NCBI GenBank assembly: GCA_015066345.1
Contig: SVOQ01000009.1
Coordinates: 24,748-88,747, forward strand
DNA: 64,000 bases
Direction: 5' to 3'
Source: Oscillospiraceae bacterium
GTDB taxonomy: Bacteria > Bacillota > Clostridia > Oscillospirales > Acutalibacteraceae
This document shows positions 1 through 64,000 of this stretch, in pieces. Positions within the stretch are counted from its first letter, which is position 1. The number at the start of each line of letters is the position of its first letter. A model generated the notes under the pieces. The model did not search any database. It was not told the origin of the DNA and saw only the letters and a list, made by a program, of their open reading frames with translations. The position numbers were made by a program, and so were the translations under genes.

Positions 1-2871
1 AGTATAGTTATAAAACGCGTTATCCTCGATTGTTGTAACCGTTTCAGGGATTGTTACGGTTTGAAGGTTAGAACAATTACCCAAAAAGTACGAATTAAGA
101 GTAGTCATATCACGTGGAATTTCGATTTCGGTGGGTATACTACCATTTACCGAAATATAAATATTCTTAAGACCCTGCATTCCGTCGGGGTTATTAAAAG
201 TAAGATTCAACCACATATCCATAGAAGCCACGTCAATTGACGTAATATTTTCAAAACTACCATCAATAAATTTAAGTGACTCAGGAAGCTTGATTGTTTT
301 CAACAAGGAGTAATCCACCACTCCGTCAGATATACCAAGCGTACCGCTTTTTACCTGAAGATTCTGTGAGCTCGTACTAACAAGATATTTTCCGACATAA
401 AGATCCGCTTTTGACAAATTCTTATAAAAATAATCTGTACCGGCAAAGGCTTCGAAACCTATTTTTTCCACGTTATCGTGGAGAGTTATGTCACTAAGAG
501 CTCTTGCACAGCAAAATGCCATATCAGCGATTACTGTTGTCTTTTCGGGTAAGGCGTAGCTTGTTGTATAGGAATTCCCAAAGAATACCAGCTCTTTATC
601 GTCCTTAGTATACAATCCCCCGTCTTTACACATTTTGAATCTGGGATTGTTAGGATCACAGGTTGTTTTTTCAAGGGTGTCAGGGAATAAGCACGCTAAA
701 TAATTTAACTCTACCAGATTATAGGGTATATGAAGTGTTTTAACGTTATCAACTCCGCGGAAAGCATAATCCCCCACTTCTTCAAGGCTCTTAAAATCAA
801 GGGAAGTAATCAACGAACAATCCTCAAACGCATATTCTCCTATACTCTTGAGACCTGTACCGAAGGTTATCTCCTCAAGATATGCAGAATCCTGAAATGC
901 CTCGTCGCTGATTTTCACAAGTGAATCGGGTAAAACAAGCTTTTTTATTATCTTATCGCCCGAATAATTGGTTCTGGCAAAGGCTCTTTTGGCTATGTCA
1001 ACGGTACCATCCCTGACTACAAATTCATCTGCTTCGCCTAAGAAGTTTATAAGATGATTATCTATATAAAAAGCTCCATTTTCCCAATTGTTTTCATCAT
1101 CATATATTGGCGTATTTTCAAAGGCGTGGATGTCAATTTGCACAGGTACGTCAGGGATGTTTACCTCAGTAAGATTGGGACAACCATTGAATGCGTATTT
1201 CCCTATATGCTCAATTTTATCCGAAAAAGTAACGGATTTAATTGACTCGCAGTTATAAAAAGCAGTGTCCTTTACTTCTGTTACATCACCTAAAAGAACC
1301 AAATCTTCAACGAGAATACCATTATGATACAGATTTTCTGCTTCACCCAAGGGATTGGCTACACCTATATCAGAAAAGTCTATTTCACACCAGAATTGAA
1401 GGTCGGAAATATATACGTCTGAAAAGTTTTCTTCAGTACCCCAGAAGGGGTCGTCATCAATACTGAGTAATGTAGTGGGAATTGTCAAGGCTTCAAGGCT
1501 GTCACAATGCCAGAATGCCCTCTTGCCAATAGTCTCAACACCTTCGCCTATAATTATGGATTTAACATCTTTACACCCTGCTAAAGCACCGTCTGTAATC
1601 CCTTTAACCGGTAATCCCTTATATTCACCGGGAACCAAAAGAGCACCTTTTACAGTTGTATCACAATCTGTAATGTTATATCCTATAACCTCACTGCCGT
1701 CTTCGTTTAAAACTTCAGCAAAAGTAAAATATTTATTTGTTTCAGTTGTCGGGAATGCACACATTACGCAGTTGCCGTCTTCGCCGTAAATATGCTCACC
1801 GTAAGCTCCGCCCATAGTACAGATATTTTCTCCACATTCGGAGCAACTGTAATAGATTTTTGATTTTTGTAAGCAATTAGCCGCCGCTCTTTTTGTGTTT
1901 GTTAATATTGGAGCTTCAGCGGTGCAATTGAAATGAACTGTATTGTAATTGAAATGTTGATCGATTTCAATTTCCATTTCAGCTATCATTGTGTTGAACT
2001 GTTCTTCAGTGCCCCTGAAAAGGATATGGTCCATTTTATATGACCAATCATGGTATGTGATTGCACTATCGGTAAAACGCACGTTAGCAGGTAAGCTGAT
2101 TACCGCAAGTTCCATACTAAAAAATGCATCCTTATCTATTGTAGCTACCGAATCAGGAATATAAATCTCCTTTAACGAAGAACAATTATTAAATACACCT
2201 GAACCGATCTTTGTAACAGTTGCAGGAATCGTAATTTTTTCAAGATTTATACACCAACTGAAAGCACCCTGCCCGATTACGGTCATATTACTCGGCAAAA
2301 CTACCTCTTTAAGAGAATCACAACTATTTGCAAGCCACTGTGCATCAAATGGAGTTTTACTACCCACATTGCGTATATCTCTGTAAATAACACTATCGGG
2401 AATTACAAGCTTTTCAATACCCGAAAGGCTAAATACAGAATCGCCTATATGTGTAACAGAATTGGGAATATCAATATTTTTTAAATTTGTACAACCTCTG
2501 AATACATAGTTTGCAATATATTTCAAACTTGAAGGCATAACTATTTCTGTCAGACCTGAATCTAAAAATGCACCCGTACTTAATCTTTCAATACCTTCCG
2601 GCAGAGTAACCTTGGTAATTCCGGTACATTCTTTAAAGCCATAAGAATTAACCTGACGAACAGGCAAACCCTCATAGGTGGCAGGAATTACAACCTCACC
2701 TGTAACAGAGGTGTCCTTTGCACTTACCAGATAGTAAGTGCCGTCACTACTGAGTGTAAAAGTCAGTTTTTCTGAATTTATATCCGTAGCTTTTACCATA
2801 CTGAAGTTTGCGCAAAGGCTAAAGCAAATAGCAAAGCTCAGTACCATTGAAACTATTTTTCTGATCTTCAT
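1..2871 (-). CDS. Secreted leucine-rich-repeat (BspA-type) surface protein, 3' end beyond window edge
   Basis: Not in the ORF track because it has no stop in the window. Reverse strand from 2871 reads MKIRKIVSMVLSFAICFSLCANFSMVKA... (signal peptide) and then LRR_5/BspA-like repeats; the frame at 1..39 (VTTIEDNAFYNYT) is in phase with the start. Confidence 0.88.
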   Translation of the reverse strand, partial: MKIRKIVSMVLSFAICFSLCANFSMVKATDINSEKLTFTLSSDGTYYLVSAKDTSVTGEVVIPATYEGLPVRQVNSYGFKECTGITKVTLPEGIERLSTGAFLDSGLTEIVMPSSLKYIANYVFRGCTNLKNIDIPNSVTHIGDSVFSLSGIEKLVIPDSVIYRDIRNVGSKTPFDAQWLANSCDSLKEVVLPSNMTVIGQGAFSWCINLEKITIPATVTKIGSGVFNNCSSLKEIYIPDSVATIDKDAFFSMELAVISLPANVRFTDSAITYHDWSYKMDHILFRGTEEQFNTMIAEMEIEIDQHFNYNTVHFNCTAEAPILTNTKRAAANCLQKSKIYYSCSECGENICTMGGAYGEHIYGEDGNCVMCAFPTTETNKYFTFAEVLNEDGSEVIGYNITDCDTTVKGALLVPGEYKGLPVKGITDGALAGCKDVKSIIIGEGVETIGKRAFWHCDSLEALTIPTTLLSIDDDPFWGTEENFSDVYISDLQFWCEIDFSDIGVANPLGEAENLYHNGILVEDLVLLGDVTEVKDTAFYNCESIKSVTFSDKIEHIGKYAFNGCPNLTEVNIPDVPVQIDIHAFENTPIYDDENNWENGAFYIDNHLINFLGEADEFVVRDGTVDIAKRAFARTNYSGDKIIKKLVLPDSLVKISDEAFQDSAYLEEITFGTGLKSIGEYAFEDCSLITSLDFKSLEEVGDYAFRGVDNVKTLHIPYNLVELNYLACLFPDTLEKTTCDPNNPRFKMCKDGGLYTKDDKELVFFGNSYTTSYALPEKTTVIADMAFCCARALSDITLHDNVEKIGFEAFAGTDYFYKNLSKADLYVGKYLVSTSSQNLQVKSGTLGISDGVVDYSLLKTIKLPESLKFIDGSFENITSIDVASMDMWLNLTFNNPDGMQGLKNIYISVNGSIPTEIEIPRDMTTLNSYFLGNCSNLQTVTIPETVTTIEDNAFYNYT

Positions 2872-2977
2872 AACATTACCTCCATAAATTTTATTTTGTA
2901 TTTAAATTGTGTTTTTACTGTACAGATAGACATAACAAACCTATTTATCAGAACATTATTGACTATCTTGAAATTAT

Positions 2978-3049
2978 TTTAGCGGATTTTCCGCTAAATG
3001 CCAATAGCGTATATTCCGCTAAAACTATAATAGTATCAAATACTATTAT
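2978..3049 (+). promoter_or_regulatory. Cluster of inverted repeats upstream of the XRE regulator
   Basis: TTTAGCGGA-TTT-TCCGCTAAA (2978-2998), imperfect AGCG..TCCGCT (3006-3020), ATAATAGTAT-CAA-ATACTATTAT (3027-3049). Confidence 0.7.
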
Positions 3050-3063
3050 CAGGCGGTGGTACT

Positions 3064-3279
3064 ATGCATTACACAAGAATACGAGACCTTAGAGAGGATA
3101 AGGACCTGACCCAGAAAGAAATGGGCCAAATTCTTATGTGCAGTCAACGTGTTTACAGTAACTATGAACGCGGTGATCTGGATATACCCACGGAAATTTT
3201 AATTAAACTTGCATTGTTCTATGATGTAAGTATTGATTACATTTTAGGCATTACCGACACTAAAAGATCTTATAAATAA
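3064..3279 (+). CDS. Small XRE-family HTH transcriptional regulator
   Basis: MHYTRIRDLREDKDLTQKEMGQILMCSQRVYSNYERG...: classic HTH_3 pattern, 71 aa, preceded by GGCGGTGGT. Confidence 0.9.
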   Translation: MHYTRIRDLREDKDLTQKEMGQILMCSQRVYSNYERGDLDIPTEILIKLALFYDVSIDYILGITDTKRSYK

Positions 3280-3327
3280 AAATCATTTTCAACGCCCCTT
3301 TTTCTGTTTTTTAACTCATTTCAATTC

Positions 3328-3379
3328 ACTCTCTGTTATATAGTGTCAAAACAAGCAGTTTTTGACATAAAATTTTTTA
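3328..3379. promoter_or_regulatory. Conserved noncoding element with TGTCAAAA-N8-TTTTGACA inverted repeat (copy 1)
   Basis: Matches 45719-45771 over about 50 bp (CTCTnTCTGTTATATAGTGTnAAAAnAAG...GTTTTTGACATAAA). Confidence 0.6.
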
Positions 3380-3387
3380 GAACTAAA

Positions 3388-3425
3388 AAAATTCACTTAC
3401 CTCGACTTGAGGCAAGTGAATTTTT
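3388..3425 (-). terminator. Rho-independent terminator downstream of GH38 gene
   Basis: aaattcacttacctc/gact/tgaggcaagtgaattt stem with A/T tracts on both sides. Confidence 0.75.
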
Positions 3426-3426
3426 C

Positions 3427-6351
3427 TTATACACCAATTGTTATAATCTCAAATGGCTTATATTCAATTATATCTGTTTCGCCCTCTATATCTTCGAGCA
3501 TATTGAGGAGTTTTACTTTTTGTGGTAATTTTATCTTTCCGCGTTTGCCGTCCTGCTCCGAAAGCCTTATAACGGTCATTGCGCCGTCCTCACTTTGTTT
3601 TACCGCTTGTAAATAAAGGGGTTCGAATGTGGGTAAATTCCACTGACAGTCCGCTTTTACAAGGGGTGTATTATACTGATGAGCGAGACGGTTTATATCA
3701 GCCGTTACCGCGTCACCTTCGTGGGGGACAATCATATAACAGAAAGAGTGTTCTCCTATATCCGATGTAACGTCGGGGCGCTCCGTAGCACGAAGAAGCG
3801 AAAGACTCATTGAGTTTTCTAAGAAGCCAACGCCGTATTTTCCGTCGTTGACAAGGGCAATACCTCCACCTGATTCTGACATATCGCACCATTTATGGTG
3901 GCAGGTTTCGAATCTTGCCTGTTGCCAGGTTGTGTTACGGTGGGTTTCCCTTTCGATAAATCCTGCGGAAGTGTCGCAAAGGGCTTTTCTTGTAAGAATA
4001 TTGCACTGAAACTCCATTTTCGCAAGTTTATGTTTTTCGTTCCAGTTTACATTACTTTCAACTTCAATTCCCCTACTTCTTCTGAAAAATCTGATTTTCA
4101 TATTCCAATCTGATTTTTCTGTTGCAAGAGTTACGGTAAATGTAACGCTTTCTCCGTCACTTTCGCAAACTGAAACGGGGGACTTCACCTCTAATTCAAC
4201 CTGTTTTTCACGGTAATTGGGTAGGATATCCCACGCATCGTAGTTACCGGGGCAATCCACGTAGAGTTTAAGTTTATTAAACTCACCATTCACCCATTCT
4301 CTTGAAAGCTCTTTATCATAAAGTGATGCTATTGAGCCATCTGCATTGAACTTCGCAATATAGAACGGGGTTTCTATTGTGTCGCCGTTAATATTAAACC
4401 AGTCACCCTTAAAATCGGTCTTACGAAGATTTGCAGAGGTCAGGGCTTCCATATTAGGAATAATCCAATTACCCTTTTCACCATAACGTGTTGCAGTGCC
4501 GTTTTTATTTTTTATAAATGTAATCGCATCACGGGTGAAGTTAAGGGTATTAAAATATTTACTACCCGTACCGATAATTTGGTCGAGTGCCTTTTCAACT
4601 TCAGCATAATCCCTCATAGCATCCTCGTAAACGGGGTGAATATGGGAGCCGGGCAAAATATCGTGAAATTGATTAATAAGGAACTTTTTATAAAGGGCGG
4701 TAATTTCTTTTTTTCTATCTTCGCCCCTCATAACGCAAAGCATTTCTGAGGTTCTGAACTTGTTTTCAATTCGGCGGTTTGCACGTTTCATAAGGCTTTT
4801 GGTTGTAAATGTACCTCGGTGCATTTCAAGGTAAAGCTCCCCGTCCCAAACCTGAAGATTTTTATTATCCTTAAGATTCTTTTCAAGGAACTCTGCTCCG
4901 CTTGTGTGAGTACATTTGGGCAAGATAGAAAGTTTTTCGAAACGATTCATAAATTCAATCATTTCTTCCGTACAACCCGAGCCACCGTCACCGTAACCGA
5001 ACATATTAAGGGTCTGTCCGCCACTGTCTTTATCAATATATGCCTCCCAGTTTTCTTGAATTTGGCTGGGCATATTCCAGGTTATAAAGTGGGTAGGCGG
5101 AACACAAGCGTAAACGTCACTACCGTCAATACCCCTCCATATAAAGTTATTATAGGGGAATCTGTTGGTATCGTTCCAGGTTGACATTTTGTTTGAAACA
5201 AAGTAATCAACACCGCTTTTTTTGAGAATCTGGGGTAATATCCAGCTGTTACCGAAAACATCGGGAAGCCAGGCATTATTTACCCTTTTACCGAACATTC
5301 TCTCGTAGGTCTTCTGACCGTAAAGGCATTGTCTTATAAGGCTCTCCGCGTTGGGAACATTACAATCGGGCTCAACGTACATAGCACCAACGGGCTCAAA
5401 CTGACCGTTTTTAACCTTTTCTTTTAACTCCTCAAAAACATCCGGATAATATTTTTCAAGAGTTTCGTAGGTATAGGGTTGAGTATGGGCATACTTGAAA
5501 TTGGGGTACTTATCCATAAGACGAAGTTGAATAAGAATTGTTCTCAAATTCTTTTGTACCGAGTGTATTCTTCGCCAATAGTACGCAATATCAAGGTGTG
5601 AATGAGCCACAAGTGCCACATCACCCGTGCCTTTATATGTATCGTTACTGAAAATTACGTCCTCAATATATTTCTTTGCTTCATTTACGCCTGTAAGTTC
5701 ATCACTATCAAAGTCAATGCAGTTCATAGCGTTATTAAGCTCTTTATTAAGGAAATTCCTGTAATCCTCATTGAAAAGTTCGCTTTTAGCAATATCTAAA
5801 AGAAGCTCAAAGTCATAAACAAGGCTCTGCACATCGTCATTTATAGTGCATATATATGCACCCTCAAAAATCTGACGGCATCCACGCACCGAAAGACTCT
5901 CGGGGTTACGCTCGTCATCGGGTTTGCTACGGTTATAACCCATCATTTCAAAATGCAAGATATCTTTTACATCAACATAGGGTGACAATAGCATTCTTTC
6001 GCGGTTGGGGTCAACACCGCCTATGTATTTACCGTTTACCTTAACGCAGATTTCAGCCGCAGTTTTAAGTGAAAACCACAGTTCTTTTCCCTTTAACTCC
6101 TCGGGGATATTAACATCCGCTTTTATAAATGCAGTGCCGTCGGGTGTGAAATACATATCACCCTTTTTCAGCGGTCGGTAATCATCGCTATAATATTCAA
6201 ACTGCATTTCGTCTGTTTGACGAGCATCCCTTATTTCAAGGTTTTCTATTTCCCACTTTTTATCATATATATGGCGTTTAAGCCAACCGAAACGTAAATC
6301 CGTCCATTCCTCGGGACGTAAAGAACGTCTTACAACTTTAATATGTGCCAT
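3427..6351 (-). CDS. Alpha-mannosidase, glycoside hydrolase family 38
   Basis: 974 aa; VALVAHSHLDIAYYWRR and GAMYVEPDCNVPNAESLIRQCLYGQ...WLPDVFG typical of GH38. Confidence 0.92.
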   Translation of the reverse strand: MAHIKVVRRSLRPEEWTDLRFGWLKRHIYDKKWEIENLEIRDARQTDEMQFEYYSDDYRPLKKGDMYFTPDGTAFIKADVNIPEELKGKELWFSLKTAAEICVKVNGKYIGGVDPNRERMLLSPYVDVKDILHFEMMGYNRSKPDDERNPESLSVRGCRQIFEGAYICTINDDVQSLVYDFELLLDIAKSELFNEDYRNFLNKELNNAMNCIDFDSDELTGVNEAKKYIEDVIFSNDTYKGTGDVALVAHSHLDIAYYWRRIHSVQKNLRTILIQLRLMDKYPNFKYAHTQPYTYETLEKYYPDVFEELKEKVKNGQFEPVGAMYVEPDCNVPNAESLIRQCLYGQKTYERMFGKRVNNAWLPDVFGNSWILPQILKKSGVDYFVSNKMSTWNDTNRFPYNNFIWRGIDGSDVYACVPPTHFITWNMPSQIQENWEAYIDKDSGGQTLNMFGYGDGGSGCTEEMIEFMNRFEKLSILPKCTHTSGAEFLEKNLKDNKNLQVWDGELYLEMHRGTFTTKSLMKRANRRIENKFRTSEMLCVMRGEDRKKEITALYKKFLINQFHDILPGSHIHPVYEDAMRDYAEVEKALDQIIGTGSKYFNTLNFTRDAITFIKNKNGTATRYGEKGNWIIPNMEALTSANLRKTDFKGDWFNINGDTIETPFYIAKFNADGSIASLYDKELSREWVNGEFNKLKLYVDCPGNYDAWDILPNYREKQVELEVKSPVSVCESDGESVTFTVTLATEKSDWNMKIRFFRRSRGIEVESNVNWNEKHKLAKMEFQCNILTRKALCDTSAGFIERETHRNTTWQQARFETCHHKWCDMSESGGGIALVNDGKYGVGFLENSMSLSLLRATERPDVTSDIGEHSFCYMIVPHEGDAVTADINRLAHQYNTPLVKADCQWNLPTFEPLYLQAVKQSEDGAMTVIRLSEQDGKRGKIKLPQKVKLLNMLEDIEGETDIIEYKPFEIITIGV

Positions 6352-6359
6352 AATTCACC

Positions 6360-6593
6360 TCACACATCCTGAAAATACGGTCTTTTGCGTATTGCGTTTA
6401 CTTTAACCGTTTTCTTTAAATCTCTTTTTATTTCCTGTTCAATCCAATCAGTGCAACGGTGAAGAATAAGACATTTTGAACATTCACCACGGAAAACAAG
6501 GGTCAATTCGTTACCCTCAAGGGAAACAAATTCTACCCATCCCCCATCGCCCTGAAGCTTTGGTGCGAGGACTTCAGTTACATATTTTTCCAT
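6360..6593 (-). CDS. NifU-like C-terminal domain protein
   Basis: MEKYVTEVLAPKLQGDGGWVEFVSLEGNELTLVFRGECSKCLILHRC; start with AGAGGCGA upstream. Confidence 0.7.
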   Translation of the reverse strand: MEKYVTEVLAPKLQGDGGWVEFVSLEGNELTLVFRGECSKCLILHRCTDWIEQEIKRDLKKTVKVNAIRKRPYFQDV

Positions 6594-6669
6594 AAAAAAT
6601 CGCCTCTTTCGGCATAAATAATTCACCGTAAAATGTTACCATATAAAAAAAGTCTTTGTCAACAATGTA

Positions 6670-6698
6670 TTGACATTATCCTAAAGATAGTTTATCAT
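6670..6698 (+). promoter_or_regulatory. Sigma-A-type promoter for csoR-copA
   Basis: TTGACA (6670-6675), 17 bp, TATCAT (6693-6698). Confidence 0.7.
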
Positions 6699-6701
6699 AA
6701 A

Positions 6702-6720
6702 TATACCCCCTATGGGTATA
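6702..6720 (+). promoter_or_regulatory. CsoR-type operator
   Basis: TATACCC-CCTAT-GGGTATA palindrome just downstream of the -10 box. Confidence 0.8.
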
Positions 6721-6734
6721 TCGGAGGTATTGCT

Positions 6735-7037
6735 ATGGATAATATAACTTGTTGTAATCATAAAACCAAACAACGTTCTCAGGATGAACTCAAGGCACTT
6801 ATTAATCGCCTTAACAGAATAGAGGGTCAGATACGGGGCATCAAAAAAATGGTTGAAACCGACGCCTATTGTACTGATATTTTAATTCAGGTCAGTGCCG
6901 CAAACGCAGCACTTAACGCCTTTAACAAAGAGTTACTTGCAAATCATATCAGAACCTGCGTGGCGGATGATATAAAAAAGGGCAAGGACAGTACCATTGA
7001 TGAACTTGTAGTAACACTTCAAAAATTAATGAAATGA
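6735..7037 (+). CDS. csoR: CsoR/RcnR family metal-sensing repressor
   Basis: LINRLNRIEGQIRGIKKMVETDAYCTDILIQVSAANAALN..; start at 6735 with TCGGAGG upstream. Confidence 0.9.
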   Translation: MDNITCCNHKTKQRSQDELKALINRLNRIEGQIRGIKKMVETDAYCTDILIQVSAANAALNAFNKELLANHIRTCVADDIKKGKDSTIDELVVTLQKLMK

Positions 7038-7047
7038 TGATAAAGAT

Positions 7048-9600
7048 ATGAAAAAATCAAAATTCAAAATAACGGGTATGACCTGTGCTGCTTGTCAGGC
7101 AAACGTTACAAAATGTGCATTAAAACTTGACGGCACTGAAAATGCAGATGTAAATCTCCTCAGTGGTTCAATGGTCGTAGAATACGATGAAAGCAAACTG
7201 ACCGATCAGGATTTCATATCCGCCGTAAACAATATAGGCTATGGTGCTACCATATACGGGGATAACAACAAAAAGAGTCTTTCTTCAGAGTGGGAAGACC
7301 GCAAAAAAGACCAAGCTGAAAACGAACGCAATATGAAAAAACGACTTATCAGTTCGGCAATTTTTCTTATTGTACTTATGTACATCGCAATGGGCGGTAT
7401 GTTGCACCTTCCCCTGCCCTCGTTTTTAAGCGGTACTGAAAATGCGTTAATAAACGCAATAATTCAGATGCTCCTTACAATTCCCGTAATTATAATAAAC
7501 AGAAAGTTTTTCGTTTCGGGGTTCAAAGGTCTTATTAAACGTGCGGCAAATATGGACACCCTCGTTGCTCTCGGCTCAAGTGCATCCTTTTTATACGGTG
7601 TTTTTGCCGTACTGATGATGGCTTATAATGCACCCCGTGGCAATATTGATACCCTATCCCACTATGCGCACCAGCTTTATTTTGAATCAAGTGCAATGAT
7701 TCTGACCCTTGTTACGTTAGGCAAATTCCTCGAAAGTCGCTCCAAAAATAAAACAGGTGATGCTTTAGGTAAACTTGTGGAATTATCACCCAAAACCGCC
7801 AATGTAATAAGAAACGGCAAGGAAATCACTATTGAAGCCGAAGATATAGTAATGGGTGATGAACTGATTATCCGCCCGGGTGAACGAATAGCCGTTGACG
7901 GAGTTGTTACGAAAGGCTACGGCTCAATTGACCAATCCGCTGTTACGGGTGAAAGCTTACCCGTTGAAAAATCAAGCGGTGACAAGGTTATTTCCGCAAC
8001 ACTTAATAAAAGCGGTACTTTTTATATGACCGCTTCAAAGGTTGGCGAAAACACAACTATTTCCCAGATTATAAAACTTGTTGAAAATGCATCCTCAACT
8101 AAAGCCCCCATTGCAAGACTTGCGGATAAGGTCAGTGGTGTTTTTGTTCCAGTGGTAATGGGTATTTCCCTTATAACATTTATATTATGGTTCATTTTTA
8201 CTAAAGATTTTGAAAACGCCCTTACTTTCGCTATAACAGTGCTTGTTATTTCCTGCCCCTGTGCCTTGGGTCTTGCAACACCCGTTGCCATTATGGTTGG
8301 TACGGGAAAAGCCGCAGAAAACGGTATACTCATTAAATCCGCCGAAGCCCTTGAAACCCTTGGTAAAGCCACCACGATTGTTTTCGATAAAACGGGTACT
8401 ATAACGAGCGGTAAAATGAGTATCAGTGATACTATCATTATCGATAAATCCCTTTTACGAAATGATTTTATCGCTCTTTGCGGTGCAATTGAAAAAGGAA
8501 GCGAACATCCTTTAGGTGAGGCTATACGCAGAAAAGCAGAAGAACTTAACCTTACTCTACCTGAAGTTTCAGAATTTACGGCAATTCAAGGTAAAGGAGT
8601 CACCGCAACAATAGAAAAAGACTTTTATATTGCAGGTAACAAGAAATTTCTAACCGAGCAAGGTATTGACTGTAATTTATTTGATAAGCAACTAACCGAA
8701 CTTGCAAATCAAGGTAAAACACCGCTTATTTTCGCAAAAACCAGTAATATAATTGGTATAGTAGCTCTTTCAGACACCATACGCGAGGATAGTATAAAAG
8801 CCATTGAAGGCTTTAAAAAACTCGGCAAGAAAACAGTTATGCTAACGGGTGATAATTGTGGTGCGGCAAAAAGTGTGGGTGAAAAAACAGGTATTGACCT
8901 TGTTATTTCTGACCTTTTACCCGCCCATAAAGAAAAAGAAATCCGCCTTTTACAAGAAAAAGGCGAAAAGGTAGTTTTTATCGGTGACGGTATAAACGAC
9001 GCACCCGCCCTCACAACTGCCGATATAGGTATCGCTATCGGTGCAGGGTCGGACATAGCAATTGACTGTGCAGATATTGTTCTTATTAACAACTCCCTTA
9101 CGGACGCCCTTAAGGCAACCGAATTAAGCATAGCGGTTATGCGTAACATAAAAATGAATTTATTCTGGGCATTTTTCTACAACTGTCTCGGTATTCCCCT
9201 TGCGGCAGGTGTATTATTCCCCTTATGGGGTATTAAACTCACCCCCATGATTGGCTCTGCGGCTATGAGTCTTAGTTCAGTTTCGGTTGTTACAAATGCT
9301 TTAAGATTAAAATTATTTAAATCAAAATATATTACTGAAAAAAACAAAAAATCCGAATCAGAAATACCTGAAACGGAAGAGAAAGGAAAGAAAGATATGG
9401 AAAAAGTAATTAAAGTTGAGGGTATGATGTGCCCGAGATGTGAAGCCCACGTTGTAAAAGCTCTTATGGCAATTGATGGTGTTGAAGAAGCTACCGCAAG
9501 TCACGAGCAAAACATTGCAACGGTAAAACTTTCAAAAGATGTTGCGGATGATGTTTTAATTAAAGCTATTGTAGATGAAGGCTACGAAGCAAGTTTGTAA
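7048..9600 (+). CDS. copA: Copper-translocating P1B-type ATPase with N- and C-terminal HMA domains
   Basis: GMTCAACQ HMA, SCPCALGLATP, DKTGTIT, GDGINDAPAL; C-terminal GMMCPRCEAHV HMA. Confidence 0.95.
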   Translation: MKKSKFKITGMTCAACQANVTKCALKLDGTENADVNLLSGSMVVEYDESKLTDQDFISAVNNIGYGATIYGDNNKKSLSSEWEDRKKDQAENERNMKKRLISSAIFLIVLMYIAMGGMLHLPLPSFLSGTENALINAIIQMLLTIPVIIINRKFFVSGFKGLIKRAANMDTLVALGSSASFLYGVFAVLMMAYNAPRGNIDTLSHYAHQLYFESSAMILTLVTLGKFLESRSKNKTGDALGKLVELSPKTANVIRNGKEITIEAEDIVMGDELIIRPGERIAVDGVVTKGYGSIDQSAVTGESLPVEKSSGDKVISATLNKSGTFYMTASKVGENTTISQIIKLVENASSTKAPIARLADKVSGVFVPVVMGISLITFILWFIFTKDFENALTFAITVLVISCPCALGLATPVAIMVGTGKAAENGILIKSAEALETLGKATTIVFDKTGTITSGKMSISDTIIIDKSLLRNDFIALCGAIEKGSEHPLGEAIRRKAEELNLTLPEVSEFTAIQGKGVTATIEKDFYIAGNKKFLTEQGIDCNLFDKQLTELANQGKTPLIFAKTSNIIGIVALSDTIREDSIKAIEGFKKLGKKTVMLTGDNCGAAKSVGEKTGIDLVISDLLPAHKEKEIRLLQEKGEKVVFIGDGINDAPALTTADIGIAIGAGSDIAIDCADIVLINNSLTDALKATELSIAVMRNIKMNLFWAFFYNCLGIPLAAGVLFPLWGIKLTPMIGSAAMSLSSVSVVTNALRLKLFKSKYITEKNKKSESEIPETEEKGKKDMEKVIKVEGMMCPRCEAHVVKALMAIDGVEEATASHEQNIATVKLSKDVADDVLIKAIVDEGYEASL

Positions 9601-9621
9601 ACAAAATAAATGAGATATAAA

Positions 9622-9655
9622 AATGAGCTGTAAAACGAATGTTTTACAGCTCATT
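9622..9655. terminator. Bidirectional terminator between copA and the convergent gene
   Basis: aatgagctgtaaaac-gaat-gttttacagctcatt. Confidence 0.85.
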
Positions 9656-9659
9656 TATT

Positions 9660-12356
9660 TTACATATCAGCAACTATAATTGCTTTAAGTTTATTTCCCG
9701 AATACAGTAACGTCATTTCGTCACCCGTATCTTCGGCAATATATGTATAAACGGTCAAATCCTGGTTTTCTACTCCGCCCAAATCCAAACCGAATTCCCT
9801 GAGTATTCCACGCACTTCTTCGCTTATATCAAGTTTGATTGTCGTTGAATAATCGGGAGCAGAATAAATTTTCTCTGCGTCTTCGGGAGTTGTGCCTGTC
9901 TTTAAACCTCCCGCATTACAAACTCCTTCACCTGTTACAATAGTCATAACAACCGTATTATTTTCATCAAGGAAATATAACGAGCCACTGGAGTAATATT
10001 TCACCGAACCATACATATCATCATAAAGGTCTATGTCTGCCTGTGACAGAATTGAGTTCAATTCATATTTAAATGTATCGACCACCGCATTACCTACGCC
10101 ATCTTTAAAATCCGAAAGCACGCTATCGATATCGTGTTCTTTCTCAAAGGCTTTATATATTACGTCCATTTCTTCGGCAGTATAACTATTACCTACAAAA
10201 ATATCACCAAAGCCACACTGAGAATGGTCAAAGGGTATGGGGTCGGGATATTGGTACCACACTTTATCAAATAAAACGTGTTCAAAACCAAAGGATGCCA
10301 GAGTCATCTCAATGGGCATTTTAAGTTTTGCACCAAGATAAATTTTTAAGGTCGAGTTGGATTTAGCCATTACACTTTCGGAATAATCGAACATAAAACT
10401 GTTATCGGCATCGGATAAATCAACTATTTGTTTTTTACCGCTTCCGCTGAATACCACCTCTACTTCTGCAAGGTTATTTGCAATTTTTATAGGCACCATA
10501 CCCAATATACACAAACCTACGTCAACACCCGTTGATGCATTTAATTTAAGTTGACCCTTAAATTCTATGGTTGTATTGGGTTTACTATCCTGCCATTCTT
10601 GGGTATATTCACCCGTATAAAGAGCGGGAGAAGGATAATCGTACGATTTTGCGTCACCCGAAAAACCCGTTTCGGAATTAAATTCTGCACGATAAAAGCC
10701 CGAATTACTTAATGAACATTCCGCAGTAAGTTCACCGCTTGCACTCACAAAAAATTGAATAACAACGCCTGCGGATAAATATCCTATTTTATTATCGGCA
10801 TTAACAAGACCCGGAAGTTTTACATTATATCCTATTACATAAGAGCCTAAAACTAATTTACCTTTTTCATTATCCGTTACATCCTGAATCTGCAATACCT
10901 TTTCAATTTTACTCGGTATATCATTTGCTTCGGAAGCCTTGGGTAAATCATCAAGACCTACACTGATTTTATCAGTGTATTTTATTTGGGATTTTACATT
11001 AGCCATAAATCCCACATCAAAATTTTCAACAATCTGATTACCATCTTCGTCTTCGTGCCACTCAATATCCATCTTTGTAGCCATATCTTCAAGGTCAATT
11101 GTACCGGAAATTGCTTTTGACTTAACGCCATTCACTTCTTTTTCAATTGAAAGTTTTAGTTTAAGACTATCACAAAACATTGAGTAACCGGGTAACACAC
11201 TCTGTTGAGTGGGATTAATATATGAAAACTCGGGTTCGATTGTATAATCACCTATTTTAACTTCAGAGTCATACTCCACATAATTGGACAAAGGAATATT
11301 GGGTGCACCGACACTGAGAGTTTGGAAATTGCTTTTTACAATGGGATTATGGGTAACAACGCTTACACCTGACGCGGGAGTAAACTCCGCATTGTCCGCA
11401 ATATCACCCTCTAATTTAAAACTGAAGTCACTGAAAACATTTTCCATTGAAGGCACTTTAAAGGTTATTGAATTTGTAGTGGTAGAAACAAGCTCACCAC
11501 AAAAACCCATTTCAAAACAAGTTGCCTCTGCATCCTTTATTGAAGGCACACAGAATATTTCACCTTGGTTTAAAGAGGTTAACTCCGAGGGTAAAGTACT
11601 ACCATACGTTATGGTATATTCTTCACCTTTAATAGTAACTTCCTGAAAATCTTCCTGTACTTTTTCGGTATCGGATATTATTTTTACGTTATCCTTAAAC
11701 GTAACATCCGCAACTGCACCCGTATCAACAGCGGAATTGCTTGTAGCAACATAATCTCGACCGTCATCACTTAACACCAACGCTACTACGCCTATAATAC
11801 CCGAAACAATGGCAACCACCAACAACAGAGCTATGGCAACTATTACACCTTTTTTATTGCTCTTACCCTCTTTGGCTTTCTGACTTTTTTTCTCTGTTTT
11901 TGCCGCTTTCTTTGCCTTTTTAATCTCCTCTTTTTTATTAGGTGCTACCGAATTTGATACGGGACGTGCACCCTGAAGAGGCTTTTGCGTGGGTTGTTGG
12001 GGTCGTTGAGGCGGTTGATTATACTGACCCATAGGTTGTACAGGTCTTTGAGGTGGTTGGTTATAATACACACCCGGTTGTTGGGGTCTCTGGGGTGGTT
12101 GATTATAATACCCGCCCGGTTGCTGAGGTCTTTGGGGTTGATTGTAATACCCGCCCGGTTGTTGAGGTCTCTGAGGTGGTTGATTATAATACACACCCTG
12201 TTGTTGGGGTCTCTGGGGTGGTTGATTGTAATACCCGCCCGGTTGTTGAGGTCTTTGTTGGGGTTGATTGTAATACCCGCCCGGTTGTTGAGGTCTCTGG
12301 GGTGGTTGATTATACTGTTCGCCGTGTTGACCCGATGTATTATTTCGGTTGTCCAT
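9660..12356 (-). CDS. Membrane-anchored protein with N-terminal Pro/Gln/Tyr-rich tandem repeats
   Basis: Start at 12356 with AGGGAGGG upstream; repeats GGYYNQPPQRPQQP, Lys-rich segment, one TM helix, large extracytoplasmic region. Confidence 0.85.
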   Translation of the reverse strand: MDNRNNTSGQHGEQYNQPPQRPQQPGGYYNQPQQRPQQPGGYYNQPPQRPQQQGVYYNQPPQRPQQPGGYYNQPQRPQQPGGYYNQPPQRPQQPGVYYNQPPQRPVQPMGQYNQPPQRPQQPTQKPLQGARPVSNSVAPNKKEEIKKAKKAAKTEKKSQKAKEGKSNKKGVIVAIALLLVVAIVSGIIGVVALVLSDDGRDYVATSNSAVDTGAVADVTFKDNVKIISDTEKVQEDFQEVTIKGEEYTITYGSTLPSELTSLNQGEIFCVPSIKDAEATCFEMGFCGELVSTTTNSITFKVPSMENVFSDFSFKLEGDIADNAEFTPASGVSVVTHNPIVKSNFQTLSVGAPNIPLSNYVEYDSEVKIGDYTIEPEFSYINPTQQSVLPGYSMFCDSLKLKLSIEKEVNGVKSKAISGTIDLEDMATKMDIEWHEDEDGNQIVENFDVGFMANVKSQIKYTDKISVGLDDLPKASEANDIPSKIEKVLQIQDVTDNEKGKLVLGSYVIGYNVKLPGLVNADNKIGYLSAGVVIQFFVSASGELTAECSLSNSGFYRAEFNSETGFSGDAKSYDYPSPALYTGEYTQEWQDSKPNTTIEFKGQLKLNASTGVDVGLCILGMVPIKIANNLAEVEVVFSGSGKKQIVDLSDADNSFMFDYSESVMAKSNSTLKIYLGAKLKMPIEMTLASFGFEHVLFDKVWYQYPDPIPFDHSQCGFGDIFVGNSYTAEEMDVIYKAFEKEHDIDSVLSDFKDGVGNAVVDTFKYELNSILSQADIDLYDDMYGSVKYYSSGSLYFLDENNTVVMTIVTGEGVCNAGGLKTGTTPEDAEKIYSAPDYSTTIKLDISEEVRGILREFGLDLGGVENQDLTVYTYIAEDTGDEMTLLYSGNKLKAIIVADM
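11985..12330 (-). repeat. Imperfect tandem repeats encoding (G/V)YYNQPPQRPQQPG
   Basis: Repeated ggttgttggggtctctggggtggttgattataataccc units in DNA. Confidence 0.85.
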
Positions 12357-12518
12357 TGAACACCCTCCCTTGTTTTTCCGCATAAACTTTATTTTATTAT
12401 AGTGTTTTTTGTCAATTTTTGTCAATAACTCCTTATAATACAATCATTTGAATTCGCATAAAAAAACACATCGCAATTGAGATAACCGAAATTGTCTCAA
12501 TTGCGATGTAAATTTTAT

Positions 12519-14459
12519 TTAGTTGATAGTCTTTTCGTCTACTTCTTTCTGAGCCATTTCTACAAATGTGTCAACGCTCATTGTTCCCATATCGCCGGCT
12601 TTTCTTGCACGTACTGCAACTTCACCGTTTTCGATTTCCTTGTCACCAAGAACAAGCATATAGGGAATCTTCTGAAGCTGTGCCTCACGGATTTTATAAC
12701 CTGTTTTTTCGGATCTGTCGTCAACAGTTACACGGAAGCCCTTTGCCTCAAGTTTATTCTTAAGTTCATAACAAGCATCATGATGTCTTTCGGAAATGGG
12801 AAGAATACGGAACTGCTCAGGAGCAAGCCACAAGGGGAACGCACCTGCGTATTTTTCAATAAGAAGAGCAAGTGTTCTTTCGTAGCATCCGATAGAAGTT
12901 CTGTGGATAATATAGGGATTCTTCTTAGTACCGTCACGGTCCACATATTCCATACCGAATTTTTCAGCGAGCATCTGGTCAATCTGGATTGTAATAAGAG
13001 TATCCTCTTTACCGTATACGTTCTTAATCTGGATATCAAGCTTCGGACCATAGAATGCTGCTTCACCAATGCCAACTTTATAAGTAAGACCGATATCGTC
13101 AAGGATTTCTTTCATTACGCCCTGAGCTTCATCCCACTGTTCCTTTGTACCGATATATTTTTCAGTATCTTCGGGATCCCACTGTGAGAAACGATATGAA
13201 ACGTCCTCATAAAGACCAAGAGTTTTAAGCATAAATATGCAAAGATCAAGACAACGTTTGAACTCGTCCGCAAGTTGCTCGGGAAGACACATAAGGTGAC
13301 CTTCTGAAATTGTAAACTGACGAACACGGATAAGACCGTGCATTTCGCCTGAAGATTCGTTTCTGAAAAGGGTTGATGTTTCAGCCAATCTCATAGGTAA
13401 ATCACGATATGAACGGGCTCTGTTAAGGTATGCCTGATACTGGAAGGGACAAGTCATAGGACGAAGTGCAAATACTTCATCATCCTTTTCTTCATCACCT
13501 AAAACAAACATACCGTCTTTGTAATGGTCCCAGTGACCGGAAATTTTATAAAGGTCGCTCTTTGCCATAAGGGGAGTTTTTGTACGTACCCAACCCCTCT
13601 TTGCTTCTTCGTCTTCAACGAAACGCTGAAGTGTCTGAACAATAAATGTACCCTTGGGAAGAAGTATGGGAAGTCCCTGACCGATGCTGTCAACGGTTGT
13701 GAAGATTTCAAGTTCTCTGCCGAGTTTGTTGTGGTCACGTTTTTTCGCCTCTTCAACTCTCTGAAGATGTTCTTCAAGCTCTGCATTTTTGGGGAATGCA
13801 GTACCATAAATACGTTGAAGCATTTTGTTGTTCTGGTCACCACGCCAGTAAGCACCTGTACAAGCAGTAAGTTTAAATGCTTTTACTCTACCTGTTGAGG
13901 GAATGTGAGGACCTGCACAAACATCTGTAAATTCGCCCTGTTTGTAGAAACTGATGGGTTCATTTTTACCTGCGTGTTCTTCAATAAGTTCAACTTTATA
14001 AATTTCGCCCTTGGCCTTCATTTCTTCAATAGCCGCCTGAGGCTCCATCCGGAATCTTTCAAGAACAAGGTCTTCTTTTACGATTTTTTTCATTTCCGCT
14101 TCAATTTTTGTAAGAAGCTCGGGTGTAAAAGAAGTTTCACAGTCAATATCATAATAGAAACCGTTATCAATAGCGGGACCTATTGCAAGTTTAGCGTTGG
14201 GATAAAGGCGTTTTACTGCCTGAGCAAGGATATGGGACGCTGTGTGCCAGAATGCGTGTTTACCCTCATCACTATCAAATGTGAGAAATTCAAGTTCGCA
14301 GTCCTCGCTAATGGGAGTACGTATATCTGCACTCTCGCCGTTTATAAGACAAGCACAGAGATTTCTGAAAAGACCCATACTGATATCTTTGCAAACATCA
14401 ATGGGAGTAACACCGTTATCATACTCTCTGACATCGTCACGAAGTTTAATCTTTACCAT
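12519..14459 (-). CDS. thrS: Threonyl-tRNA synthetase
   Basis: 646 aa; TGS domain, HTASHILAQAVKRLYP, class II motifs (TSTLFRNE, RVRQFTISEGH). Confidence 0.97.
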   Translation of the reverse strand: MVKIKLRDDVREYDNGVTPIDVCKDISMGLFRNLCACLINGESADIRTPISEDCELEFLTFDSDEGKHAFWHTASHILAQAVKRLYPNAKLAIGPAIDNGFYYDIDCETSFTPELLTKIEAEMKKIVKEDLVLERFRMEPQAAIEEMKAKGEIYKVELIEEHAGKNEPISFYKQGEFTDVCAGPHIPSTGRVKAFKLTACTGAYWRGDQNNKMLQRIYGTAFPKNAELEEHLQRVEEAKKRDHNKLGRELEIFTTVDSIGQGLPILLPKGTFIVQTLQRFVEDEEAKRGWVRTKTPLMAKSDLYKISGHWDHYKDGMFVLGDEEKDDEVFALRPMTCPFQYQAYLNRARSYRDLPMRLAETSTLFRNESSGEMHGLIRVRQFTISEGHLMCLPEQLADEFKRCLDLCIFMLKTLGLYEDVSYRFSQWDPEDTEKYIGTKEQWDEAQGVMKEILDDIGLTYKVGIGEAAFYGPKLDIQIKNVYGKEDTLITIQIDQMLAEKFGMEYVDRDGTKKNPYIIHRTSIGCYERTLALLIEKYAGAFPLWLAPEQFRILPISERHHDACYELKNKLEAKGFRVTVDDRSEKTGYKIREAQLQKIPYMLVLGDKEIENGEVAVRARKAGDMGTMSVDTFVEMAQKEVDEKTIN

Positions 14460-14494
14460 TTATATCATCCTTTCGTAAAGTATATTTTACTTAA

Positions 14495-14840
14495 ATTTAA
14501 TAAAAAACAGACCTTATCCTATTTGTAAAACAAATGGGATGAAGTCTGATAACTCCACGGTTCCACCCAAATTATACTACGCAAACCTCCCTTGCGAAGG
14601 GAGGGGGACCATCTTTACGATGGTGGAGGGTTCTAGCACCATAGGTGCGTAAAATAAAATCCTTTACCCTGCAGTATCACTCGAGATGCCTTAACGCGGC
14701 TTATACGGCAACACTTATCTTTCGCTTCGTGTCGCACTCGGGAGTGGTCTTGGGGAAAATCCTTTGACACCTTGCACCAACCGATGTCTCTCTGAAAAAG
14801 GTAAAATCCTTAATTTCTCCGTCATGGATTTGAACTATTT
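14495..14840 (-). promoter_or_regulatory. T-box leader of thrS with terminator/antiterminator
   Basis: Reverse strand GGGTGGAACCGTGG T-box sequence, then CAGACTTCATCCCATTTG..CAAATAGGATAAGGTCTGTTTTTT terminator, upstream of thrS. Confidence 0.88.
14582..14632. repeat. Dual-hairpin palindromic repeat inside the T-box leader
   Basis: caAACCTCCCttgcgaaGGGAGGgggaCCATCtttacGATGGtGGAGGGTT: two hairpins inside complementary ends; related to 25775-25842. Confidence 0.7.
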
Positions 14841-14879
14841 ACTTAATGATAATCCTATTTTTCCTAAATGTCAACAGGA

Positions 14880-15872
14880 TTATTCTTCAGTTGCTTCTTC
14901 AACTTTCTTTTTAGGTTGAATTTTGCCATAAAGTGAAGATGAAGCTGCATCAATTTTCTTTTCGCGGGGCTCCTTAGGTGTTTCGGGAACATAGGGAGCA
15001 CGTCTTTCACGGCTACCGCGACGGTCATTTCTGTAATTACCGCGTCTGTCGCCACCTTCGGGTGTAATAACTACACGACGTCTGTCGCCTTCACCTACTG
15101 AATGTGATGTTACACCTTCAATTTCCTGAATAGCAGTGTGAATAATTCTACGCTCATAGGGGTTCATAGGCTCAAGAGCAGAACTTCTACCGTATTTGGA
15201 AACCTTGGAAGCCTGACGTTTAGCAAGCGCTCTGAGAGTTTCCTCACGGCGTTTTCTGTAATCACCGACATTAAGAGTAACACGTTTGTTGTTATCCTCG
15301 GAACGGTTAACAAAAAGTCTTGTAAGATACTGTAAAGCATCAAGAGTTTCACCGCGTCTGCCGATAATGTTACCGTAATCTTCACTGCTTACGATTTCAA
15401 AATAAATATCTTCTTCAGTTTCTTTAGCGGTAACGGTTACATCGCTGAATCCCATACCGTTAAGAATTGATTTAAGATACTCTGTTGCGGGAGTTTCCTT
15501 AGCCTCGATACCTGAAAGGTCAACTTCGGGAGCTTTCTCTTTCTTAGGAGCATCCTTCTTTGTTTCTTTTTTAGGAGCGTCTTTTTTAACTTCCTTTTTG
15601 GGAGTTTCTTTTTTCGCCTGAGGTTTTGACTCAACCTTTTTCTTGGGAGCCTGTTCTTTTTTAACTTCTTTTACGGGTGCCTCTTTAACTCCGTCATCAT
15701 AAAATGCCTTAACCTGAGCATCTGCACCACCGAAAAGACCAAGTATTTTCTTTTTGGGGAAAGTTACGATTTCGACTTTTACATCTGCATCAATAGGTGC
15801 GTGTAAACTGTCGGTAGCCATTTTTATGGCTTCTTCAATAGTAGGCGCAACGCCTATTGCTTCTTTTATCAT
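14880..15872 (-). CDS. jag: Jag/KhpB (SpoIIIJ-associated) RNA-binding protein
   Basis: Jag-N, KH and R3H-like regions; IIGRRGETLDALQYLTRLFVNR; next to yidC. Confidence 0.93.
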   Translation of the reverse strand: MIKEAIGVAPTIEEAIKMATDSLHAPIDADVKVEIVTFPKKKILGLFGGADAQVKAFYDDGVKEAPVKEVKKEQAPKKKVESKPQAKKETPKKEVKKDAPKKETKKDAPKKEKAPEVDLSGIEAKETPATEYLKSILNGMGFSDVTVTAKETEEDIYFEIVSSEDYGNIIGRRGETLDALQYLTRLFVNRSEDNNKRVTLNVGDYRKRREETLRALAKRQASKVSKYGRSSALEPMNPYERRIIHTAIQEIEGVTSHSVGEGDRRRVVITPEGGDRRGNYRNDRRGSRERRAPYVPETPKEPREKKIDAASSSLYGKIQPKKKVEEATEE

Positions 15873-15883
15873 ATTACTACACC

Positions 15884-16849
15884 TTATTTCTTCTCAATGT
15901 CAACGCGACGCTTGGTATTATTCTCTTTAGAACGTCTGACAACTGTTTCATCAACCATCTGTTGAGCAATAACCTTTTTGGGACTGTAAAAATAAGTAAG
16001 GAATACCTGCTGAACAAATGCAAGAATATTTGAAATAATCCAATAAACACCAACACCTGCAGGGAACATAAATGTAAATACAAGTGACATAACGGGTGAC
16101 ATAAATGTCATACAACCCATTGTGGGGTTCTTTGCCATCTCGGGATTCTGCTTACGCTGTTTAAAATACATAAATATGGATGAAAGCATAGCAGTAAGGA
16201 AAGCGAGAATAGGAATTAACCAAAGAATGCTGGGATCCTTGTAGTTGGGTGACTCAAGCAAATTAAGTTCAACGTTACCGATATTAAAAATAAAGTTGTC
16301 CTTGAGTTCAACTAATCTTTCCATATCAACGGCGTCAATACCCTTGATTGTTGCCATACCATCCTCGATTTTGTTGAGGATTCCGAATTCGATACCGTTT
16401 GAATTCTTGCTCTTTGCGTCAACTGTTATTTTTAAAGCTGTTTTTAATATTTCAACTTTATCCTTACTGAACTGTAAAACGTGGGTAATAGGGTCATAAA
16501 TAACGCCGTAAACACCCATCATAACAAGCAACTGCGCAATCAAGGGAAGACAACCCATATTAGCCGCACCAAAGCCTTCACGCTGATAAAGTGCCTGAGT
16601 TTCTTCCTGAATTTTCTGCTGGTTACCTGCGTATTTCTGTTTGATTTTGTTTACTTTTGTGTTAAGACGCACCTGTTTTGCGCTATTTTTCTGTTGGCTG
16701 ACTGATGCGGGTAAAAGCACAAGCTTAACAACTAATGTTATAATTAAAATTGATAAAATATAGCTACTTGCACCTGCACCAATCTCGGTTAAAAGGCTAT
16801 ATAAACCACTAAGCGCCCAACCAAAAGGGGTTGCGAGTATTTCTCTCAT
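15884..16849 (-). CDS. yidC: YidC/SpoIIIJ membrane protein insertase
   Basis: MGCLPLIAQLLVMMGVYGVI; gene order rnpA-yidD-yidC-jag. Confidence 0.95.
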   Translation of the reverse strand: MREILATPFGWALSGLYSLLTEIGAGASSYILSILIITLVVKLVLLPASVSQQKNSAKQVRLNTKVNKIKQKYAGNQQKIQEETQALYQREGFGAANMGCLPLIAQLLVMMGVYGVIYDPITHVLQFSKDKVEILKTALKITVDAKSKNSNGIEFGILNKIEDGMATIKGIDAVDMERLVELKDNFIFNIGNVELNLLESPNYKDPSILWLIPILAFLTAMLSSIFMYFKQRKQNPEMAKNPTMGCMTFMSPVMSLVFTFMFPAGVGVYWIISNILAFVQQVFLTYFYSPKKVIAQQMVDETVVRRSKENNTKRRVDIEKK

Positions 16850-16880
16850 AGGATTTTATTCCTTTCATTATTGTAGGAGA

Positions 16881-17111
16881 TTACTTCTTTTTCTCCTTTT
16901 TTGGGGGTACGGGGTCAACGCCTCCGGGAAAAAGAATATTGCATCGCATCAGTCTTAATATTGCGTAAATCGAGCCTTTAATTACACCGTGAATCTGCAG
17001 ACATTGCAGTGCATACTCCGAACAGGTGGGGTAAAAACGGCAACGGGGACCAAAAAGGGGCGAAATACGACGTTGATAAAATCTTATGATTGCAATCAAA
17101 GCATTTTTCAT
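16881..17111 (-). CDS. yidD: Membrane protein insertion efficiency factor
   Basis: IRFYQRRISPLFGPRCRFYPTCSEYALQ. Confidence 0.96.
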   Translation of the reverse strand: MKNALIAIIRFYQRRISPLFGPRCRFYPTCSEYALQCLQIHGVIKGSIYAILRLMRCNILFPGGVDPVPPKKEKKK

Positions 17112-17461
17112 AAGTTTTCACTCTCGCTTTTAAGCATACCTTTTTCGGCAAATATTCTACGCATTATTTCAGCAAGACGAGTGCTTTTAACATACTTCGT
17201 CTTAGAACGGGCTACTATAACAATATCGTAGCAGGGCGAAACATCACCGCAAACACTTCTGAAAGCCTCTCTCAAAAGTCTTCTGGAGCGGTTACGTTCA
17301 ACCGCGTTACCGATTTTTTTACTTGTAGTTATACCAATACGGCAAATTCCCGCGTGGTTCTTTGAGTAATAAACAACCAACGCAGGATCAGTAACTGTTT
17401 TGCCCCTATTATATAACCGACGAAAATCGGAATTGCTTTTCAGCGTGACGAAGTCTGACAC
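17108..17461 (-). CDS. rnpA: Ribonuclease P protein component
   Basis: RIGITTSKKIGNAVERNRSRRLLREAFR. Confidence 0.95.
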   Translation of the reverse strand: MSDFVTLKSNSDFRRLYNRGKTVTDPALVVYYSKNHAGICRIGITTSKKIGNAVERNRSRRLLREAFRSVCGDVSPCYDIVIVARSKTKYVKSTRLAEIMRRIFAEKGMLKSESENL

Positions 17462-17501
17462 ATTATTCTCCTTCGGGTGTTAACCCGACAGTCAATAGAC
17501 C

Positions 17502-17636
17502 TTAGTATGTGAGCTGCTTTCTGCCTTTTTTACGACGACGAGCGAGCACCTTACGGCCGTTTCTGTCTGCCATTCTTTTACGGAAACCGTGTTCCATCTT
17601 TCTGTGTCTTTTTTTGGGCTGATAAGTTCTTTTCAT
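17502..17636 (-). CDS. rpmH: 50S ribosomal protein bL34 (below ORF-track cutoff)
   Basis: Reverse strand reads [44 protein letters not shown]. Confidence 0.97.
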
Positions 17637-17928
17637 TTTTCGTTACTCCATTCTATATATTCAGGTAGTATTTACGAGGAAGTTGTAGAAGTAGTAGTAA
17701 ATTTAAAACCTGTATTTTATAAATTCACAACAAGACAGTTGCACATTGCATTATATAAAAATTCCAACAAAAAGTCAATACCATTACTAAAACAAAAAAA
17801 CATGCTTTTTTTACGCAAATAATAAGCACATTGCACATTACTGACAAAATTTATTCGTATAATAAGCCAATATAAAAACCTTCTTAAAAGTTGTATAGTA
17901 ATTATGTAAATATGTAGGAGGTGTCCTT

Positions 17929-19344
17929 ATGAAACGTTTTTTTAAAATATTGGCTATAACTGTGGCATTCATTATGACTGTTTTACCAACTGTTTCTTTT
18001 GCCGCAACCTCTATTGAAGGCAAGGATTATGTTATGGACAGTTGTTATGAAAATGTTGATTGGGACAATTGGAAAGCATACAAAGTTCAACTTCATTGCC
18101 ACACAAATGCAAGTGACGGTTATCTTACCGTAAAAGAGGTAGTACAAAAAAGCTATGATTTAGGTTATGACGCAGTTGCCATAACTGACCACGGCACAAT
18201 TAACAAGGGTTGGAATAACGAGCCCGACCTTATCCCCATTGTACGACTTGTAAAATATGAACGCACCGAACTTGCCGACATTATTCCCCTCACTCAAGAA
18301 GAATATGACTCATATATCAACGGTACAGCACCCACAACAAATGGTACTGTTCGTGAAAACGGTATGATTGACGTACCTCAAGGTATTGAACTTAATGCGG
18401 CTACACCTGTTGCAGACTGCCATCTTACAGGTTACTATTGCGATTACGGTCAGGGTTTACTTGGTGTGTACGGTGACTACGAAACGCCCTCCAAAGGCGT
18501 TAAAGACGCAGGCGGTATCTCTATGTTATCCCACGTAGGTGAGTATGTTTATCCCGATAAGGATTCCGAAAACTATGTAGGTCAGCCTGTTGATGAGTAT
18601 TATGTAAACAAGTTCTCCAGACTTTTCCTTGATAATGCAGGTTCATCAGTGGGTATAGGAATCAACAGTGCAACCGATGCACACACCCGTTGCGACAGAA
18701 TCCTTTATGATAGTATTCTTCAAAAGACCATTCCTTACGGTGTTGTTCCCTGGGGTTTCACATTCTCCGACTCCCACGACGAACAATCGCTCAATAACGC
18801 ATACACAATGCACTATATGCCCGACATTTCCAACAATGATTTAAGATACAGTATGGAAACCGGTACATTTTTTGCGGTTTCACATTTCTCAAATGGTGTT
18901 GAACTTAACGGTATGAGAGAAATGCCCGAATACATCGAAGAGGAAGTAGACGCATATTCCAACGAAACTCCCCTTGTAACAAAAATCGAAATTGACGAAG
19001 AACACGATACAATCAGTATTGAAGGCGAAAATTTCGATACAATAACATGGGTTTCAGACGGTCAGGTACTTAAGCGTAGCGGTATAGAGGACGCAACCAT
19101 AGACCTTGACGATTTCAAGAATGTTGGTTGTTACATTCGTTTTTATATTACCGGTGAACACGGTATATGCTATTCACAACCAATTGTTATTCACGAAAAT
19201 AATGTTATTCTCGAAAGCCCGGAAGTTCCTCACACAAGAGACATTTCAACATTCCTTCGTACTCTTGTAACATTCCTTGATATTCTTTTCTTCCAGAATA
19301 GCGAATTCATTGATATCTTCAAAGAAGTAGCTCTCGGCTATTAA
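17929..19344 (+). CDS. Secreted PHP-domain phosphoesterase-like protein
   Basis: Signal peptide, VQLHCHTNASDGYLTVKEVVQKSYDLGYDAVAITDHGT. Confidence 0.88.
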   Translation: MKRFFKILAITVAFIMTVLPTVSFAATSIEGKDYVMDSCYENVDWDNWKAYKVQLHCHTNASDGYLTVKEVVQKSYDLGYDAVAITDHGTINKGWNNEPDLIPIVRLVKYERTELADIIPLTQEEYDSYINGTAPTTNGTVRENGMIDVPQGIELNAATPVADCHLTGYYCDYGQGLLGVYGDYETPSKGVKDAGGISMLSHVGEYVYPDKDSENYVGQPVDEYYVNKFSRLFLDNAGSSVGIGINSATDAHTRCDRILYDSILQKTIPYGVVPWGFTFSDSHDEQSLNNAYTMHYMPDISNNDLRYSMETGTFFAVSHFSNGVELNGMREMPEYIEEEVDAYSNETPLVTKIEIDEEHDTISIEGENFDTITWVSDGQVLKRSGIEDATIDLDDFKNVGCYIRFYITGEHGICYSQPIVIHENNVILESPEVPHTRDISTFLRTLVTFLDILFFQNSEFIDIFKEVALGY

Positions 19345-19359
19345 TTTCTGAATAAACCT

Positions 19360-19388
19360 AAGGCGATGCCATAGTGCATCGCCTTTTT
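19360..19388 (+). terminator. Rho-independent terminator after the PHP gene
   Basis: aaggcgatgc-catagt-gcatcgcctttttt. Confidence 0.85.
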
Positions 19389-19396
19389 TCGTTTTT

Positions 19397-19804
19397 AAAA
19401 AAGAGTGCCGAAAACTCGACACTCTGAATGTTTGTAAGATTTTTTCGAGATGTATGCAGATTTCTGATTTTATGAACCCGAAGCGTATCAAGATACGTGA
19501 GATAAATAAAAAAACAGAGACCTGTCTCCAAGTCTCTGTATCGTATTTTTTGTTTGTAGTGTGCAGATTTTTTGCTTTAGGTGACCCGAAGCGTATCAAG
19601 AAAAAAGAGTGCCGAAAACTCGACACTCTAAATGTTTGTAAGATTTTTTCGAGATGTATGCAGATTTCTGATTTTATGAACCCGAAGCGTATCAAGATAC
19701 GTGAGATAAATAAAAAAACAGAGACCTGTCTCCAAGTCTCTGTATCGTATTTTTTGTTTGTAGTGTGCAGATTTTTTGCTTTAGGTGACCCGAAGCGTAT
19801 CAAG
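19397..19804 (-). repeat. Two tandem copies of a 204-bp unit with terminator hairpins
   Basis: Unit starting aagagtgccgaaaactcgacactc at 19401 recurs at 19605 with near identity; contains GAGTG..CACTC and CAGAGAC..GTCTCTG hairpins. Confidence 0.93.
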
Positions 19805-19857
19805 ATACGCGAGTTGGGTCGCATAAAGCGAAAAAGATGTGCGCTACGGACAAAAAA

Positions 19858-20103
19858 TTAGTCTGCTGTGTAGGGAAGAAGAGCTATCATTCTTGCTCTC
19901 TTAATAGCAGTAGTGAGCTCTCTCTGATGGTATGCACATGTACCTGTTACACGGCGGGGAAGGATTTTTGCTCTGTCGGATGTATAACGACGAAGTTTAG
20001 CAGCATCCTTATAGTCAATTTTTTCAACCTTCTCAACACAGAAAGCGCAAACTTTTTTGCGGCCTTTTTTGTTGGGACGGCGATCGCTTTTATCGTATGC
20101 CAT
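19858..20103 (-). CDS. rpsR: 30S ribosomal protein bS18
   Basis: [56 protein letters not shown]. Confidence 0.97.
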
Positions 20104-20127
20104 AATTATATTTTCCTCCTGTTAGAA

Positions 20128-20559
20128 TCAGAACGGCAAGTCATCGTCATCAGCAACTGTGGCGAAATCATCTATGCTGCCGTTAGAGAAAGATGTAGCA
20201 GCTGTTTCGGTAGCTCTGGGAGCTGCACCGGTTGAAGACTCATTTTTAGAACCGCAGAAACTTACGTTATCGGCAATAATCTCAAATGTTGAACGTTTAA
20301 TACCGTCTTTCTCATAAGAACCGGTCTGAATAGCGCCCTGAACGGCAATCATAGAACCTTTTGAGAAATATCTTGTTACAAACTCAGCAGTCTGACGCCA
20401 TGCAACAACGTTGATGAAGTCGGCTTTTCTTTCTTCACCGGCTTTAACATAGCCACGGTCAACCGCAACAGTAAATCTTGTAACAGAAACACCTGAGGGA
20501 GTCTGGCGAAGTTCGGGATCGGCAGTAAGTCTGCCCATAATAACTGCGCAATTAAGCAT
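20128..20559 (-). CDS. ssb: Single-stranded DNA-binding protein
   Basis: MLNCAVIMGRLTADPELRQTPSGVSVTRFTVAVDR; acidic DDDLPF tail. Confidence 0.97.
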   Translation of the reverse strand: MLNCAVIMGRLTADPELRQTPSGVSVTRFTVAVDRGYVKAGEERKADFINVVAWRQTAEFVTRYFSKGSMIAVQGAIQTGSYEKDGIKRSTFEIIADNVSFCGSKNESSTGAAPRATETAATSFSNGSIDDFATVADDDDLPF

Positions 20560-20571
20560 CTTTCACACCTC

Positions 20572-20853
20572 TTATTTTTTAATTACCATTGAACGAAGAA
20601 CGCCGTCGGTGATACCGAGAACACGCTCAAGTTCTGCAGGGAAACCAGCTTCGCAAGTGTGGTTATAGAGAACATAGTAACCATCTTCTTCGTCGTTGAT
20701 GAGATATGCAAGTCTACGCTTACCCCACTCGTCAACGCTGTCGACAGTACCGTTCTTTTCCATCATTGCTTTGAACTTTTCAGCGAGAGTTTTAGCTGCC
20801 TCTTCACCGTTTGCTAAAGAGAAAACAATGATTGTTTCGTAACTGTTTGACAT
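20572..20853 (-). CDS. rpsF: 30S ribosomal protein bS6
   Basis: MSNSYETIIVFSL.. start at 20853 behind AAGGAGGT; rpsF-ssb-rpsR order. Confidence 0.95.
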   Translation of the reverse strand: MSNSYETIIVFSLANGEEAAKTLAEKFKAMMEKNGTVDSVDEWGKRRLAYLINDEEDGYYVLYNHTCEAGFPAELERVLGITDGVLRSMVIKK

Positions 20854-20984
20854 CGTTCGCACCTCCTTATGGACTCCGGCTCTTATAGATATCGATTTAA
20901 GAGCAAGGAAATAATCGCCGCGGACACACCGCGACGATTACGAATTATAACACTATTCAAACAATAAGTCAAGTCTTTTATTAA

Positions 20985-22931
20985 TTATTTCAAAAGCAAG
21001 CCTATACCCAACTGGTCAAGCAATGCCATAAACCACTCATATATAAAACTTACAATATTCGAAAGACCGGTATTTACGAGTATTTCGTCCGTATCTTCAC
21101 CAATAGCATTTTTAAAACCGATAACATAATCTGCATCAACAAAGGGATTTTCCTCGTCATAAACAACTGCGGGACCGTTCATTATCTTAAAGTTGCATAC
21201 CCTCTCGCCTATGAGAGATGTTGTATTATCAACCATTTCATAATTAACTTTAACCTGCATAAGTGCATTGCTTACCTGGGGAATTTTACCTGTAAGTTGA
21301 ACCTTAATCTCCTTACCGGGTTGTATTTCCTTCATACCCATTGTATGTGCCACAAGGTCCGCACCTGCAAAAATAACAGAAGTTACTTTAACAGGATAAT
21401 TATGAGAAAGATTTTTAATAATTATATAATCATCCTGAGAACCCACAAAACCTTCTGCACTCTTATCAAATCTTACTGAAACGGCATAGTTTGTATTAGT
21501 GGATTCGTGGAACTGAGGATACTCAGGGTTGGAGTGAACATTTACAATTTCATCCGTAAGAAGATTTTTTAATGCAAGACTTCTCGAATAGGGGTCATGG
21601 AAGGTCATTCCGTGGAAAAGACCATAAACATACCATGTGTTTTCAGGAAGATATGCTGTGGATGCATCAACCTCAAAGGAGGGTGAAACGTGGTCATGAG
21701 CGGGGTCTGAACACATTGAGCCAACACCCGTATAACCATCATTGAAACGTTCACCATAAGCAGCACAAATAGCACCTGTGGAATCCGCTACTCTTATAAG
21801 AGCATCGCCGTTAGTTCTTAGACCACTGACACAAGGAACATCAGTACCTGCAATTATTGAAATATTTATACCGTAATCATTGACGCACTTCTGAAGATTG
21901 GTATGGAAATTAGCCATAATATCATAATGGACCATATCGGTTTTCGCGATTATTGCTGCACTTTCAACGGGGTCGAGCCTTTCCGCTTTCAACTCATCAT
22001 AATATTCAAGGGGTATAAAATCCCATATACTTCCCCAATAACCCGCTACATTATATATGTATGGAAGTGCGTGTTTAACAACTTCATCGAGGAAGCCCAA
22101 TTGTTGAGCCTCAAGAAGCCACTCATATTTACCATCCGCATCAAAACCGTGTTCCAGATAATGCACTATCATATATTCATCAATTGCAACATCACCCGTC
22201 ATAAGGTCAAGGGCAAGACCTGCACCGCCAATAGCCGGAACGGTAAGCACTGCATTATCAACATCCTGCTTATATCCGAAAAGAGAAAGATATACCGCCG
22301 AAACCTGACCGCCATGGGATACTGCAATAATATTGACCTTATCTTTACCTGTATATTCTTTCACTTTTTGAATATACTCATCAAGACCAACAGCACAATC
22401 ATAGACACTCTGTCGCCAGTCGTTGGTATAGAAAAACATATTTTCTTCACCTACGTACTCGGCAATTTCGTATGAAATTTTATCTTCGTTTATATACTCA
22501 AGAGGAAGTCCATTGTCAAGAATATATTTCATATTCGTTTCTTCGATAGACGTATTTTCCACCTGAATATTGTATTTACTTGTACCGTCGGGGTTTATTT
22601 TCATATATTCGAGCTCGGCTTCGATTTCTTCGCCAAGTGTCTCACCCAAATATTGAGCATCACCTTTAGCGGTAAGAACAAGACCTTTACCCAAATCATA
22701 TATACGATTTATAACTCTGTTTAAAACGGAGTTCATATCAAGACCCCAAATTCTTGTTCTCTCGCCGTTTTCATCAACGCGAACAAGTTCGGAGCTACTG
22801 TAACCCGCAACCATTATAACGGGGTAATCACTGATTGCACCCTCAAACTGAACTGCCGCACCTACAGTTGTAACAAAAACTGAGCACAGAAGAACTATAC
22901 TAAGAATTAAGGATAAACTTTTTTTAAACAT
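20985..22931 (-). CDS. Secreted alpha/beta-hydrolase (lipase/LCAT-like)
   Basis: Signal peptide; VNIIAVSHGGQVSAVYLSLFG nucleophile elbow; AAAGGAG upstream of ATG 22931. Confidence 0.75.
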   Translation of the reverse strand: MFKKSLSLILSIVLLCSVFVTTVGAAVQFEGAISDYPVIMVAGYSSSELVRVDENGERTRIWGLDMNSVLNRVINRIYDLGKGLVLTAKGDAQYLGETLGEEIEAELEYMKINPDGTSKYNIQVENTSIEETNMKYILDNGLPLEYINEDKISYEIAEYVGEENMFFYTNDWRQSVYDCAVGLDEYIQKVKEYTGKDKVNIIAVSHGGQVSAVYLSLFGYKQDVDNAVLTVPAIGGAGLALDLMTGDVAIDEYMIVHYLEHGFDADGKYEWLLEAQQLGFLDEVVKHALPYIYNVAGYWGSIWDFIPLEYYDELKAERLDPVESAAIIAKTDMVHYDIMANFHTNLQKCVNDYGINISIIAGTDVPCVSGLRTNGDALIRVADSTGAICAAYGERFNDGYTGVGSMCSDPAHDHVSPSFEVDASTAYLPENTWYVYGLFHGMTFHDPYSRSLALKNLLTDEIVNVHSNPEYPQFHESTNTNYAVSVRFDKSAEGFVGSQDDYIIIKNLSHNYPVKVTSVIFAGADLVAHTMGMKEIQPGKEIKVQLTGKIPQVSNALMQVKVNYEMVDNTTSLIGERVCNFKIMNGPAVVYDEENPFVDADYVIGFKNAIGEDTDEILVNTGLSNIVSFIYEWFMALLDQLGIGLLLK

Positions 22932-23096
22932 ACCGTACACTCCTTTTAAAAAAGTACCATATATGGCGATTATAACAATGGTATGTTAAATTTTCAATAA
23001 AAAATCAAATTATTTATTACAAAAAGAAAGCTATATTCTTAGCAAATTTACATAAAAAACAGTCACAAGGTGTTTTAAAACCCTGTGACCGTAAAA

Positions 23097-23876
23097 TTAA
23101 TCTTCGAATTTAGATATAAATGCTTTGGTTCTTTCGGATTTAGGATTATCGAAAACCTCCTCAGGTGTACCCGCCTCTTCAATAACGCCGTTATCCATAA
23201 AAATAACCTTTGAAGAAACCGCCTTTGCAAAGGACATTTCATGAGTAACAATAACCATTGTTACGTTTTCCTCCGCAAGACCTTTTATAACTTTAAGAAT
23301 TTCACCTGTAAGCTCAGGGTCGAGAGCGGATGTAGGCTCGTCAAAGAACAAAACCTTAGGCTCCATAATCAACGCTCTGGCAATGGAAACACGTTGTTTC
23401 TGTCCGCCTGAAAGTTCGCAGGGATAGTTGTTTATCTTTTCCAAAAGACCAACTTTACCTAAAAGAACTTTTGCCTTTTCCTCAATTTCTGCAACAATCT
23501 GCCTCTTGTTGTGCTTATAATCTTCCCTTTCTTTTGCGAGAAGTTTAGCCGCAAGAGTTACATTATCGAGAACATTGTATTGGGGAAAAAGGTGAAAATC
23601 CTGAAAAACAAGGCCAACAAGAAGTTGTCTTTTGCGTTTTTCGGCGGCGGTTTCTTTTTTGATTTTCTCATCAAAGAAAACATTTCCCGCAACATTTATA
23701 TAGCCACTATCGGCAGTTTCAAGTTGGTTTATACAACGAAGAATAGTTGTTTTACCGCTACCGGATGAACCGATAATACTTAAAACTTCACCCTCTTCAA
23801 GAGTAAAACTGACACCCTTTAAAACCTCGGTTTTTCCGAAGCTTTTTTTCAAATCTTTTACTTCAAGTATTGACAT
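23097..23876 (-). CDS. Polar amino acid ABC transporter, ATP-binding protein
   Basis: GSSGSGKTT Walker [29 protein letters not shown]. Confidence 0.94.
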
Positions 23877-23896
23877 ATAAAAAGCTCCTTTCCCCT

Positions 23897-24607
23897 TTAG
23901 GTCTTATAGTAATCAAGTTTCTTCTCAATTTTACCGAAAATAACAGTAAGCAAGCCATTGAATGCAAGATAGAAAATACCTGTTGCAAGTAAGGGCCACA
24001 ACAAACCATTAAGTTTAATGAATACTTCGCCCGCCCAGATAAGTTCATAAATTGAAATAACTCTTGCAAGAGAGGTATCCTTAACAAGCGTAATTATTTC
24101 GTTACTCATGGGTGGAAGAATTCTCTTAACCACCTGCATTAAAACAACTTTAAAGAACGCTTGTGTTTTAGTCATACCGAGAACCTGACAAGCCTCGTAC
24201 TGTCCTTTTGAAATACTTTCGATACCGCCACGATAGATTTCAGAAAAATAACAAGCATAATTTAATGAGAATGACACGATAACCGCAACGAATCTGTCCA
24301 TAACGTGCCAGGTAGCCATCCACTCAATAAAAAAGTTGGGATTTTCAATCCCCTGCGCCCATGTAGCAAGAAGACCCGGACCGTAGAATATAACAATAAG
24401 TTGAAGCACCAAAGGTGTTCCTCTTATAACCGCAACAAGGGTCTTAACCGCAAATTTCAAAGGTTTGAACTTGCTCATAGAACCAAAACTGAGTACTAAT
24501 CCCGCAGGTAACGATATAAGAAGTGTTAAGAAAAATATTTCTAAGGTTACCACGAAACCATCCGCAAGTCGCGGAATGACAGTCTCTAATATTTCTCGTT
24601 CAAACAT
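23897..24607 (-). CDS. Amino acid ABC transporter permease (His/Glu/Gln type)
   Basis: [48 protein letters not shown]. Confidence 0.93.
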
Positions 24608-24687
24608 AGAATTTTCTCCATTTTACGCAACATTACGGCAGAGTGCCGTAAAGCCCTCTGCCGTAAGTTATTAAATTAACTCAAAAA

Positions 24688-25512
24688 TTACTCAGCAAGA
24701 GTAAGGTTGTATTTCTTTGCGAGTGCATCAAGTGTACCGTCAGCTTTGAGTTCGTTGATAATCTTCTGAACTTCATCAGCTGTATCAGCACCTTTTCTGA
24801 AACCGATACCATAGAATTCCTCAGAAAGAGAACCTGTATATGTGAGAGCTTCGTAATCTGTGCCTTCACCAGTCATAGCCTTAGCCATTGTGATGTCGAT
24901 AACACAAGCATCAACTGCACCTGACTGAACTTCAAGAAGAGCATCAGCCTGAGCTTTTACGGGAACTGCATTAAGTTTTAATGCAACAACTTCTTTTTCA
25001 CCTGCAGAACCGCTTTCAACAGCAATGTCTGCATCCTTTAAATCTTCAGCAGTTTTATATTTTTCTGCATTTTCTGCTTTTGTTACGATTACCTGTGCGT
25101 TAACAACATAGGGGTCGCTGATTGACATAGCACCTTTAAGTTCGTCTGTGATTGTCATACCGTTCCATACACAGTCGATTGTCTTAGAGTCAAGTTCGTT
25201 AACTTTCATACCCCAGTCAGCAATAATAAAGAATTCTGCTTCAACACCAAGTTTCTCACAAACTGCTTCAGCAAATTCTGTATCGAAACCAACAAGTTTG
25301 TCGCCCTCATAGTAGTTCATAGGTGCATACTCTGTGATACCGATAACCATTTTGCCTTTTTCTTTGATGTAAGCAAGGTCGGAAGTTTCTGTAGCAGGAG
25401 CTTTTGTTGTTTCATCGTTTTTTGCAGGTTCATTGCCGCAAGCTGCGAATGCGCAAACAACACCGCAAACGAGAACAATGCTCATTACGATAGCTAAAAT
25501 TTTCTTTTTCAT
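24688..25512 (-). CDS. Amino acid ABC transporter substrate-binding lipoprotein
   Basis: MKKKILAIVMSIVLVCGVVCAFAACG lipobox; SBP_bac_3 features; GGAGG upstream of 25512. Confidence 0.92.
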   Translation of the reverse strand: MKKKILAIVMSIVLVCGVVCAFAACGNEPAKNDETTKAPATETSDLAYIKEKGKMVIGITEYAPMNYYEGDKLVGFDTEFAEAVCEKLGVEAEFFIIADWGMKVNELDSKTIDCVWNGMTITDELKGAMSISDPYVVNAQVIVTKAENAEKYKTAEDLKDADIAVESGSAGEKEVVALKLNAVPVKAQADALLEVQSGAVDACVIDITMAKAMTGEGTDYEALTYTGSLSEEFYGIGFRKGADTADEVQKIINELKADGTLDALAKKYNLTLAE

Positions 25513-25774
25513 AATTGTTTCCTCCATAGCGGAAATACACCGCTTTTTATTTTGTGGTGGTATTTTAGCACTTTAACGCGCTAAAGTAAAGAGTTTTTTT
25601 GAAAAATGTTGATGTTTGTATATTGTGCCATATACACATTCAACAATAGCACCGTTGTTTGTATAATTACACCAATCAGCATCACATTAAAATTGATATA
25701 CTTTATCTAAACGGTACGCATAGATGCGTACCTTACTGTTGTTCTATCTAACTGAAGAATAATGGTAAGAGAAC

Positions 25775-25842
25775 TACCCACCACCCCGCCTACGGCGGTG
25801 TCCCCCTCCCTATCCGCCAAGGCGGACAGGGATGATAAGCTT
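25775..25842. repeat. Dual-hairpin repeat, second member of the T-box-inserted family
   Basis: CCACCccgcctacggcGGTGtCCCCCTCCCTatccgccaaggcggacAGGG. Confidence 0.6.
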
Positions 25843-25870
25843 TCGTGTTACAACTACTCAATCTATAATC

Positions 25871-25920
25871 GGCACGAAGTGCCCCTTAACTCCTCATTCC
25901 TCACTCCTCATTCCTAATTA
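25871..25920. repeat. GCACGAAGTGCCCCTTAA-headed short-period repeat (copy 1)
   Basis: ggcacgaagtgccccttaactcctcattcctcactcctcattcctaatta. Confidence 0.6.
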
Positions 25921-25943
25921 AAAAACGCCTGAGCCATAGTTGC

Positions 25944-26762
25944 TCAGACGTTTTTAAGTATTCCGTAAAAGTGGATAACATTCATGTCCTCTTCCATATC
26001 AAGTCCGTGTCCGCCGCAGTCACCGTCAATTTCGTGACAACCGTGGTCGGGCATAAAGCCATAAAAGACATTGTGGCTTTTCCATTTTTCTTTTATTGTA
26101 TCAACCATTTCACAATAAAAGTCAAGATTCATTTGGAGAGCCGCCATTGCCTCCGGGGCTTCTGGTCCTGTTTTATGCATTGTGCCGTCGTAATTACCAT
26201 TATAAATAACTATTAAATCGTAGTTGTCCTCGTCAATGATTGCCATTGCCTTTTCATTTACCTCTTCGGGAGTTTCATAAATGAAGTAATCCATATCTCT
26301 CTCAAGGAAAATTTTTGAAATACTGTCACCCGAGGTTGAAATAATAGCGCATCTTTTACCTGCATTAATAAAACTATCAAAAATTGTTTCCGTAGTAAGC
26401 ACGGGCTTTTCATAACGCTTAATGCCATGAACATCGGGCATAACACCGGTATACATTGAAGCAAAGCAAACAGGAGTTACGCTTGGCATTACCGAAAGCA
26501 TAGGAACACTAATATCCGAGTGAAGAATTGCATCGGTAAATTTATCGGTGTATTTCTGATAAAGCCACAAAGCAACTGCGTCGGGGTTGTAGAAAATTAC
26601 CCTGTCACATTTTGCACCGTTTAACTTTTGGTTTGCGAGGGCATCAACAATCGGATTAACCTTTTCACAACCCGGGTTTTCTTCAATACCAAAAAGCTTT
26701 AAGGCTGTGTTTTTTACGGATGATATACAAATTGAATTATAAAGCTCGGACATACAATTCAC
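25944..26762 (-). CDS. Type I phosphodiesterase/nucleotide pyrophosphatase (alkaline phosphatase superfamily)
   Basis: MPSVTPVCFASMYTGVMPDVHGIKRYEKP; FYGFMPDHGCHEIDGDCGGHG. Confidence 0.85.
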   Translation of the reverse strand: MNCMSELYNSICISSVKNTALKLFGIEENPGCEKVNPIVDALANQKLNGAKCDRVIFYNPDAVALWLYQKYTDKFTDAILHSDISVPMLSVMPSVTPVCFASMYTGVMPDVHGIKRYEKPVLTTETIFDSFINAGKRCAIISTSGDSISKIFLERDMDYFIYETPEEVNEKAMAIIDEDNYDLIVIYNGNYDGTMHKTGPEAPEAMAALQMNLDFYCEMVDTIKEKWKSHNVFYGFMPDHGCHEIDGDCGGHGLDMEEDMNVIHFYGILKNV

Positions 26763-26764
26763 CC

Positions 26765-27745
26765 TTATAACATCATTTTTCTAAGTTCTTCACCGCTTTT
26801 ATCCGAAAGGTACGCAGGGGGAATATCAAAAACAGTTTTACAACCACTGAAGCCCTCTTTATTAAGACGGTATGCGGCTCTGGCATAAGCGACAATTACA
26901 CAGGATGTAAACTCAGGGTTGGAGTCGAGTTTAAGACTGTATTCTATAACATTATTATGCTCAAGATTCTGTCCCGTTTTACCTGTTCTTATAACGAAAC
27001 CGCCGTGGGGAATACCCTTATGGTCACGGTCAAGTTCTTCCTGAGAAATGAAATGAACAGTTGTATCATATTCGTCGAAATAGTTTTTCATTGTAACTAT
27101 ATCGTTTTCGATTCTCTTAAGGTCTGCACCCTCCTCAGCTACAACGAAGCATTCTCTTGTATGCTTCTGTCTTGTAGTAAGTTCGGGTTGAGAACCGCTT
27201 CTTACGGCTTCAAGAGCCTCTTCAACGGGGATGGTATACTGTCTTGCATCAAGTACGCCCTCAACACGTCTTATAGCGTCCGAGTGACCCTGGCTTACAC
27301 CCTTGCCCCAGAAAGTATAGTCCGCACCGTCTTTAAGGATACAACTGCCGTAAAGTCTGTTAAGCGAGAACATACCCGGGTCCCAACCAACGGAAATAAC
27401 ACCGATTTTACCGCTTTCCTTTGCAGCCGAATCGACATTTGCAAAATGCTCGGGAATTTTTTTGTGGGTATCAAAGCTATCAACAACGTTAAAATATTTT
27501 GCCATAGCGGGGGTCTGCTCGGGTAAGTCCGTAGCACTGCCGCCACACATAATCAATACATCAACATCATCTTTATGGTTTAAAATATCATCAACTCTGT
27601 ATACGGGAGCACCTGAAATTGTTTTGACGGTTTCGGGGTCACGTCTTGTAAAAACGCAGGTTACCTCCATATCATCATTCTGTTTTACGGCACATTCAAC
27701 ACCTCGTGCTATATTGCCGTAGCCGTAAAGACCAATTTTAATCAT
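26765..27745 (-). CDS. ddh: meso-diaminopimelate D-dehydrogenase
   Basis: MIKIGLYGYGNIARGVECAVKQNDDMEVTCVFTRRDPETV; SVGWDPGMFSLNRLYG; QGHSDAIRRVEGV. Confidence 0.93.
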   Translation of the reverse strand: MIKIGLYGYGNIARGVECAVKQNDDMEVTCVFTRRDPETVKTISGAPVYRVDDILNHKDDVDVLIMCGGSATDLPEQTPAMAKYFNVVDSFDTHKKIPEHFANVDSAAKESGKIGVISVGWDPGMFSLNRLYGSCILKDGADYTFWGKGVSQGHSDAIRRVEGVLDARQYTIPVEEALEAVRSGSQPELTTRQKHTRECFVVAEEGADLKRIENDIVTMKNYFDEYDTTVHFISQEELDRDHKGIPHGGFVIRTGKTGQNLEHNNVIEYSLKLDSNPEFTSCVIVAYARAAYRLNKEGFSGCKTVFDIPPAYLSDKSGEELRKMML

Positions 27746-27919
27746 TTATATCACTCCATTCAGGGAAATACAAAAATACGGTAATTATTTTATTACTATG
27801 ATTTTTTGCAGTCAAGATTTTTTTATTAAATTTCAGGATTTTTTAATGCGTTATTACGCAAAGCATGCAGATTCATCTGCAATTTATGAGTTCAAAACTC
27901 AAATCATACCAAAGGCAAA

Positions 27920-29080
27920 TCATTTTATAAGCAACACTACCGTCTCCACATGATTTGTATAGGGAAACATATCCACCGGCTGAATCTTCTTCACCTTATA
28001 ACCGTTTTTAGTAAGGAAATACAAGTCCCTTTGCTGAGTTTCGGGGTTACAGGAGATGTAAACTATTTTTTCGGGAGCAAGTGAGAGGGCACAGGATAAA
28101 AACTTTTTGTCGCTACCTGCTCTCGGTGGGTCCATAAAAAGAACGTCGCATTTTTCTCCCTGTTCTTTCATTGAAACCATAAAATCTCCTGCATCGGCAC
28201 AGTAGAAACTTATATTTTCAATGTCATTTATTTTCGCATTCACCTTTGCATCTCTTACCGCATCGGGGTTGACCTCAACACCGATTACTTCCCCTGCACT
28301 TTTTGATGCAACGATACCGATTGTACCTATTCCGCAATAGGCATCAATAACTCTTTCTTTACCCGTAAGCCCTGCGAATTCCACCGCTTTTCCGTAAAGC
28401 ACCTCGGTCTGCACGGGGTTTATCTGATAAAATGATTTAGGTGAAATTCTGAAACGGCAACCGCAGAGTATATCTTCGATATACCCTTTACCGTAAAGAA
28501 CAGTTTCTTTATCACCGAGCACCATACTTGTGAATTTATTGTTTATATTCTGCACTATGGTTGTAATATCGGGATGAAGATTTAAAAGCTCTTTTACGAA
28601 GGCATTTTTAGAGGGAAAAACGGACGTACCCGTAACAAGCACAACCATAATTTCGTTAGTTGTAAAACCGCGTTTTACAAGCACGTGACGAAGAAAGCCC
28701 CTCCCATTTTTCTCATCGTAAACGGTTAACTTAAAGCTTTTAACAAGCTTTCGGATTGTCAGGATTATTTCATCCGCCTTTTTGTCCTCAATAAGGCAGT
28801 AATCCGTCTTAACAATATTATGGGTACTGGATTGATATACACCCGATATTATTTCACCGCCACGGGTTCTGCCGAAAGCTGCCTGAACCTTGTTACGGTA
28901 GTGAAAGGGTGTTTCCATACCGATTATGGAATTCACCCTATGAAAACCCGAAAGAATTTTGACCACTTTAGCCTGTTTATAACGCAACTGCTCCTCGTAG
29001 GTCATATTCATAAGCTGACAACCGCCACATTTACGTGAAACGGGACAGATACGGGTATTGTTTTTGTCTTTTTGTGTCAT
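27920..29080 (-). CDS. 23S rRNA (uracil-C5)-methyltransferase, TrmA/RlmD family
   Basis: Cys cluster CPVSRKCGGCQLMNM; VIDAYCGIGTIG; FMDPPRAGSDKKF; VYISCNPETQQRDL. Confidence 0.92.
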   Translation of the reverse strand: MTQKDKNNTRICPVSRKCGGCQLMNMTYEEQLRYKQAKVVKILSGFHRVNSIIGMETPFHYRNKVQAAFGRTRGGEIISGVYQSSTHNIVKTDYCLIEDKKADEIILTIRKLVKSFKLTVYDEKNGRGFLRHVLVKRGFTTNEIMVVLVTGTSVFPSKNAFVKELLNLHPDITTIVQNINNKFTSMVLGDKETVLYGKGYIEDILCGCRFRISPKSFYQINPVQTEVLYGKAVEFAGLTGKERVIDAYCGIGTIGIVASKSAGEVIGVEVNPDAVRDAKVNAKINDIENISFYCADAGDFMVSMKEQGEKCDVLFMDPPRAGSDKKFLSCALSLAPEKIVYISCNPETQQRDLYFLTKNGYKVKKIQPVDMFPYTNHVETVVLLIK

Positions 29081-29081
29081 T

Positions 29082-29567
29082 TTAGTTTCCTTTTTTCGCA
29101 GAAGTATTTGTGTTCATACTGTTTCTGTAAACAACGAAACGGCAATATAAGAATTCCGAAACCATATTACAAAGCATAGTTACACCAAGCACAATATATT
29201 CACCGAATTCCCACGGAATTTTGGGTGTTACAATCTCGCCCAAAATTGTTGAAACGGGAGTAAACACACAGTAAAAGCCGAAAACCTTAAGCATTGCTAT
29301 GGGTATATTAGTCGCAGATTTAAATGTAAATTTACGGTTTACGGTGAAATTCCAAAGAATTGATAAAATCAACGCAACAAGATAATATGCACCGTACTCA
29401 CTTTCAAAAAACCATTTTGTGAAAGCATTATTACCCTGAATATCGGGCATAAGTTCATTTAGGAGTGTAAAGCTCACTACCTGAATTATACCTGCCGATG
29501 CTGAAAACAAAGCGAATTTTACCGCCTGTAAAATATTGTCTTTCTTGCTCAAAGTATTATTTGCCAC
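29082..29567 (-). CDS. GtrA-like family membrane protein
   Basis: GTG start at 29567 behind GGGGTG; FALFSASAGIIQVVSFTLLNEL; NFTVNRKFTFKSA. Confidence 0.8.
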   Translation of the reverse strand: MANNTLSKKDNILQAVKFALFSASAGIIQVVSFTLLNELMPDIQGNNAFTKWFFESEYGAYYLVALILSILWNFTVNRKFTFKSATNIPIAMLKVFGFYCVFTPVSTILGEIVTPKIPWEFGEYIVLGVTMLCNMVSEFLYCRFVVYRNSMNTNTSAKKGN

Positions 29568-29666
29568 AAGAACACCCCATAATCTAAAATTTATCAATTG
29601 AATTATAGCACACACATATAAAAAAATAAAGCGTTGCAGATAAAAATACCTGCAACGCCTATGGGA

Positions 29667-32063
29667 TTAATCTATATTCAATGTATTTAGTTGTTTCTGA
29701 GTAGTTTTGTCAAATGACATTATAACATTCCCCGAATGAGAGTAACCGAAAATCACATCACCGATATATGTTGTGCGTTCAAAGCCCCAATCCGTTTTAT
29801 TGCTATCGGACACGTTAGTATAATTCTGGGATTTTTCAAGAGTTTTTTCTTCTTCATTCACTTTAACAGCAAGTATTCCGGCTACATTTTTAAACGAGTA
29901 ATCATCTGTATGATACCACACTTCGGCTCTTTTAAGATATGGAATATACATAGTGTTTGTAGTATCATCCCAACAAAGAGCCTTATGAGTATTGTATGCC
30001 TGAGAGGTTACGTAAGTGTATGAACCATCCTTGTTGTTAGCCGGTATAGTAACCTTATGACTTTCTATGGGGTTTGCAGGGTCGGAAACGTCGAAGAGTG
30101 ATACCTTCAAACCGTTATTCTGTCCGTTTTCGTCGCCGTCAACACCCACACCCAGCACAAGATTTTCACCTACGGGGTGAAGATATGTTGAAAAACCGGG
30201 AATTTTAAGTTCACCCTTTATCTCGGGTTTTTCGGGATTTGATAAGTCGATTACGAAAAGCGGGTCAGTCTGCTCAAAGGTTACCACGTAACCCGTGTCA
30301 CCCGTGAAGCGTACAGATTTTATGGTTTCACCGGGTGCTATATCCTCAATTTTACCTACTACGTTTAAACCCGAGTCAAGAACATACACCTTGTTTGAAA
30401 TATTTTCACCCCAACTACCCGTTGAGGTAGCAATACGAAGATAGCCCTTGTGTTCATCAATGCTGAATTGGTTAAGGGTAAAACCGTCAACCTCACCGCA
30501 ACCCAGATAACTGATATTATAATTTCTGATATCAAATTTATAAATTTTCGTGGTGTAGGTTGTTACTCCGAAAACCTCACCAACGATGCCTTCGTTTTTA
30601 TACCTTGTACTTACTGCGTAAAGATTTTCGGTTGTGCAATAAACATCACTGCCCGCACCTAAAACTGCTTGATTTTTAACACTTGTTTCGTCGTTGATAT
30701 CAAGTGTAGTTGCGAAAAGGTAACTTGTGTCGGTTATTTCCTCCATTACGCAAACATCACCCGCAGAAATTCTTGCCATTTCATTGTCACCGCAAGCGAA
30801 AGTAGGAATACAATCACTTACTACATCTTCCTTGTCACCCGTAATATCAACGTAATAACTTGAAAGAACAACAAACTGATTACCTATAAGGCGGGACGAA
30901 ATATAGTCGCCGTCCTGATAGAAACGCCATTTTTCAACGGGAGCTGTTTTGTTTGAAATATCAAAGCAAGCCGCCATTGTCAACTCGGTATCGTATGCAC
31001 CGTAATAATATGAATCATAGTATCTGTAATGATTTTCAGCTTCCTCGCCGAATTCGTTACAGTTGGCAATTATTATAAGGTCATTACCCTTTACATACAT
31101 TTCGGTAATTTCCATATAATAAATATCCTCATTCTCAGGCTTTGCCACATTAATTGAAGCGATTTTTTTCATTTTTCCGTTGGCATCGGGCTCAATAACC
31201 GCAATTGCACAATCGTACGGAAGAATGGGTTTACCCTTACTGTTTTTTTCTAAAACAACCTTTTCGGTAGGGTCTGTAACAACTTCTTCCTGAGGGTTGT
31301 AACCGGGGGTACTCTGAGCATCATCACTTGCGGTGGTTTCTTCTAAATCATCCGCAGTTTCCTCATTCATATTTTCCCAGAAAACTCCCCAATCCGCATT
31401 GGAGGGTTCAACCACATACAAATATTTACCGTCGTTTTTTATAATATCCGCTTCGCTTACGCCCTCAACCTGCTCGTTGGTTTTACCGAAATCTTTATTT
31501 GCAGTTGTATTCTGAACTACTCCCGAGTTTGCTCCTGCCTCAGGTGCTGCCGTATCGGTAGCCGCACCATTCATCACAAGGGCATCCTCCATAACTATTG
31601 CATCGCTACCTTTATACTCAAAATATCCACCTGAAAAAAAGTGAAAAATATCGTCAACGCCCTGTTTTGCCAGATATTTCTGATATTTATCGGAATAATC
31701 CGAAAACATATTTTCAATTTCCGCGTAATCCTCTACTGTTACCTGGGGATTTGTGGGCACTACGGGTTTTACGGGGTCTTTTTCCCAAGGTCTTATAACC
31801 ATAACGGATGTTACGGCTATTATAAAGGCTGCAGCAGTTGCAACAGAACTGATTATATATCTTTTTATTCTGCGTTTTTTACCCTTATTTGAATTAACCT
31901 TAGGTTCCTGTGGCTTATCCTGTTTAATGAAATCAAGTTTATCCGCAATATTCTGAGGATTTAAGCTTTCGGGTAAATCAATTTTTTCTGCTTTCTTAAG
32001 GTTTTCGTTTATTATTTTACATTCCTCTTGTAAAAGGTCATCGTTAAAATTATCTTTATTCAT
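29667..32063 (-). CDS. Membrane-anchored beta-propeller protein with anti-sigma-like topology
   Basis: N-terminal charged cytoplasmic segment, one TM, long ectodomain (FGKTNEQVEGVSEADIIKNDGKYLYVV) typical of COG4880-type beta-propellers; directly follows ECF sigma. Confidence 0.82.
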   Translation of the reverse strand: MNKDNFNDDLLQEECKIINENLKKAEKIDLPESLNPQNIADKLDFIKQDKPQEPKVNSNKGKKRRIKRYIISSVATAAAFIIAVTSVMVIRPWEKDPVKPVVPTNPQVTVEDYAEIENMFSDYSDKYQKYLAKQGVDDIFHFFSGGYFEYKGSDAIVMEDALVMNGAATDTAAPEAGANSGVVQNTTANKDFGKTNEQVEGVSEADIIKNDGKYLYVVEPSNADWGVFWENMNEETADDLEETTASDDAQSTPGYNPQEEVVTDPTEKVVLEKNSKGKPILPYDCAIAVIEPDANGKMKKIASINVAKPENEDIYYMEITEMYVKGNDLIIIANCNEFGEEAENHYRYYDSYYYGAYDTELTMAACFDISNKTAPVEKWRFYQDGDYISSRLIGNQFVVLSSYYVDITGDKEDVVSDCIPTFACGDNEMARISAGDVCVMEEITDTSYLFATTLDINDETSVKNQAVLGAGSDVYCTTENLYAVSTRYKNEGIVGEVFGVTTYTTKIYKFDIRNYNISYLGCGEVDGFTLNQFSIDEHKGYLRIATSTGSWGENISNKVYVLDSGLNVVGKIEDIAPGETIKSVRFTGDTGYVVTFEQTDPLFVIDLSNPEKPEIKGELKIPGFSTYLHPVGENLVLGVGVDGDENGQNNGLKVSLFDVSDPANPIESHKVTIPANNKDGSYTYVTSQAYNTHKALCWDDTTNTMYIPYLKRAEVWYHTDDYSFKNVAGILAVKVNEEEKTLEKSQNYTNVSDSNKTDWGFERTTYIGDVIFGYSHSGNVIMSFDKTTQKQLNTLNID

Positions 32064-32076
32064 ATTGACACTCCTT

Positions 32077-32592
32077 TCAGGAAAGAATTTCTCTGAGTTT
32101 TTCTAAGGCACGTTTTTGACGTGAACGCACCGTTGCAGGGGGCATTCCGTAAATATCCCCTATTTCGTCACTTTTAAATCCGCCTATTACAGACAGTAAA
32201 ATAATCTGTCCGTCGGGCGGTGTCAGAGAACTCAGAGCCTCTTTAAGTTCCGTACTGTCGAATGAAAAATCATCACCCTCAAGCATAAACTGATATTCCT
32301 CAACGGGTAATATATCGGGGGCTTTATTTTTCTTCATAAGGTCGGTTTTACATCTGTTGGAGAGTATTTTAAAAATCCATGATTTAAAAAGAGATGCATC
32401 CTTTAAGCTATGTATATTACGCCATGCGGAAAATACCGTTTCCTGTACCGCATCCTCCGCATCATGGGAATTACCCATCATATACACAGCAAAGCGGAAC
32501 ATATCATTGGCATAAAAAGAATACAATTGAGAAAAAGCCTTGGTGTCACCTTGTTTTGAACGTTCAACGAGAAAGGCATTATCAATTTCCAT
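32077..32592 (-). CDS. ECF-family RNA polymerase sigma factor
   Basis: DMFRFAVYMMGNSHDAEDAVQETVFSAWRNI sigma2; sigma4 IYGMPPATVRSRQKRALEKLRE. Confidence 0.93.
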   Translation of the reverse strand: MEIDNAFLVERSKQGDTKAFSQLYSFYANDMFRFAVYMMGNSHDAEDAVQETVFSAWRNIHSLKDASLFKSWIFKILSNRCKTDLMKKNKAPDILPVEEYQFMLEGDDFSFDSTELKEALSSLTPPDGQIILLSVIGGFKSDEIGDIYGMPPATVRSRQKRALEKLREILS

Positions 32593-32620
32593 TTCATCAC
32601 ATCCTATATGAATGCAAATT

Positions 32621-32674
32621 ATAATCGGCTTTGCCCCTATAATTACGCATTACGAATTATGAATTACGAATTTT
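32621..32674. repeat. ATTACGA-type short-period repeat (copy 2)
   Basis: ataatcggctttgcccctataattacgcattacgaattatgaattacgaattttt. Confidence 0.55.
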
Positions 32675-32884
32675 TACTCTCCGCTTATAAGAGTGTCCGA
32701 ATCTTCATTTTGTTGCAAAAATTTTTATTATTTTCATTTTTATGGTAACAACTTTAAGTGAAAATGTAAACAAAAAATTAAATATAGGCTAAAACATATA
32801 ATTTATTTGCATTAGTAAAACAGTTATGTTATAATGTAATTTGTATATGTATAATTTTCCATTACGAAAGGAAAGAAACATAAA

Positions 32885-35614
32885 ATGTCTTTACTTAAAA
32901 AACTTTTCGGAGATTATTCTACTAAAGAGATTAAGAGAATCAACGGCACTAAGGACAAGGTTCTCTCTTTGGAAGAAGAATTTTCTAAACTTTCAGATGA
33001 GCAGTTACAGGCTAAAACTCCTGAATTCAAAGCCCGTCTTGAAAAAGGCGAAACTCTTGACGATATTCTTCCCGAGGCTTTTGCCGCTTGTCGTGAGGCT
33101 GCGTGGCGTGTTCTCGGAATGAAGCATTACCCTGTTCAGATTCTTGGTGGTATCATCCTCCATCAGGGACGTATTGCCGAAATGAAAACAGGTGAAGGTA
33201 AAACTCTTGTGGCTACTCTCCCCGCTTATCTTAATGCACTTTCGGGTAAGGGTGTTCACATCGTTACAGTTAATGACTACCTTGCAAAACGTGACTCCGA
33301 GTGGATGGGTAAAATTTACCGCTTTATGGGTCTTACTGTGGGACTTATTATCCACGAAAAGAACAATGCTGAAAGAAAAGAAGCATATAACGCAGATATT
33401 ACCTTCGGTACAAATAACGAAATGGGCTTCGACTACCTTCGTGACAATATGGTTATGTATGCCGAGCAACGTGTTCAGCGCGGTCATTCTTTTGCCATAG
33501 TTGACGAGGTTGACTCCATTCTTATTGACGAGGCAAGAACTCCCCTTATTATTTCAGGTATCGGTGATGCATCAACCGATTTATACAGAATGACAAATGA
33601 ATTTGTCAGACGTCTTAAAATGGTTAAGGTCAAAGAGCTTGACTCCAAAATGAACGCGGAAGATATCGTTGCAGAAGCAGGTGGCGACTATCTTGTTGAC
33701 GAAAAGGCAAAAACCGCAACCCTTACTAAAACGGGTATTGCTAAAGCCGAGGCCGCTTTCAATATTGAAAACCTTATGGATGCAGAAAACCTCACTTTGC
33801 AACACCATATTAATCAGGCACTTAAGGCTCACGGTACTATGCACCGCGATATTGACTACGTTGTAAAAGACGGTCAGGTACTTATTGTTGACGAGTTCAC
33901 AGGCCGTATTATGATGGGCAGACGTTACAGCGAGGGTCTTCATCAGGCTATTGAGGCTAAAGAGGGCGTAAAGGTTGAGCACGAAAGCAAAACCCTTGCA
34001 ACAATTACTTTCCAGAACTATTTCCGTCTTTACAAGAAACTTTCAGGTATGACGGGTACTGCTATGACGGAAAGTGACGAATTCCGCGAGATTTACTCTC
34101 TCGACGTTGTTGAAATCCCTACCAACAAGCCCCTTGCACGTAAGGACAATGATGACGTTCTTTACAAAACCGAGGAGGCAAAATTCAACGCAATTGTTGA
34201 AACAATCGTTGAATGCCACGAAAAGGGTCAACCCGTTCTTGTTGGTACAGTAAACATTGAAAAGAGCGAAAAGCTTTCGAGATATCTTAAAAAACGCGGT
34301 ATAAAACACGAAGTTCTCAATGCTAAATTCCACGAAAAAGAAGCCGAAATCGTTGCTCAGGCGGGTAAATACGGTGCAGTTACCATCGCTACAAATATGG
34401 CGGGTCGTGGTACCGACATTATCCTTGGCGGTAACCCCGAGTTTATGGCTAAAAACCAGATGAAGAAAATGGATTTTGACGATGAACTCATTGCGGAAGC
34501 TACCGGCTTTGCAGAAACCGACAACGAAGATATCCTCAACGCTCGTAAAACATTCCGCGAACTTGAAACTGAATACAAAAAACAGACAAGTGCCGAAGCC
34601 GAAAAGGTAAGAGCCGCAGGCGGTCTTTATATTATCGGTACGGAGCGTCACGAATCAAGACGTATTGATAACCAGCTCCGCGGACGTTCAGGTCGTCAGG
34701 GCGACCCCGGTGAAAGCCGATTCTACCTTTCCGCAGAGGATGACCTTTTAAGGCTTTTCGCAGGTGACCGCTTCTATAACACCCTTAACGCATTCAAGAG
34801 CATCGGCGATATGCCCGTTGAAGCAAAACTCTTTACTTCGACTATCGAAAATGCACAGAAAAAGGTTGAGGGTAATAACTTCGCTATACGTCGTAATGTC
34901 CTTAAATACGACGACGTTATGAACAAACAACGTGAGGTTATTTACGGTCAACGTAATCAGGTTCTTGACGGTAAAGATATCAGTGAACTTATTCAGAAAA
35001 TGATTGTTGATACTATTTCCGAAACCGTTGAATTTTACTGCCCCGCTCACGTCAAGAAAGACGAGTGGAATATGGCGGGTCTTGTTACCAGATATTCCTG
35101 GTTGGCTGAGGAAAACGAAATACTCAATCTTGATAAAACTGATGATATTATCGAACTTCTTCTTAACAAAGCTCAGGAAATCTACGACGAGCGAAAAGAA
35201 GAATACGGCGAAGAACCCATTAAAGAAATTGAGCGTGTAGGTCTTCTTCGTAACGTTGATATGCGTTGGATGGACCATATTGACGCTATGGACCAACTCA
35301 AACGCAGTATGGGACTTATGGGCTACGGTCAGAAAGACCCCGTAATAGTTTTCCGTGACCAGAGCCTTGATATGTTTGAGGAAATGACCAACGGTATCCG
35401 CGAGGGTACGGTTGACTTTGTACTCAAAGCACGTATCAGAAAAGAAGAACCCGTTGAAAGAAAGCAGACCGTTAAAATCACATCCACCTCCGGTTCAGAT
35501 GACGGAACGGTTAAAAAAGAGCCTAAAAAGGCGGACAAAAAACCCGGCAGAAATGACCCTTGCCCCTGCGGTAGCGGTAAAAAATACAAAAAATGCTGTG
35601 GTATGAATTCATAA
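32885..35614 (+). CDS. secA: Preprotein translocase ATPase SecA
   Basis: [41 protein letters not shown]-terminal [17 protein letters not shown]. Confidence 0.98.
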
Positions 35615-35622
35615 AAAAGAAA

Positions 35623-35656
35623 ACCGTAAGACAATTCACATTGCCTTACGGTTTTT
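35623..35656. terminator. Terminator after secA
   Basis: aaaccgtaag-acaattcacattg-ccttacggtttttt. Confidence 0.8.
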
Positions 35657-35658
35657 TC

Positions 35659-36297
35659 TTATTTACTTCTTCGTTTCACAAACCAAATAACCAAAACTAA
35701 TACTACTATAATTATTCCTACATATGTAGCTACTGTTGTCAATTTATCAAGTTTACTTTCAACTTTTTTCTCGTTAACAACAATTGAGTCAAAGGAGTCA
35801 TCAAAATCATTTAATTTTTCTTTATCATCAACAGTATATGTAAAACTCATTTTATTTTCCACACAGGAAAAACCATAAATTTTTTGATATTTTACTGTCG
35901 TTTCACCTTCTACGGTATACTTGGTTTCAAGTGATATAACGAGAGCATATCGACCGTTGGTGTGCTTGATTTTTTCTGCAGAAATAATCTTTATTGAGCC
36001 GTCAACCCCAACGTCCTTAAGTAACGCCTTGCTTTCAGTTTCCATAGCGACTATATATTCGTCAATATCCTTGTCACTCATATCCGCAACACAGAATTGT
36101 TCTTCTTTATTATCTTCAAAAGTTACGGAAAACTCGGATTTGTCATCCGCTCTGAATTTATTTTCGCCTATCTGACTGAAATTTTCAGGTAAATCAATTG
36201 TATAACGTGAATCCCCATTGTAAACACCGGCACACGAAACAATAACACACTGAAAAGCCATTATTAAACTTAATAAAACGATTAAATATTTTTTCAT
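35659..36297 (-). CDS. Secreted/membrane protein with C-terminal TM helix
   Basis: MKKYLIVLLSLIMAFQCVIVSCAG signal peptide; C-terminal TM VGIIIVVLVLVIWFVKRRSK. Confidence 0.7.
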   Translation of the reverse strand: MKKYLIVLLSLIMAFQCVIVSCAGVYNGDSRYTIDLPENFSQIGENKFRADDKSEFSVTFEDNKEEQFCVADMSDKDIDEYIVAMETESKALLKDVGVDGSIKIISAEKIKHTNGRYALVISLETKYTVEGETTVKYQKIYGFSCVENKMSFTYTVDDKEKLNDFDDSFDSIVVNEKKVESKLDKLTTVATYVGIIIVVLVLVIWFVKRRSK

Positions 36298-36309
36298 AAT
36301 ACCACTTTT

Positions 36310-36346
36310 AAAAAAACTGCACCGAAGACGGAACCCCTGGTGCAGT
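36310..36346 (-). terminator. Terminator after the Asp/Tyr-rich protein gene
   Basis: Reverse strand AACTGCACCAGGGGTTCCGTCTTCGGTGCAGTTTTTTT. Confidence 0.75.
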
Positions 36347-36361
36347 TCTGTTATTTTAGAT

Positions 36362-36916
36362 TTATTGATTATCGTCAGTTGCGTTTTCGTCAAGAACCTC
36401 TTCGGGGAAGTAAGGTGTTACCACCGGATTCACGGGTTGAGGATTTACAGGCTGAGGGTTAACGGGCTGAGGATTTACAAACTGAGGATTTGTTGCCTGA
36501 GGCTCTGTAACAACCTGTGCCTGTTCATTTTTCTGTTCTGCCGACTGTGCTGCTGCGGCTTTTTTCTTCTTTGACTTTTTAACACAAACAACGATAATAA
36601 TTATAATAACCGCTGTCATTATAAGACCAAAACCACCACAACAAACAAGACCAACAATTACACCAATAATCGCATCCTCGTCTGATGAACCACTGTAATA
36701 ATCGTCGTCATAACTGTCATAGTCGTCATAACTGTCATAGTCATCATAACTATCATAGTAATCATCATAAACGTCTTCGTAAGCATCTTCATAAGCATCA
36801 TAATAGTCATCATAATAGTCATCATATGAGTATGCGTTAATATTTGCCGCACCTACGCTTACTAAAAGACTTGCACACATAAAAACTGCAAGGATTACTG
36901 CTAATATCTTTTTCAT
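36362..36916 (-). CDS. Single-TM protein with Asp/Tyr-rich ectodomain and NPQPV repeats
   Basis: Signal peptide MKKILAVILAVFMCASLLVSVGA; YDDYYDAYEDAYEDVYDDYYDSYDDYDSYDDYD; TM; QFVNPQPVNPQPVNPQPVNPVV. Confidence 0.8.
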   Translation of the reverse strand: MKKILAVILAVFMCASLLVSVGAANINAYSYDDYYDDYYDAYEDAYEDVYDDYYDSYDDYDSYDDYDSYDDDYYSGSSDEDAIIGVIVGLVCCGGFGLIMTAVIIIIIVVCVKKSKKKKAAAAQSAEQKNEQAQVVTEPQATNPQFVNPQPVNPQPVNPQPVNPVVTPYFPEEVLDENATDDNQ

Positions 36917-36935
36917 AAAAAACACCCCTGAATTA

Positions 36936-38348
36936 TTATTCGTCTTCATCTTCCAGGTCGGTTTCAGGCTCCGGGAAGATTTCGACTTTGATTTTTTCAA
37001 TTCGTCTGTCCTCAACGCTGAGAACTGTGAATTTTACATTTTCAAATGTAACCTCGTTCATTTCCCCATCCTTAGGAATACACTGAAGTTCATCTATTAC
37101 GTATCCCGCAAGGGTTTCATAATCACCCTCGGGAAGTTCTTTGCCGATAAGTTCGTCTATTTCTTCGATATCAATTGTACCGTCAACGGTAAATGTATTG
37201 TCGTCGATTTTTGAGATTTCCTCGTCTTCATGGTCATATTCGTCCTGAATATTACCCATAACCGCCTCTACAATATCTTCAATTGTAACGATACCTGCCG
37301 TTCCGCCATATTCGTCAACAACCACCGCCATCTGCAAACGACTTGCTCTCATTTCTTTGAAAAGTTCGCCGCAGGATTTGGTTTCGGGAACAAAATAGGG
37401 TTCACGCATAATATCCCTGAGAAGTTTTTTCGCAGGCATCTGTTTACCGATATATTTAAGAAGGTCTTTAACGTAAACTATACCTACTATATTATCTATG
37501 TCTTCCTCATACAAAGGAATTCGTGACCTGCCGTTTTCTATTGCCAGTTGAATGAAATCATCAACAGTTGTATCATTTACGTCTGCGGCTATGACATCCG
37601 TACGGTGAGTCATAACGTCACCGGCGTCAATATCGTCAAACTCAAAGATATTGTTAATCATTTCCTTCTGGTCGTCTTCAATAACGCCTTTTTCACCACC
37701 CACATCAACCATCATACGAATTTCTTCTTCAGTAACGCTTTCTTCGTTTGCGTTGGGGTCAAAACCAAAAATTCTTACTACCGTGTTGGTTGAAAAAGAT
37801 AAAAATCTTACGAATGGTCCTGTAACCTTTGATATGAAAAGCAAGGGCTTAGCCACCATAAAGGCTACCTTTTCGGGTATCTGCATACCGATACGCTTAG
37901 GTACAAGCTCACCTAAAACAAGCGAGAAGTAAGACATTATAAGCGTAATCAGTACAACCGCAATAGGTGAAATTACACTTTCAGGAACATCAAATCTTGA
38001 TGTAACCGCATCGGTTAACATCTCCGCAAAAGATGTTGCCGCAGATGCAGAGGTCAAGAATCCTGCAAGGGTAATACCGATCTGAATAGTGGATAAAAAG
38101 CGAGTGGGATTCTTGGTAAGCTTTAAAACCAATTTGGCTTTTTTATTACCGTCCTCCGCCATTTTTTCCATTTTAGCATCATTAAGCGAAATAACCGCAA
38201 TTTCCGCCATTGCGAAGTACGCATTTACAAGTATAAGCGCGAGAAGTAAAACAATTTTAAAAACAACGCTTAAAACACCTGTATCTGCATCGGTCTGAGT
38301 TAAGTTTTGTACTTGGGCCAAAATAAAATTAGGTCCGGGGTCATCCAT
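36936..38348 (-). CDS. HlyC/CorC family transporter (CNNM + CBS + CorC-HlyC domains)
   Basis: NAYFAMAEIAVISLNDAKMEKMAEDG; VVVDEYGGTAGIVTIEDIVEAVMGNI; start 38348 behind AAAGGAG. Confidence 0.92.
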   Translation of the reverse strand: MDDPGPNFILAQVQNLTQTDADTGVLSVVFKIVLLLALILVNAYFAMAEIAVISLNDAKMEKMAEDGNKKAKLVLKLTKNPTRFLSTIQIGITLAGFLTSASAATSFAEMLTDAVTSRFDVPESVISPIAVVLITLIMSYFSLVLGELVPKRIGMQIPEKVAFMVAKPLLFISKVTGPFVRFLSFSTNTVVRIFGFDPNANEESVTEEEIRMMVDVGGEKGVIEDDQKEMINNIFEFDDIDAGDVMTHRTDVIAADVNDTTVDDFIQLAIENGRSRIPLYEEDIDNIVGIVYVKDLLKYIGKQMPAKKLLRDIMREPYFVPETKSCGELFKEMRASRLQMAVVVDEYGGTAGIVTIEDIVEAVMGNIQDEYDHEDEEISKIDDNTFTVDGTIDIEEIDELIGKELPEGDYETLAGYVIDELQCIPKDGEMNEVTFENVKFTVLSVEDRRIEKIKVEIFPEPETDLEDEDE

Positions 38349-38655
38349 GGTTGGATTTACTCCTTTCAAAGTTAAAATAGTACGGCACATTACACCATAA
38401 CATTTTAGATTATACATAAAAAACGTATGTTTTGTCAATAGATAGTAAATTATATAAATATAAAACCTTCTCCAAAAGGTTAATTTTTTAACAAAACATA
38501 CTTGAAATTGGCTAAATAACCATAATTTCGCCATAAATTTGTGAAATTTTTATCTTTTAACAGTTTACAACCGCAGAAAATAGTGTTAATATAATTGGTG
38601 GTGTTTTTATAATACTTATAATTAATTTACTATATTATTCACAGGAGGAAAAACT

Positions 38656-41600
38656 ATGGCTAGAAAAATGAAAACCATGGACGGTAACAACGCTGCCGCA
38701 TATGTATCATATGCGTTCACAGAAGTTGCCGGTATCTACCCCATCACACCTTCCAGCCCCATGGCTGACTACGTTGACCAGTGGTCCGCTCAGGGTCAGA
38801 AGAACATCTTCGGTACAACCGTAAAGGTTTCCGAAATGCAGTCTGAGGCAGGTGCCGCAGGTACTGTTCACGGTTCACTCGCAGCCGGTGCACTCACAAC
38901 AACCTACACAGCTTCACAGGGTCTTCTTCTTATGATCCCCAACATGTACAAAATCGCAGGTGAGCTTCTTCCCAGCGTTTTCCATGTATCCGCTCGTTGT
39001 GTAGCTTCACACGCTCTTAACATTTTCGGTGACCATTCCGACGTTTACGCTTGCCGTCAGACAGGTTTCGCAATGCTCGCTGAAACAAACACTCAGGAAG
39101 TTATGGACCTCGGTGCTGTTGCTCACCTTGCAACTATCAAGAGCCGTGTTCCCTTCATCAACTTCTTCGACGGTTTCCGTACATCTCACGAGCTTCAGAA
39201 AATCCAGATCTGGGATTATGAAGACCTTAAAGAAATGTGCGATATGGATGCTGTTAACGCTTTCAGAAAGAGAGCTCTTAACCCCGAGCATCCCGTAATG
39301 CGTGGTTCTCACGAAAATGGTGACATTTTCTTCCAGCACAGAGAAGCATGTAACACTTACTATGATGCAGTTCCCGCTATTGTTGAGGAATATATGGGTA
39401 AGGTTAACGCAAAACTTGGTACAGATTACCAGCTCTTCAACTACTACGGTGCTGCTGACGCAGAAAACGTAATCGTTGCTATGGGTTCAATCTGTGACGT
39501 TGCTGAAGAAGTTATCGATTACCTTCTTGCTAAAGGCGAAAAGGTTGGTCTTCTTAAAGTTCGTCTTTACAGACCCTTCGCATCTGAAAAATTCGTTGCT
39601 GCTCTTCCCGCAACAGTTAAAAAGATTGCTGTTCTTGACAGAACAAAAGAACCCGGTTCAATCGGTGAACCTCTTTACCTTGATGTTGTTGCCGCTCTTG
39701 ATGCTTGTGGCAAAGACGGTATCTTCGTATCAGGCGGTCGTTACGGTCTCGGTTCAAAAGATACTCCTCCCTCATCAATCTTCGCTGTATATGCTGACCT
39801 TGCAAAAGCTGACAGCAAAAAACACTTCACACTCGGTATCAACGACGACGTTACTTACCTTTCACTTCCCGAAGAAGAAGCTCCCAACACAGCTGCTGAA
39901 GGTACAATCGAGTGTAAATTCTGGGGTCTCGGCGGTGACGGTACAGTTGGTGCTAACAAAGACTCTATCAAAATCATCGGTGACCACACTGACAAATACG
40001 TTCAGGCATACTTCCAGTATGACTCAAAGAAAACAGGTGGCGTAACAATTTCTCACCTTCGTTTCGGCGACAAGGCTATCAAGAGCCCCTACTACGTAAA
40101 CAAGGCTGACTTCGTTGCTTGTCATACACCTGCATATATTGAAAAAGGCTTCAAGATTGTTAACGACGTTAAACCCGGCGGTGTATTCCTTATCAACTGC
40201 CAGTGGGATGAAGCTGAACTTGCTGAAAAGCTCAATGCTGAAACAAAGCAGTACATTGCTAAGAACAACATTCAGCTCTACACAGTTAACGCTATTGACC
40301 TTGCTGCAGAAATCGGTCTCGGCAAGAGAACAAACACAATCCTTCAGGCTTCCTTCTTTGCTCTTGCAAACGTTCTTCCTAAGGACGAAGCAATCGGCTA
40401 TATGAAGAACGCTGCCCTTAAGTTCCTTAAAAAGGGTCAGGATATCGTTGATATGAACCACAAAGCTATTGACGCAGGTTTCGGCGCATTCAAGAAAGTT
40501 GAAGTTCCTGCTGACTGGGCAAATGCAGTTGATACTGCTGAAGCAGTTGCTTCCGAAGGTCCCGCAAAGCTTGTTAAGATGGTTGACAGCATTATGAAAC
40601 CCGTTGGTGCTATGAACGGTGATGCTCTTCCCGTTTCTGCATTTACAGACCACGCTGACGGTACATTCGAACAGGGTGCATCCGCATACGAAAAACGCGG
40701 TGTTGCAGTTATGGTTCCCGAATGGAACAACGAAACCTGTATCGGTTGTAACAAATGTGCTTATGTATGTCCTCACGCAACAATCCGTCCCTTCGCTCTC
40801 AGTGATGAAGAAGCAGCAAATGCTCCTGAAGTAACTAAGTTCGGCGAAAAGGTTAAAGCAGTTACAAACAAGGGTTACAAATATACTCTTGCTGTATCTC
40901 CCATGGATTGTATGGGTTGTGGCGTATGTATCGGCGTATGTCCCACAAATTCACTTAAAATGGTTTCTCGTGAGAGCCAGGATATTCAGCAGGCAGCATT
41001 TGATTACTGCGTAGCTAACGTTACAGAAAAAGAAGGCATTGCTTCTTCTGCAAACCTTATCTCCAGCCAGTTCAAGAAACCCCTTCTTGAGTTCTCGGGC
41101 TCTTGTGCAGGTTGTGCTGAAACAGCTTATGCTCGTCTCGTAACACAGCTCTTCGGTGACAGAATGTATATTTCTAACGCAACAGGTTGTTCATCAATCT
41201 GGGGTGGTCCCGCTGCTACATCTCCCTATACAACAAACTTCAAGGGTCAGGGTCCTGCTTGGGGTAACTCACTCTTCGAAGATAACGCAGAACACGGCTT
41301 CGGTATGCTTCTTGGTCAGGCAGCTCTTCGTAACAGCCTTATTGCTAAGGTTGAAGAAATTGCTGCTTCTGAAAAAGCAAGTGACGAAGTTAAGGCTGCT
41401 GCTAAGGCTTACCTTGACACTGTTAACGACGGTGAAAAGAACGGTGCTGCTACAGAATCTCTCGTTGCTGCTATCGGCGACGGTTCTTGCTGTGACACAT
41501 GCAAAGCTATTGTTGACAACAAAGAATTCCTTTCAAAGAAATCCGTATGGATCTTTGGTGGTGACGGTTGGGCATACGACATCGGCTTCGGCGGTGTTGA

Positions 41601-42204
41601 CCACGTTCTTGCTTCCGGTGAAGATGTAAACATCATGGTATTTGATACCGAAGTTTACTCTAACACAGGTGGACAGGCTTCTAAGGCTTCTAACATCGGT
41701 CAGGTTGCTCAGTTCGCAGCTGCAGGTAAGGCAATCGCTAAGAAGAGCCTTGCTGAAATCGCAATGAGCTACGGCTATGTTTACGTTGCACAGATCGCTA
41801 TGGGTGCTGACCAGAATCAGACCCTTAAGGCTATCAAAGAAGCTGAAGCTTACAACGGTCCTTCACTTATCATTGCTTACTCACCTTGCGAAATGCACTC
41901 AATCAAGGGTGGTATGGTTAACTGCCAGAACGAAATGAAGAAAGCTGTTGAATGCGGTTACTGGAATATGTTCCGTTACAACCCCGCACTCAAAGCAGAA
42001 GGCAAGAATCCCTTCACAATCGACTCTAAACCCGCAACAGGCGATTATAAGGCATTCCTTCTTAACGAAGCTCGTTATTCTTCTCTTACACGTTCATTCC
42101 CCGAAAGAGCAGAAGCACTCTTCGCACAGTCCGAGCAGACAGCTCTCGAAAGATATGAGCATCTCCTCAGACTTCAGGCTCTCTACGCTCCCAAGGCTGA
42201 ATAA
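38656..42204 (+). CDS. nifJ: Pyruvate:ferredoxin (flavodoxin) oxidoreductase
   Basis: 1182 aa; two 4Fe-4S motifs [13 protein letters not shown] and [15 protein letters not shown] region [39 protein letters not shown]. Confidence 0.98.
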   Translation: [1182 protein letters not shown]

Positions 42205-42218
42205 GAATAATAAAATAA

Positions 42219-42248
42219 AACCGCTTGACCGAAAGGTCAGGCGGTTTT
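42219..42248 (+). terminator. Terminator after nifJ
   Basis: aaccgcttgacc-gaaa-ggtcaggcggttttt. Confidence 0.85.
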
Positions 42249-42253
42249 TGTTG

Positions 42254-45200
42254 TTACTCAGCCAATGCTTTATTTACTGCATTCTGGTAATCTCTTGAGT
42301 CTATTTTATTGTTATTATTCATATCTGCTGCCGAAAAGTAATTTCCGTTTAAAGTAATTTGTTTATTTGCCGCTTTTTCAATCTCGGCACAGTCAAGAAC
42401 ATCGCACACACTGTCGCCGTTTAAATCTCCATACACCACAAGATTGAAAACAGAATCCGGTTCACCATTAAGGTAAACCACAACCGACGAGCCTGTTCCG
42501 AAGAAAGCCTCTTTGCCGTTGGAGTATGAGGGCAACGCATAATGAGTAGCATTGTCACTTACCTTTATTAAATCAGTTATGCTATTAGTTCCGGTTACGG
42601 TGGTTTTAATTGAAAGTTTTGCTAAATCCACGGTGGTTGCAGAAAGTAACGATGTAATAACCGGGATAAATGTACATACACCGCTTGTTATTGTCATAAG
42701 GGGGTTACTGCCATCCTGACAAACAACAACACAATAATAGTAGTCGTAAATTTTGGTATGACTTGAAGGTGTAAATTCGCTTGTAGTAGCGTTCTTTATG
42801 AATTTACCGCCCGTATTACTGTTTTTGGTGTTTCCATACCATTGATATATTCTGTTAAGTCCCATAACATCAAAACTCAAAGTCTGTTTTGTGCTTTCGC
42901 AGTATAAGGGAACATCTCCGAATATTGCGTTATCGGTAGTTATTTCAATAAAAGTCTGATTATTTTCATTCGCCCAGGTTTCACCGAAACTACCCTTTGA
43001 ACCGTAGACTATAACATTTTCAAAATCCGTATCTTCAATGCTTGTAACGGATAACGGTAATGCCGTAGGAATGTTTTCGGGTAAATCATTTATAGATATA
43101 GCATTGTCAAGGATAACTTTATTTGCACTGAAATCCGTTTCGAAAGCACCTGCTTCGACTGTAACGTCACCTTTAATCCAGACTTCGTTTAGTGACGAGC
43201 AACCTGCAAAAGCATCTTTGCCTAAACTTTCCAAAGTAGGAAGATTAACATTTTTTAAAGCTGTACAACCTTTGAAAGCATAGTCCGAAAGATGTGTAAG
43301 GTATTGGTAATTTACATTTTCAAGACTTGTGCAGTTTTCAAAGCCGCTTTCATATATTTTGTTTACGAGCGGTGAGGAGAAATCCTTCAATGAGTTACAA
43401 TTGTAGAAGCTGTGAGAATTAACGTATTTAAGAACAGGAAGCTTTGCGGTATTAAGATTTATGCAGTTATAAAAAGTATTCTTAGCTACAGATGTTGCCT
43501 TTTCCGCATTTATTTCTTTTAATGAAGTGCATTCGTTGAAAGCATATTGACGAATGTGTGCTGCATTAGGAACAATTACCGTTTCAAGATTTTTACACTT
43601 TTCAAATGCATTTTCTCCGACCAAGGTTATCAAAGGCAACTCCACATATTTTACGGAGCTTCCTTGAAATGCGGTTTCTCCTATAGATGTTAACGTATCC
43701 GAAGCAATTCGTTGTATTCCAGTACAGCCTTGGAAAGCACTTTTACCAATATATGTAACATTTTGGAAGTTTATGTATGGTATGGAAGAGGCTTTAAATG
43801 CATAATTGCCGACTTCCGCAACATTATTGCCGATAAACTCTTTAATATTACTGCAGTTGTAAAAAGATTCCTGCCCAAGTTGGGTTACCCCCTGTGCCGT
43901 TATGTGTTCAAGTGAGGTGCAGTTACGAAATGCTCTTTCTTTGATTTTTGTTACTGTATCAGGAAGTATAATATTTTTAATATGGGTAAAACCGCTGAAA
44001 ACGGATGTTCCTATGGCAGTAGGTGTGATACCGTTTATAGTGTCCGGGACAATAATGTATGTATTATTTTCTGTGTTTTCTCCGTAATATTTCGTTATGG
44101 TTCCTTCGGAATCTATAGCATATTTGTCTTCTTCATTCAGGAAAAGTCTTTTATAATTTACGGTTATTGTTTCACTTCGCTTTTTACCCTTTCTTTGGGC
44201 ATAGGCAGTAATAACTGTGTCATACTTGATTTGTATCGGTTCCTCATAGTCATATACAGATGTATTGAGAGTTGTGGTTGAAAATGTATATAATATATAA
44301 GCATCAGGATCGGAACAAGTCATTTCCAGATAGAATTCTTCATCAAATTCACAAGAATCTACGCTTAATACGGGAGTCGGAACTTGTGGTATATGCTCAT
44401 CAAGGATAAATTCAAGATACATACCCTCACGGTATTCAAATTCATCAATTTTTTTGACAATTTCATCATAGGTTATTGAGGGCTTATCAAGAATAAGGTA
44501 GGTTACCGCTGCACTTACAAATGGTGCCGCCATTGATGTGCCGTCTGCATATGCGAAGCTATTATTAAGAAAAGTGCTCGTAACTGCTTCACCAATGGCG
44601 GCAGTTTCACATGCTGAGCCATAATTAGAAAAGCCTGTTTTTCGTTGCATCCAATGATCGTATGCCATAACAGTAATAACATTATCGCAACAGGCAGGAG
44701 TATAGAATTGATAATCCAAATATGAACAATCGTTTCCTGCTGAGGCAACAAGTATTATGCCAAGATTATGTGCCTTGGCTAAAGCATCACTTATTGCCGG
44801 ACTCTTACCATCCATACCCAAGCTCATATTTATAACATCAACACCATCTGCTACTGCAGCTTCGATGCCCATAACCACCTGTGATACTGTTCCCTCACCC
44901 TTCGAATTAAGAACCTTATACGGCTTAATTGTAACATTTTCAAGTGTATTAACAGCAATAATACCCGAAACGTGAGTTCCGTGTCCGTTGTCGTCATAAC
45001 AAGAGGCTGTACTGTCAATTGCATTAAAACCGTTGGGGTCAACCCTATCCTTTAACAAGTCGTGGTCGTATGCAATTCCCGTATCAACAACTGCAACTGT
45101 AAGCTTACGAGTGTAGTTTACTCCTGATTCCTTAATTTTCTGACGAAGCTGAGTAAAGCCAAGAGTATCACCATCATCCGCCATTACTTCCATAATTTCG

Positions 45201-45670
45201 GAATTCGTAAGCTTTTCGATGATTGTAAAATTTGTAAATCTGTTTACCTCATCCTCCTGAACGTATTCAACATCCTTGCAGTTTTCATAATATTCGAGGG
45301 CTTCCGTAGCAGATTTATTGTCATCAAACTGCAGAATATGCAAATCGTTATAGCCCTCTATATAAGCCACGGCGTCAAGAGTATCAATATCACCCTCAGC
45401 TTTGACTATAAGTCGGTCTGTTGAATAACTTGCAGGTTCCTCAGTTTCGTCTTCTTCGTCTGCACAGACAGAAAAAGACTCCACTGAATTTACGGCATAC
45501 TCCTCAGGCTCTATTGTATCTGTATCATATTCCTCAATCATATCGCTCAACTGATTGGTAAATTCTTCAAGCGATACTTCATTTTCCGTGCTTTCGGTTG
45601 CCTGAGCAAAAACGGGTAAGCCCCCTATTATAAGCACACCGCATAAAAGAAAGCTTAGAAATCTCTTCAT
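42254..45670 (-). CDS. Secreted S8 subtilase with LRR (BspA) domain and C-terminal dockerin
   Basis: VAVVDTGIAYDHDLL, NGHGTHVSGI, DGTSMAAPFVSAA; BspA LRR_5 repeats; GDLNGDSVCDVLDCAEI..ADMNNNNKIDSRDYQNAVNKAL dockerin; CGGAGG upstream of 45670. Confidence 0.92.
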   Translation of the reverse strand: MKRFLSFLLCGVLIIGGLPVFAQATESTENEVSLEEFTNQLSDMIEEYDTDTIEPEEYAVNSVESFSVCADEEDETEEPASYSTDRLIVKAEGDIDTLDAVAYIEGYNDLHILQFDDNKSATEALEYYENCKDVEYVQEDEVNRFTNFTIIEKLTNSEIMEVMADDGDTLGFTQLRQKIKESGVNYTRKLTVAVVDTGIAYDHDLLKDRVDPNGFNAIDSTASCYDDNGHGTHVSGIIAVNTLENVTIKPYKVLNSKGEGTVSQVVMGIEAAVADGVDVINMSLGMDGKSPAISDALAKAHNLGIILVASAGNDCSYLDYQFYTPACCDNVITVMAYDHWMQRKTGFSNYGSACETAAIGEAVTSTFLNNSFAYADGTSMAAPFVSAAVTYLILDKPSITYDEIVKKIDEFEYREGMYLEFILDEHIPQVPTPVLSVDSCEFDEEFYLEMTCSDPDAYILYTFSTTTLNTSVYDYEEPIQIKYDTVITAYAQRKGKKRSETITVNYKRLFLNEEDKYAIDSEGTITKYYGENTENNTYIIVPDTINGITPTAIGTSVFSGFTHIKNIILPDTVTKIKERAFRNCTSLEHITAQGVTQLGQESFYNCSNIKEFIGNNVAEVGNYAFKASSIPYINFQNVTYIGKSAFQGCTGIQRIASDTLTSIGETAFQGSSVKYVELPLITLVGENAFEKCKNLETVIVPNAAHIRQYAFNECTSLKEINAEKATSVAKNTFYNCINLNTAKLPVLKYVNSHSFYNCNSLKDFSSPLVNKIYESGFENCTSLENVNYQYLTHLSDYAFKGCTALKNVNLPTLESLGKDAFAGCSSLNEVWIKGDVTVEAGAFETDFSANKVILDNAISINDLPENIPTALPLSVTSIEDTDFENVIVYGSKGSFGETWANENNQTFIEITTDNAIFGDVPLYCESTKQTLSFDVMGLNRIYQWYGNTKNSNTGGKFIKNATTSEFTPSSHTKIYDYYYCVVVCQDGSNPLMTITSGVCTFIPVITSLLSATTVDLAKLSIKTTVTGTNSITDLIKVSDNATHYALPSYSNGKEAFFGTGSSVVVYLNGEPDSVFNLVVYGDLNGDSVCDVLDCAEIEKAANKQITLNGNYFSAADMNNNNKIDSRDYQNAVNKALAE

Positions 45671-45718
45671 AAAAAAACCTCCGTTTGCATTTTCTTGACA
45701 TTTGATTGCTATTAAAAA

Positions 45719-45771
45719 ATCTCTTTCTGTTATATAGTGTAAAAAAAGTCTGTTTTTGACATAAATTTTTC
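45719..45771. promoter_or_regulatory. Conserved noncoding element (copy 2), about 50 nt upstream of the subtilase-LRR gene
   Basis: Shares CTCTnTCTGTTATATAGTGT...GTTTTTGACATAAA with 3328-3379. Confidence 0.6.
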
Positions 45772-45821
45772 CAAAAAAATTAACCGACCCTCTCAAAAGG
45801 TCGGTTATAGTTATATTTTAT

Positions 45822-45867
45822 GTGGTGCGAAGTGCCCCTTTAATTACGAATTACGCATTACGAATTC
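45822..45867. repeat. GCGAAGTGCCCCTT + (ATTACGA)n repeat (copy 3), overlapping the 3' end of the AraC-type gene
   Basis: tggtgcgaagtgcccctttaattacgaattacgcattacgaattc. Confidence 0.65.
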
Positions 45868-46701
45868 TTTCGGGCTTACACCGTACTCCGCTTTAAACGC
45901 TCTGTAAAAGTTGGCGTAGTCCTGAAATCCGCATTTGTGGTAAACTACGCCCGGTGCTACCCCCTGGGATAAAAGCTCCTTGGCATTCAGTAGTCTTTTA
46001 AGCATTATATATCTGTATACGCTTGTACCTACGGAGCGGGTAAATTCGTGGGAAAGGTGATACTTACTTACGAAAAATTTACGGGCAATACTTTCCAATG
46101 ACAAGTCTTCATTGTAATTTTCATTTATAAAACTAAGCACCTTTGTAACAAGTAAGGTATCTTTAACAGGCTCGGCATTCCCCTCTTTTTGCAATGCAAG
46201 GCGGTTTATTTCCACCATAAACTGTAAAAACACACCCGTTGCACTCAGCTCGTTACCGTAATCGTCACCGTAGCACTCATTTATCATATTCTCAAGAAGC
46301 TCGGTTATGTTTGTTCGTTGAATACCCGTAGGTCTTAATATATTAGTATGCGTCGGAGACTGTATATCGAAGCATTTTGTAAGGGTGTTTTCGCCATTTC
46401 CGAAGCTTTCGATATATGATTTATCAATCCACAGAACAATTCTCTCATAAACGCAACCGGGTTTTACTATGGGTTGGTGTAATTCACGGGGATTTATAAG
46501 GAGCAAATCACCGGGTTTTAATAAATAGGTTTTACCCTCTACCCTGTACTCAACCTCACCGCTTAAGAAAAAATATATTTCATAAAAATCGTGGTGGTGC
46601 ACCGCAACACCCTCGGGCTTCGGGTCACGATAACGAAAAACCTCAAAGGTGCTTTTTTCCATATTCTGACGAGTCTGAAAACTTTGAGTCTTAGACTGCA
46701 T
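45844..46701 (-). CDS. AraC family transcriptional regulator
   Basis: N-terminal cupin HHHDFYEIYFFLSGEVEYRVEGKTYLLKPGDLLLINP; C-terminal HTH with GFQDYANFYRAFKAEYGVSPKEF. Confidence 0.93.
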   Translation of the reverse strand: MQSKTQSFQTRQNMEKSTFEVFRYRDPKPEGVAVHHHDFYEIYFFLSGEVEYRVEGKTYLLKPGDLLLINPRELHQPIVKPGCVYERIVLWIDKSYIESFGNGENTLTKCFDIQSPTHTNILRPTGIQRTNITELLENMINECYGDDYGNELSATGVFLQFMVEINRLALQKEGNAEPVKDTLLVTKVLSFINENYNEDLSLESIARKFFVSKYHLSHEFTRSVGTSVYRYIMLKRLLNAKELLSQGVAPGVVYHKCGFQDYANFYRAFKAEYGVSPKEFVMRNS

Positions 46702-46773
46702 AATTTCACCTACAATGATAAAAATTTAATATCCGATTATTTATATATTACCGCAACTATTACAATATGTCAA

Positions 46774-46796
46774 ACAATATATACAATTTATATTGT
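46774..46796. promoter_or_regulatory. Candidate operator between divergent AraC and uxuA genes
   Basis: ACAATATA-TACAATT-TATATTGT inverted repeat. Confidence 0.5.
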
Positions 46797-46864
46797 AAAA
46801 ATGCCGTGTTATACTTATAATGTAATAGAATGCAAATACAAATTTTACAGGGAGGTTTCCTCTT

Positions 46865-47914
46865 ATGAAAATGTCATTCCGTTGGTATGGCGATACCGAC
46901 CCTATTTCACTTCAGTATATAAGCCAGATTCCCAATATGCGTAGCGTTGTAAGTGCAGTTTACGATGTTAAGCCCGGTGAAGTATGGCCCGAGGAAAGCA
47001 TTGCAAAAATGAAAAAGCAGTGCGAGGACAACAACCTTCTTTTTGATATTGTTGAGTCCATTCCCGTTCACGAAAATATAAAACTTGGCAGAGATAATGT
47101 TGACGAGCTTATTGATGTTTACTGCGAAAACATCCGCCGTTGTGCAAAATACGGTATTAAATGCGTAACTTATAACTTTATGCCCGTTTTTGACTGGACA
47201 CGTACCCAGCTGGACAAAGAAGCTCCCGACGGCTCTACAAGTCTTGTAATGTACTGGGAGCAGATGAAGGGTCTTGACCCCCTTAAGGATGATATTCACC
47301 TTCCCGGTTGGGATTCAAGCTACACTCAGGAAGAAGTACGTGAGCTTATTTCCGCTTACGGTGAGCTTGGTGAAGAAGGTCTTTGGGCTAACCTTGAAAA
47401 ATTCCTCAAAAAGGTTATTCCCGTTGCTGAGGAATGTGGCGTAAGAATGGCTATACACCCTGACGACCCGCCCTATCCTATTTTCGGTATTCCGAGAATT
47501 ATCACCTGCGAAGAAAATCTTGACAGAATGCTCGCAATTGTTGACAGCCCCGCAAACTCCCTTTGCCTTTGCACAGGCTCCCTCGGTTGTGCCGCAACAA
47601 ATGATATTGTTAAAATGGTACGTAAATACAGTGCTATGGACAGAATTGCATTTATGCACATCCGTCAGGTACTTGTTCTTCCCGACGGAAGTTTTGAAGA
47701 GCAGGGTCACCTTTCAAAATGCGGTAGCCTTGATATGTATGAAATTGTTAAAGCCCTTGTTGAAACAGACTTCGACGGTTACGTAAGACCCGACCACGGT
47801 AGAATGATATGGGGCGAAACAGGTAAACCCGGCTATGGTCTTTACGACCGTGCTTTAGGTGCAACCTATATCAATGGTCTTTTTGAAGCTTGTGAAAAAG
47901 CACTCAATAAATAA
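46865..47914 (+). CDS. uxuA: Mannonate dehydratase
   Basis: FRWYGDTDPISLQYISQIPNMRSVVSAVYDVKPGEVWP; VRPDHGRMIWGE. Confidence 0.96.
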   Translation: MKMSFRWYGDTDPISLQYISQIPNMRSVVSAVYDVKPGEVWPEESIAKMKKQCEDNNLLFDIVESIPVHENIKLGRDNVDELIDVYCENIRRCAKYGIKCVTYNFMPVFDWTRTQLDKEAPDGSTSLVMYWEQMKGLDPLKDDIHLPGWDSSYTQEEVRELISAYGELGEEGLWANLEKFLKKVIPVAEECGVRMAIHPDDPPYPIFGIPRIITCEENLDRMLAIVDSPANSLCLCTGSLGCAATNDIVKMVRKYSAMDRIAFMHIRQVLVLPDGSFEEQGHLSKCGSLDMYEIVKALVETDFDGYVRPDHGRMIWGETGKPGYGLYDRALGATYINGLFEACEKALNK

Positions 47915-47930
47915 TTGGGAGGATATAAAA

Positions 47931-48572
47931 ATGAACGCTATTTCTGAAAAAATTATGTCAATCGGTGTAGTTCCGGTTATTAAACTTAACAACCCCGAAA
48001 GAGATTCCGTTGCTCTTGCCGAAGCTCTTGTAAAGGGCGGTGTTCCTGTTGCCGAGGTTACCTTCCGTGCAGCAGGTGCGGCAACCGCAATTAAACTTAT
48101 GAGTGAAAATGTTCCTGAAATGCTCGTTGGTGCAGGTACTGTACTCACAACCGCTCAGGTTGACGAAGCTATTGAAGCGGGTGCAAAATTTATTGTTACA
48201 CCCGGTCTTGACGAGTACATCGTTAAATACTGTCAGGAAAAGAACATTCCTATCTACGCAGGTTGTACTACACCCACAGATTATCATACCGCTTACAGAC
48301 TCGGTCTTGATGTTCTTAAATTCTTCCCCGCTGAGCAGTCAGGCGGTCTTGCAAAAATCAAGGCTATGAGTGCTCCCTTCCCCATGTTTAAAGTAATGCC
48401 CACGGGCGGTATCGGTCTTAATAACCTTAAAGATTACCTTTCCTGCCCCGTAATAGCCGCTTGTGGCGGTTCATATATGGTTACCGCGGACCTTATTGAT
48501 AACCAGAAATGGGACGAAATTATTGATCTTTGTAAAAAATCTGTTGAAATTGTTAAGGAGGCACGTTCATAA
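47931..48572 (+). CDS. eda: KDPG/KHG aldolase
   Basis: GVVPVIKLNNPERDSVALAEALVKGGVPVAEVTFR; KFFPAEQSGGLAKIKAMSAPFP; start 47931 behind GGGAGG. Confidence 0.95.
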   Translation: MNAISEKIMSIGVVPVIKLNNPERDSVALAEALVKGGVPVAEVTFRAAGAATAIKLMSENVPEMLVGAGTVLTTAQVDEAIEAGAKFIVTPGLDEYIVKYCQEKNIPIYAGCTTPTDYHTAYRLGLDVLKFFPAEQSGGLAKIKAMSAPFPMFKVMPTGGIGLNNLKDYLSCPVIAACGGSYMVTADLIDNQKWDEIIDLCKKSVEIVKEARS

Positions 48573-49594
48573 TGGCTAAAGTTGTTACATTCGGCGAAAT
48601 TATGCTTCGCCTTGCACCTAACGGATATTATCGTTTCTTCCAGGACGACCAACTTCAGGCTACTTTCGGTGGCGGTGAAGCTAACGTTGCAGTTTCCCTT
48701 GCTAACTATGGTATGGAATCGGTATACGTTACAAAGCTCCCCACTCACGCTATCGGTCAGGCAGCAGTAAATTCACTCCGTTATTTTGGTGTTGATACAT
48801 CAAAAATTGCTCGTGGCGGTGACAGAGTAGGTATCTACTTCCTCGAAAAAGGTGCTTCACAGCGTGGTAGCGTTTGTATTTATGACCGCGCTCATTCAGC
48901 TATTCAGGAAGCTTGTGCTTCTGACTTTAACTGGGATGAAATCTTTGAGGGTGCGGACTGGTTCCACTTCACAGGTATTACTCCCGCTTTAGGCAAGAAC
49001 CTTGTTGAAATCTGCAAAGAGGCTTGTATTGCCGCAAAGGCAAAGGGCGTTAAAATCTCCTGCGACCTTAACTATCGCGGTAAACTCTGGACAAGAGCCG
49101 AAGCACGTGAAGCAATGACCGAGCTTTGCAAATATGTTGACGTTTGCATTTCTAACGAAGAAGATGCAAAAGACGTTTTCGGTATTGAGGCAGAAAACAC
49201 CGACATTTACGGTGGTAAACTCAACAAAGAGGGCTACAAATCCGTTGCAAAACAGCTTGCAGATAAATTCGGCTTTGAAAAAGTTGCTATCACATTAAGA
49301 AGTTCAATTTCCGCTAACGACAATGACTGGGCAGCTATGCTCTACGACGGCGAAAACTACTGTTTCTCAAAAGAATATCACCTTCACATTGTTGACCGTG
49401 TAGGTGGCGGTGACAGTTTCGGTGGCGGTCTTATCTACGCACTTCTCAGTGGCAAGGATACACAGTCCGCAATTGAATTTGCAGTTGCTGCATCCGCACT
49501 CAAGCACTCTATTGAGGGTGACTTCAACAGAATCGGCGTTGGCGAAGTTGAAAAACTTGCCGGTGGCGACGGTTCAGGACGCGTACAAAGATAA
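48572..49594 (+). CDS. kdgK: 2-keto-3-deoxygluconate kinase (PfkB family)
   Basis: FGEIMLRLAPNGYYRFFQDDQLQATFGGGEANVAVSLANYG; DRVGGGDSFGGGLIYAL; TAATG overlap with eda. Confidence 0.93.
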   Translation: MAKVVTFGEIMLRLAPNGYYRFFQDDQLQATFGGGEANVAVSLANYGMESVYVTKLPTHAIGQAAVNSLRYFGVDTSKIARGGDRVGIYFLEKGASQRGSVCIYDRAHSAIQEACASDFNWDEIFEGADWFHFTGITPALGKNLVEICKEACIAAKAKGVKISCDLNYRGKLWTRAEAREAMTELCKYVDVCISNEEDAKDVFGIEAENTDIYGGKLNKEGYKSVAKQLADKFGFEKVAITLRSSISANDNDWAAMLYDGENYCFSKEYHLHIVDRVGGGDSFGGGLIYALLSGKDTQSAIEFAVAASALKHSIEGDFNRIGVGEVEKLAGGDGSGRVQR

Positions 49595-49611
49595 TTGCAG
49601 TTTACTCATTT

Positions 49612-49645
49612 AACCACATCCCTTTATTGCGGATGTGGTTATTTT
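49612..49645 (+). terminator. Terminator after kdgK
   Basis: aaccacatcc-ctttattgc-ggatgtggttattttt. Confidence 0.8.
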
Positions 49646-49707
49646 TTATTGACATAGCAGTTAAAAAATGTTAAATTTATTTTAATATTTAATTAGTAGG
49701 TGATTTT

Positions 49708-51408
49708 GTGAAAAAAACAATCGCAATCATTCTCTCTCTTACTCTTATTATGTCGGCTTGTGTTGTTGGCGTAAGTGCCGCTTCAAGTGATGTTGATATT
49801 TCTTATGCAGTAGCATCAGATCTACACTACAATGTTCCCGATGAAGAATTAGAGTGGTTCTCCGAAGATCCCATCTACGGCTACGCAAACAGACGTGCCG
49901 CAATGGAAAATGAAAGCGGTCTTATTATCGACGAAATGCTCCGTCAGGTTGCAGAAGACGACAACATAGATTTCCTTCTTGTTGCAGGTGATATTGCCGA
50001 CAATGGCAAAAGCATCATGGAAGAACACCTTGCTGTTGCTGAAAAGTTCAAAAACTTTGAAGAAACTTCAGGCAAACAGGTTTATGTAATACCCGGTAAC
50101 CATGACTACGGTAACCTTGGTGAATACTGTGTTACCGATGCAGCAAAATTCAAAGAAATTTATGCTGATTTCGGTTACGACCGGGCTATCACAACGGACG
50201 GATTATCATATACCGCAAACCTTGGTGACAAATACCGCCTCATTGCCCTTGATAGTAATGACCCCTCCAAATCAACCGAAGACGGTATGACCGACCATAA
50301 AGTTCAGTGGGTTATTGACGAAGCTCAGAAAGCTTATGATGATGGCAGATATCCCATCCTCATGATGCATCACAATCTTCTTGACCATTTGCCTATGCAA
50401 AGAGTTCTCAGCCACGATTTCATTATCAGAAATCATACCGCAACAGCTAACAAATGGGCTGATGCAGGCATCAAGCTTGTTTTCTCAGGTCACGAGCATT
50501 GCAGTGACGCTACAACTCACACATCCCCCGAGGGAAATACCATTTCTGACTTTGCTACAACTTCACTCACAATGTATCCCCTTCAGTACAGATATATTGA
50601 AATGAGCGAAGATACTATCACCTACGAAGCAAGAACTGTTGATTCAATTGATACAGATGCTCTCGTTGAGGCTGTTGACGGTTATTCCGACGAGCAGATT
50701 GCCGAAATGAACAAAGGTCTTAATGCCTTTGCAAAACAGTACCTTAAAAACGGTGTTGAATACAGACTTGAACGCGGTTTCCAGGATGAGCAGTTAGGCA
50801 TCAAGCCCGGTGATATTTATTACACTCTCGTAAGAGATGTTGTTGATACATTCAACGATGTTCTCAATATGCCCCTTTACGGCGAAGGCAGTGCTCAGGA
50901 ATTAGCTAAACAGTACAACATTGATATTCCCGAAAGTGATTATAAAGACGGTTGGGACGTTGCTACCGAACTTGTTTCGGCTCACTATGCAGGTGAAGAA
51001 GACTATCCCTTATACGAAAATGACGTTAAAATCCTTTTCCTTATAATGTCACTTGTTATTAAATCCGAGTTTGATTATATCGACGACCAGGTTTTCTATA
51101 AGGCTGCCGCCGGTGTAATTGCCGCTCAGAATATTGATTCAATTGACACTATAATAAAAATGATATCCGCTCAGGAAGAGGGCGTTACCGCAGGTGAATA
51201 CCTCCTTGTAGCCGTTGCATCACCCTTGCTTGACTCTTTCGCAAATGACGACGGTGTTCCGGATAATAACGGTGCAATAGACGGTTACGGCAAAACCGAC
51301 AAAGGTTCGAACATCACTGCGAACTTAGGTACAACCGCCCTTGATGTTGCAAACGCATTCTATACCTTCCTTCGTTACATTGTAAAAATCCTTAACCTCT
51401 GGTTATAA
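49708..51408 (+). CDS. Secreted metallophosphoesterase
   Basis: GTG start; signal peptide; SDLHY, LLVAGDIADNG, VIPGNHDYG, SGHEHCSD. Confidence 0.9.
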   Translation: MKKTIAIILSLTLIMSACVVGVSAASSDVDISYAVASDLHYNVPDEELEWFSEDPIYGYANRRAAMENESGLIIDEMLRQVAEDDNIDFLLVAGDIADNGKSIMEEHLAVAEKFKNFEETSGKQVYVIPGNHDYGNLGEYCVTDAAKFKEIYADFGYDRAITTDGLSYTANLGDKYRLIALDSNDPSKSTEDGMTDHKVQWVIDEAQKAYDDGRYPILMMHHNLLDHLPMQRVLSHDFIIRNHTATANKWADAGIKLVFSGHEHCSDATTHTSPEGNTISDFATTSLTMYPLQYRYIEMSEDTITYEARTVDSIDTDALVEAVDGYSDEQIAEMNKGLNAFAKQYLKNGVEYRLERGFQDEQLGIKPGDIYYTLVRDVVDTFNDVLNMPLYGEGSAQELAKQYNIDIPESDYKDGWDVATELVSAHYAGEEDYPLYENDVKILFLIMSLVIKSEFDYIDDQVFYKAAAGVIAAQNIDSIDTIIKMISAQEEGVTAGEYLLVAVASPLLDSFANDDGVPDNNGAIDGYGKTDKGSNITANLGTTALDVANAFYTFLRYIVKILNLWL

Positions 51409-51411
51409 AAT

Positions 51412-51449
51412 AACTAAAAAGCCACTTTCAGATTGAGAGTGGCTTTTAT
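51412..51449 (+). terminator. Terminator after metallophosphoesterase
   Basis: aaaaagccactttcagattgagagtggctttta. Confidence 0.8.
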
Positions 51450-51466
51450 TTAAAAGGTGTGAAATT

Positions 51467-52405
51467 ATGATTCCTGCTAACCCCCAAGATTATTTACACG
51501 ACGCCGACCGCAGAGCACTCAGAGACCTTAAAAGAATACCCATCTTTGATAAAATCTGCAGTAAATTCATACAACTTTTTGATGAAAAGGTTTTTGGCAT
51601 AACCGATATGGCAAGTAAAATCCGCCTTTCGGAAGAGCAAGTCCCCCGCATTTATAATATGTTACCCGGTATATGCGAAAAATTGGGTATAGAGAAGATT
51701 CCTCCCCTTTACCTTGAACTTAACCGAGACCCCAATGCATATACATATGGTGATAAAAACCCCGCCATAACCGTTACATCGGGCTTACTTGAATGCCTTA
51801 CCGACGAAGAAATATATGCGGTATTGGCTCACGAATGCGGTCATATAGCCTGTCAACACGTTCTTTACCACACTATGGGTCAGGTAATATTAAACGGAGG
51901 TCTTGAGCTTTTAGGCTCAGGCTCACTTATAACCGCTGCAGTTGCAACTTCATTGAAACTTGCCTTTTATTATTGGATGCGTTGCAGTGAGTTCAGCGCG
52001 GACCGTGCCGCAGTAATATGTTGCGGCAAGTCAGAACCCGTAGTACAAACTATGATGCGTCTTGCAGGCGGTACATCACATATAGGTGACGAAATTGACA
52101 GGGAACTGTTTATTGCTCAAGCAGAAGACTACGAGGATTTACGCAACAGTTCAAAACTCAATAAGCTTATAGAGTTCTGTGTCATTAGTAACCAGACTCA
52201 TCCCCTTCTGTCTGTAAGAGCCTCTGAAGCAAGAAATTGGCTTAAATCGGAGCAGTATCAGAATGTTGTGGATAATATGAACGGAATCGTTAAAGAACCT
52301 CCTCAGGCTCCCGAGACACCTGTTACAAAGATATGTAAGAACTGTGGCGGTGCAGTTCCCCCAACCGCTATTTTTTGCCCCCATTGCGGAACAAAACAGG
52401 AATAA
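51467..52405 (+). CDS. M48-family metallopeptidase with C-terminal zinc ribbon
   Basis: LAHECGHIACQH HExxH; CKNCGGAVPPTAIFCPHCG. Confidence 0.9.
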   Translation: MIPANPQDYLHDADRRALRDLKRIPIFDKICSKFIQLFDEKVFGITDMASKIRLSEEQVPRIYNMLPGICEKLGIEKIPPLYLELNRDPNAYTYGDKNPAITVTSGLLECLTDEEIYAVLAHECGHIACQHVLYHTMGQVILNGGLELLGSGSLITAAVATSLKLAFYYWMRCSEFSADRAAVICCGKSEPVVQTMMRLAGGTSHIGDEIDRELFIAQAEDYEDLRNSSKLNKLIEFCVISNQTHPLLSVRASEARNWLKSEQYQNVVDNMNGIVKEPPQAPETPVTKICKNCGGAVPPTAIFCPHCGTKQE

Positions 52406-52685
52406 AAGTTAAAGTAATATTATCCCCTATTTTTTAATGGGGGATATTTTTGTCTGTTTTTTATGGGATTCGACCACTTCGTCGTCATTAAACATAAAAA
52501 AACAGAACTACACGACACAAAAGTAATTCTCTTTTTAATTAATAATCCGTATGGTAAGCAGTTTTTCTCCTTTCCCTCTTATCTCTTCTCTGGAAAAGTC
52601 GTGTGTTTTAGAAAATAGTGAAAAGGTAAAAGAAAAAAGTGAAAAGAACAAAAAGAAAAAGCCGCTCAAAAGCGACTTTTCTTTT

Positions 52686-52776
52686 TGGTGCCGGTGACCG
52701 GGGTCGATGGGCTCTGCCCATCATTCGCTACGCGAACACCCGATTATGTTCGGCTTCGCCGAGGCGGTTCGACCCC
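52686..52776 (-). repeat. tRNA-Leu-associated three-hairpin element (3' tRNA copy + core + inverted T-arm)
   Basis: 24-bp direct repeat of tRNA-Leu 3' end (52684-52707 vs 52830-52853); core TCGGCGAAGCCGA-ACATAATCGGGT-GTTCGCGTAGCGAAT-GATGGGCAGAGCCCATC on the minus strand. Confidence 0.85.
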
Positions 52777-52831
52777 TTCGTCATAATTAATCATAAAAAA
52801 AGAACTCACACATATGTGCAAGTTCTATCTT

Positions 52832-52918
52832 TGGTGCCGGTGACCGGGGTCGAACCGGTACGGTATCGCTACCACTGGATTTTGAGTCCAGCACGTCTGC
52901 CAATTCCATCACACCGGC
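52832..52918 (-). tRNA. tRNA-Leu (CAA)
   Basis: GCCGGTG..GGACTCAAAATCC..GGTTCGACCCC..CACCGGCACCA; 87 nt, type II, CCA encoded. Confidence 0.95.
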
Positions 52919-53055
52919 AAATATTACTGAACTATTATATTATATACAATTTAAAAAATCAATATTAATTTTTTATTTATTAATAGAAAATGCCCTGAAT
53001 TTTAAATTCGGGGCATTTTCTAAACTTTATGATAACTGAAACGGAGATAAAAATT

Positions 53056-53577
53056 TTAATAATTCATATTCTGGATATTGTATCTTTCTTGGACATCTGC
53101 AAAGTTTACCAAGAACTTTTCCGCTTTTTTTATTCTATTTTTTCTGATAAGATGAATGATTCCTAAAACTGCTATAGGACAAGAAAAGAACGCACATAAT
53201 GTAAGAAACATTACTGCCAAACCCGTTATAATATCAAAAGGGAACGGGATTATAAACCAACCCCAAAACCCAATTTTACCTACGATTTTAAGTGTTTCAA
53301 GAACACTGCCACTCAAAAAGTACGAAACAATACATCCAACAAAACCCACAAAGATTACCCCTAATGTAATTACACCAAAAATATCAGTCCAAGGTCGGGG
53401 TAAATATATTGCTGACTGAATACATGCCGCTACTACACCGAACCCCCATACTAACATTGATACTGCAGCAACCACAAGTCCTTTTTTAGATTTTTCAATT
53501 TTCTTTGACTCTTTTGCGATTGTTTCTTCTGCCATTACTATGTTAGTAATATCATCATAAAAATAATTTCTTTTCAT
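53056..53577 (-). CDS. Multi-pass membrane protein of unknown function
   Basis: Several hydrophobic segments; AAGGAG upstream of the ATG. Confidence 0.75.
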   Translation of the reverse strand: MKRNYFYDDITNIVMAEETIAKESKKIEKSKKGLVVAAVSMLVWGFGVVAACIQSAIYLPRPWTDIFGVITLGVIFVGFVGCIVSYFLSGSVLETLKIVGKIGFWGWFIIPFPFDIITGLAVMFLTLCAFFSCPIAVLGIIHLIRKNRIKKAEKFLVNFADVQERYNIQNMNY

Positions 53578-53800
53578 TTTCTTTTTTCTCCTTGTTTTTG
53601 CAACAATTTGTTTATGTCAACTTGATTATACACTTCGTTGTTAAATCTGTCAATATGTAAATCAAAATATTTTTTTGTAAGGTTATAATCCGACACATCA
53701 GAAAAACCGAAAATCCCTGATTTTACAAGGATTTTCGGCACAAAAAAATTATAAAAAAGATAATAAAAATAAAAGCACCTGCATCTTTGCAAGTGCTTTG

Positions 53801-53932
53801 TGGTGACCCGGACGAGAATCGTCAAGGCGTTGCCTTGACGATTTGCTTCGCAAATATCCTATTTTATGTCCCTTTCGGCTCCGCCGTTCGGCGAACCGCC
53901 GAAAGATGGACGATTGTGAGTTCGATTCTCTG
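53801..53932 (-). repeat. tRNA-Glu-associated three-hairpin element
   Basis: 25-bp direct repeat of tRNA-Glu 3' end (53797-53821 vs 53987-54011); hairpins CTTTCGGC..GCCGAAAG, ATTTGC-GAA-GCAAAT, CGTCAAGGC-AAC-GCCTTGACG; inverted T-arm GAGAATCGAACTC. Confidence 0.8.
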
Positions 53933-53990
53933 TTTTTTCTATCATCGAATATAAAAAAGAAAAAACCTTGAACACTAAGCTCAAGGTTTG

Positions 53991-54065
53991 TGGTGACCCG
54001 GACGAGAATCGAACTCGTGTTACCGCCGTGAAAGGGCGGTGTCTTAACCGCTTGACCACCGGGCC
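53991..54065 (-). tRNA. tRNA-Glu (UUC)
   Basis: GGCCCGGTGGTCAAGCGGTTAAGACACCGCCCTTTCACGGCGGTAACACGAGTTCGATTCTCGTCCGGGTCACCA. Confidence 0.96.
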
Positions 54066-54126
54066 GTATATGAGGGGCTCAAGAGCCCTTTTATGTAACA
54101 CCTTTCGTAGGTAGGTGTGTTGAAAT

Positions 54127-54203
54127 TGGTAGCGGCAGTGGGATTCGAACCTACGACCAATCGGGTATGAACCGAGTACTCTAGCCAGCTGAGCTATACC
54201 GCC
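54127..54203 (-). tRNA. tRNA-Met (CAU), probably elongator
   Basis: GGCGGTATAGCTCAGCTGGCTAGAGTACTCGGTTCATACCCGATTGGTCGTAGGTTCGAATCCCACTGCCGCTACCA; Ile-lysidine identity not excluded. Confidence 0.93.
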
Positions 54204-54369
54204 ATATATATGAACAACATACATACCTACGCAGGCGATTTACGCTCTCTTCCGAAAGCCTGTTAATTATAATATGTAAAAATGGTTTTGTCAATAGTTT
54301 TTTATAAAAAACTTTTATAATATTTTTCTATTGATTAAAAAATTATTTTTTTATTAATAAAATTACCCC

Positions 54370-54398
54370 TTGACAACCGATGGTTTTGTATGTATAAT
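54370..54398 (+). promoter_or_regulatory. Promoter of the tRNA-Gly/tRNA-Arg operon
   Basis: TTGACA (54370-54375), 17 bp, TATAAT (54393-54398). Confidence 0.85.
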
Positions 54399-54411
54399 AT
54401 CTCTTGCATTT

Positions 54412-54487
54412 GCGGATGTAGCTCATCTGGTAGAGCGCCACCTTGCCAAGGTGGAGGTAGCGAGTTCGAGCCTCGTCATCCGCTCCA
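54412..54487 (+). tRNA. tRNA-Gly (GCC)
   Basis: GCGGATGTAGCTCATCTGGTAGAGCGCCACCTTGCCAAGGTGG..GCTCCA. Confidence 0.96.
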
Positions 54488-54492
54488 TATAC

Positions 54493-54569
54493 GCGCCGGT
54501 AGCTCAGTTGGATAGAGTGTCTGGCTACGAACCAGAAGGTCAGGGGTTCGAGTCCCTTCCGGCGCGCCA
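54493..54569 (+). tRNA. tRNA-Arg (ACG)
   Basis: GCGCCGGTAGCTCAGTTGGATAGAGTGTCTGGCTACGAACCAGAAGGTCAGGGGTTCGAGTCCCTTCCGGCGCGCCA. Confidence 0.96.
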
Positions 54570-54624
54570 AAAATAAAGTAATCACTTCGGTGGTTGCTTT
54601 ATTTTTTTGTATCCAAAAGTATTT

Positions 54625-54807
54625 CGGACTCGGACCCCCACTCGCCGAAGGCGAACATAATCGGGTGTTCGCGTAGCGAACGATGGGCAGAGCCCATCGA
54701 GTCCCTTCCGGCGCGCCAAAAATAAAGTAATCACATTTGTGATTGCTCTGTTTTTTGTTGTTTCGAAATTTTGGGACTCGAACTCCCACTCGCCGAAGGC
54801 GAACATA
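54625..54807 (+). repeat. tRNA-Arg-associated three-hairpin element, one full copy plus one truncated copy
   Basis: 37-bp direct repeat of tRNA-Arg 3' end + terminator arm (54549-54585 = 54698-54734, period 149); core ACTCGCCGAAGGCGAACATA repeated at 54640-54659 and 54788-54807. Confidence 0.88.
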
Positions 54808-54864
54808 CTGATATTGACAATTACACATATTTATGCTAAATTAACCCCAAAGGAGGAATATTAA

Positions 54865-55368
54865 ATGAAGAAATTTGCTTTATTAATTTCGTTGATTATT
54901 ATGCTTTTATCATTTACTTCCTGTGTAAAACCACCCGATATGGACGGTATTTTAGATTCAGTTTTGGGTACACAAACCTTACAAGAGCAGGTAGCAGAAT
55001 CTATCGGACAATACGAAAATAAAGAAATCTGGACTCACGGTGGATTTCAGGACTATACTGACTACGGCATATATTCCTATACTTCCGCAAACCTTAACAA
55101 TAATCAATACTTGAAACCTGTTACATATAGCGATTCAGAAAAATTAAATGGGTTTATAGATAATTTCGAAAATTGGGTTAAAACTTTCAAAGAAAATGAC
55201 CCCGAGGATGAGCTTGTTTTAAATTATAACTTTGACCGCTCCATTATAGATACTTCGGATTATTTCTATATTTTTGAAAAAGATTACGACATTGAATTTG
55301 CATACTATGATGTATACTTTTTTGATGCTCAGACCAACGTGCTGTACTATTTCCACAATAACATTTGA
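54865..55368 (+). CDS. Small putative lipoprotein
   Basis: MKKFALLISLIIMLLSFTSC lipobox; AAAGGAGG upstream. Confidence 0.8.
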   Translation: MKKFALLISLIIMLLSFTSCVKPPDMDGILDSVLGTQTLQEQVAESIGQYENKEIWTHGGFQDYTDYGIYSYTSANLNNNQYLKPVTYSDSEKLNGFIDNFENWVKTFKENDPEDELVLNYNFDRSIIDTSDYFYIFEKDYDIEFAYYDVYFFDAQTNVLYYFHNNI

Positions 55369-55377
55369 TTGATTTAT

Positions 55378-55420
55378 ACTAAAAAGAACACTTGCAATAA
55401 ATAAGCAAGTGTCCTTTTTT
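55378..55420. terminator. Bidirectional terminator
   Basis: aaaaagaacacttgc-aataaata-agcaagtgtccttttttc. Confidence 0.75.
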
Positions 55421-55896
55421 CATTTCCCCAGAAACTTATTCAAAACAGTATACTCTCTAAGATACAGACTCTCGTGGTCGGGGGTCTTTTCTTTGTAGTG
55501 GGAGAATATCTCGATAGCTTTTTCAATATCGACCCATTCGGGGGTTACGCCGTGGTCAATTTCCGTCGGGGTAAGAGCCATTTCCCCCACCCCTACAACA
55601 CCACAAAGGAAGTAATTGGATATAAACAATTCATCAAATACATATTCATTTATAGTGAAAAGATGCTCACCTACGCTGACATCAAGCCCTGCCTCTTCCA
55701 TAAGCTCACGACGGCAACATTGCTCAAAGCTCTCGCCCTGCTCCACTCCGCCACCGGGTGACATATACACATCTTTATTCAATTCGTGTACGAGCAAAAT
55801 CTTATTATCCTTAATAACAATACCGCGACAGGACGTGCGACTTTTTCTTATAGGCTCTTTAAATGTTTTACTGTATTGATTAATCATTTCTGCCAT
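55420..55896 (-). CDS. NUDIX hydrolase
   Basis: GGGVEQGESFEQCCRRELMEEAGL Nudix box. Confidence 0.93.
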   Translation of the reverse strand: MAEMINQYSKTFKEPIRKSRTSCRGIVIKDNKILLVHELNKDVYMSPGGGVEQGESFEQCCRRELMEEAGLDVSVGEHLFTINEYVFDELFISNYFLCGVVGVGEMALTPTEIDHGVTPEWVDIEKAIEIFSHYKEKTPDHESLYLREYTVLNKFLGK

Positions 55897-55920
55897 AATT
55901 TTACTTCCTTTGATTATTTG

Positions 55921-57723
55921 TTATTCCGTACCGTTTATGTATTTCTCCGCCTGCAGATTGAACATCTCGGCATATTTTCCGCCAAGATTCATCAATTCAT
56001 CGTGATTTCCGCTTTCGATAATCTTGCCTTTTTCCATCATAAAGATTCTGTCAGCATTTCTCGTTGTAGAAAGTCGGTGGGAAATAAATATTACCGTTTT
56101 ATTCTCTGCCCCCGTCATCATAGCGTGGTTAAGTTCATACTCCGAAACGGGGTCAAGGTTTGCCGACGGCTCGTCGAGTATAACGTACGGACAATCCTTA
56201 TAAAAAGCCCTTGCGATGGCTATTTTTTGTTGTTCGCCACCCGAAAGCATTAAGCCGTTTTCATCAAACTCACGTAGAAGGATGGTTTTTAATCCGTCGG
56301 GGAGTTCTTTATTGAAACCTGCTAATTCAAGAGCTTTCCAAACTCGCTCCTCGTCATATTGGGTATCAAGAGCAACATTTTCACCTACACTCGCGGAGAA
56401 TATCTGGAAATCCTGAAAAACTGCCGCAAAACGGTTTCTGTGTGAGTCTACGGTTTCCTCGCGGATATCACGTCCACCGATTTCTATTGAACCGTCTTTA
56501 ACATCGTAAAGTCGTAACAGAAGATTGGTTAAGGTAGTTTTTCCTGCACCATTATACCCCACAAGAGCTACTTTTTCAAAGGGTTTTATTTCAATAGATA
56601 TTCCGTCAAGAATATTTTTTTCATTACCCTCGTAACGGAAAGTAATATTTTTAACATTAATAGTCTCAGGTTCTTTGGACACGGTAATATGTGTTCCGTC
56701 GTTAATCAACTCTTTTTCGCTTAAAAAACTTCTGCATTTCTCAATCATTTTTGAACGCTCTGTAAAACCACGTACACTGTATATTGTAAGGTACAATATA
56801 CTGCCGCTTATTAAAAGAGAGCCATTGAATGTGGCAACGTAATCACCCGCACTCATACTACCGTCAACAATAGTTTTATAACCGATATATATGCCCAATA
56901 CCAGTATAAATCCTATTGCACGAATACCCGTATCCTGTAAGAAAAAGAGTATATCAAGTTTCTTTACGTATTTTTTCTGAGTATTTACAACCTCGTCCGC
57001 ACTTTCGTTAAAACGTTTGCGGAGCAAATTGAATATACCGCTTGTTCTTATCTCACCTGCATAATCGGGTAAATAAAAAACTCTTGCGAAATAATCGCCT
57101 TTACGGTGTTTTTCGGTAACTTCCTCACGGCGTTTACTCTGAAGATTTCCTGTATATTTACCCAAGGGTATAAACACAACGATAAAGAAAAGTATAATCG
57201 CCAACGCAACGGGGTCAATACTCAACACTACACCCGCTATGGTTATAAATGATACTATTTCGCCTATATAGCCTTTAACCATAGCCACCAGATACTTCAT
57301 ACTGTCGGATGAGTTTTCAATGGCTAATATAAAATCGCTGTAATATGCGGGGTCATCATATTTTCGCATATCCAAAGTTGCAGCTTTTTTATAAAACATA
57401 GACTGTATACCGTAGTCGAGTTTTTCTCTTTCTCGGTGAACAAAAAGTTCAAAAAATACCGATGTGGATACTTCACCAAGAACAAGTATACCCACCATTA
57501 AGGCTATACCAAGAACTATCTTGCCACTATCACCGCCGTTTTGTACTTCGTCTATTACAAATTTAAGACCAATAACCGATACTAATCTGCCCGGCAAGGT
57601 GCTTAAAATATGTTGTAAAATTTCACCGATTACAAGAAGTGGCGATATTTTAAAAATCACCTTTAACATATAAAATATGTTTGATATAACGCCATGGGCA
57701 TTTTTGATTTTTGTCTTTTTCAT
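55921..57723 (-). CDS. ABC exporter subunit (TM + ATPase), second half of heterodimer
   Basis: GYNGAGKTT Walker A; LSGGEQQKIAIARAF; VILDEPSANLDP; TAATG overlap with upstream gene. Confidence 0.93.
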   Translation of the reverse strand: MKKTKIKNAHGVISNIFYMLKVIFKISPLLVIGEILQHILSTLPGRLVSVIGLKFVIDEVQNGGDSGKIVLGIALMVGILVLGEVSTSVFFELFVHREREKLDYGIQSMFYKKAATLDMRKYDDPAYYSDFILAIENSSDSMKYLVAMVKGYIGEIVSFITIAGVVLSIDPVALAIILFFIVVFIPLGKYTGNLQSKRREEVTEKHRKGDYFARVFYLPDYAGEIRTSGIFNLLRKRFNESADEVVNTQKKYVKKLDILFFLQDTGIRAIGFILVLGIYIGYKTIVDGSMSAGDYVATFNGSLLISGSILYLTIYSVRGFTERSKMIEKCRSFLSEKELINDGTHITVSKEPETINVKNITFRYEGNEKNILDGISIEIKPFEKVALVGYNGAGKTTLTNLLLRLYDVKDGSIEIGGRDIREETVDSHRNRFAAVFQDFQIFSASVGENVALDTQYDEERVWKALELAGFNKELPDGLKTILLREFDENGLMLSGGEQQKIAIARAFYKDCPYVILDEPSANLDPVSEYELNHAMMTGAENKTVIFISHRLSTTRNADRIFMMEKGKIIESGNHDELMNLGGKYAEMFNLQAEKYINGTE

Positions 57724-59540
57724 TACATTTCTTCCTCCTCTCGTGATTTATAGTTGGAGGCCTGAAGTGTAAACATCCGACAATATTCATTGTTATTTTC
57801 CATCAACTCTTCATGAGTTCCGCTTTCGGAAATAGAACCATTTTTAAAAACATAAATCCTATCGGAAAGCACCGCACTCGATAGCCTGTGGGATATGTAT
57901 ATAACTGTTTTGCTTTTTGTAGCTTCAATCAGTTTTTCATACATTTTATATTCAGCAACAGGGTCAAGCGCTGATGATGGTTCATCAAGAATTGCCAAAT
58001 CAAAATTCTTAGCAAACATTCTTGCAGTAGCAATTTTTTGTTGTTCTCCGCCCGAAATTCCTGTGCCCTTTTCATCAAACTCACGGGTTAAAACTGTTTC
58101 TGCTTTCAAAGGTAATTTTTCAACGCAAGTATCCGCACCGCTATTTTTTATAGCCTCGTCTACTCGTTTTCTGTCAATATCATCCAGAACCTCTTGACAG
58201 AGAACATTTTCACCAATAGAGAGTGCAAAAATCTTATAATCCTGAAAAACAGTAGCAAGTCTTTCACGTAATGATTCAAGGGTATATTCTTTTATATTAA
58301 TTCCGTTATATAGAATCTCACCACTGTCAACATCGTAAAATCTTAAAAGCAGCTTAACAAAGGTGGATTTACCTGCACCGTTTTTACCTACAATGGCTAT
58401 GGTTTCACCCTTGGTTATTTTTAAATTAAGATTATTAATTGTACGGTCTTTTGCATCGGGATATGTAAAGGTAACATTTTTAAATTCTACACTTTCTAAA
58501 TCCCCTGCTTCTTTCGTACCGCTTGTAACCTTGGATTCATATTCCATAAAATCTTTTAAATTACCAAAATATTCCGCCTCACGTCTCACATCGGACACCG
58601 CTTCACCCACGTCATTAAAGACATCCTTAAGATTACTCATAGCGGTCATTATAACCGAGAAATCAGAAACTTTCATATCTTTTTTTACCGCATAACGGAA
58701 AACGGCGTAAATATAGGTTACTGCAACGGGTAAAGCTTTACCGAAAAAGCCCGACATCGTCTCAAGAAAAGCAATTTTCCAACCGTATTTTTTAATTATC
58801 TCTCTATTTCGGTCTATTGCTGTTTTGTATCTTGCGTGCAATACGTTAAATACACCCGAGGTACGCATATCCTTAGCGAACTCTCGCATATACACCGTTC
58901 TTTTAACGTAAGCCTTTGAGCGTTTATAGGGAGTCATCTCTTTGTCTTTTTTGACATCAAGTTTACCTTTAATAGTACTAAACGCCAATACGAAAACGCT
59001 CACCAAAAGAATCAGAAGTATTTTGGGGTCTATGGTAATAACGTAAATCACAAGAAATACGCCCGTCAGGCTACCCGCAATTATATTAGAAAACTGCCAT
59101 GCAAAATACGCTATATGGTCCTCAGTTATAATTTCGGTAGCACGTTTATATTTATTATAAAACTCGGGGTTTTCGTAGCACTCCATATCGACGCTGACCG
59201 CTTTTTGAAAGATTTTATCGTTAAGATTTTTATAGAATTTTTTCCATTTAACAGAACCGTAATAATCGGAAAAACAGTTTATACCCGTAGCGATAAGTTC
59301 GGACGCAACGAGTAATAAAACGAGTATTATGTATTCTTTAAATGTACCTCCGTTGGTTATTAAATCAAGCAGAAGTTTTAAAAACAATACGTCTTTTACG
59401 AAGCCCGTAAAAAACCAGAAAGATACTTGCATACTTACTTGTGCAATCATCATTCCGGGAGCACATTTGTGGATTATTTTTAATGCATAAATTACATTTT
59501 TTAATCCGTCAAATTTCAATTTTTTTCTTTCTTTTTTCAT
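57723..59540 (-). CDS. ABC exporter subunit (TM + ATPase), first half of heterodimer
   Basis: GKNGAGKST Walker A; ISGGEQQKIATARMF; LAILDEPSSALDP. Confidence 0.93.
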   Translation of the reverse strand: MKKERKKLKFDGLKNVIYALKIIHKCAPGMMIAQVSMQVSFWFFTGFVKDVLFLKLLLDLITNGGTFKEYIILVLLLVASELIATGINCFSDYYGSVKWKKFYKNLNDKIFQKAVSVDMECYENPEFYNKYKRATEIITEDHIAYFAWQFSNIIAGSLTGVFLVIYVITIDPKILLILLVSVFVLAFSTIKGKLDVKKDKEMTPYKRSKAYVKRTVYMREFAKDMRTSGVFNVLHARYKTAIDRNREIIKKYGWKIAFLETMSGFFGKALPVAVTYIYAVFRYAVKKDMKVSDFSVIMTAMSNLKDVFNDVGEAVSDVRREAEYFGNLKDFMEYESKVTSGTKEAGDLESVEFKNVTFTYPDAKDRTINNLNLKITKGETIAIVGKNGAGKSTFVKLLLRFYDVDSGEILYNGINIKEYTLESLRERLATVFQDYKIFALSIGENVLCQEVLDDIDRKRVDEAIKNSGADTCVEKLPLKAETVLTREFDEKGTGISGGEQQKIATARMFAKNFDLAILDEPSSALDPVAEYKMYEKLIEATKSKTVIYISHRLSSAVLSDRIYVFKNGSISESGTHEELMENNNEYCRMFTLQASNYKSREEEEM

Positions 59541-59709
59541 TATTTCCTCCGTTTATTAGAAAAGAAACGTTAACGACACGCCTCTTTTTGGGGTAAAACA
59601 GGTTATATTGAACCTGTTTTGCCGGAGATTATGTCGTGTTTTACGAGTGAGAGGAACTCCAAAACAATCAGGGGGCTTCCCTGTTTCGCCTCCCGCAAAA
59701 GTATTTTTA

Positions 59710-59750
59710 CAACAACAAAAACCCCCGAAAAGCCTGAAACTTTCCGGGGA
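59710..59750 (-). terminator. Attenuator-type terminator between leader ORF and ABC genes
   Basis: Reverse strand CCCCGGAAAG-TTTCAGG-CTTTTCGGGG-GTTTTTGTTG. Confidence 0.75.
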
Positions 59751-59775
59751 ATAGTACACGCAAAAATACTCTTTG

Positions 59776-59835
59776 TCAGCAGGGAGCGGACACAATAACC
59801 GGATAGTTTGCATTTCTTACTGAATACTTCATCAT
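59776..59835 (-). CDS. Candidate 19-aa leader peptide MMKYSVRNANYPVIVSAPC
   Basis: Reverse-strand ATG at 59835 behind AAAGGAGTT; TGA at 59776-59778; precedes a terminator and the ABC exporter genes. Confidence 0.65.
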   Translation of the reverse strand: MMKYSVRNANYPVIVSAPC

Positions 59836-60040
59836 TATGTCCAACTCCTTTCGTAATATATTTGGGTTAGTATGCATTTACACGGAATGCTACTATAAAT
59901 TAACATATATGATAAATTTTGTCAACTGTTATTGTATTTGAACAAACACATCTTGACAGTGATTTTTGCGTATGATATACTTGTAGGGTAAAAAAGCGGT
60001 AACATTACCGAGAATATTATTTATGATTGGAGTTTTGAAC

Positions 60041-60190
60041 ATGGAAAGAATCAAAACAATCGAAACAAGAGACCTTGTTAAGAGCACAGAAAACGGCGGT
60101 TGTGGCGAATGCCAGACATCTTGCCAGTCTGCTTGCAAAACTTCTTGCGGCGTTGCTAACCAGCAGTGCGAAAACAATTGCGAGGAATAA
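60041..60190 (+). CDS. scfA: SCIFF (ranthipeptide) precursor peptide
   Basis: MERIKTIETRDLVKSTENGGCGECQTSCQSACKTSCGVANQQCENNCEE; matches SCIFF family pattern, followed by radical SAM maturase. Confidence 0.94.
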   Translation: MERIKTIETRDLVKSTENGGCGECQTSCQSACKTSCGVANQQCENNCEE

Positions 60191-60264
60191 TTGCAGTTTA
60201 AAAATCAATCGGGGCTGCTGCATATTATGCAGTAGCCCCCTATTTTTAGAGGAGTTTCGGTTTA

Positions 60265-61632
60265 ATGGTACACCAATATAAACTTAACGGCTACAATATA
60301 GTTCTTGATACCTGTAGCGGTTCCGTTCACACTGTGGATGATGTAGCCTACGATATAATTTCTTTATATAAAGAAAAAAGTGCTGATGAAATCTGCGATA
60401 TTATAATTAAAAAACACCCCGAAGAAAAGCTTTCGGAACAGGATATTAAAGCTTGCCTTGAAGATATTAAATATCTTGAGGACAACAAAAAATTATTCAC
60501 TCCCGATACATACGAGAATATGGCATTTGACTTTAAAAACAGAAATACTGTTCTGAAGGCTATGTGTCTGCACGTTGCTCACACCTGCAACCTTAACTGT
60601 GAGTATTGTTTCGCAAGTCAGGGTAAATACCACGGTGAACGTGCTCTTATGGACTTTGAAACCGGTAAGAAAGCGTTGGATTTTCTTATTGCTCATTCGG
60701 GCAGTCGTCACAATCTTGAGGTTGACTTCTTCGGCGGCGAACCCCTTATGAACTGGGATGTTGTAAAAAAATTAGTTGAATATGCCCGTGAACAGGAAAA
60801 GATACATAATAAAAACTTCCGTTTTACACTTACTACCAACGGAATGCTCATAGATGATGATGTTATTGATTTCTCGAACAAGGAAATGAGCAACGTTGTT
60901 CTTAGTCTTGACGGCAGAAAAGAAATTCACGACAGACTCAGAAAGGATTACTCAGGCAAGGGCAGTTACGACATAATTGTACCTAAATTCAAAGAATTCG
61001 TAAAACGTCGCGGTAACAAGAGCTACTATATGCGCGGTACTTTCACCCACGCAAATACGGACTTCACAAATGATATTTTCCATATGGCTGATATGGGCTT
61101 TACGGAGCTTAGTATGGAACCCGTTGTTTGCGCTCCTACTGACCCTGCCGCACTTACCGAAAAGGATTTACCCGTTCTTTTTGAGCAATACGAAATCCTC
61201 GCTAAAGAGATGATTAAACGTCAAAAAGAAGGCAGACCCTTTACATTCTACCACTATATGCTGGATTTAAAACACGGACCGTGTATTTACAAACGCATTT
61301 CAGGTTGCGGTTCGGGTACAGAGTATGTTGCGGTTACACCCTCGGGTGATATTTATCCCTGCCACCAGTTTGTAGGTGATAAAAAATATCTCTTAGGTAA
61401 TATTTATGACGGCATTACAAACACAGAAGTGCAGAATGAATTTAAACTTTGTAACGCTTACGCCCGTCCCGATTGTAAGGATTGTTGGGCAAAACTCTAC
61501 TGCTCAGGCGGTTGTGCCGCCAACTCATACCACGCCACAGGCAAAATTACAGGCATATACGAATACGGTTGCGAACTTTTCAAAAAACGTATTGAATGTG
61601 CGGTTATGATGAAGGTTGCCGAGGCAGAATAA
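60265..61632 (+). CDS. scfB: SCIFF radical SAM/SPASM maturase
   Basis: CNLNCEYCFASQGKYHGE; SPASM Cys motifs incl. CKDCWAKLYCSGGCAANSY. Confidence 0.94.
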   Translation: MVHQYKLNGYNIVLDTCSGSVHTVDDVAYDIISLYKEKSADEICDIIIKKHPEEKLSEQDIKACLEDIKYLEDNKKLFTPDTYENMAFDFKNRNTVLKAMCLHVAHTCNLNCEYCFASQGKYHGERALMDFETGKKALDFLIAHSGSRHNLEVDFFGGEPLMNWDVVKKLVEYAREQEKIHNKNFRFTLTTNGMLIDDDVIDFSNKEMSNVVLSLDGRKEIHDRLRKDYSGKGSYDIIVPKFKEFVKRRGNKSYYMRGTFTHANTDFTNDIFHMADMGFTELSMEPVVCAPTDPAALTEKDLPVLFEQYEILAKEMIKRQKEGRPFTFYHYMLDLKHGPCIYKRISGCGSGTEYVAVTPSGDIYPCHQFVGDKKYLLGNIYDGITNTEVQNEFKLCNAYARPDCKDCWAKLYCSGGCAANSYHATGKITGIYEYGCELFKKRIECAVMMKVAEAE

Positions 61633-61642
61633 GGAAAATTTT

Positions 61643-62992
61643 ATGAACACACCCATTATTGATTTTGTAAATGATTACATAAAATCAGATGTGACCCGCT
61701 TTCATATGCCGGGTCATAAGGGTGTGTCTTTTTTTGGCTTGGAAAAATATGATATAACCGAAATAAAAGGTGCGGATGACCTTTCCTGTCCCGATGGTAT
61801 AATCAAAGAAAGTGAAGAAAATGCCTCCCGTCTTTTTGGAACAAAAGCCACCCTTTATTCAACCGGTGGTTCAAGCCAGTCAATAAATGCTATGCTCCAC
61901 ATAGCTTATATTAACAGAAAAGGCACAACAAAAAATCCCTATATTTTAGCCGGGAGAAATGCTCACAAAGCCTTTATTTTCGCCGCGGTAAAAATCGGTT
62001 TTGATGTGGAATGGTTGTATCCCGAAAACTGCAACAGTCTTTGTAGTTGCGTAATAACCGCGGATATTTTAGAAAAAGAGTTACAAAAAACCGAACATTT
62101 GCCTTTTGCGGTTTATATAACCACACCCGACTATTTAGGTAAACTTACGGATATCCGTACTCTTTCGTCGGTTTGCAAGAAATATGATATTCCTCTGCTT
62201 GTAGATAATGCCCACGGTGCATATTCCGCGTTTGTGAAAGAACCGTTTCACCCCATACTTCAGGGTGCCGATATGTGTTGCGATTCTGCCCACAAAACAC
62301 TCCCCGCACTTACGGGTTGCGGATATTTGCATATAGCAAAAAGTGACAGATATAATTTCACAGAAAACGCAAAAGAAACTATGACCATTTACGGAACAAG
62401 CAGTCCATCATATTTATTGCTTCAATCCCTCGATTTATGTAATGAATATATAGAGAAAAACCTCAGAAATGATTTGGAAATCTGTTCACAAAAGGTCGAA
62501 AAAATAACCGAGCTTTTAAAATCTAAGGGAATAACCAATATTTCGGAAGAACCGATAAAAATCACTGCGGACTTCTCTAATTTTTGCAAAAATGATTTTG
62601 ATATTGCTGAACACTTCAGAAAATATAATATTGAATTCGAGTATGCAGATAATGATTTTGTTGTTTTTATGGCAACGGCACAGAACCGAGACGAAGATTT
62701 TTCAAGACTGAAAGAAGCTATTGAATATTTGCCTGACTTCAGTGAAGCAATAGATAATAACAATTTTTCATTCGTTAAAGGTCAACAGAAAATGACCATA
62801 AGAAATGCTATTTATTCAAAGTGTATTGAAACACCAATAGATAAAGCTAACGGGAAAATATGCGGAACACCTACGGTTTCCTGCCCTCCCGCAATACCGA
62901 TAGTTGTAAGTGGCGAAGAAATAACCGATGAACACATCAAACTATTAAAATACTACGGCAAAACACATATAAGCATAGTAAACGAACAATGA
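61643..62992 (+). CDS. PLP-dependent Orn/Lys/Arg decarboxylase family protein
   Basis: FHMPGHKG; NAHGAYSAF; CCDSAHKTLPALTG PLP-lysine motif. Confidence 0.9.
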   Translation: MNTPIIDFVNDYIKSDVTRFHMPGHKGVSFFGLEKYDITEIKGADDLSCPDGIIKESEENASRLFGTKATLYSTGGSSQSINAMLHIAYINRKGTTKNPYILAGRNAHKAFIFAAVKIGFDVEWLYPENCNSLCSCVITADILEKELQKTEHLPFAVYITTPDYLGKLTDIRTLSSVCKKYDIPLLVDNAHGAYSAFVKEPFHPILQGADMCCDSAHKTLPALTGCGYLHIAKSDRYNFTENAKETMTIYGTSSPSYLLLQSLDLCNEYIEKNLRNDLEICSQKVEKITELLKSKGITNISEEPIKITADFSNFCKNDFDIAEHFRKYNIEFEYADNDFVVFMATAQNRDEDFSRLKEAIEYLPDFSEAIDNNNFSFVKGQQKMTIRNAIYSKCIETPIDKANGKICGTPTVSCPPAIPIVVSGEEITDEHIKLLKYYGKTHISIVNEQ

Positions 62993-63004
62993 ATGGGGCA
63001 TATT

Positions 63005-63373
63005 ATGACATACGAAGAACGCAAGGAACAGGTAAAATCATACCTTGGCAAAACCGTAAAAATAGGCATAGACCGTCCCATAGGCTATGTTCATAAAAAA
63101 GAAAAATACGCCTTGACTTATCCTATCAATTATGGTTATATACCCGGCGTTTTGGGTGGTGACGGCGAAGAGCTGGACGTTTATCTTATAGGTGTAGAAA
63201 CTCCTGTTAAAGAATACGAATGCAGAATTATTGCTATTGTACACAGACATAATGATGTTGAAGATAAACTCGTGGGTGCACCAATAGGAATGAACTTTAC
63301 CAAAGAAGAGATCGCAAACGCGGTTCACTTTCAGGAACAGTATTATGATAGCGAAATTGAAACTTTAGAATAA
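63005..63373 (+). CDS. Inorganic pyrophosphatase-like protein
   Basis: IGYVHKKEKYALTYPINYGYIPGVLGGDGEELDVYLIG; start chosen at MTYEERK. Confidence 0.8.
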   Translation: MTYEERKEQVKSYLGKTVKIGIDRPIGYVHKKEKYALTYPINYGYIPGVLGGDGEELDVYLIGVETPVKEYECRIIAIVHRHNDVEDKLVGAPIGMNFTKEEIANAVHFQEQYYDSEIETLE

Positions 63374-63439
63374 TCATAAAATATACGCATATTTATGCTA
63401 ATAAAAAACTAAATTTCCAACCATCAAAAAACTCAACCC

Positions 63440-63468
63440 TTGACAACCAAGATTAATTTTTATATAAT
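63440..63468 (+). promoter_or_regulatory. Strong promoter upstream of the tRNA-Pro region
   Basis: TTGACA (63440-63445), 17 bp, TATAAT (63463-63468). Confidence 0.8.
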
Positions 63469-63496
63469 CATTAGGCTAATTAAATAATATATCTTT

Positions 63497-63515
63497 CGGG
63501 GTGTAGCGCAGTTGG
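63497..63515 (+). pseudogene. Truncated tRNA-Pro 5' fragment (19 nt, broken in the D-loop)
   Basis: cggggtgtagcgcagttgg identical to 5' end of the intact tRNA-Pro, followed by unrelated hairpin-rich sequence. Confidence 0.8.
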
Positions 63516-63665
63516 GGACGTTTCCGAGCGCCGCCGGTGGCGGATACAGTGAGGAATAAGGAGTAGCGCAACAAGGAGTATTGCGAAGTGAATAGCGAGC
63601 AAGACGACTATGTTGCAACAGGAAGCGCGCCGGACCTCTTTTCAAAAACTTAATTTACTCTATAT

Positions 63666-63710
63666 CGGGGTGTAGCGCAGTTGGTAGCGCGCCTGCTTTG
63701 GGAGTAAGAG
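63666..63710 (+). pseudogene. Truncated tRNA-Pro 5' half (about 45 nt, through the anticodon arm)
   Basis: cggggtgtagcgcagttggtagcgcgcctgctttgggagtaagag; no 3' half follows. Confidence 0.85.
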
Positions 63711-63842
63711 TATTTTAATTTCTCATATTTCCAAAGTGCTGAAAACTCCTGATTTTACTGGGGTTTTCAGACCCCGTTACCAAATTGGAAATTTTTCTAC
63801 CACAATCTTTCCACTTCACGAAAACTTAAAATTTTACACTAT

Positions 63843-63918
63843 CGGGGTGTAGCGCAGTTGGTAGCGCGCTTGCTTTGGGAGCAAGATGTCGGGGGTTCAA
63901 ATCCCTTCACTCCGACCA
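63843..63918 (+). tRNA. tRNA-Pro (UGG)
   Basis: CGGGGTGTAGCGCAGTTGGTAGCGCGCTTGCTTTGGGAGCAAGATGTCGGGGGTTCAAATCCCTTCACTCCGACCA. Confidence 0.96.
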
Positions 63919-64000
63919 AAAACGATTGAAAACCATTGGTTTTCAGTCGTTTTTCTTTTATTGCTTTAGTTGTTGATTGGTGATATAATCAACTCAACAA

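Follow-up and report, generated by a model that had tools for sequence, protein, structure and literature searches.

Units at three tRNA genes

Three tRNA genes of the window, by which we mean the whole analysed stretch of 64,000 nucleotides from a genome of 2.33 Mb (G000), are each followed by a unit of the same layout (Table 1). When every locus is read on its own tRNA strand, with tRNA genes called by ARAGORN, the tRNA is followed first by a terminator and then by an inverted T-arm and three hairpins; next comes a direct repeat of the 3' part of the tRNA, which begins at the T-loop and ends with CCA, and behind it stands another terminator. The earlier note had described this layout together with copy-to-copy periods of 146 bp at Leu, 190 bp at Glu and 149 bp at Arg, and on both counts we arrive at the same result. 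It had also called the Leu and Arg cores nearly the same and the Glu core different, with which the sequences agree: the former two are near-identical (inverted arms of 86 nt with 85% complementarity), and the Glu unit keeps the common layout and an ACATAA linker but has a longer first hairpin. New with respect to that note are a second, truncated Arg unit and what is probably left of another, decayed Leu unit, 299 bp away from its counterpart. A search of the window against Rfam returned only tRNAs and one T-box at gathering score, and the units match no family.

Table 1. Features of the three tRNA loci, in the order in which they are read on the strand of each tRNA
Feature	Position	Strand	Remarks
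tRNA-Leu(CAA)	52832..52918	-	intact host of Leu unit; ARAGORN, Rfam
Leu proximal terminator	52795..52826	-	unit-borne; hairpin + T7
Leu inverted T-arm	52766..52776	-	GGGGTCGAACC
Leu hairpin A	52750..52762	-	TCGGC-GAA-GCCGA
Leu linker after hairpin A	52738-52749	-	ACATAATCGGGT
Leu hairpin B	52723..52737	-	GTTCGC-GTA-GCGAAT
Leu hairpin C	52706..52722	-	GATGGGC-AGA-GCCCATC
Leu displaced direct copy	52686..52707	-	tRNA-Leu 3' part, TCGACCCC...CCA
Leu distal terminator	52656..52677	-	
Further Leu unit, probable decayed remnant	52469..52502	-	spacer + inverted arm; repeat D5
tRNA-Glu(TTC)	53991..54065	-	host of Glu unit (B-type core); ARAGORN
Glu proximal terminator	53960..53987	-	the new one
Glu inverted T-arm	53918..53930	-	GAGAATCGAACTC
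Glu first hairpin	53868..53911	-	B-type, long, GTCC...GGGAC
Glu hairpin B	53841..53855	-	ATTTGC-GAA-GCAAAT
Glu hairpin C	53820..53840	-	CGTCAAGGC-AAC-GCCTTGACG
Glu displaced direct copy	53801..53821	-	tRNA-Glu 3' part
Glu distal terminator	53771..53798	-	ancestral; equals terminator of empty Glu locus in G014
tRNA-Arg(ACG)	54493..54569	+	host of Arg unit; ARAGORN
Arg proximal terminator	54571..54608	+	
Arg inverted T-arm	54626..54638	+	GGACTCGGACCCC
Arg hairpin A	54642..54654	+	TCGCC-GAA-GGCGA, then linker ACATAATCGGGT
Arg hairpin B	54667..54681	+	GTTCGC-GTA-GCGAAC
Arg hairpin C	54682..54698	+	GATGGGC-AGA-GCCCATC
Arg direct copy	54697..54718	+	tRNA-Arg 3' part
Arg second terminator	54720..54756	+	
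Second Arg unit, truncated	54770..54807	+	inverted T-arm, hairpin A, ACATA

Anatomy and fold of the unit

Each unit opens with the 3' part of the tRNA, T-loop through CCA, and continues with its own terminator, the inverted T-arm and three hairpins, after which the next 3' part begins. The units fold stably. Across 103 distinct copies, pairing is kept in 97.4% of pair cells, and 319 double-sided changes were counted, against 87.5 in shuffles (0/500). The closing stem, formed by the inverted T-arm and the 3' half of the T-arm, is paired in 96% of its cells and has double-sided changes at five of its seven pairs; its alignment contains no conserved bulge, and the arms vary by tRNA. The inverted arm is matched at 13.1/14 to its own tRNA and at 10.0 to other tRNAs, which bears out the claim of the earlier note that the T-arm ends are specific to the host tRNA. 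The pairing of the T-arms around the three hairpins, also proposed there, is real by covariation.

Triloops of the form C-NNA-G are found in all three core hairpins, and the loop of hairpin A is C[GAA]G in 99/103 copies, as read from alignment columns, whereas neighbouring terminators have RNA-like tetraloops in 45/65 cases and triloops in 7/65. GNA triloops are also found in RNA, and covariation is expected of any conserved fold and therefore cannot alone choose DNA over RNA. We infer that the T-arm-closed fold is a recombination structure at the DNA level and not a tRNA-like RNA. An extra CCC:GGG stem between the inverted arm and the linker was considered as well and is not claimed, because the longest helix there is merely 3 bp in 68/103 copies.

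Distribution

BLAST finds 13 copies in G000 and a covariance model about 15, well above chance, and covariance-model matches reach 31 in the sister species G009, the copy-richest genome (95% complete). More than 100 distinct copies occur across one genus of uncultured ruminant-gut Oscillospirales. The A-core has 123 distinct matches, nearly all with a tRNA gene directly 5', and recurs at over a dozen distinct tRNAs. Our catalogue of units holds 82 with an A-core, 2 with a long A-core and 15 others with an inverted T-arm; the A-core period is 146-156 bp (median 149). Units also stand in tandem; the Arg locus of G009 has as many as five, the final one truncated. Copies of the 3' part at set periods accompany 56/94 tRNAs at loci chosen by matches, and 3'-end copies or an inverted T-arm accompany 0/62 tRNAs in three control genomes.

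Outside the genus, the covariance model, run over 120 genomes from the family and 297 from the order, gave no tRNA-linked copies; weak matches in two genomes (G127, G181) were hairpin arrays without tRNAs when inspected. A pattern scan of viral contigs gave 0 matches, and BLAST against plasmids and phages gave none. The covariance-model search that the earlier note had recommended thus yields many copies beside tRNA 3' ends, with covarying helices, and its proposal of an undescribed tRNA-anchored family of three-hairpin elements stands. Such units are undescribed in the literature searched, which comprised open-licence papers only, so that their absence from the literature is not proven.

Entry point and spread

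Presence at orthologous tRNAs is patchy, and most empty loci of the genus are without a trace of the core. Comparison with empty sites, another check suggested in the earlier note, is most informative at Glu: this locus is empty in G014, and its terminator equals the distal terminator of the G000 Glu unit, which means that the distal terminator is the ancestral one. At Pro(ggg) the last terminator is common to G000 and G009 and the inner terminators differ. The pattern of an old distal terminator is clear at Glu and supported at Pro(ggg), and other loci are homogenised. Since the old terminator is the displaced, distal one in the clearest case, the units appear to enter at the T-loop and to restore the tRNA.

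The nearest core of another genome is located at the same tRNA in 32.7/88 cases, with 5.9 expected, which points to type-specific lineages; tandem copies at a single locus are close (median distance 0.019). Cores at different tRNAs of the same genome have a mean distance of 0.298, compared with 0.254 between genomes, and burst-like transposition within genomes was rejected because cores at different tRNAs are no closer than between genomes.

Gene cassettes and the search for an enzyme

The 150-bp units carry no gene. The arrays also hold gene cassettes without integrases (DUF4241, restriction-modification, Abi, SIR2 and Dit). The Leu(gag) inserts of two genomes, G008 and G009, have a common right end of 164 bp (91%) and nevertheless differ in their defence-type genes, and the single-gene inserts at Thr(cgt) have common ends and different genes. 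No integrase is found among the ORFs read in the larger inserts L062, L063, L064, L076 and L041.

The tyrosine recombinase of G000 and of G009 is the Xer-type one only; in G009 the single PF00589 protein is of the host Xer type and lies beside spoIIM-like genes. The integron integrase model TIGR02249 scores 88.7 and 83.2 in G000 and G009, far under its cut-off of 265. There is no match to the serine recombinase PF00239 in G009, to the Y1 transposase PF01797 (Y1_Tnp) in the copy-rich G008 and G009, or to the reverse transcriptase PF00078 in G000, G008 and G009. Because none of the three is present in G009, they were rejected as the required enzyme, and retrotransposition, one of the origins that the earlier note had offered, is left without support by the result for reverse transcriptase. 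Conventional integrase islands exist in the genus, for example adjoining tRNA-Met in G007 (L217). Two integrases on unit-bearing contigs (G012:C13 and G014:C12) were set aside, as no island there is bounded by units.

Comparison with known systems

The commonest docking sites of bacterial islands are tRNA genes. The units resemble the islands that tyrosine integrases place in tRNA genes (Islander type, PMC4383910) in tRNA-gene entry, the restored 3' end, the displaced fragment at the far end and tandem arrays, but they are ~150 bp long, contain neither a gene nor an integrase, and have an inverted T-arm with three conserved hairpins in addition. Islander demands an integrase in each candidate island and would therefore reject them; according to its authors, Xer-dependent islands use dif and not tRNA genes (PMC4383910). 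With integron cassettes and attC sites (PMC3053210, PMC4792948) the units have in common tandem cassettes, entry beside a fixed site, an inverse core and a core site that pair in the folded strand with hairpins between them, and small gene cassettes that bring no recombinase of their own. However, the core site of a unit is the T-arm of each tRNA and not a fixed core, there are many target sites, three hairpins replace the attC arrangement, no conserved extrahelical bases were identified in the units, and G000 and G009 are without an integron integrase.

In the integration of CTXphi through attP(+) by host Xer (PMC3089051), the site on which the host recombinase acts can be rebuilt by folding of a single strand, and in G000 and G009 the one tyrosine recombinase belongs to the Xer type; the target of CTXphi, however, is dif and not a tRNA T-arm, and the units are without phage genes. 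REP and REPIN sequences with RAYT (Y1) (PMC3116915, PMC2817692) are also short non-coding hairpin repeats that could be moved in trans, but the units have tRNA-specific arms and 3'-end copies, and G008 and G009 are without Y1_Tnp matches. Integrase-lacking hitcher elements also rely on functions from others; as reviewed (PMC11389934), these are mobilizable elements and islands, whereas the units are structure only.

Possible origins of the units

The reading that we favour, with a probability of roughly 0.5, is that the units are non-autonomous, tRNA-specific integrating DNA cassettes, possibly folded single strands, that are mobilised in trans; among the mechanisms offered by the earlier note, the small mobile element targeting tRNA T-loops is the best fit. 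Against this reading stands that the searches described above turned up no enzyme for the movement. That a DNA unit integrates at the T-loop is likely; the folded single strand as the acting form is a tentative suggestion that may well prove wrong. Such a cassette would comprise the 3' part of the tRNA, from about C56 to CCA, the terminator, the inverted T-arm and the three-hairpin core. It would enter its own tRNA gene at the T-loop, where a recombinase would act, and would supply the tRNA with a new 3' end and terminator, while the old 3' end and terminator would remain as a displaced fragment; repeated entry would build tandem arrays. If a single strand is the substrate, pairing of the inverted arm with the T-arm would rebuild the duplex T-arm core site, in the manner of integron attC and CTXphi attP(+) for their respective recombinases. 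Mobilisation would be supplied in trans, and the units may still move. Integration alone accounts for the match of the right arm, whereas the inverted left arm, which also matches each tRNA, is left unexplained by it, so a correction step must be added, such as hairpin-templated repair, which would re-match the left arm to each tRNA. In a bolder version, which we consider rather doubtful, tRNA genes would support an integron-like capture system: the T-arms of many tRNAs would dock empty units, single genes and multi-gene defence modules, folded strands would rebuild the T-arm, the arms would be re-copied for each tRNA, and the host Xer-type recombinase or another enzyme in trans would do the joining.

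Alternatively, the units may be worn-down ordinary tRNA islands, which entered through double-stranded recombination by tyrosine integrases at the T-arm and then lost the integrases, the hairpins having no role in movement. Islands are classically recognised by a restored tRNA together with a displaced fragment (PMC4383910), the genus does have conventional integrase islands (tRNA-Met, G007), and the right ends of the Leu(gag) inserts look ordinary. Units that decayed independently would nevertheless not be expected to keep a constant period of 146-156 bp across many tRNAs and species, to share a conserved core whose three hairpins show double-sided changes, or to have an inverted T-arm in nearly all cases, and we regard this origin as unlikely. 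An enzyme-free origin, in which tandem duplication and replication template switching at T-arm palindromes make and spread the repeats, would account for the closeness of tandem copies at one locus, and snap-back copying of a palindrome would yield the inverted arm; but the occurrence of one core at more than a dozen tRNAs means that the core must move, and with most empty loci carrying no trace of it we give this scenario the least credence.

It is also very improbable that the units are structured RNAs, tRNA-like or regulatory, made by read-through of the tRNA, with the T-arm stem closing the three hairpins. The units do lie on the tRNA strand, their helices covary and their folds are stable. 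However, in the proximal units examined only about 70 nt (~60-80 nt) separate CCA from the core, and 63/65 of the terminators in between have a T-run of at least 5; this, and core triloops unlike the loops of those terminators, argue against the co-transcribed tRNA-like RNA that the earlier note had entertained, as do the patchy presence at orthologous tRNAs and an acceptor 3' strand of the copy for which no partner is visible in the inspected units. Similarly improbable is a transposon-like insert composed of terminator, inverted arm and core, which a transposase or Cas1-type integrase acting in trans would have flanked with a target duplication of ~22 bp from T-loop to CCA. By sequence alone a 22-bp target duplication and a carried 3' end are inseparable, and integrases of the casposon type are known from tRNA genes; but such a duplication would be of unusual length, arms that change with every tRNA leave no fixed terminal repeats, and the core distances given above contain no within-genome burst.

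Implications

One genus thus contains arrays of gene-less units, whose structure is kept by compensatory changes, together with swappable defence and unknown genes that have no adjoining integrase, and island finders demanding an integrase will miss such units. If the folded-strand reading is true, single-strand cassette capture would extend beyond integrons, with tRNA genes as its platform, and the movement of integrase-free islands at tRNA genes would become a testable question. The units give false ORFs and should be masked in annotation. Many unit matches sit at contig ends, and the units therefore probably break assemblies.

Hairpin units at the tRNA genes of the window

The window lies on contig C6 of a 2.33-Mb assembly (G000), and its tRNA-Leu(CAA), tRNA-Glu(TTC) and tRNA-Arg(ACG) are all intact. 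The layout described in the earlier note was recovered at all three loci: on the tRNA strand, the gene is followed by a terminator, an inverted copy of its own T-arm, a core of three hairpins (A, B and C), a copy of the tRNA 3' end (the last 21-22 nt, ending CCA) and another terminator. The copy-to-copy periods reported there, 146 (Leu), 190 (Glu) and 149 bp (Arg), were obtained again on re-measurement. These units are a real, tRNA-anchored family, undescribed as far as our searches reach. Spurious open frames are called over the tRNAs and units (window 52639-52968, 53859-54224 and 54343-54828) and risk being annotated as small hypothetical proteins.

Hairpin units and associated inserts (catalogue restricted to loci with a tRNA present)
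Feature	Location	Count	Remark
Decayed Leu-type piece	window 52469-52502		
Second unit of Arg locus	window 54770-54807		truncated
A-core units	catalogue	82	
Long A-core units	catalogue	2	
Units with inverted T-arm and other core or divergent A core	catalogue	15	
Inserts with 3'-end copies, without inverted T-arm	catalogue	6	
Thr(cgt) single-gene inserts	L041, L068, L286		edges are tRNA 3'-end copies
DitA and DitB, defence-candidate genes	L063 1063-4402		between two Leu(taa) units of G009

A-units span a median of 149 bp (10-90% range 146-156 bp), and their core runs TCG[G/C]C-GAA-G[C/G]CGA, linker ACAYAATCGGG, hairpin B, hairpin C. The first hairpin is longer in B cores, found at Glu, Pro(ggg) and Tyr, and C cores, found at Pro, Gln and Leu(gag), have the hairpin AAAACAGTCCGGTG(G/A)ACTGTTTT in common.

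The hairpin structure of the units is maintained. The covariation that the earlier note wished to see in a larger alignment is present among 103 distinct copies, with 319 double-changed cells against 87.5 in shuffles (0/500), double-sided changes in 21 of 25 pairs and 97.4% paired cells, in an alignment that was fitted to the covariance model and hence leans towards the structure. The signal is lost when pairing partners are slid. Double-sided changes are also visible without the model, both in hairpin A (CC-GAA-GG to GC-GAA-GC) and in the orthologous Leu unit, which reads GACGGGC-AGA-GCCCGTC in G008, a related genome, and GATGGGC-AGA-GCCCATC in G000.

C-GNA-G triloops are unusually stable in DNA. 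Hairpin A is closed as C[GAA]G in 99/103 copies, hairpin B mostly carries C[GTA]G, C[GAA]G or similar loops and hairpin C mostly C[AGA]G or other NNA triloops, whereas of 65 unit terminators 45 have loops of four bases and 7 of three. This difference is suggestive, short of proof, of a role at the DNA level. Between the CCA and the core, a distance of 60-80 nt, the proximal units examined have a terminator with a T-run. Folding with DNA parameters gave the three hairpins for A-type sequences (z-scores -3.4 to -4.1) and did not give the closed form for the C-type sequence.

Agreement of the inverted arm averages 13.1 of 14 positions with the tRNA beside it and 10.0 with other tRNA types. One core subtype, TTGCCG...CGGCAAAGCGTAGCGA...CCG, occurs with Arg arms (G009), Leu(gag) arms (G009, G003) and Leu(tag) arms (G001, G002), so arms were re-matched as cores moved between tRNAs. 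Hairpin-templated repair of quasi-palindromes may have accomplished this re-matching.

Distribution

The Arg unit as BLAST query gave 13 matches in G000, and the covariance model search of this genome proposed in the earlier note, with a model built from ten copies, gave 15. The adjoining tRNAs include Ser(gga), where two units stand in tandem, Ser(gct), two Met genes, Ala(cgc), Pro(ggg) and, at the start of C6, Leu(tag), assigned from its 3'-end sequence. The search of relatives, likewise proposed, found matches at E <= 0.01 in 23 of 60 genomes; every strong match fell within the genus of G000, and G009 was the richest genome (31 matches). Among 120 family and 297 order genomes, hits outside the genus were weak throughout, and those inspected were rejected as hairpin arrays without tRNAs. 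Scanning the GTDB collection with a 24-base pattern gave 69 stretches, each from a MAG with Clostridia, Oscillospiraceae or Ruminococcaceae in its title, and many of the titles name ruminant gut as isolation source. The same scan of viral contigs, and a search of phages and plasmids, returned no units. Copies of the 3' end adjoin 56/94 tRNAs of the fetched loci, which were picked by hits and do not give a genome-wide rate; in the sister genera G022 and G028 and the unit-poor member G011, neither a 3'-end copy nor an inverted T-arm was found at any of 62 tRNAs examined.

A piece at G000:C21:49622-49667 (L011, L014), far from any tRNA, is the right half of a unit with the tRNA-Pro(cgg) 3' end. 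It has DNA in common with a 2.2-kb insert at tRNA-Pro(cgg) (L144) and probably marks the distal end of a larger insert at Pro(cgg). L114 (G013:C87:1-3600) has a Leu(caa) unit and, after it, a hybrid of Leu terminator and spacer with Arg arms and Arg 3' end; this could be recombination between divergent Leu and Arg units, possibly with inversion, or an assembly join.

Point of entry and evolution

The earlier note had proposed a comparison with empty sites. At tRNA-Glu the site is empty in G014, whose terminator (CAAAGCACTTGC...) equals the distal one of G000; G000 has a different sequence at its proximal terminator, similar to those of G008. G000 and G009 have the last terminator at Pro(ggg) in common, and their inner ones differ. 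Both patterns agree with units entering upstream of the old terminator and providing the tRNA with another 3' end and terminator; the sequences are compatible both with a 3' end carried in and with a 22-bp target duplication.

Some orthologous Leu, Glu and Arg loci have a unit and others do not. The mean core distance is 0.20 for the same tRNA in different genomes and 0.25 for different tRNAs (0/300 label shuffles). In 32.7 of 88 cases, where 5.9 would be expected, a core's closest counterpart in another genome occupies the same tRNA. Copies in tandem behind a single tRNA hardly differ (median distance 0.019). Cores at different tRNAs within one genome are not closer (mean 0.298), so no recent burst has taken place.

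Gene inserts and the question of the enzyme

The same arrays hold inserts with genes. At Leu(gag), L064 (G008) and L076 (G009) carry inserts of 5.6-5.8 kb closed by a 3'-end copy; some 164 bp at their right ends are common (91%), and the gene content, of defence type, differs, one having AIPR, a GmrSD/HNH restriction enzyme, an EcoRI-type methylase and AbiD, the other AIPR (AbiU-like) and a SIR2 protein. A 1.28-kb insert with a single DUF4241 gene lies at Thr(cgt) in G019 and in G002, and G021 has a different gene there (an uncharacterised 277-aa protein) with the same right end. Stretches between units measure 9.8 kb at Leu(taa) of G009, where ordinary-looking genes accompany DitA and DitB, and 2.4 kb, with an amidase, at Met. 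No integrase was among the ORFs read in the Leu(gag), Thr(cgt), Leu(taa) and Met inserts. Gene inserts and hairpin units are tied by co-location and common 3'-end borders; one machinery may move both.

G000 and G009 each encode one PF00589 protein, Xer-like by NCBIfam with scores under the XerC and XerD cut-offs, and searches of G009 for a serine recombinase, a reverse transcriptase and a Y1 transposase gave no hit. Thus, either the host Xer moves the units, perhaps acting on a folded strand by analogy with CTXphi (PMC3089051), or the enzyme belongs to a class outside those searched for or is supplied by elements of transient presence, or movement of the units has ceased. In their working the units come closest to tRNA islands and integron cassettes, yet they show only part of the features by which either is recognised. 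The Islander method requires an integrase, and its authors name dif sites for Xer-dependent islands (PMC4383910).

Other repeats and features

A different repeat family directly follows the CCA in L013, L057, L066, L069, L077, L081 and L093, with a terminator GAAAAAAGC...GCTTTTTTCAATGAAAT, hairpins with GTGAAAT (or ATGATAT) linkers and inverted linkers farther along, suggesting one large branched fold. A further repeat after CCA, AAACRAAAATCC...GGATTTT with AATGAATAATGA stretches (L236, L240, L241, L247), lies 3' of tRNA-Leu, Arg and Glu in several genomes. Within the window, a T-box leader (14532-14834, minus strand) stands upstream of ORF 12519-14459, which looks like a threonyl-tRNA synthetase, and an internally repeated sequence (FGSPKAKNLHTTNKKYDTETWRQVSVFLF...) at 19246-19861 lies inside ORFs of both strands, pointing to a DNA repeat.

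What the first reader, a model, noticed from the sequence alone, without database searches (positions are those of the whole stretch)
52686..52776. tRNA-Leu element: compensatory base changes relative to the tRNA-Arg copy
Hairpin A is TCGGC-GAA-GCCGA at Leu and TCGCC-GAA-GGCGA at Arg: both sides of the stem change together, so pairing is kept. The flanking tRNA part is Leu-specific (CGACCCCGGTCACCGGCACCA), so the core is shared while the tRNA sequence is host-derived. The break is at the T-loop CGA in both.
Basis: seen in the sequence. Interest (0 to 1): 0.72.

Follow-up and report, generated by a model that had tools for sequence, protein, structure and literature searches.

The report
tRNA-matched hairpin cassettes at T-loops
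Behind many tRNA genes of uncultured ruminant-gut Clostridia sits a small hairpin-rich DNA cassette that joins every tRNA at the same base of the T-loop, carries a copy of that tRNA's own tail and a mirror copy of its T-arm, and sometimes carries accessory genes, although no enzyme known to insert such DNA is shared by the genomes richest in it.

Summary
At 52686-52776 (minus) an inverted copy of the tRNA-Leu T-arm is followed by three hairpins and then by the last 21 nt of tRNA-Leu(CAA). I collected 100 distinct tail-to-tail units behind 23 tRNA isoacceptors; ssrA (tmRNA) 3' ends carry them too. They come from one genus and at least four other genera of its family. All join between T55 and C56: identity to the host tRNA is 95-100% from C56 on, but 5-21% at positions 52-54. 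Pairing in the four stems is 98%, with 64 double changes against 16 in shuffles. G·T pairs are about 1% and most loops are C-(R-N-A)-G, which suggests folded DNA rather than RNA. In comparable species the native terminator is the last one, so units enter at the T-loop and bring their own tail and terminator. Some units carry genes, including a restriction/abortive-infection set. The richest genomes lack serine recombinases, Y1 and IS110 enzymes and hold one or two tyrosine recombinases. Best reading: small integrative cassettes whose attachment half-site is a folded hairpin re-matched to each tRNA; enzyme unknown. They work like integron cassettes or T-loop islands, but fail those families' defining tests.

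The parts
52832..52918 (-). host tRNA-Leu(CAA)
   Evidence: ARAGORN, Rfam RF00005
52778..52831 (-). terminator 1 and spacer (AAGATAGAACTTGCACATATGTGTGAGTTCTTTTTTT + ATGATTAATTATGACGA)
   Evidence: read from sequence; hairpin plus T-run directly after CCA
52764..52776 (-). 5' arm GGGGTCGAACCGC: reverse complement of the tRNA-Leu T-arm; pairs with the tail (P1)
52750..52762 (-). hairpin A TCGGC-GAA-GCCGA
52737..52749 (-). conserved linker ACATAATCGGGTG
   Evidence: alignment A2
52724..52736 (-). hairpin B TTCGC-GTA-GCGAA
52706..52722 (-). hairpin C GATGGGC-AGA-GCCCATC, ending at the junction CAT|CGA
52686..52706 (-). second tRNA-Leu tail CGACCCCGGTCACCGGCACCA (C56-A76)
   Evidence: 21/21 identical to tRNA-Leu
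52648..52685 (-). terminator 2, a different sequence from terminator 1
52469..52502 (-). remnant of another unit of the Leu array: T-run, spacer and arm (34 nt, 88% like 52768-52801), no core
   Evidence: repeat family D6
54493..54569 (+). host tRNA-Arg(ACG)
54625..54639 (+). 5' arm of the Arg unit (inverted T-arm)
54642..54697 (+). core of the Arg unit: hairpins A, B, C
54698..54718 (+). second tRNA-Arg tail, followed by a second terminator (90% identical over 60 nt from the T-loop)
54773..54807 (+). second Arg unit cut short: arm, hairpin A, ACATA, then unrelated sequence
53991..54065 (-). host tRNA-Glu(TTC)
53801..53930 (-). Glu unit: arm 53916-53930, different ('type 3') hairpin core, second tail 53801-53821

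Best explanation
These are very small integrative cassettes of tRNA and tmRNA genes. One unit reads: T-loop CGA - host tail - CCA - terminator - spacer (or cargo genes) - inverted T-arm - hairpin core. Units are joined at T55|C56 of the host gene, so each new unit regenerates the tRNA with its own tail and terminator and pushes the native tail and terminator outward (supported by comparative terminators). The arm plus hairpins A-C act as the element's half of an attachment site, used as a folded single DNA strand: hairpin C ends at the junction, and the arm pairs with the tail and with at least three bases of the other side of the T-stem, so it can splint the two ends to be joined and confine a unit to its own tRNA (inferred). 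Arrays then grow and shrink by exchange between the near-identical units, and neighbouring accessory genes become trapped between two junctions. The recombinase is not identified and would have to act in trans or be rare (inferred).
For: Single junction T55|C56 in 100 units on 23 isoacceptors; 78 tails perfect. Also behind ssrA 3' ends, L138, L161 and L177 (read from sequence). The arm matches its own tRNA beyond the stem-forming part: 91/96/89% at three positions; at discriminating positions 25 for own tRNA against 7 for a mere palindrome. Covariation 0/500 shuffles. DNA-like fold: 15 G-T in about 1,595 pairs, loops GAA in 80/82 of hairpin A and nearly all R-N-A closed by C-G in hairpin C. 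DNA folding z = -3.9 and -3.7 for the two window elements. The Glu site without a unit in L116 has one terminator, equal to the LAST terminator of the window's Glu array; last trailers are shared between species at tRNA-Pro(ggg) and tRNA-Thr(cgt) while earlier ones differ. Gene-bearing units: L106, L122, L121/L123, L214, with DUF4760, amidase, DUF4241, AIPR, GmrSD-HNH, EcoRI-type methylase, Abi_2. Each unit has a terminator upstream of the core, so the core is probably not part of the tRNA transcript.
Against: No recombinase tracks with the elements. G000 and G009 have one tyrosine recombinase each (the one in G000 looks like a housekeeping Xer), G008 and G009 have no serine recombinase, Y1 is absent from G006, G008, G009 and G014, IS110 is absent from the richest genomes, and the window genome has no reverse transcriptase. 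No circular form, excision or movement was seen. How one core is fitted with a new tRNA's arm and tail is unexplained. Tandem identity could come from ordinary unequal crossing-over. A serine-recombinase gene lies beside the tRNA-Pro array in two species, so a conventional integrase cannot be excluded there.
Confidence: 0.47

Rival explanations
1. Ordinary att scars: conventional phages or islands with T-loop-specific tyrosine or serine integrases inserted repeatedly and decayed; arm plus core is the P-arm of their attP site, and 149-bp units are islands deleted down to their attachment sites.
For: T-loop insertion with tandem ~20-bp tail repeats and a conserved motif next to each repeat is known for Dehalococcoides ssrA islands with a serine recombinase (PMC3146451). 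Some units hold island-type cargo. A serine recombinase gene, reverse strand, lies just behind the tRNA-Pro(ggg) array in G000 and G012.
Against: One core serves 23 isoacceptors, whereas an integrase is normally specific for one or a few tRNAs (general knowledge). The inverted T-arm changes with each host. Unit size is nearly constant (most 110-139 nt between tails), not the scatter expected of independent deletions. Element-rich genomes hold the fewest integrases. No hit in IMG/VR contigs, phage records or plasmid records.
Confidence: 0.22
2. Enzyme-free origin: polymerase template switching at the quasi-palindromic T-arm creates arm, core and duplicated tail; gene conversion spreads the core between tRNAs through the shared T-loop sequence; unequal crossing-over makes arrays.
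For: No dedicated enzyme found. The arm is an exact inverted copy of local sequence, as template switching would give. Tail plus terminator is a direct duplication that continues past CCA in 27 of 68 arrays, in many of them ending near the terminator T-run.
Against: Does not explain one fixed junction base in 100 units, nor the conserved linker and the maintained pairing of three hairpins. The expected inverted tail next to the arm is not seen.
Confidence: 0.2
3. RNA function: the unit is transcribed, and its arm pairs with the T-arm of the cognate tRNA or its second tail replaces the first, regulating that tRNA.
For: The arm is complementary to the cognate T-arm; tails are kept intact in 78 of 100 units.
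Against: A terminator precedes every core and the spacer is only about 15 nt. Almost no G-U pairs. Many arrays end in cut-off units. Units separated by kilobases of cargo would not work this way.
Confidence: 0.09

Closest known systems
Dehalococcoides ssrA genomic islands (PMC3146451)
   Different: Those are specific to ssrA and kilobases long, and many encode a serine-recombinase integration module. Here 23 tRNA isoacceptors plus ssrA, mostly ~149 bp, no recombinase inside, and a host-matched inverted T-arm with hairpins.
Integron gene cassettes with folded attC sites (e.g. PMC3053210, PMC11641012; abstracts only)
   Same: Inverted-repeat arms at the cassette end, structure conserved more than sequence, one crossover point in the 3' arm, array with the newest unit first, single-gene cargo in some (integron features partly from general knowledge).
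   Different: No IntI-type integrase; no L box pairing, three separate hairpins instead; the receiving site is a tRNA T-loop; every cassette carries a tRNA tail and terminator.
tRNA-targeting tyrosine-integrase islands (Islander, PMC4383910, abstract only; sublocations of Williams 2002)
   Same: Element restores the interrupted tRNA and leaves a displaced 3' fragment.
   Different: No integrase gene; many tRNAs share one core; units about 100 times smaller.
CIMEs (cis-mobilizable elements) and their tandem accretion (general knowledge; PMC5704250 found, not read)
   Same: att-flanked elements without recombination genes, in tandem.
   Different: CIMEs derive from a resident ICE with the same att site; no such ICE seen here.
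REP/REPIN elements and IS200/IS605 ends
   Same: DNA hairpins; guide-like strand that pairs with the joining site (analogy from general knowledge).
   Different: Y1 transposase missing in several element-rich genomes; REP elements do not duplicate a tRNA tail.

Membership tests
Integron cassette / attC | Tyrosine integron integrase in the genome | tested here: not met
   G000 and G009 have one PF00589 protein each; the G000 one lies beside a SpoIIM-like and other housekeeping-type genes and looks like Xer
Integron cassette / attC | R''/R' arms pairing around the crossover | tested here: met
   P1 arm:tail, 96% of cells paired, 5 of 8 pairs with double changes
Integron cassette / attC | L''/L' boxes and variable terminal loop in one long stem | tested here: not met
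   three independent hairpins and a conserved linker instead
tRNA-integrated genomic island | restores tRNA, displaced tail at far end | tested here: met
tRNA-integrated genomic island | encodes an integrase | tested here: not met
   no room in ~149-bp units; none recognised among the cargo proteins examined in gene-bearing units
Dehalococcoides-type ssrA island | CcrB-like serine recombinase | tested here: not met
   no PF00239 in element-rich G008 and G009; one beside tRNA-Pro in G000 and G012
REP/RAYT or IS200/IS605 | Y1 transposase present | tested here: not met
   absent in G006, G008, G009, G014; the RAYT-like gene in G000 has other flanking repeats
IS110 with bridge RNA | DEDD IS110 recombinase | tested here: not met
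   absent in G000, G006-G009, G013, G232
Retroelement / retron / group II intron | reverse transcriptase | tested here: not met
   no PF00078 in G000; only that genome was tested
Described RNA family | match to an Rfam model | tested here: not met
   no match other than tRNA over gathering score
Mobile unit of any kind | circular intermediate or excision | not testable with these tools
   assembled sequence only

The most novel reading that the evidence does not exclude
A base-pairing-programmed cassette system for tRNA genes: a folded DNA site whose 5' arm is a guide copied from the target T-arm, so that one conserved core can be re-addressed to almost any tRNA or tmRNA and restore it exactly, run by a recombinase of an undescribed type or by a host enzyme such as Xer.
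Probability: 0.25. Interest if true: 0.9.

Novelty: new variant of a known kind. Interest (0 to 1): 0.72.

Why it matters
tRNA 3' ends are very common landing sites of bacterial mobile DNA, but each integrase is normally tied to one or a few tRNAs. A ~70-nt core that appears with the matching arm and tail at 23 isoacceptors and at ssrA implies either a re-addressable integration mechanism or an unknown copying process at T-arms. It also marks where these gut bacteria collect accessory genes, including defence genes, in lineages with few integrases, and it gives a clear system for testing how tRNA-linked arrays arise.

Tried and rejected
Retroelement: attractive because the duplicated tail often ends near the terminator T-run, but the window genome has no reverse transcriptase. 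RAYT/REP: a RAYT-like gene exists (L165) but is flanked by its own repeat, and Y1 is missing from element-rich genomes. Integron integrase: only an Xer-like protein in the window genome. IS110: absent. Serine recombinase: absent from the two richest genomes. Viral or plasmid carriage: no hits. The TATTGAGTATTC sequence behind several last tails looked like an island end, but it also occurs away from tRNA (L022) and before unrelated genes, so it is treated as a dispersed terminator repeat. Covariance-model hits in other families of the order (L205-L207) and the weak family hits L178 and L179 did not show the architecture and are taken as chance. L175 is unresolved.

Full report
WHAT IS THERE. 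The minus strand at 52686-52776 reads: GGGGTCGAACCGC (inverted tRNA-Leu T-arm), hairpin A TCGGC-GAA-GCCGA, linker ACATAATCGGGTG, hairpin B TTCGC-GTA-GCGAA, hairpin C GATGGGC-AGA-GCCCATC, then CGACCCCGGTCACCGGCACCA, the exact last 21 nt of tRNA-Leu(CAA), which lies 5' of it on the same strand. Between the tRNA and the arm lie a terminator and a ~17-nt spacer; a second terminator follows the second tail. tRNA-Arg(ACG) in the same window has one full unit and one cut-off unit, and tRNA-Glu(TTC) has a unit with a different core.

FAMILY. The window genome (G000, 2.33 Mb, 98% complete) has such units behind Arg, Ser(gga), Ser(gct), Leu(caa), Leu(tag), initiator-type and elongator Met, Ala, Pro(ggg), Gln(ctg) and Glu. 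The sequence is restricted: 61 stretches in genome contigs, all uncultured Clostridia/Oscillospiraceae/Ruminococcaceae MAGs; the isolate labels that name a source are deer, cattle, goat, sheep, yak and buffalo gut. None were found in viral contigs, phage records or plasmid records. A covariance model found the same architecture in other genera of the family: G232, the g156 genomes G176, G264 and G328, and, with the type-3 core, G141 and G078; in 300 genomes of the family 15 had a match, a few of them weak and without the architecture. ssrA (tmRNA) 3' ends are also used: L138, L161 and L177 (identified by reading, not by a tmRNA search).

JUNCTION. In 100 distinct units on 23 isoacceptors, identity to the host tRNA is 95-100% over C56 to about C75 but only 21%, 6% and 5% at T54, G53 and position 52 (74% at T55). 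The join is therefore T55|C56; 78 tails are perfect. The search required a near-complete tail, so units joined elsewhere could be missed, but none were seen in the element-centred listing of 99 core copies. In that listing 71 have an annotated tRNA within 700 nt upstream, 10 are too close to a contig end, and the other 18 mostly follow a tRNA or tmRNA tail, a later unit of an array, or cargo.

STRUCTURE. On 29 elements the structure P1 (arm with tail) plus hairpins A, B and C pairs in 98.1% of cells (shuffles 89.5%), with 64 double-change cells (shuffles 16.2, 0/500). Sliding the partner by 1-3 columns drops pairing to 24-46%. Related sequences inflate such counts, so this is strong but not R-scape. 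Three points favour folded DNA over RNA: 15 G-T among about 1,595 pairs; trinucleotide loops, GAA in 80/82 of hairpin A and mostly A/G-N-A closed by C-G in hairpins B and C, the type known for unusually stable DNA mini-hairpins such as GCGAAGC (general knowledge; one search lists papers that use it); and a terminator in front of every core. This is inference, not proof. The arm goes beyond what P1 needs: it also matches the complement of the other T-stem strand at 91, 96 and 89% over three positions, and at positions that tell the tRNA's strand from a simple palindrome the count is 25 to 7 (10 neither).

ORDER OF EVENTS. The tRNA-Glu site without a unit in L116 has one terminator, which matches the last and not the first terminator of the window's Glu array. 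tRNA-Pro(ggg) in G000 and G012, and tRNA-Thr(cgt) in G019 and G021, share the last trailer while inner ones differ. So units lie between the T-loop and the native tail and supply the tail now used. In 27 of 68 arrays the copy continues past CCA. Several arrays end in a unit broken inside the core.

CARGO. Most tail-to-tail distances are 110-139 nt, but some units carry genes: DUF4760 plus an Amidase_3 protein (L106), lipoprotein-like genes and DUF6054 (L122), DUF4241 and an unknown gene in two species at tRNA-Thr (L123, L121), a 5.8-kb AIPR / GmrSD-HNH / EcoRI-type methylase / Abi_2 set (L214), and a 9.7-kb stretch with a two-component and ABC-transporter-like set whose distal tail is damaged (L215). 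In the Thr pair the gene-bearing and the hairpin unit stand in opposite order; there the gene-bearing unit ends in the T-arm itself, without arm and core.

ENZYME. Not found. The window genome has a single PF00589 protein next to a SpoIIM-like gene, no PF00078, a partial IS200 TnpA and a RAYT-like gene with unrelated flanking repeats. Across 28 genomes Y1 is absent from four element-bearing genomes, serine recombinases from G008 and G009, and IS110 from the richest genomes. In the genus, element number and tyrosine-recombinase number run in opposite directions (Spearman -0.79, n = 10, p = 0.007, no phylogenetic correction, counts). A serine-recombinase gene flanks the Pro(ggg) array in G000 and G012.

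READING. The arrangement works like an integron cassette or a T-loop island: one crossover, a regenerated target, arrays, cargo, and an element half-site next to the repeat. The closest published case is the Dehalococcoides ssrA island family, also inserted mid T-loop with a conserved motif next to each repeat, but large, ssrA-specific and with a serine recombinase (PMC3146451). The differences here are the host-matched inverted T-arm, the covarying hairpin core, the range of 23 isoacceptors plus ssrA, and the missing recombinase. I favour a folded-strand attachment site with the arm as splint and specificity guide (about 0.47), ahead of decayed conventional islands (0.22) and enzyme-free template switching (0.20). 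How a core acquires a new tRNA's arm and tail is the open question.

LIMITS. All data are assemblies, mostly MAGs; arrays of near-identical units can be collapsed or broken. Large covariance searches used strict filters, so distribution is a lower bound. Enzyme absence rests on genomes 93-98% complete and on one domain per enzyme class.

Noticed in passing
L048 and L050 (G000, behind tRNA-Thr and tRNA-Cys), L013 (G000 C24), L060, L151, L078, L174: Arrays of variable-stem hairpins separated by fixed ~9-nt spacers (AATGAAGTT, AGTGATATT, GTGAAATA, AATGATGT), often starting just after a tRNA's CCA; a second, different hairpin repeat system.
   Followed up: no
L020, L029, L113, L171, L186, L009, L022: Terminator-like repeat TATTGAGTATTCATAAGGGATTTGACCTGTGAATACTCAATTTTTT follows CCA directly at different tRNAs and in different genera, and also occurs away from tRNA.
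   Followed up: partly
L009 near 1870-2640 (G000 C30:146565-146975) and L029: Large serine recombinase gene on the reverse strand directly behind the last tail of the tRNA-Pro(ggg) array in two species; shortened in G000.
   Followed up: partly
genus members G000, G006-G009, G011, G013, G014, G019, G020: Genomes with many units have few tyrosine recombinases (Spearman -0.79, n = 10); could hint at site protection or merely at streamlined genomes.
   Followed up: partly
window 52750-52762 and 54642-54654; L004 units 1 and 2: Hairpin A exists in two forms (TCGGC/GCCGA and TCGCC/GGCGA) differing by one swapped G-C pair, even within one array.
   Followed up: no
L059 (G000 tRNA-Arg CCG): Only the inverted T-arm remains behind the terminator, without core or second tail.
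   Followed up: no
minus strand of core copies, e.g. L106 2446-2800: The reverse strand of the core reads as an open frame (..DGLCPSFATRTPDYVRLRRGG..), a likely source of spurious hypothetical proteins.
   Followed up: no
L165 (G000 C30:101456-101791): RAYT-like Y1 gene flanked by its own repeat AATCAGGGGACGGTTCTGTGATTGAC.
   Followed up: partly
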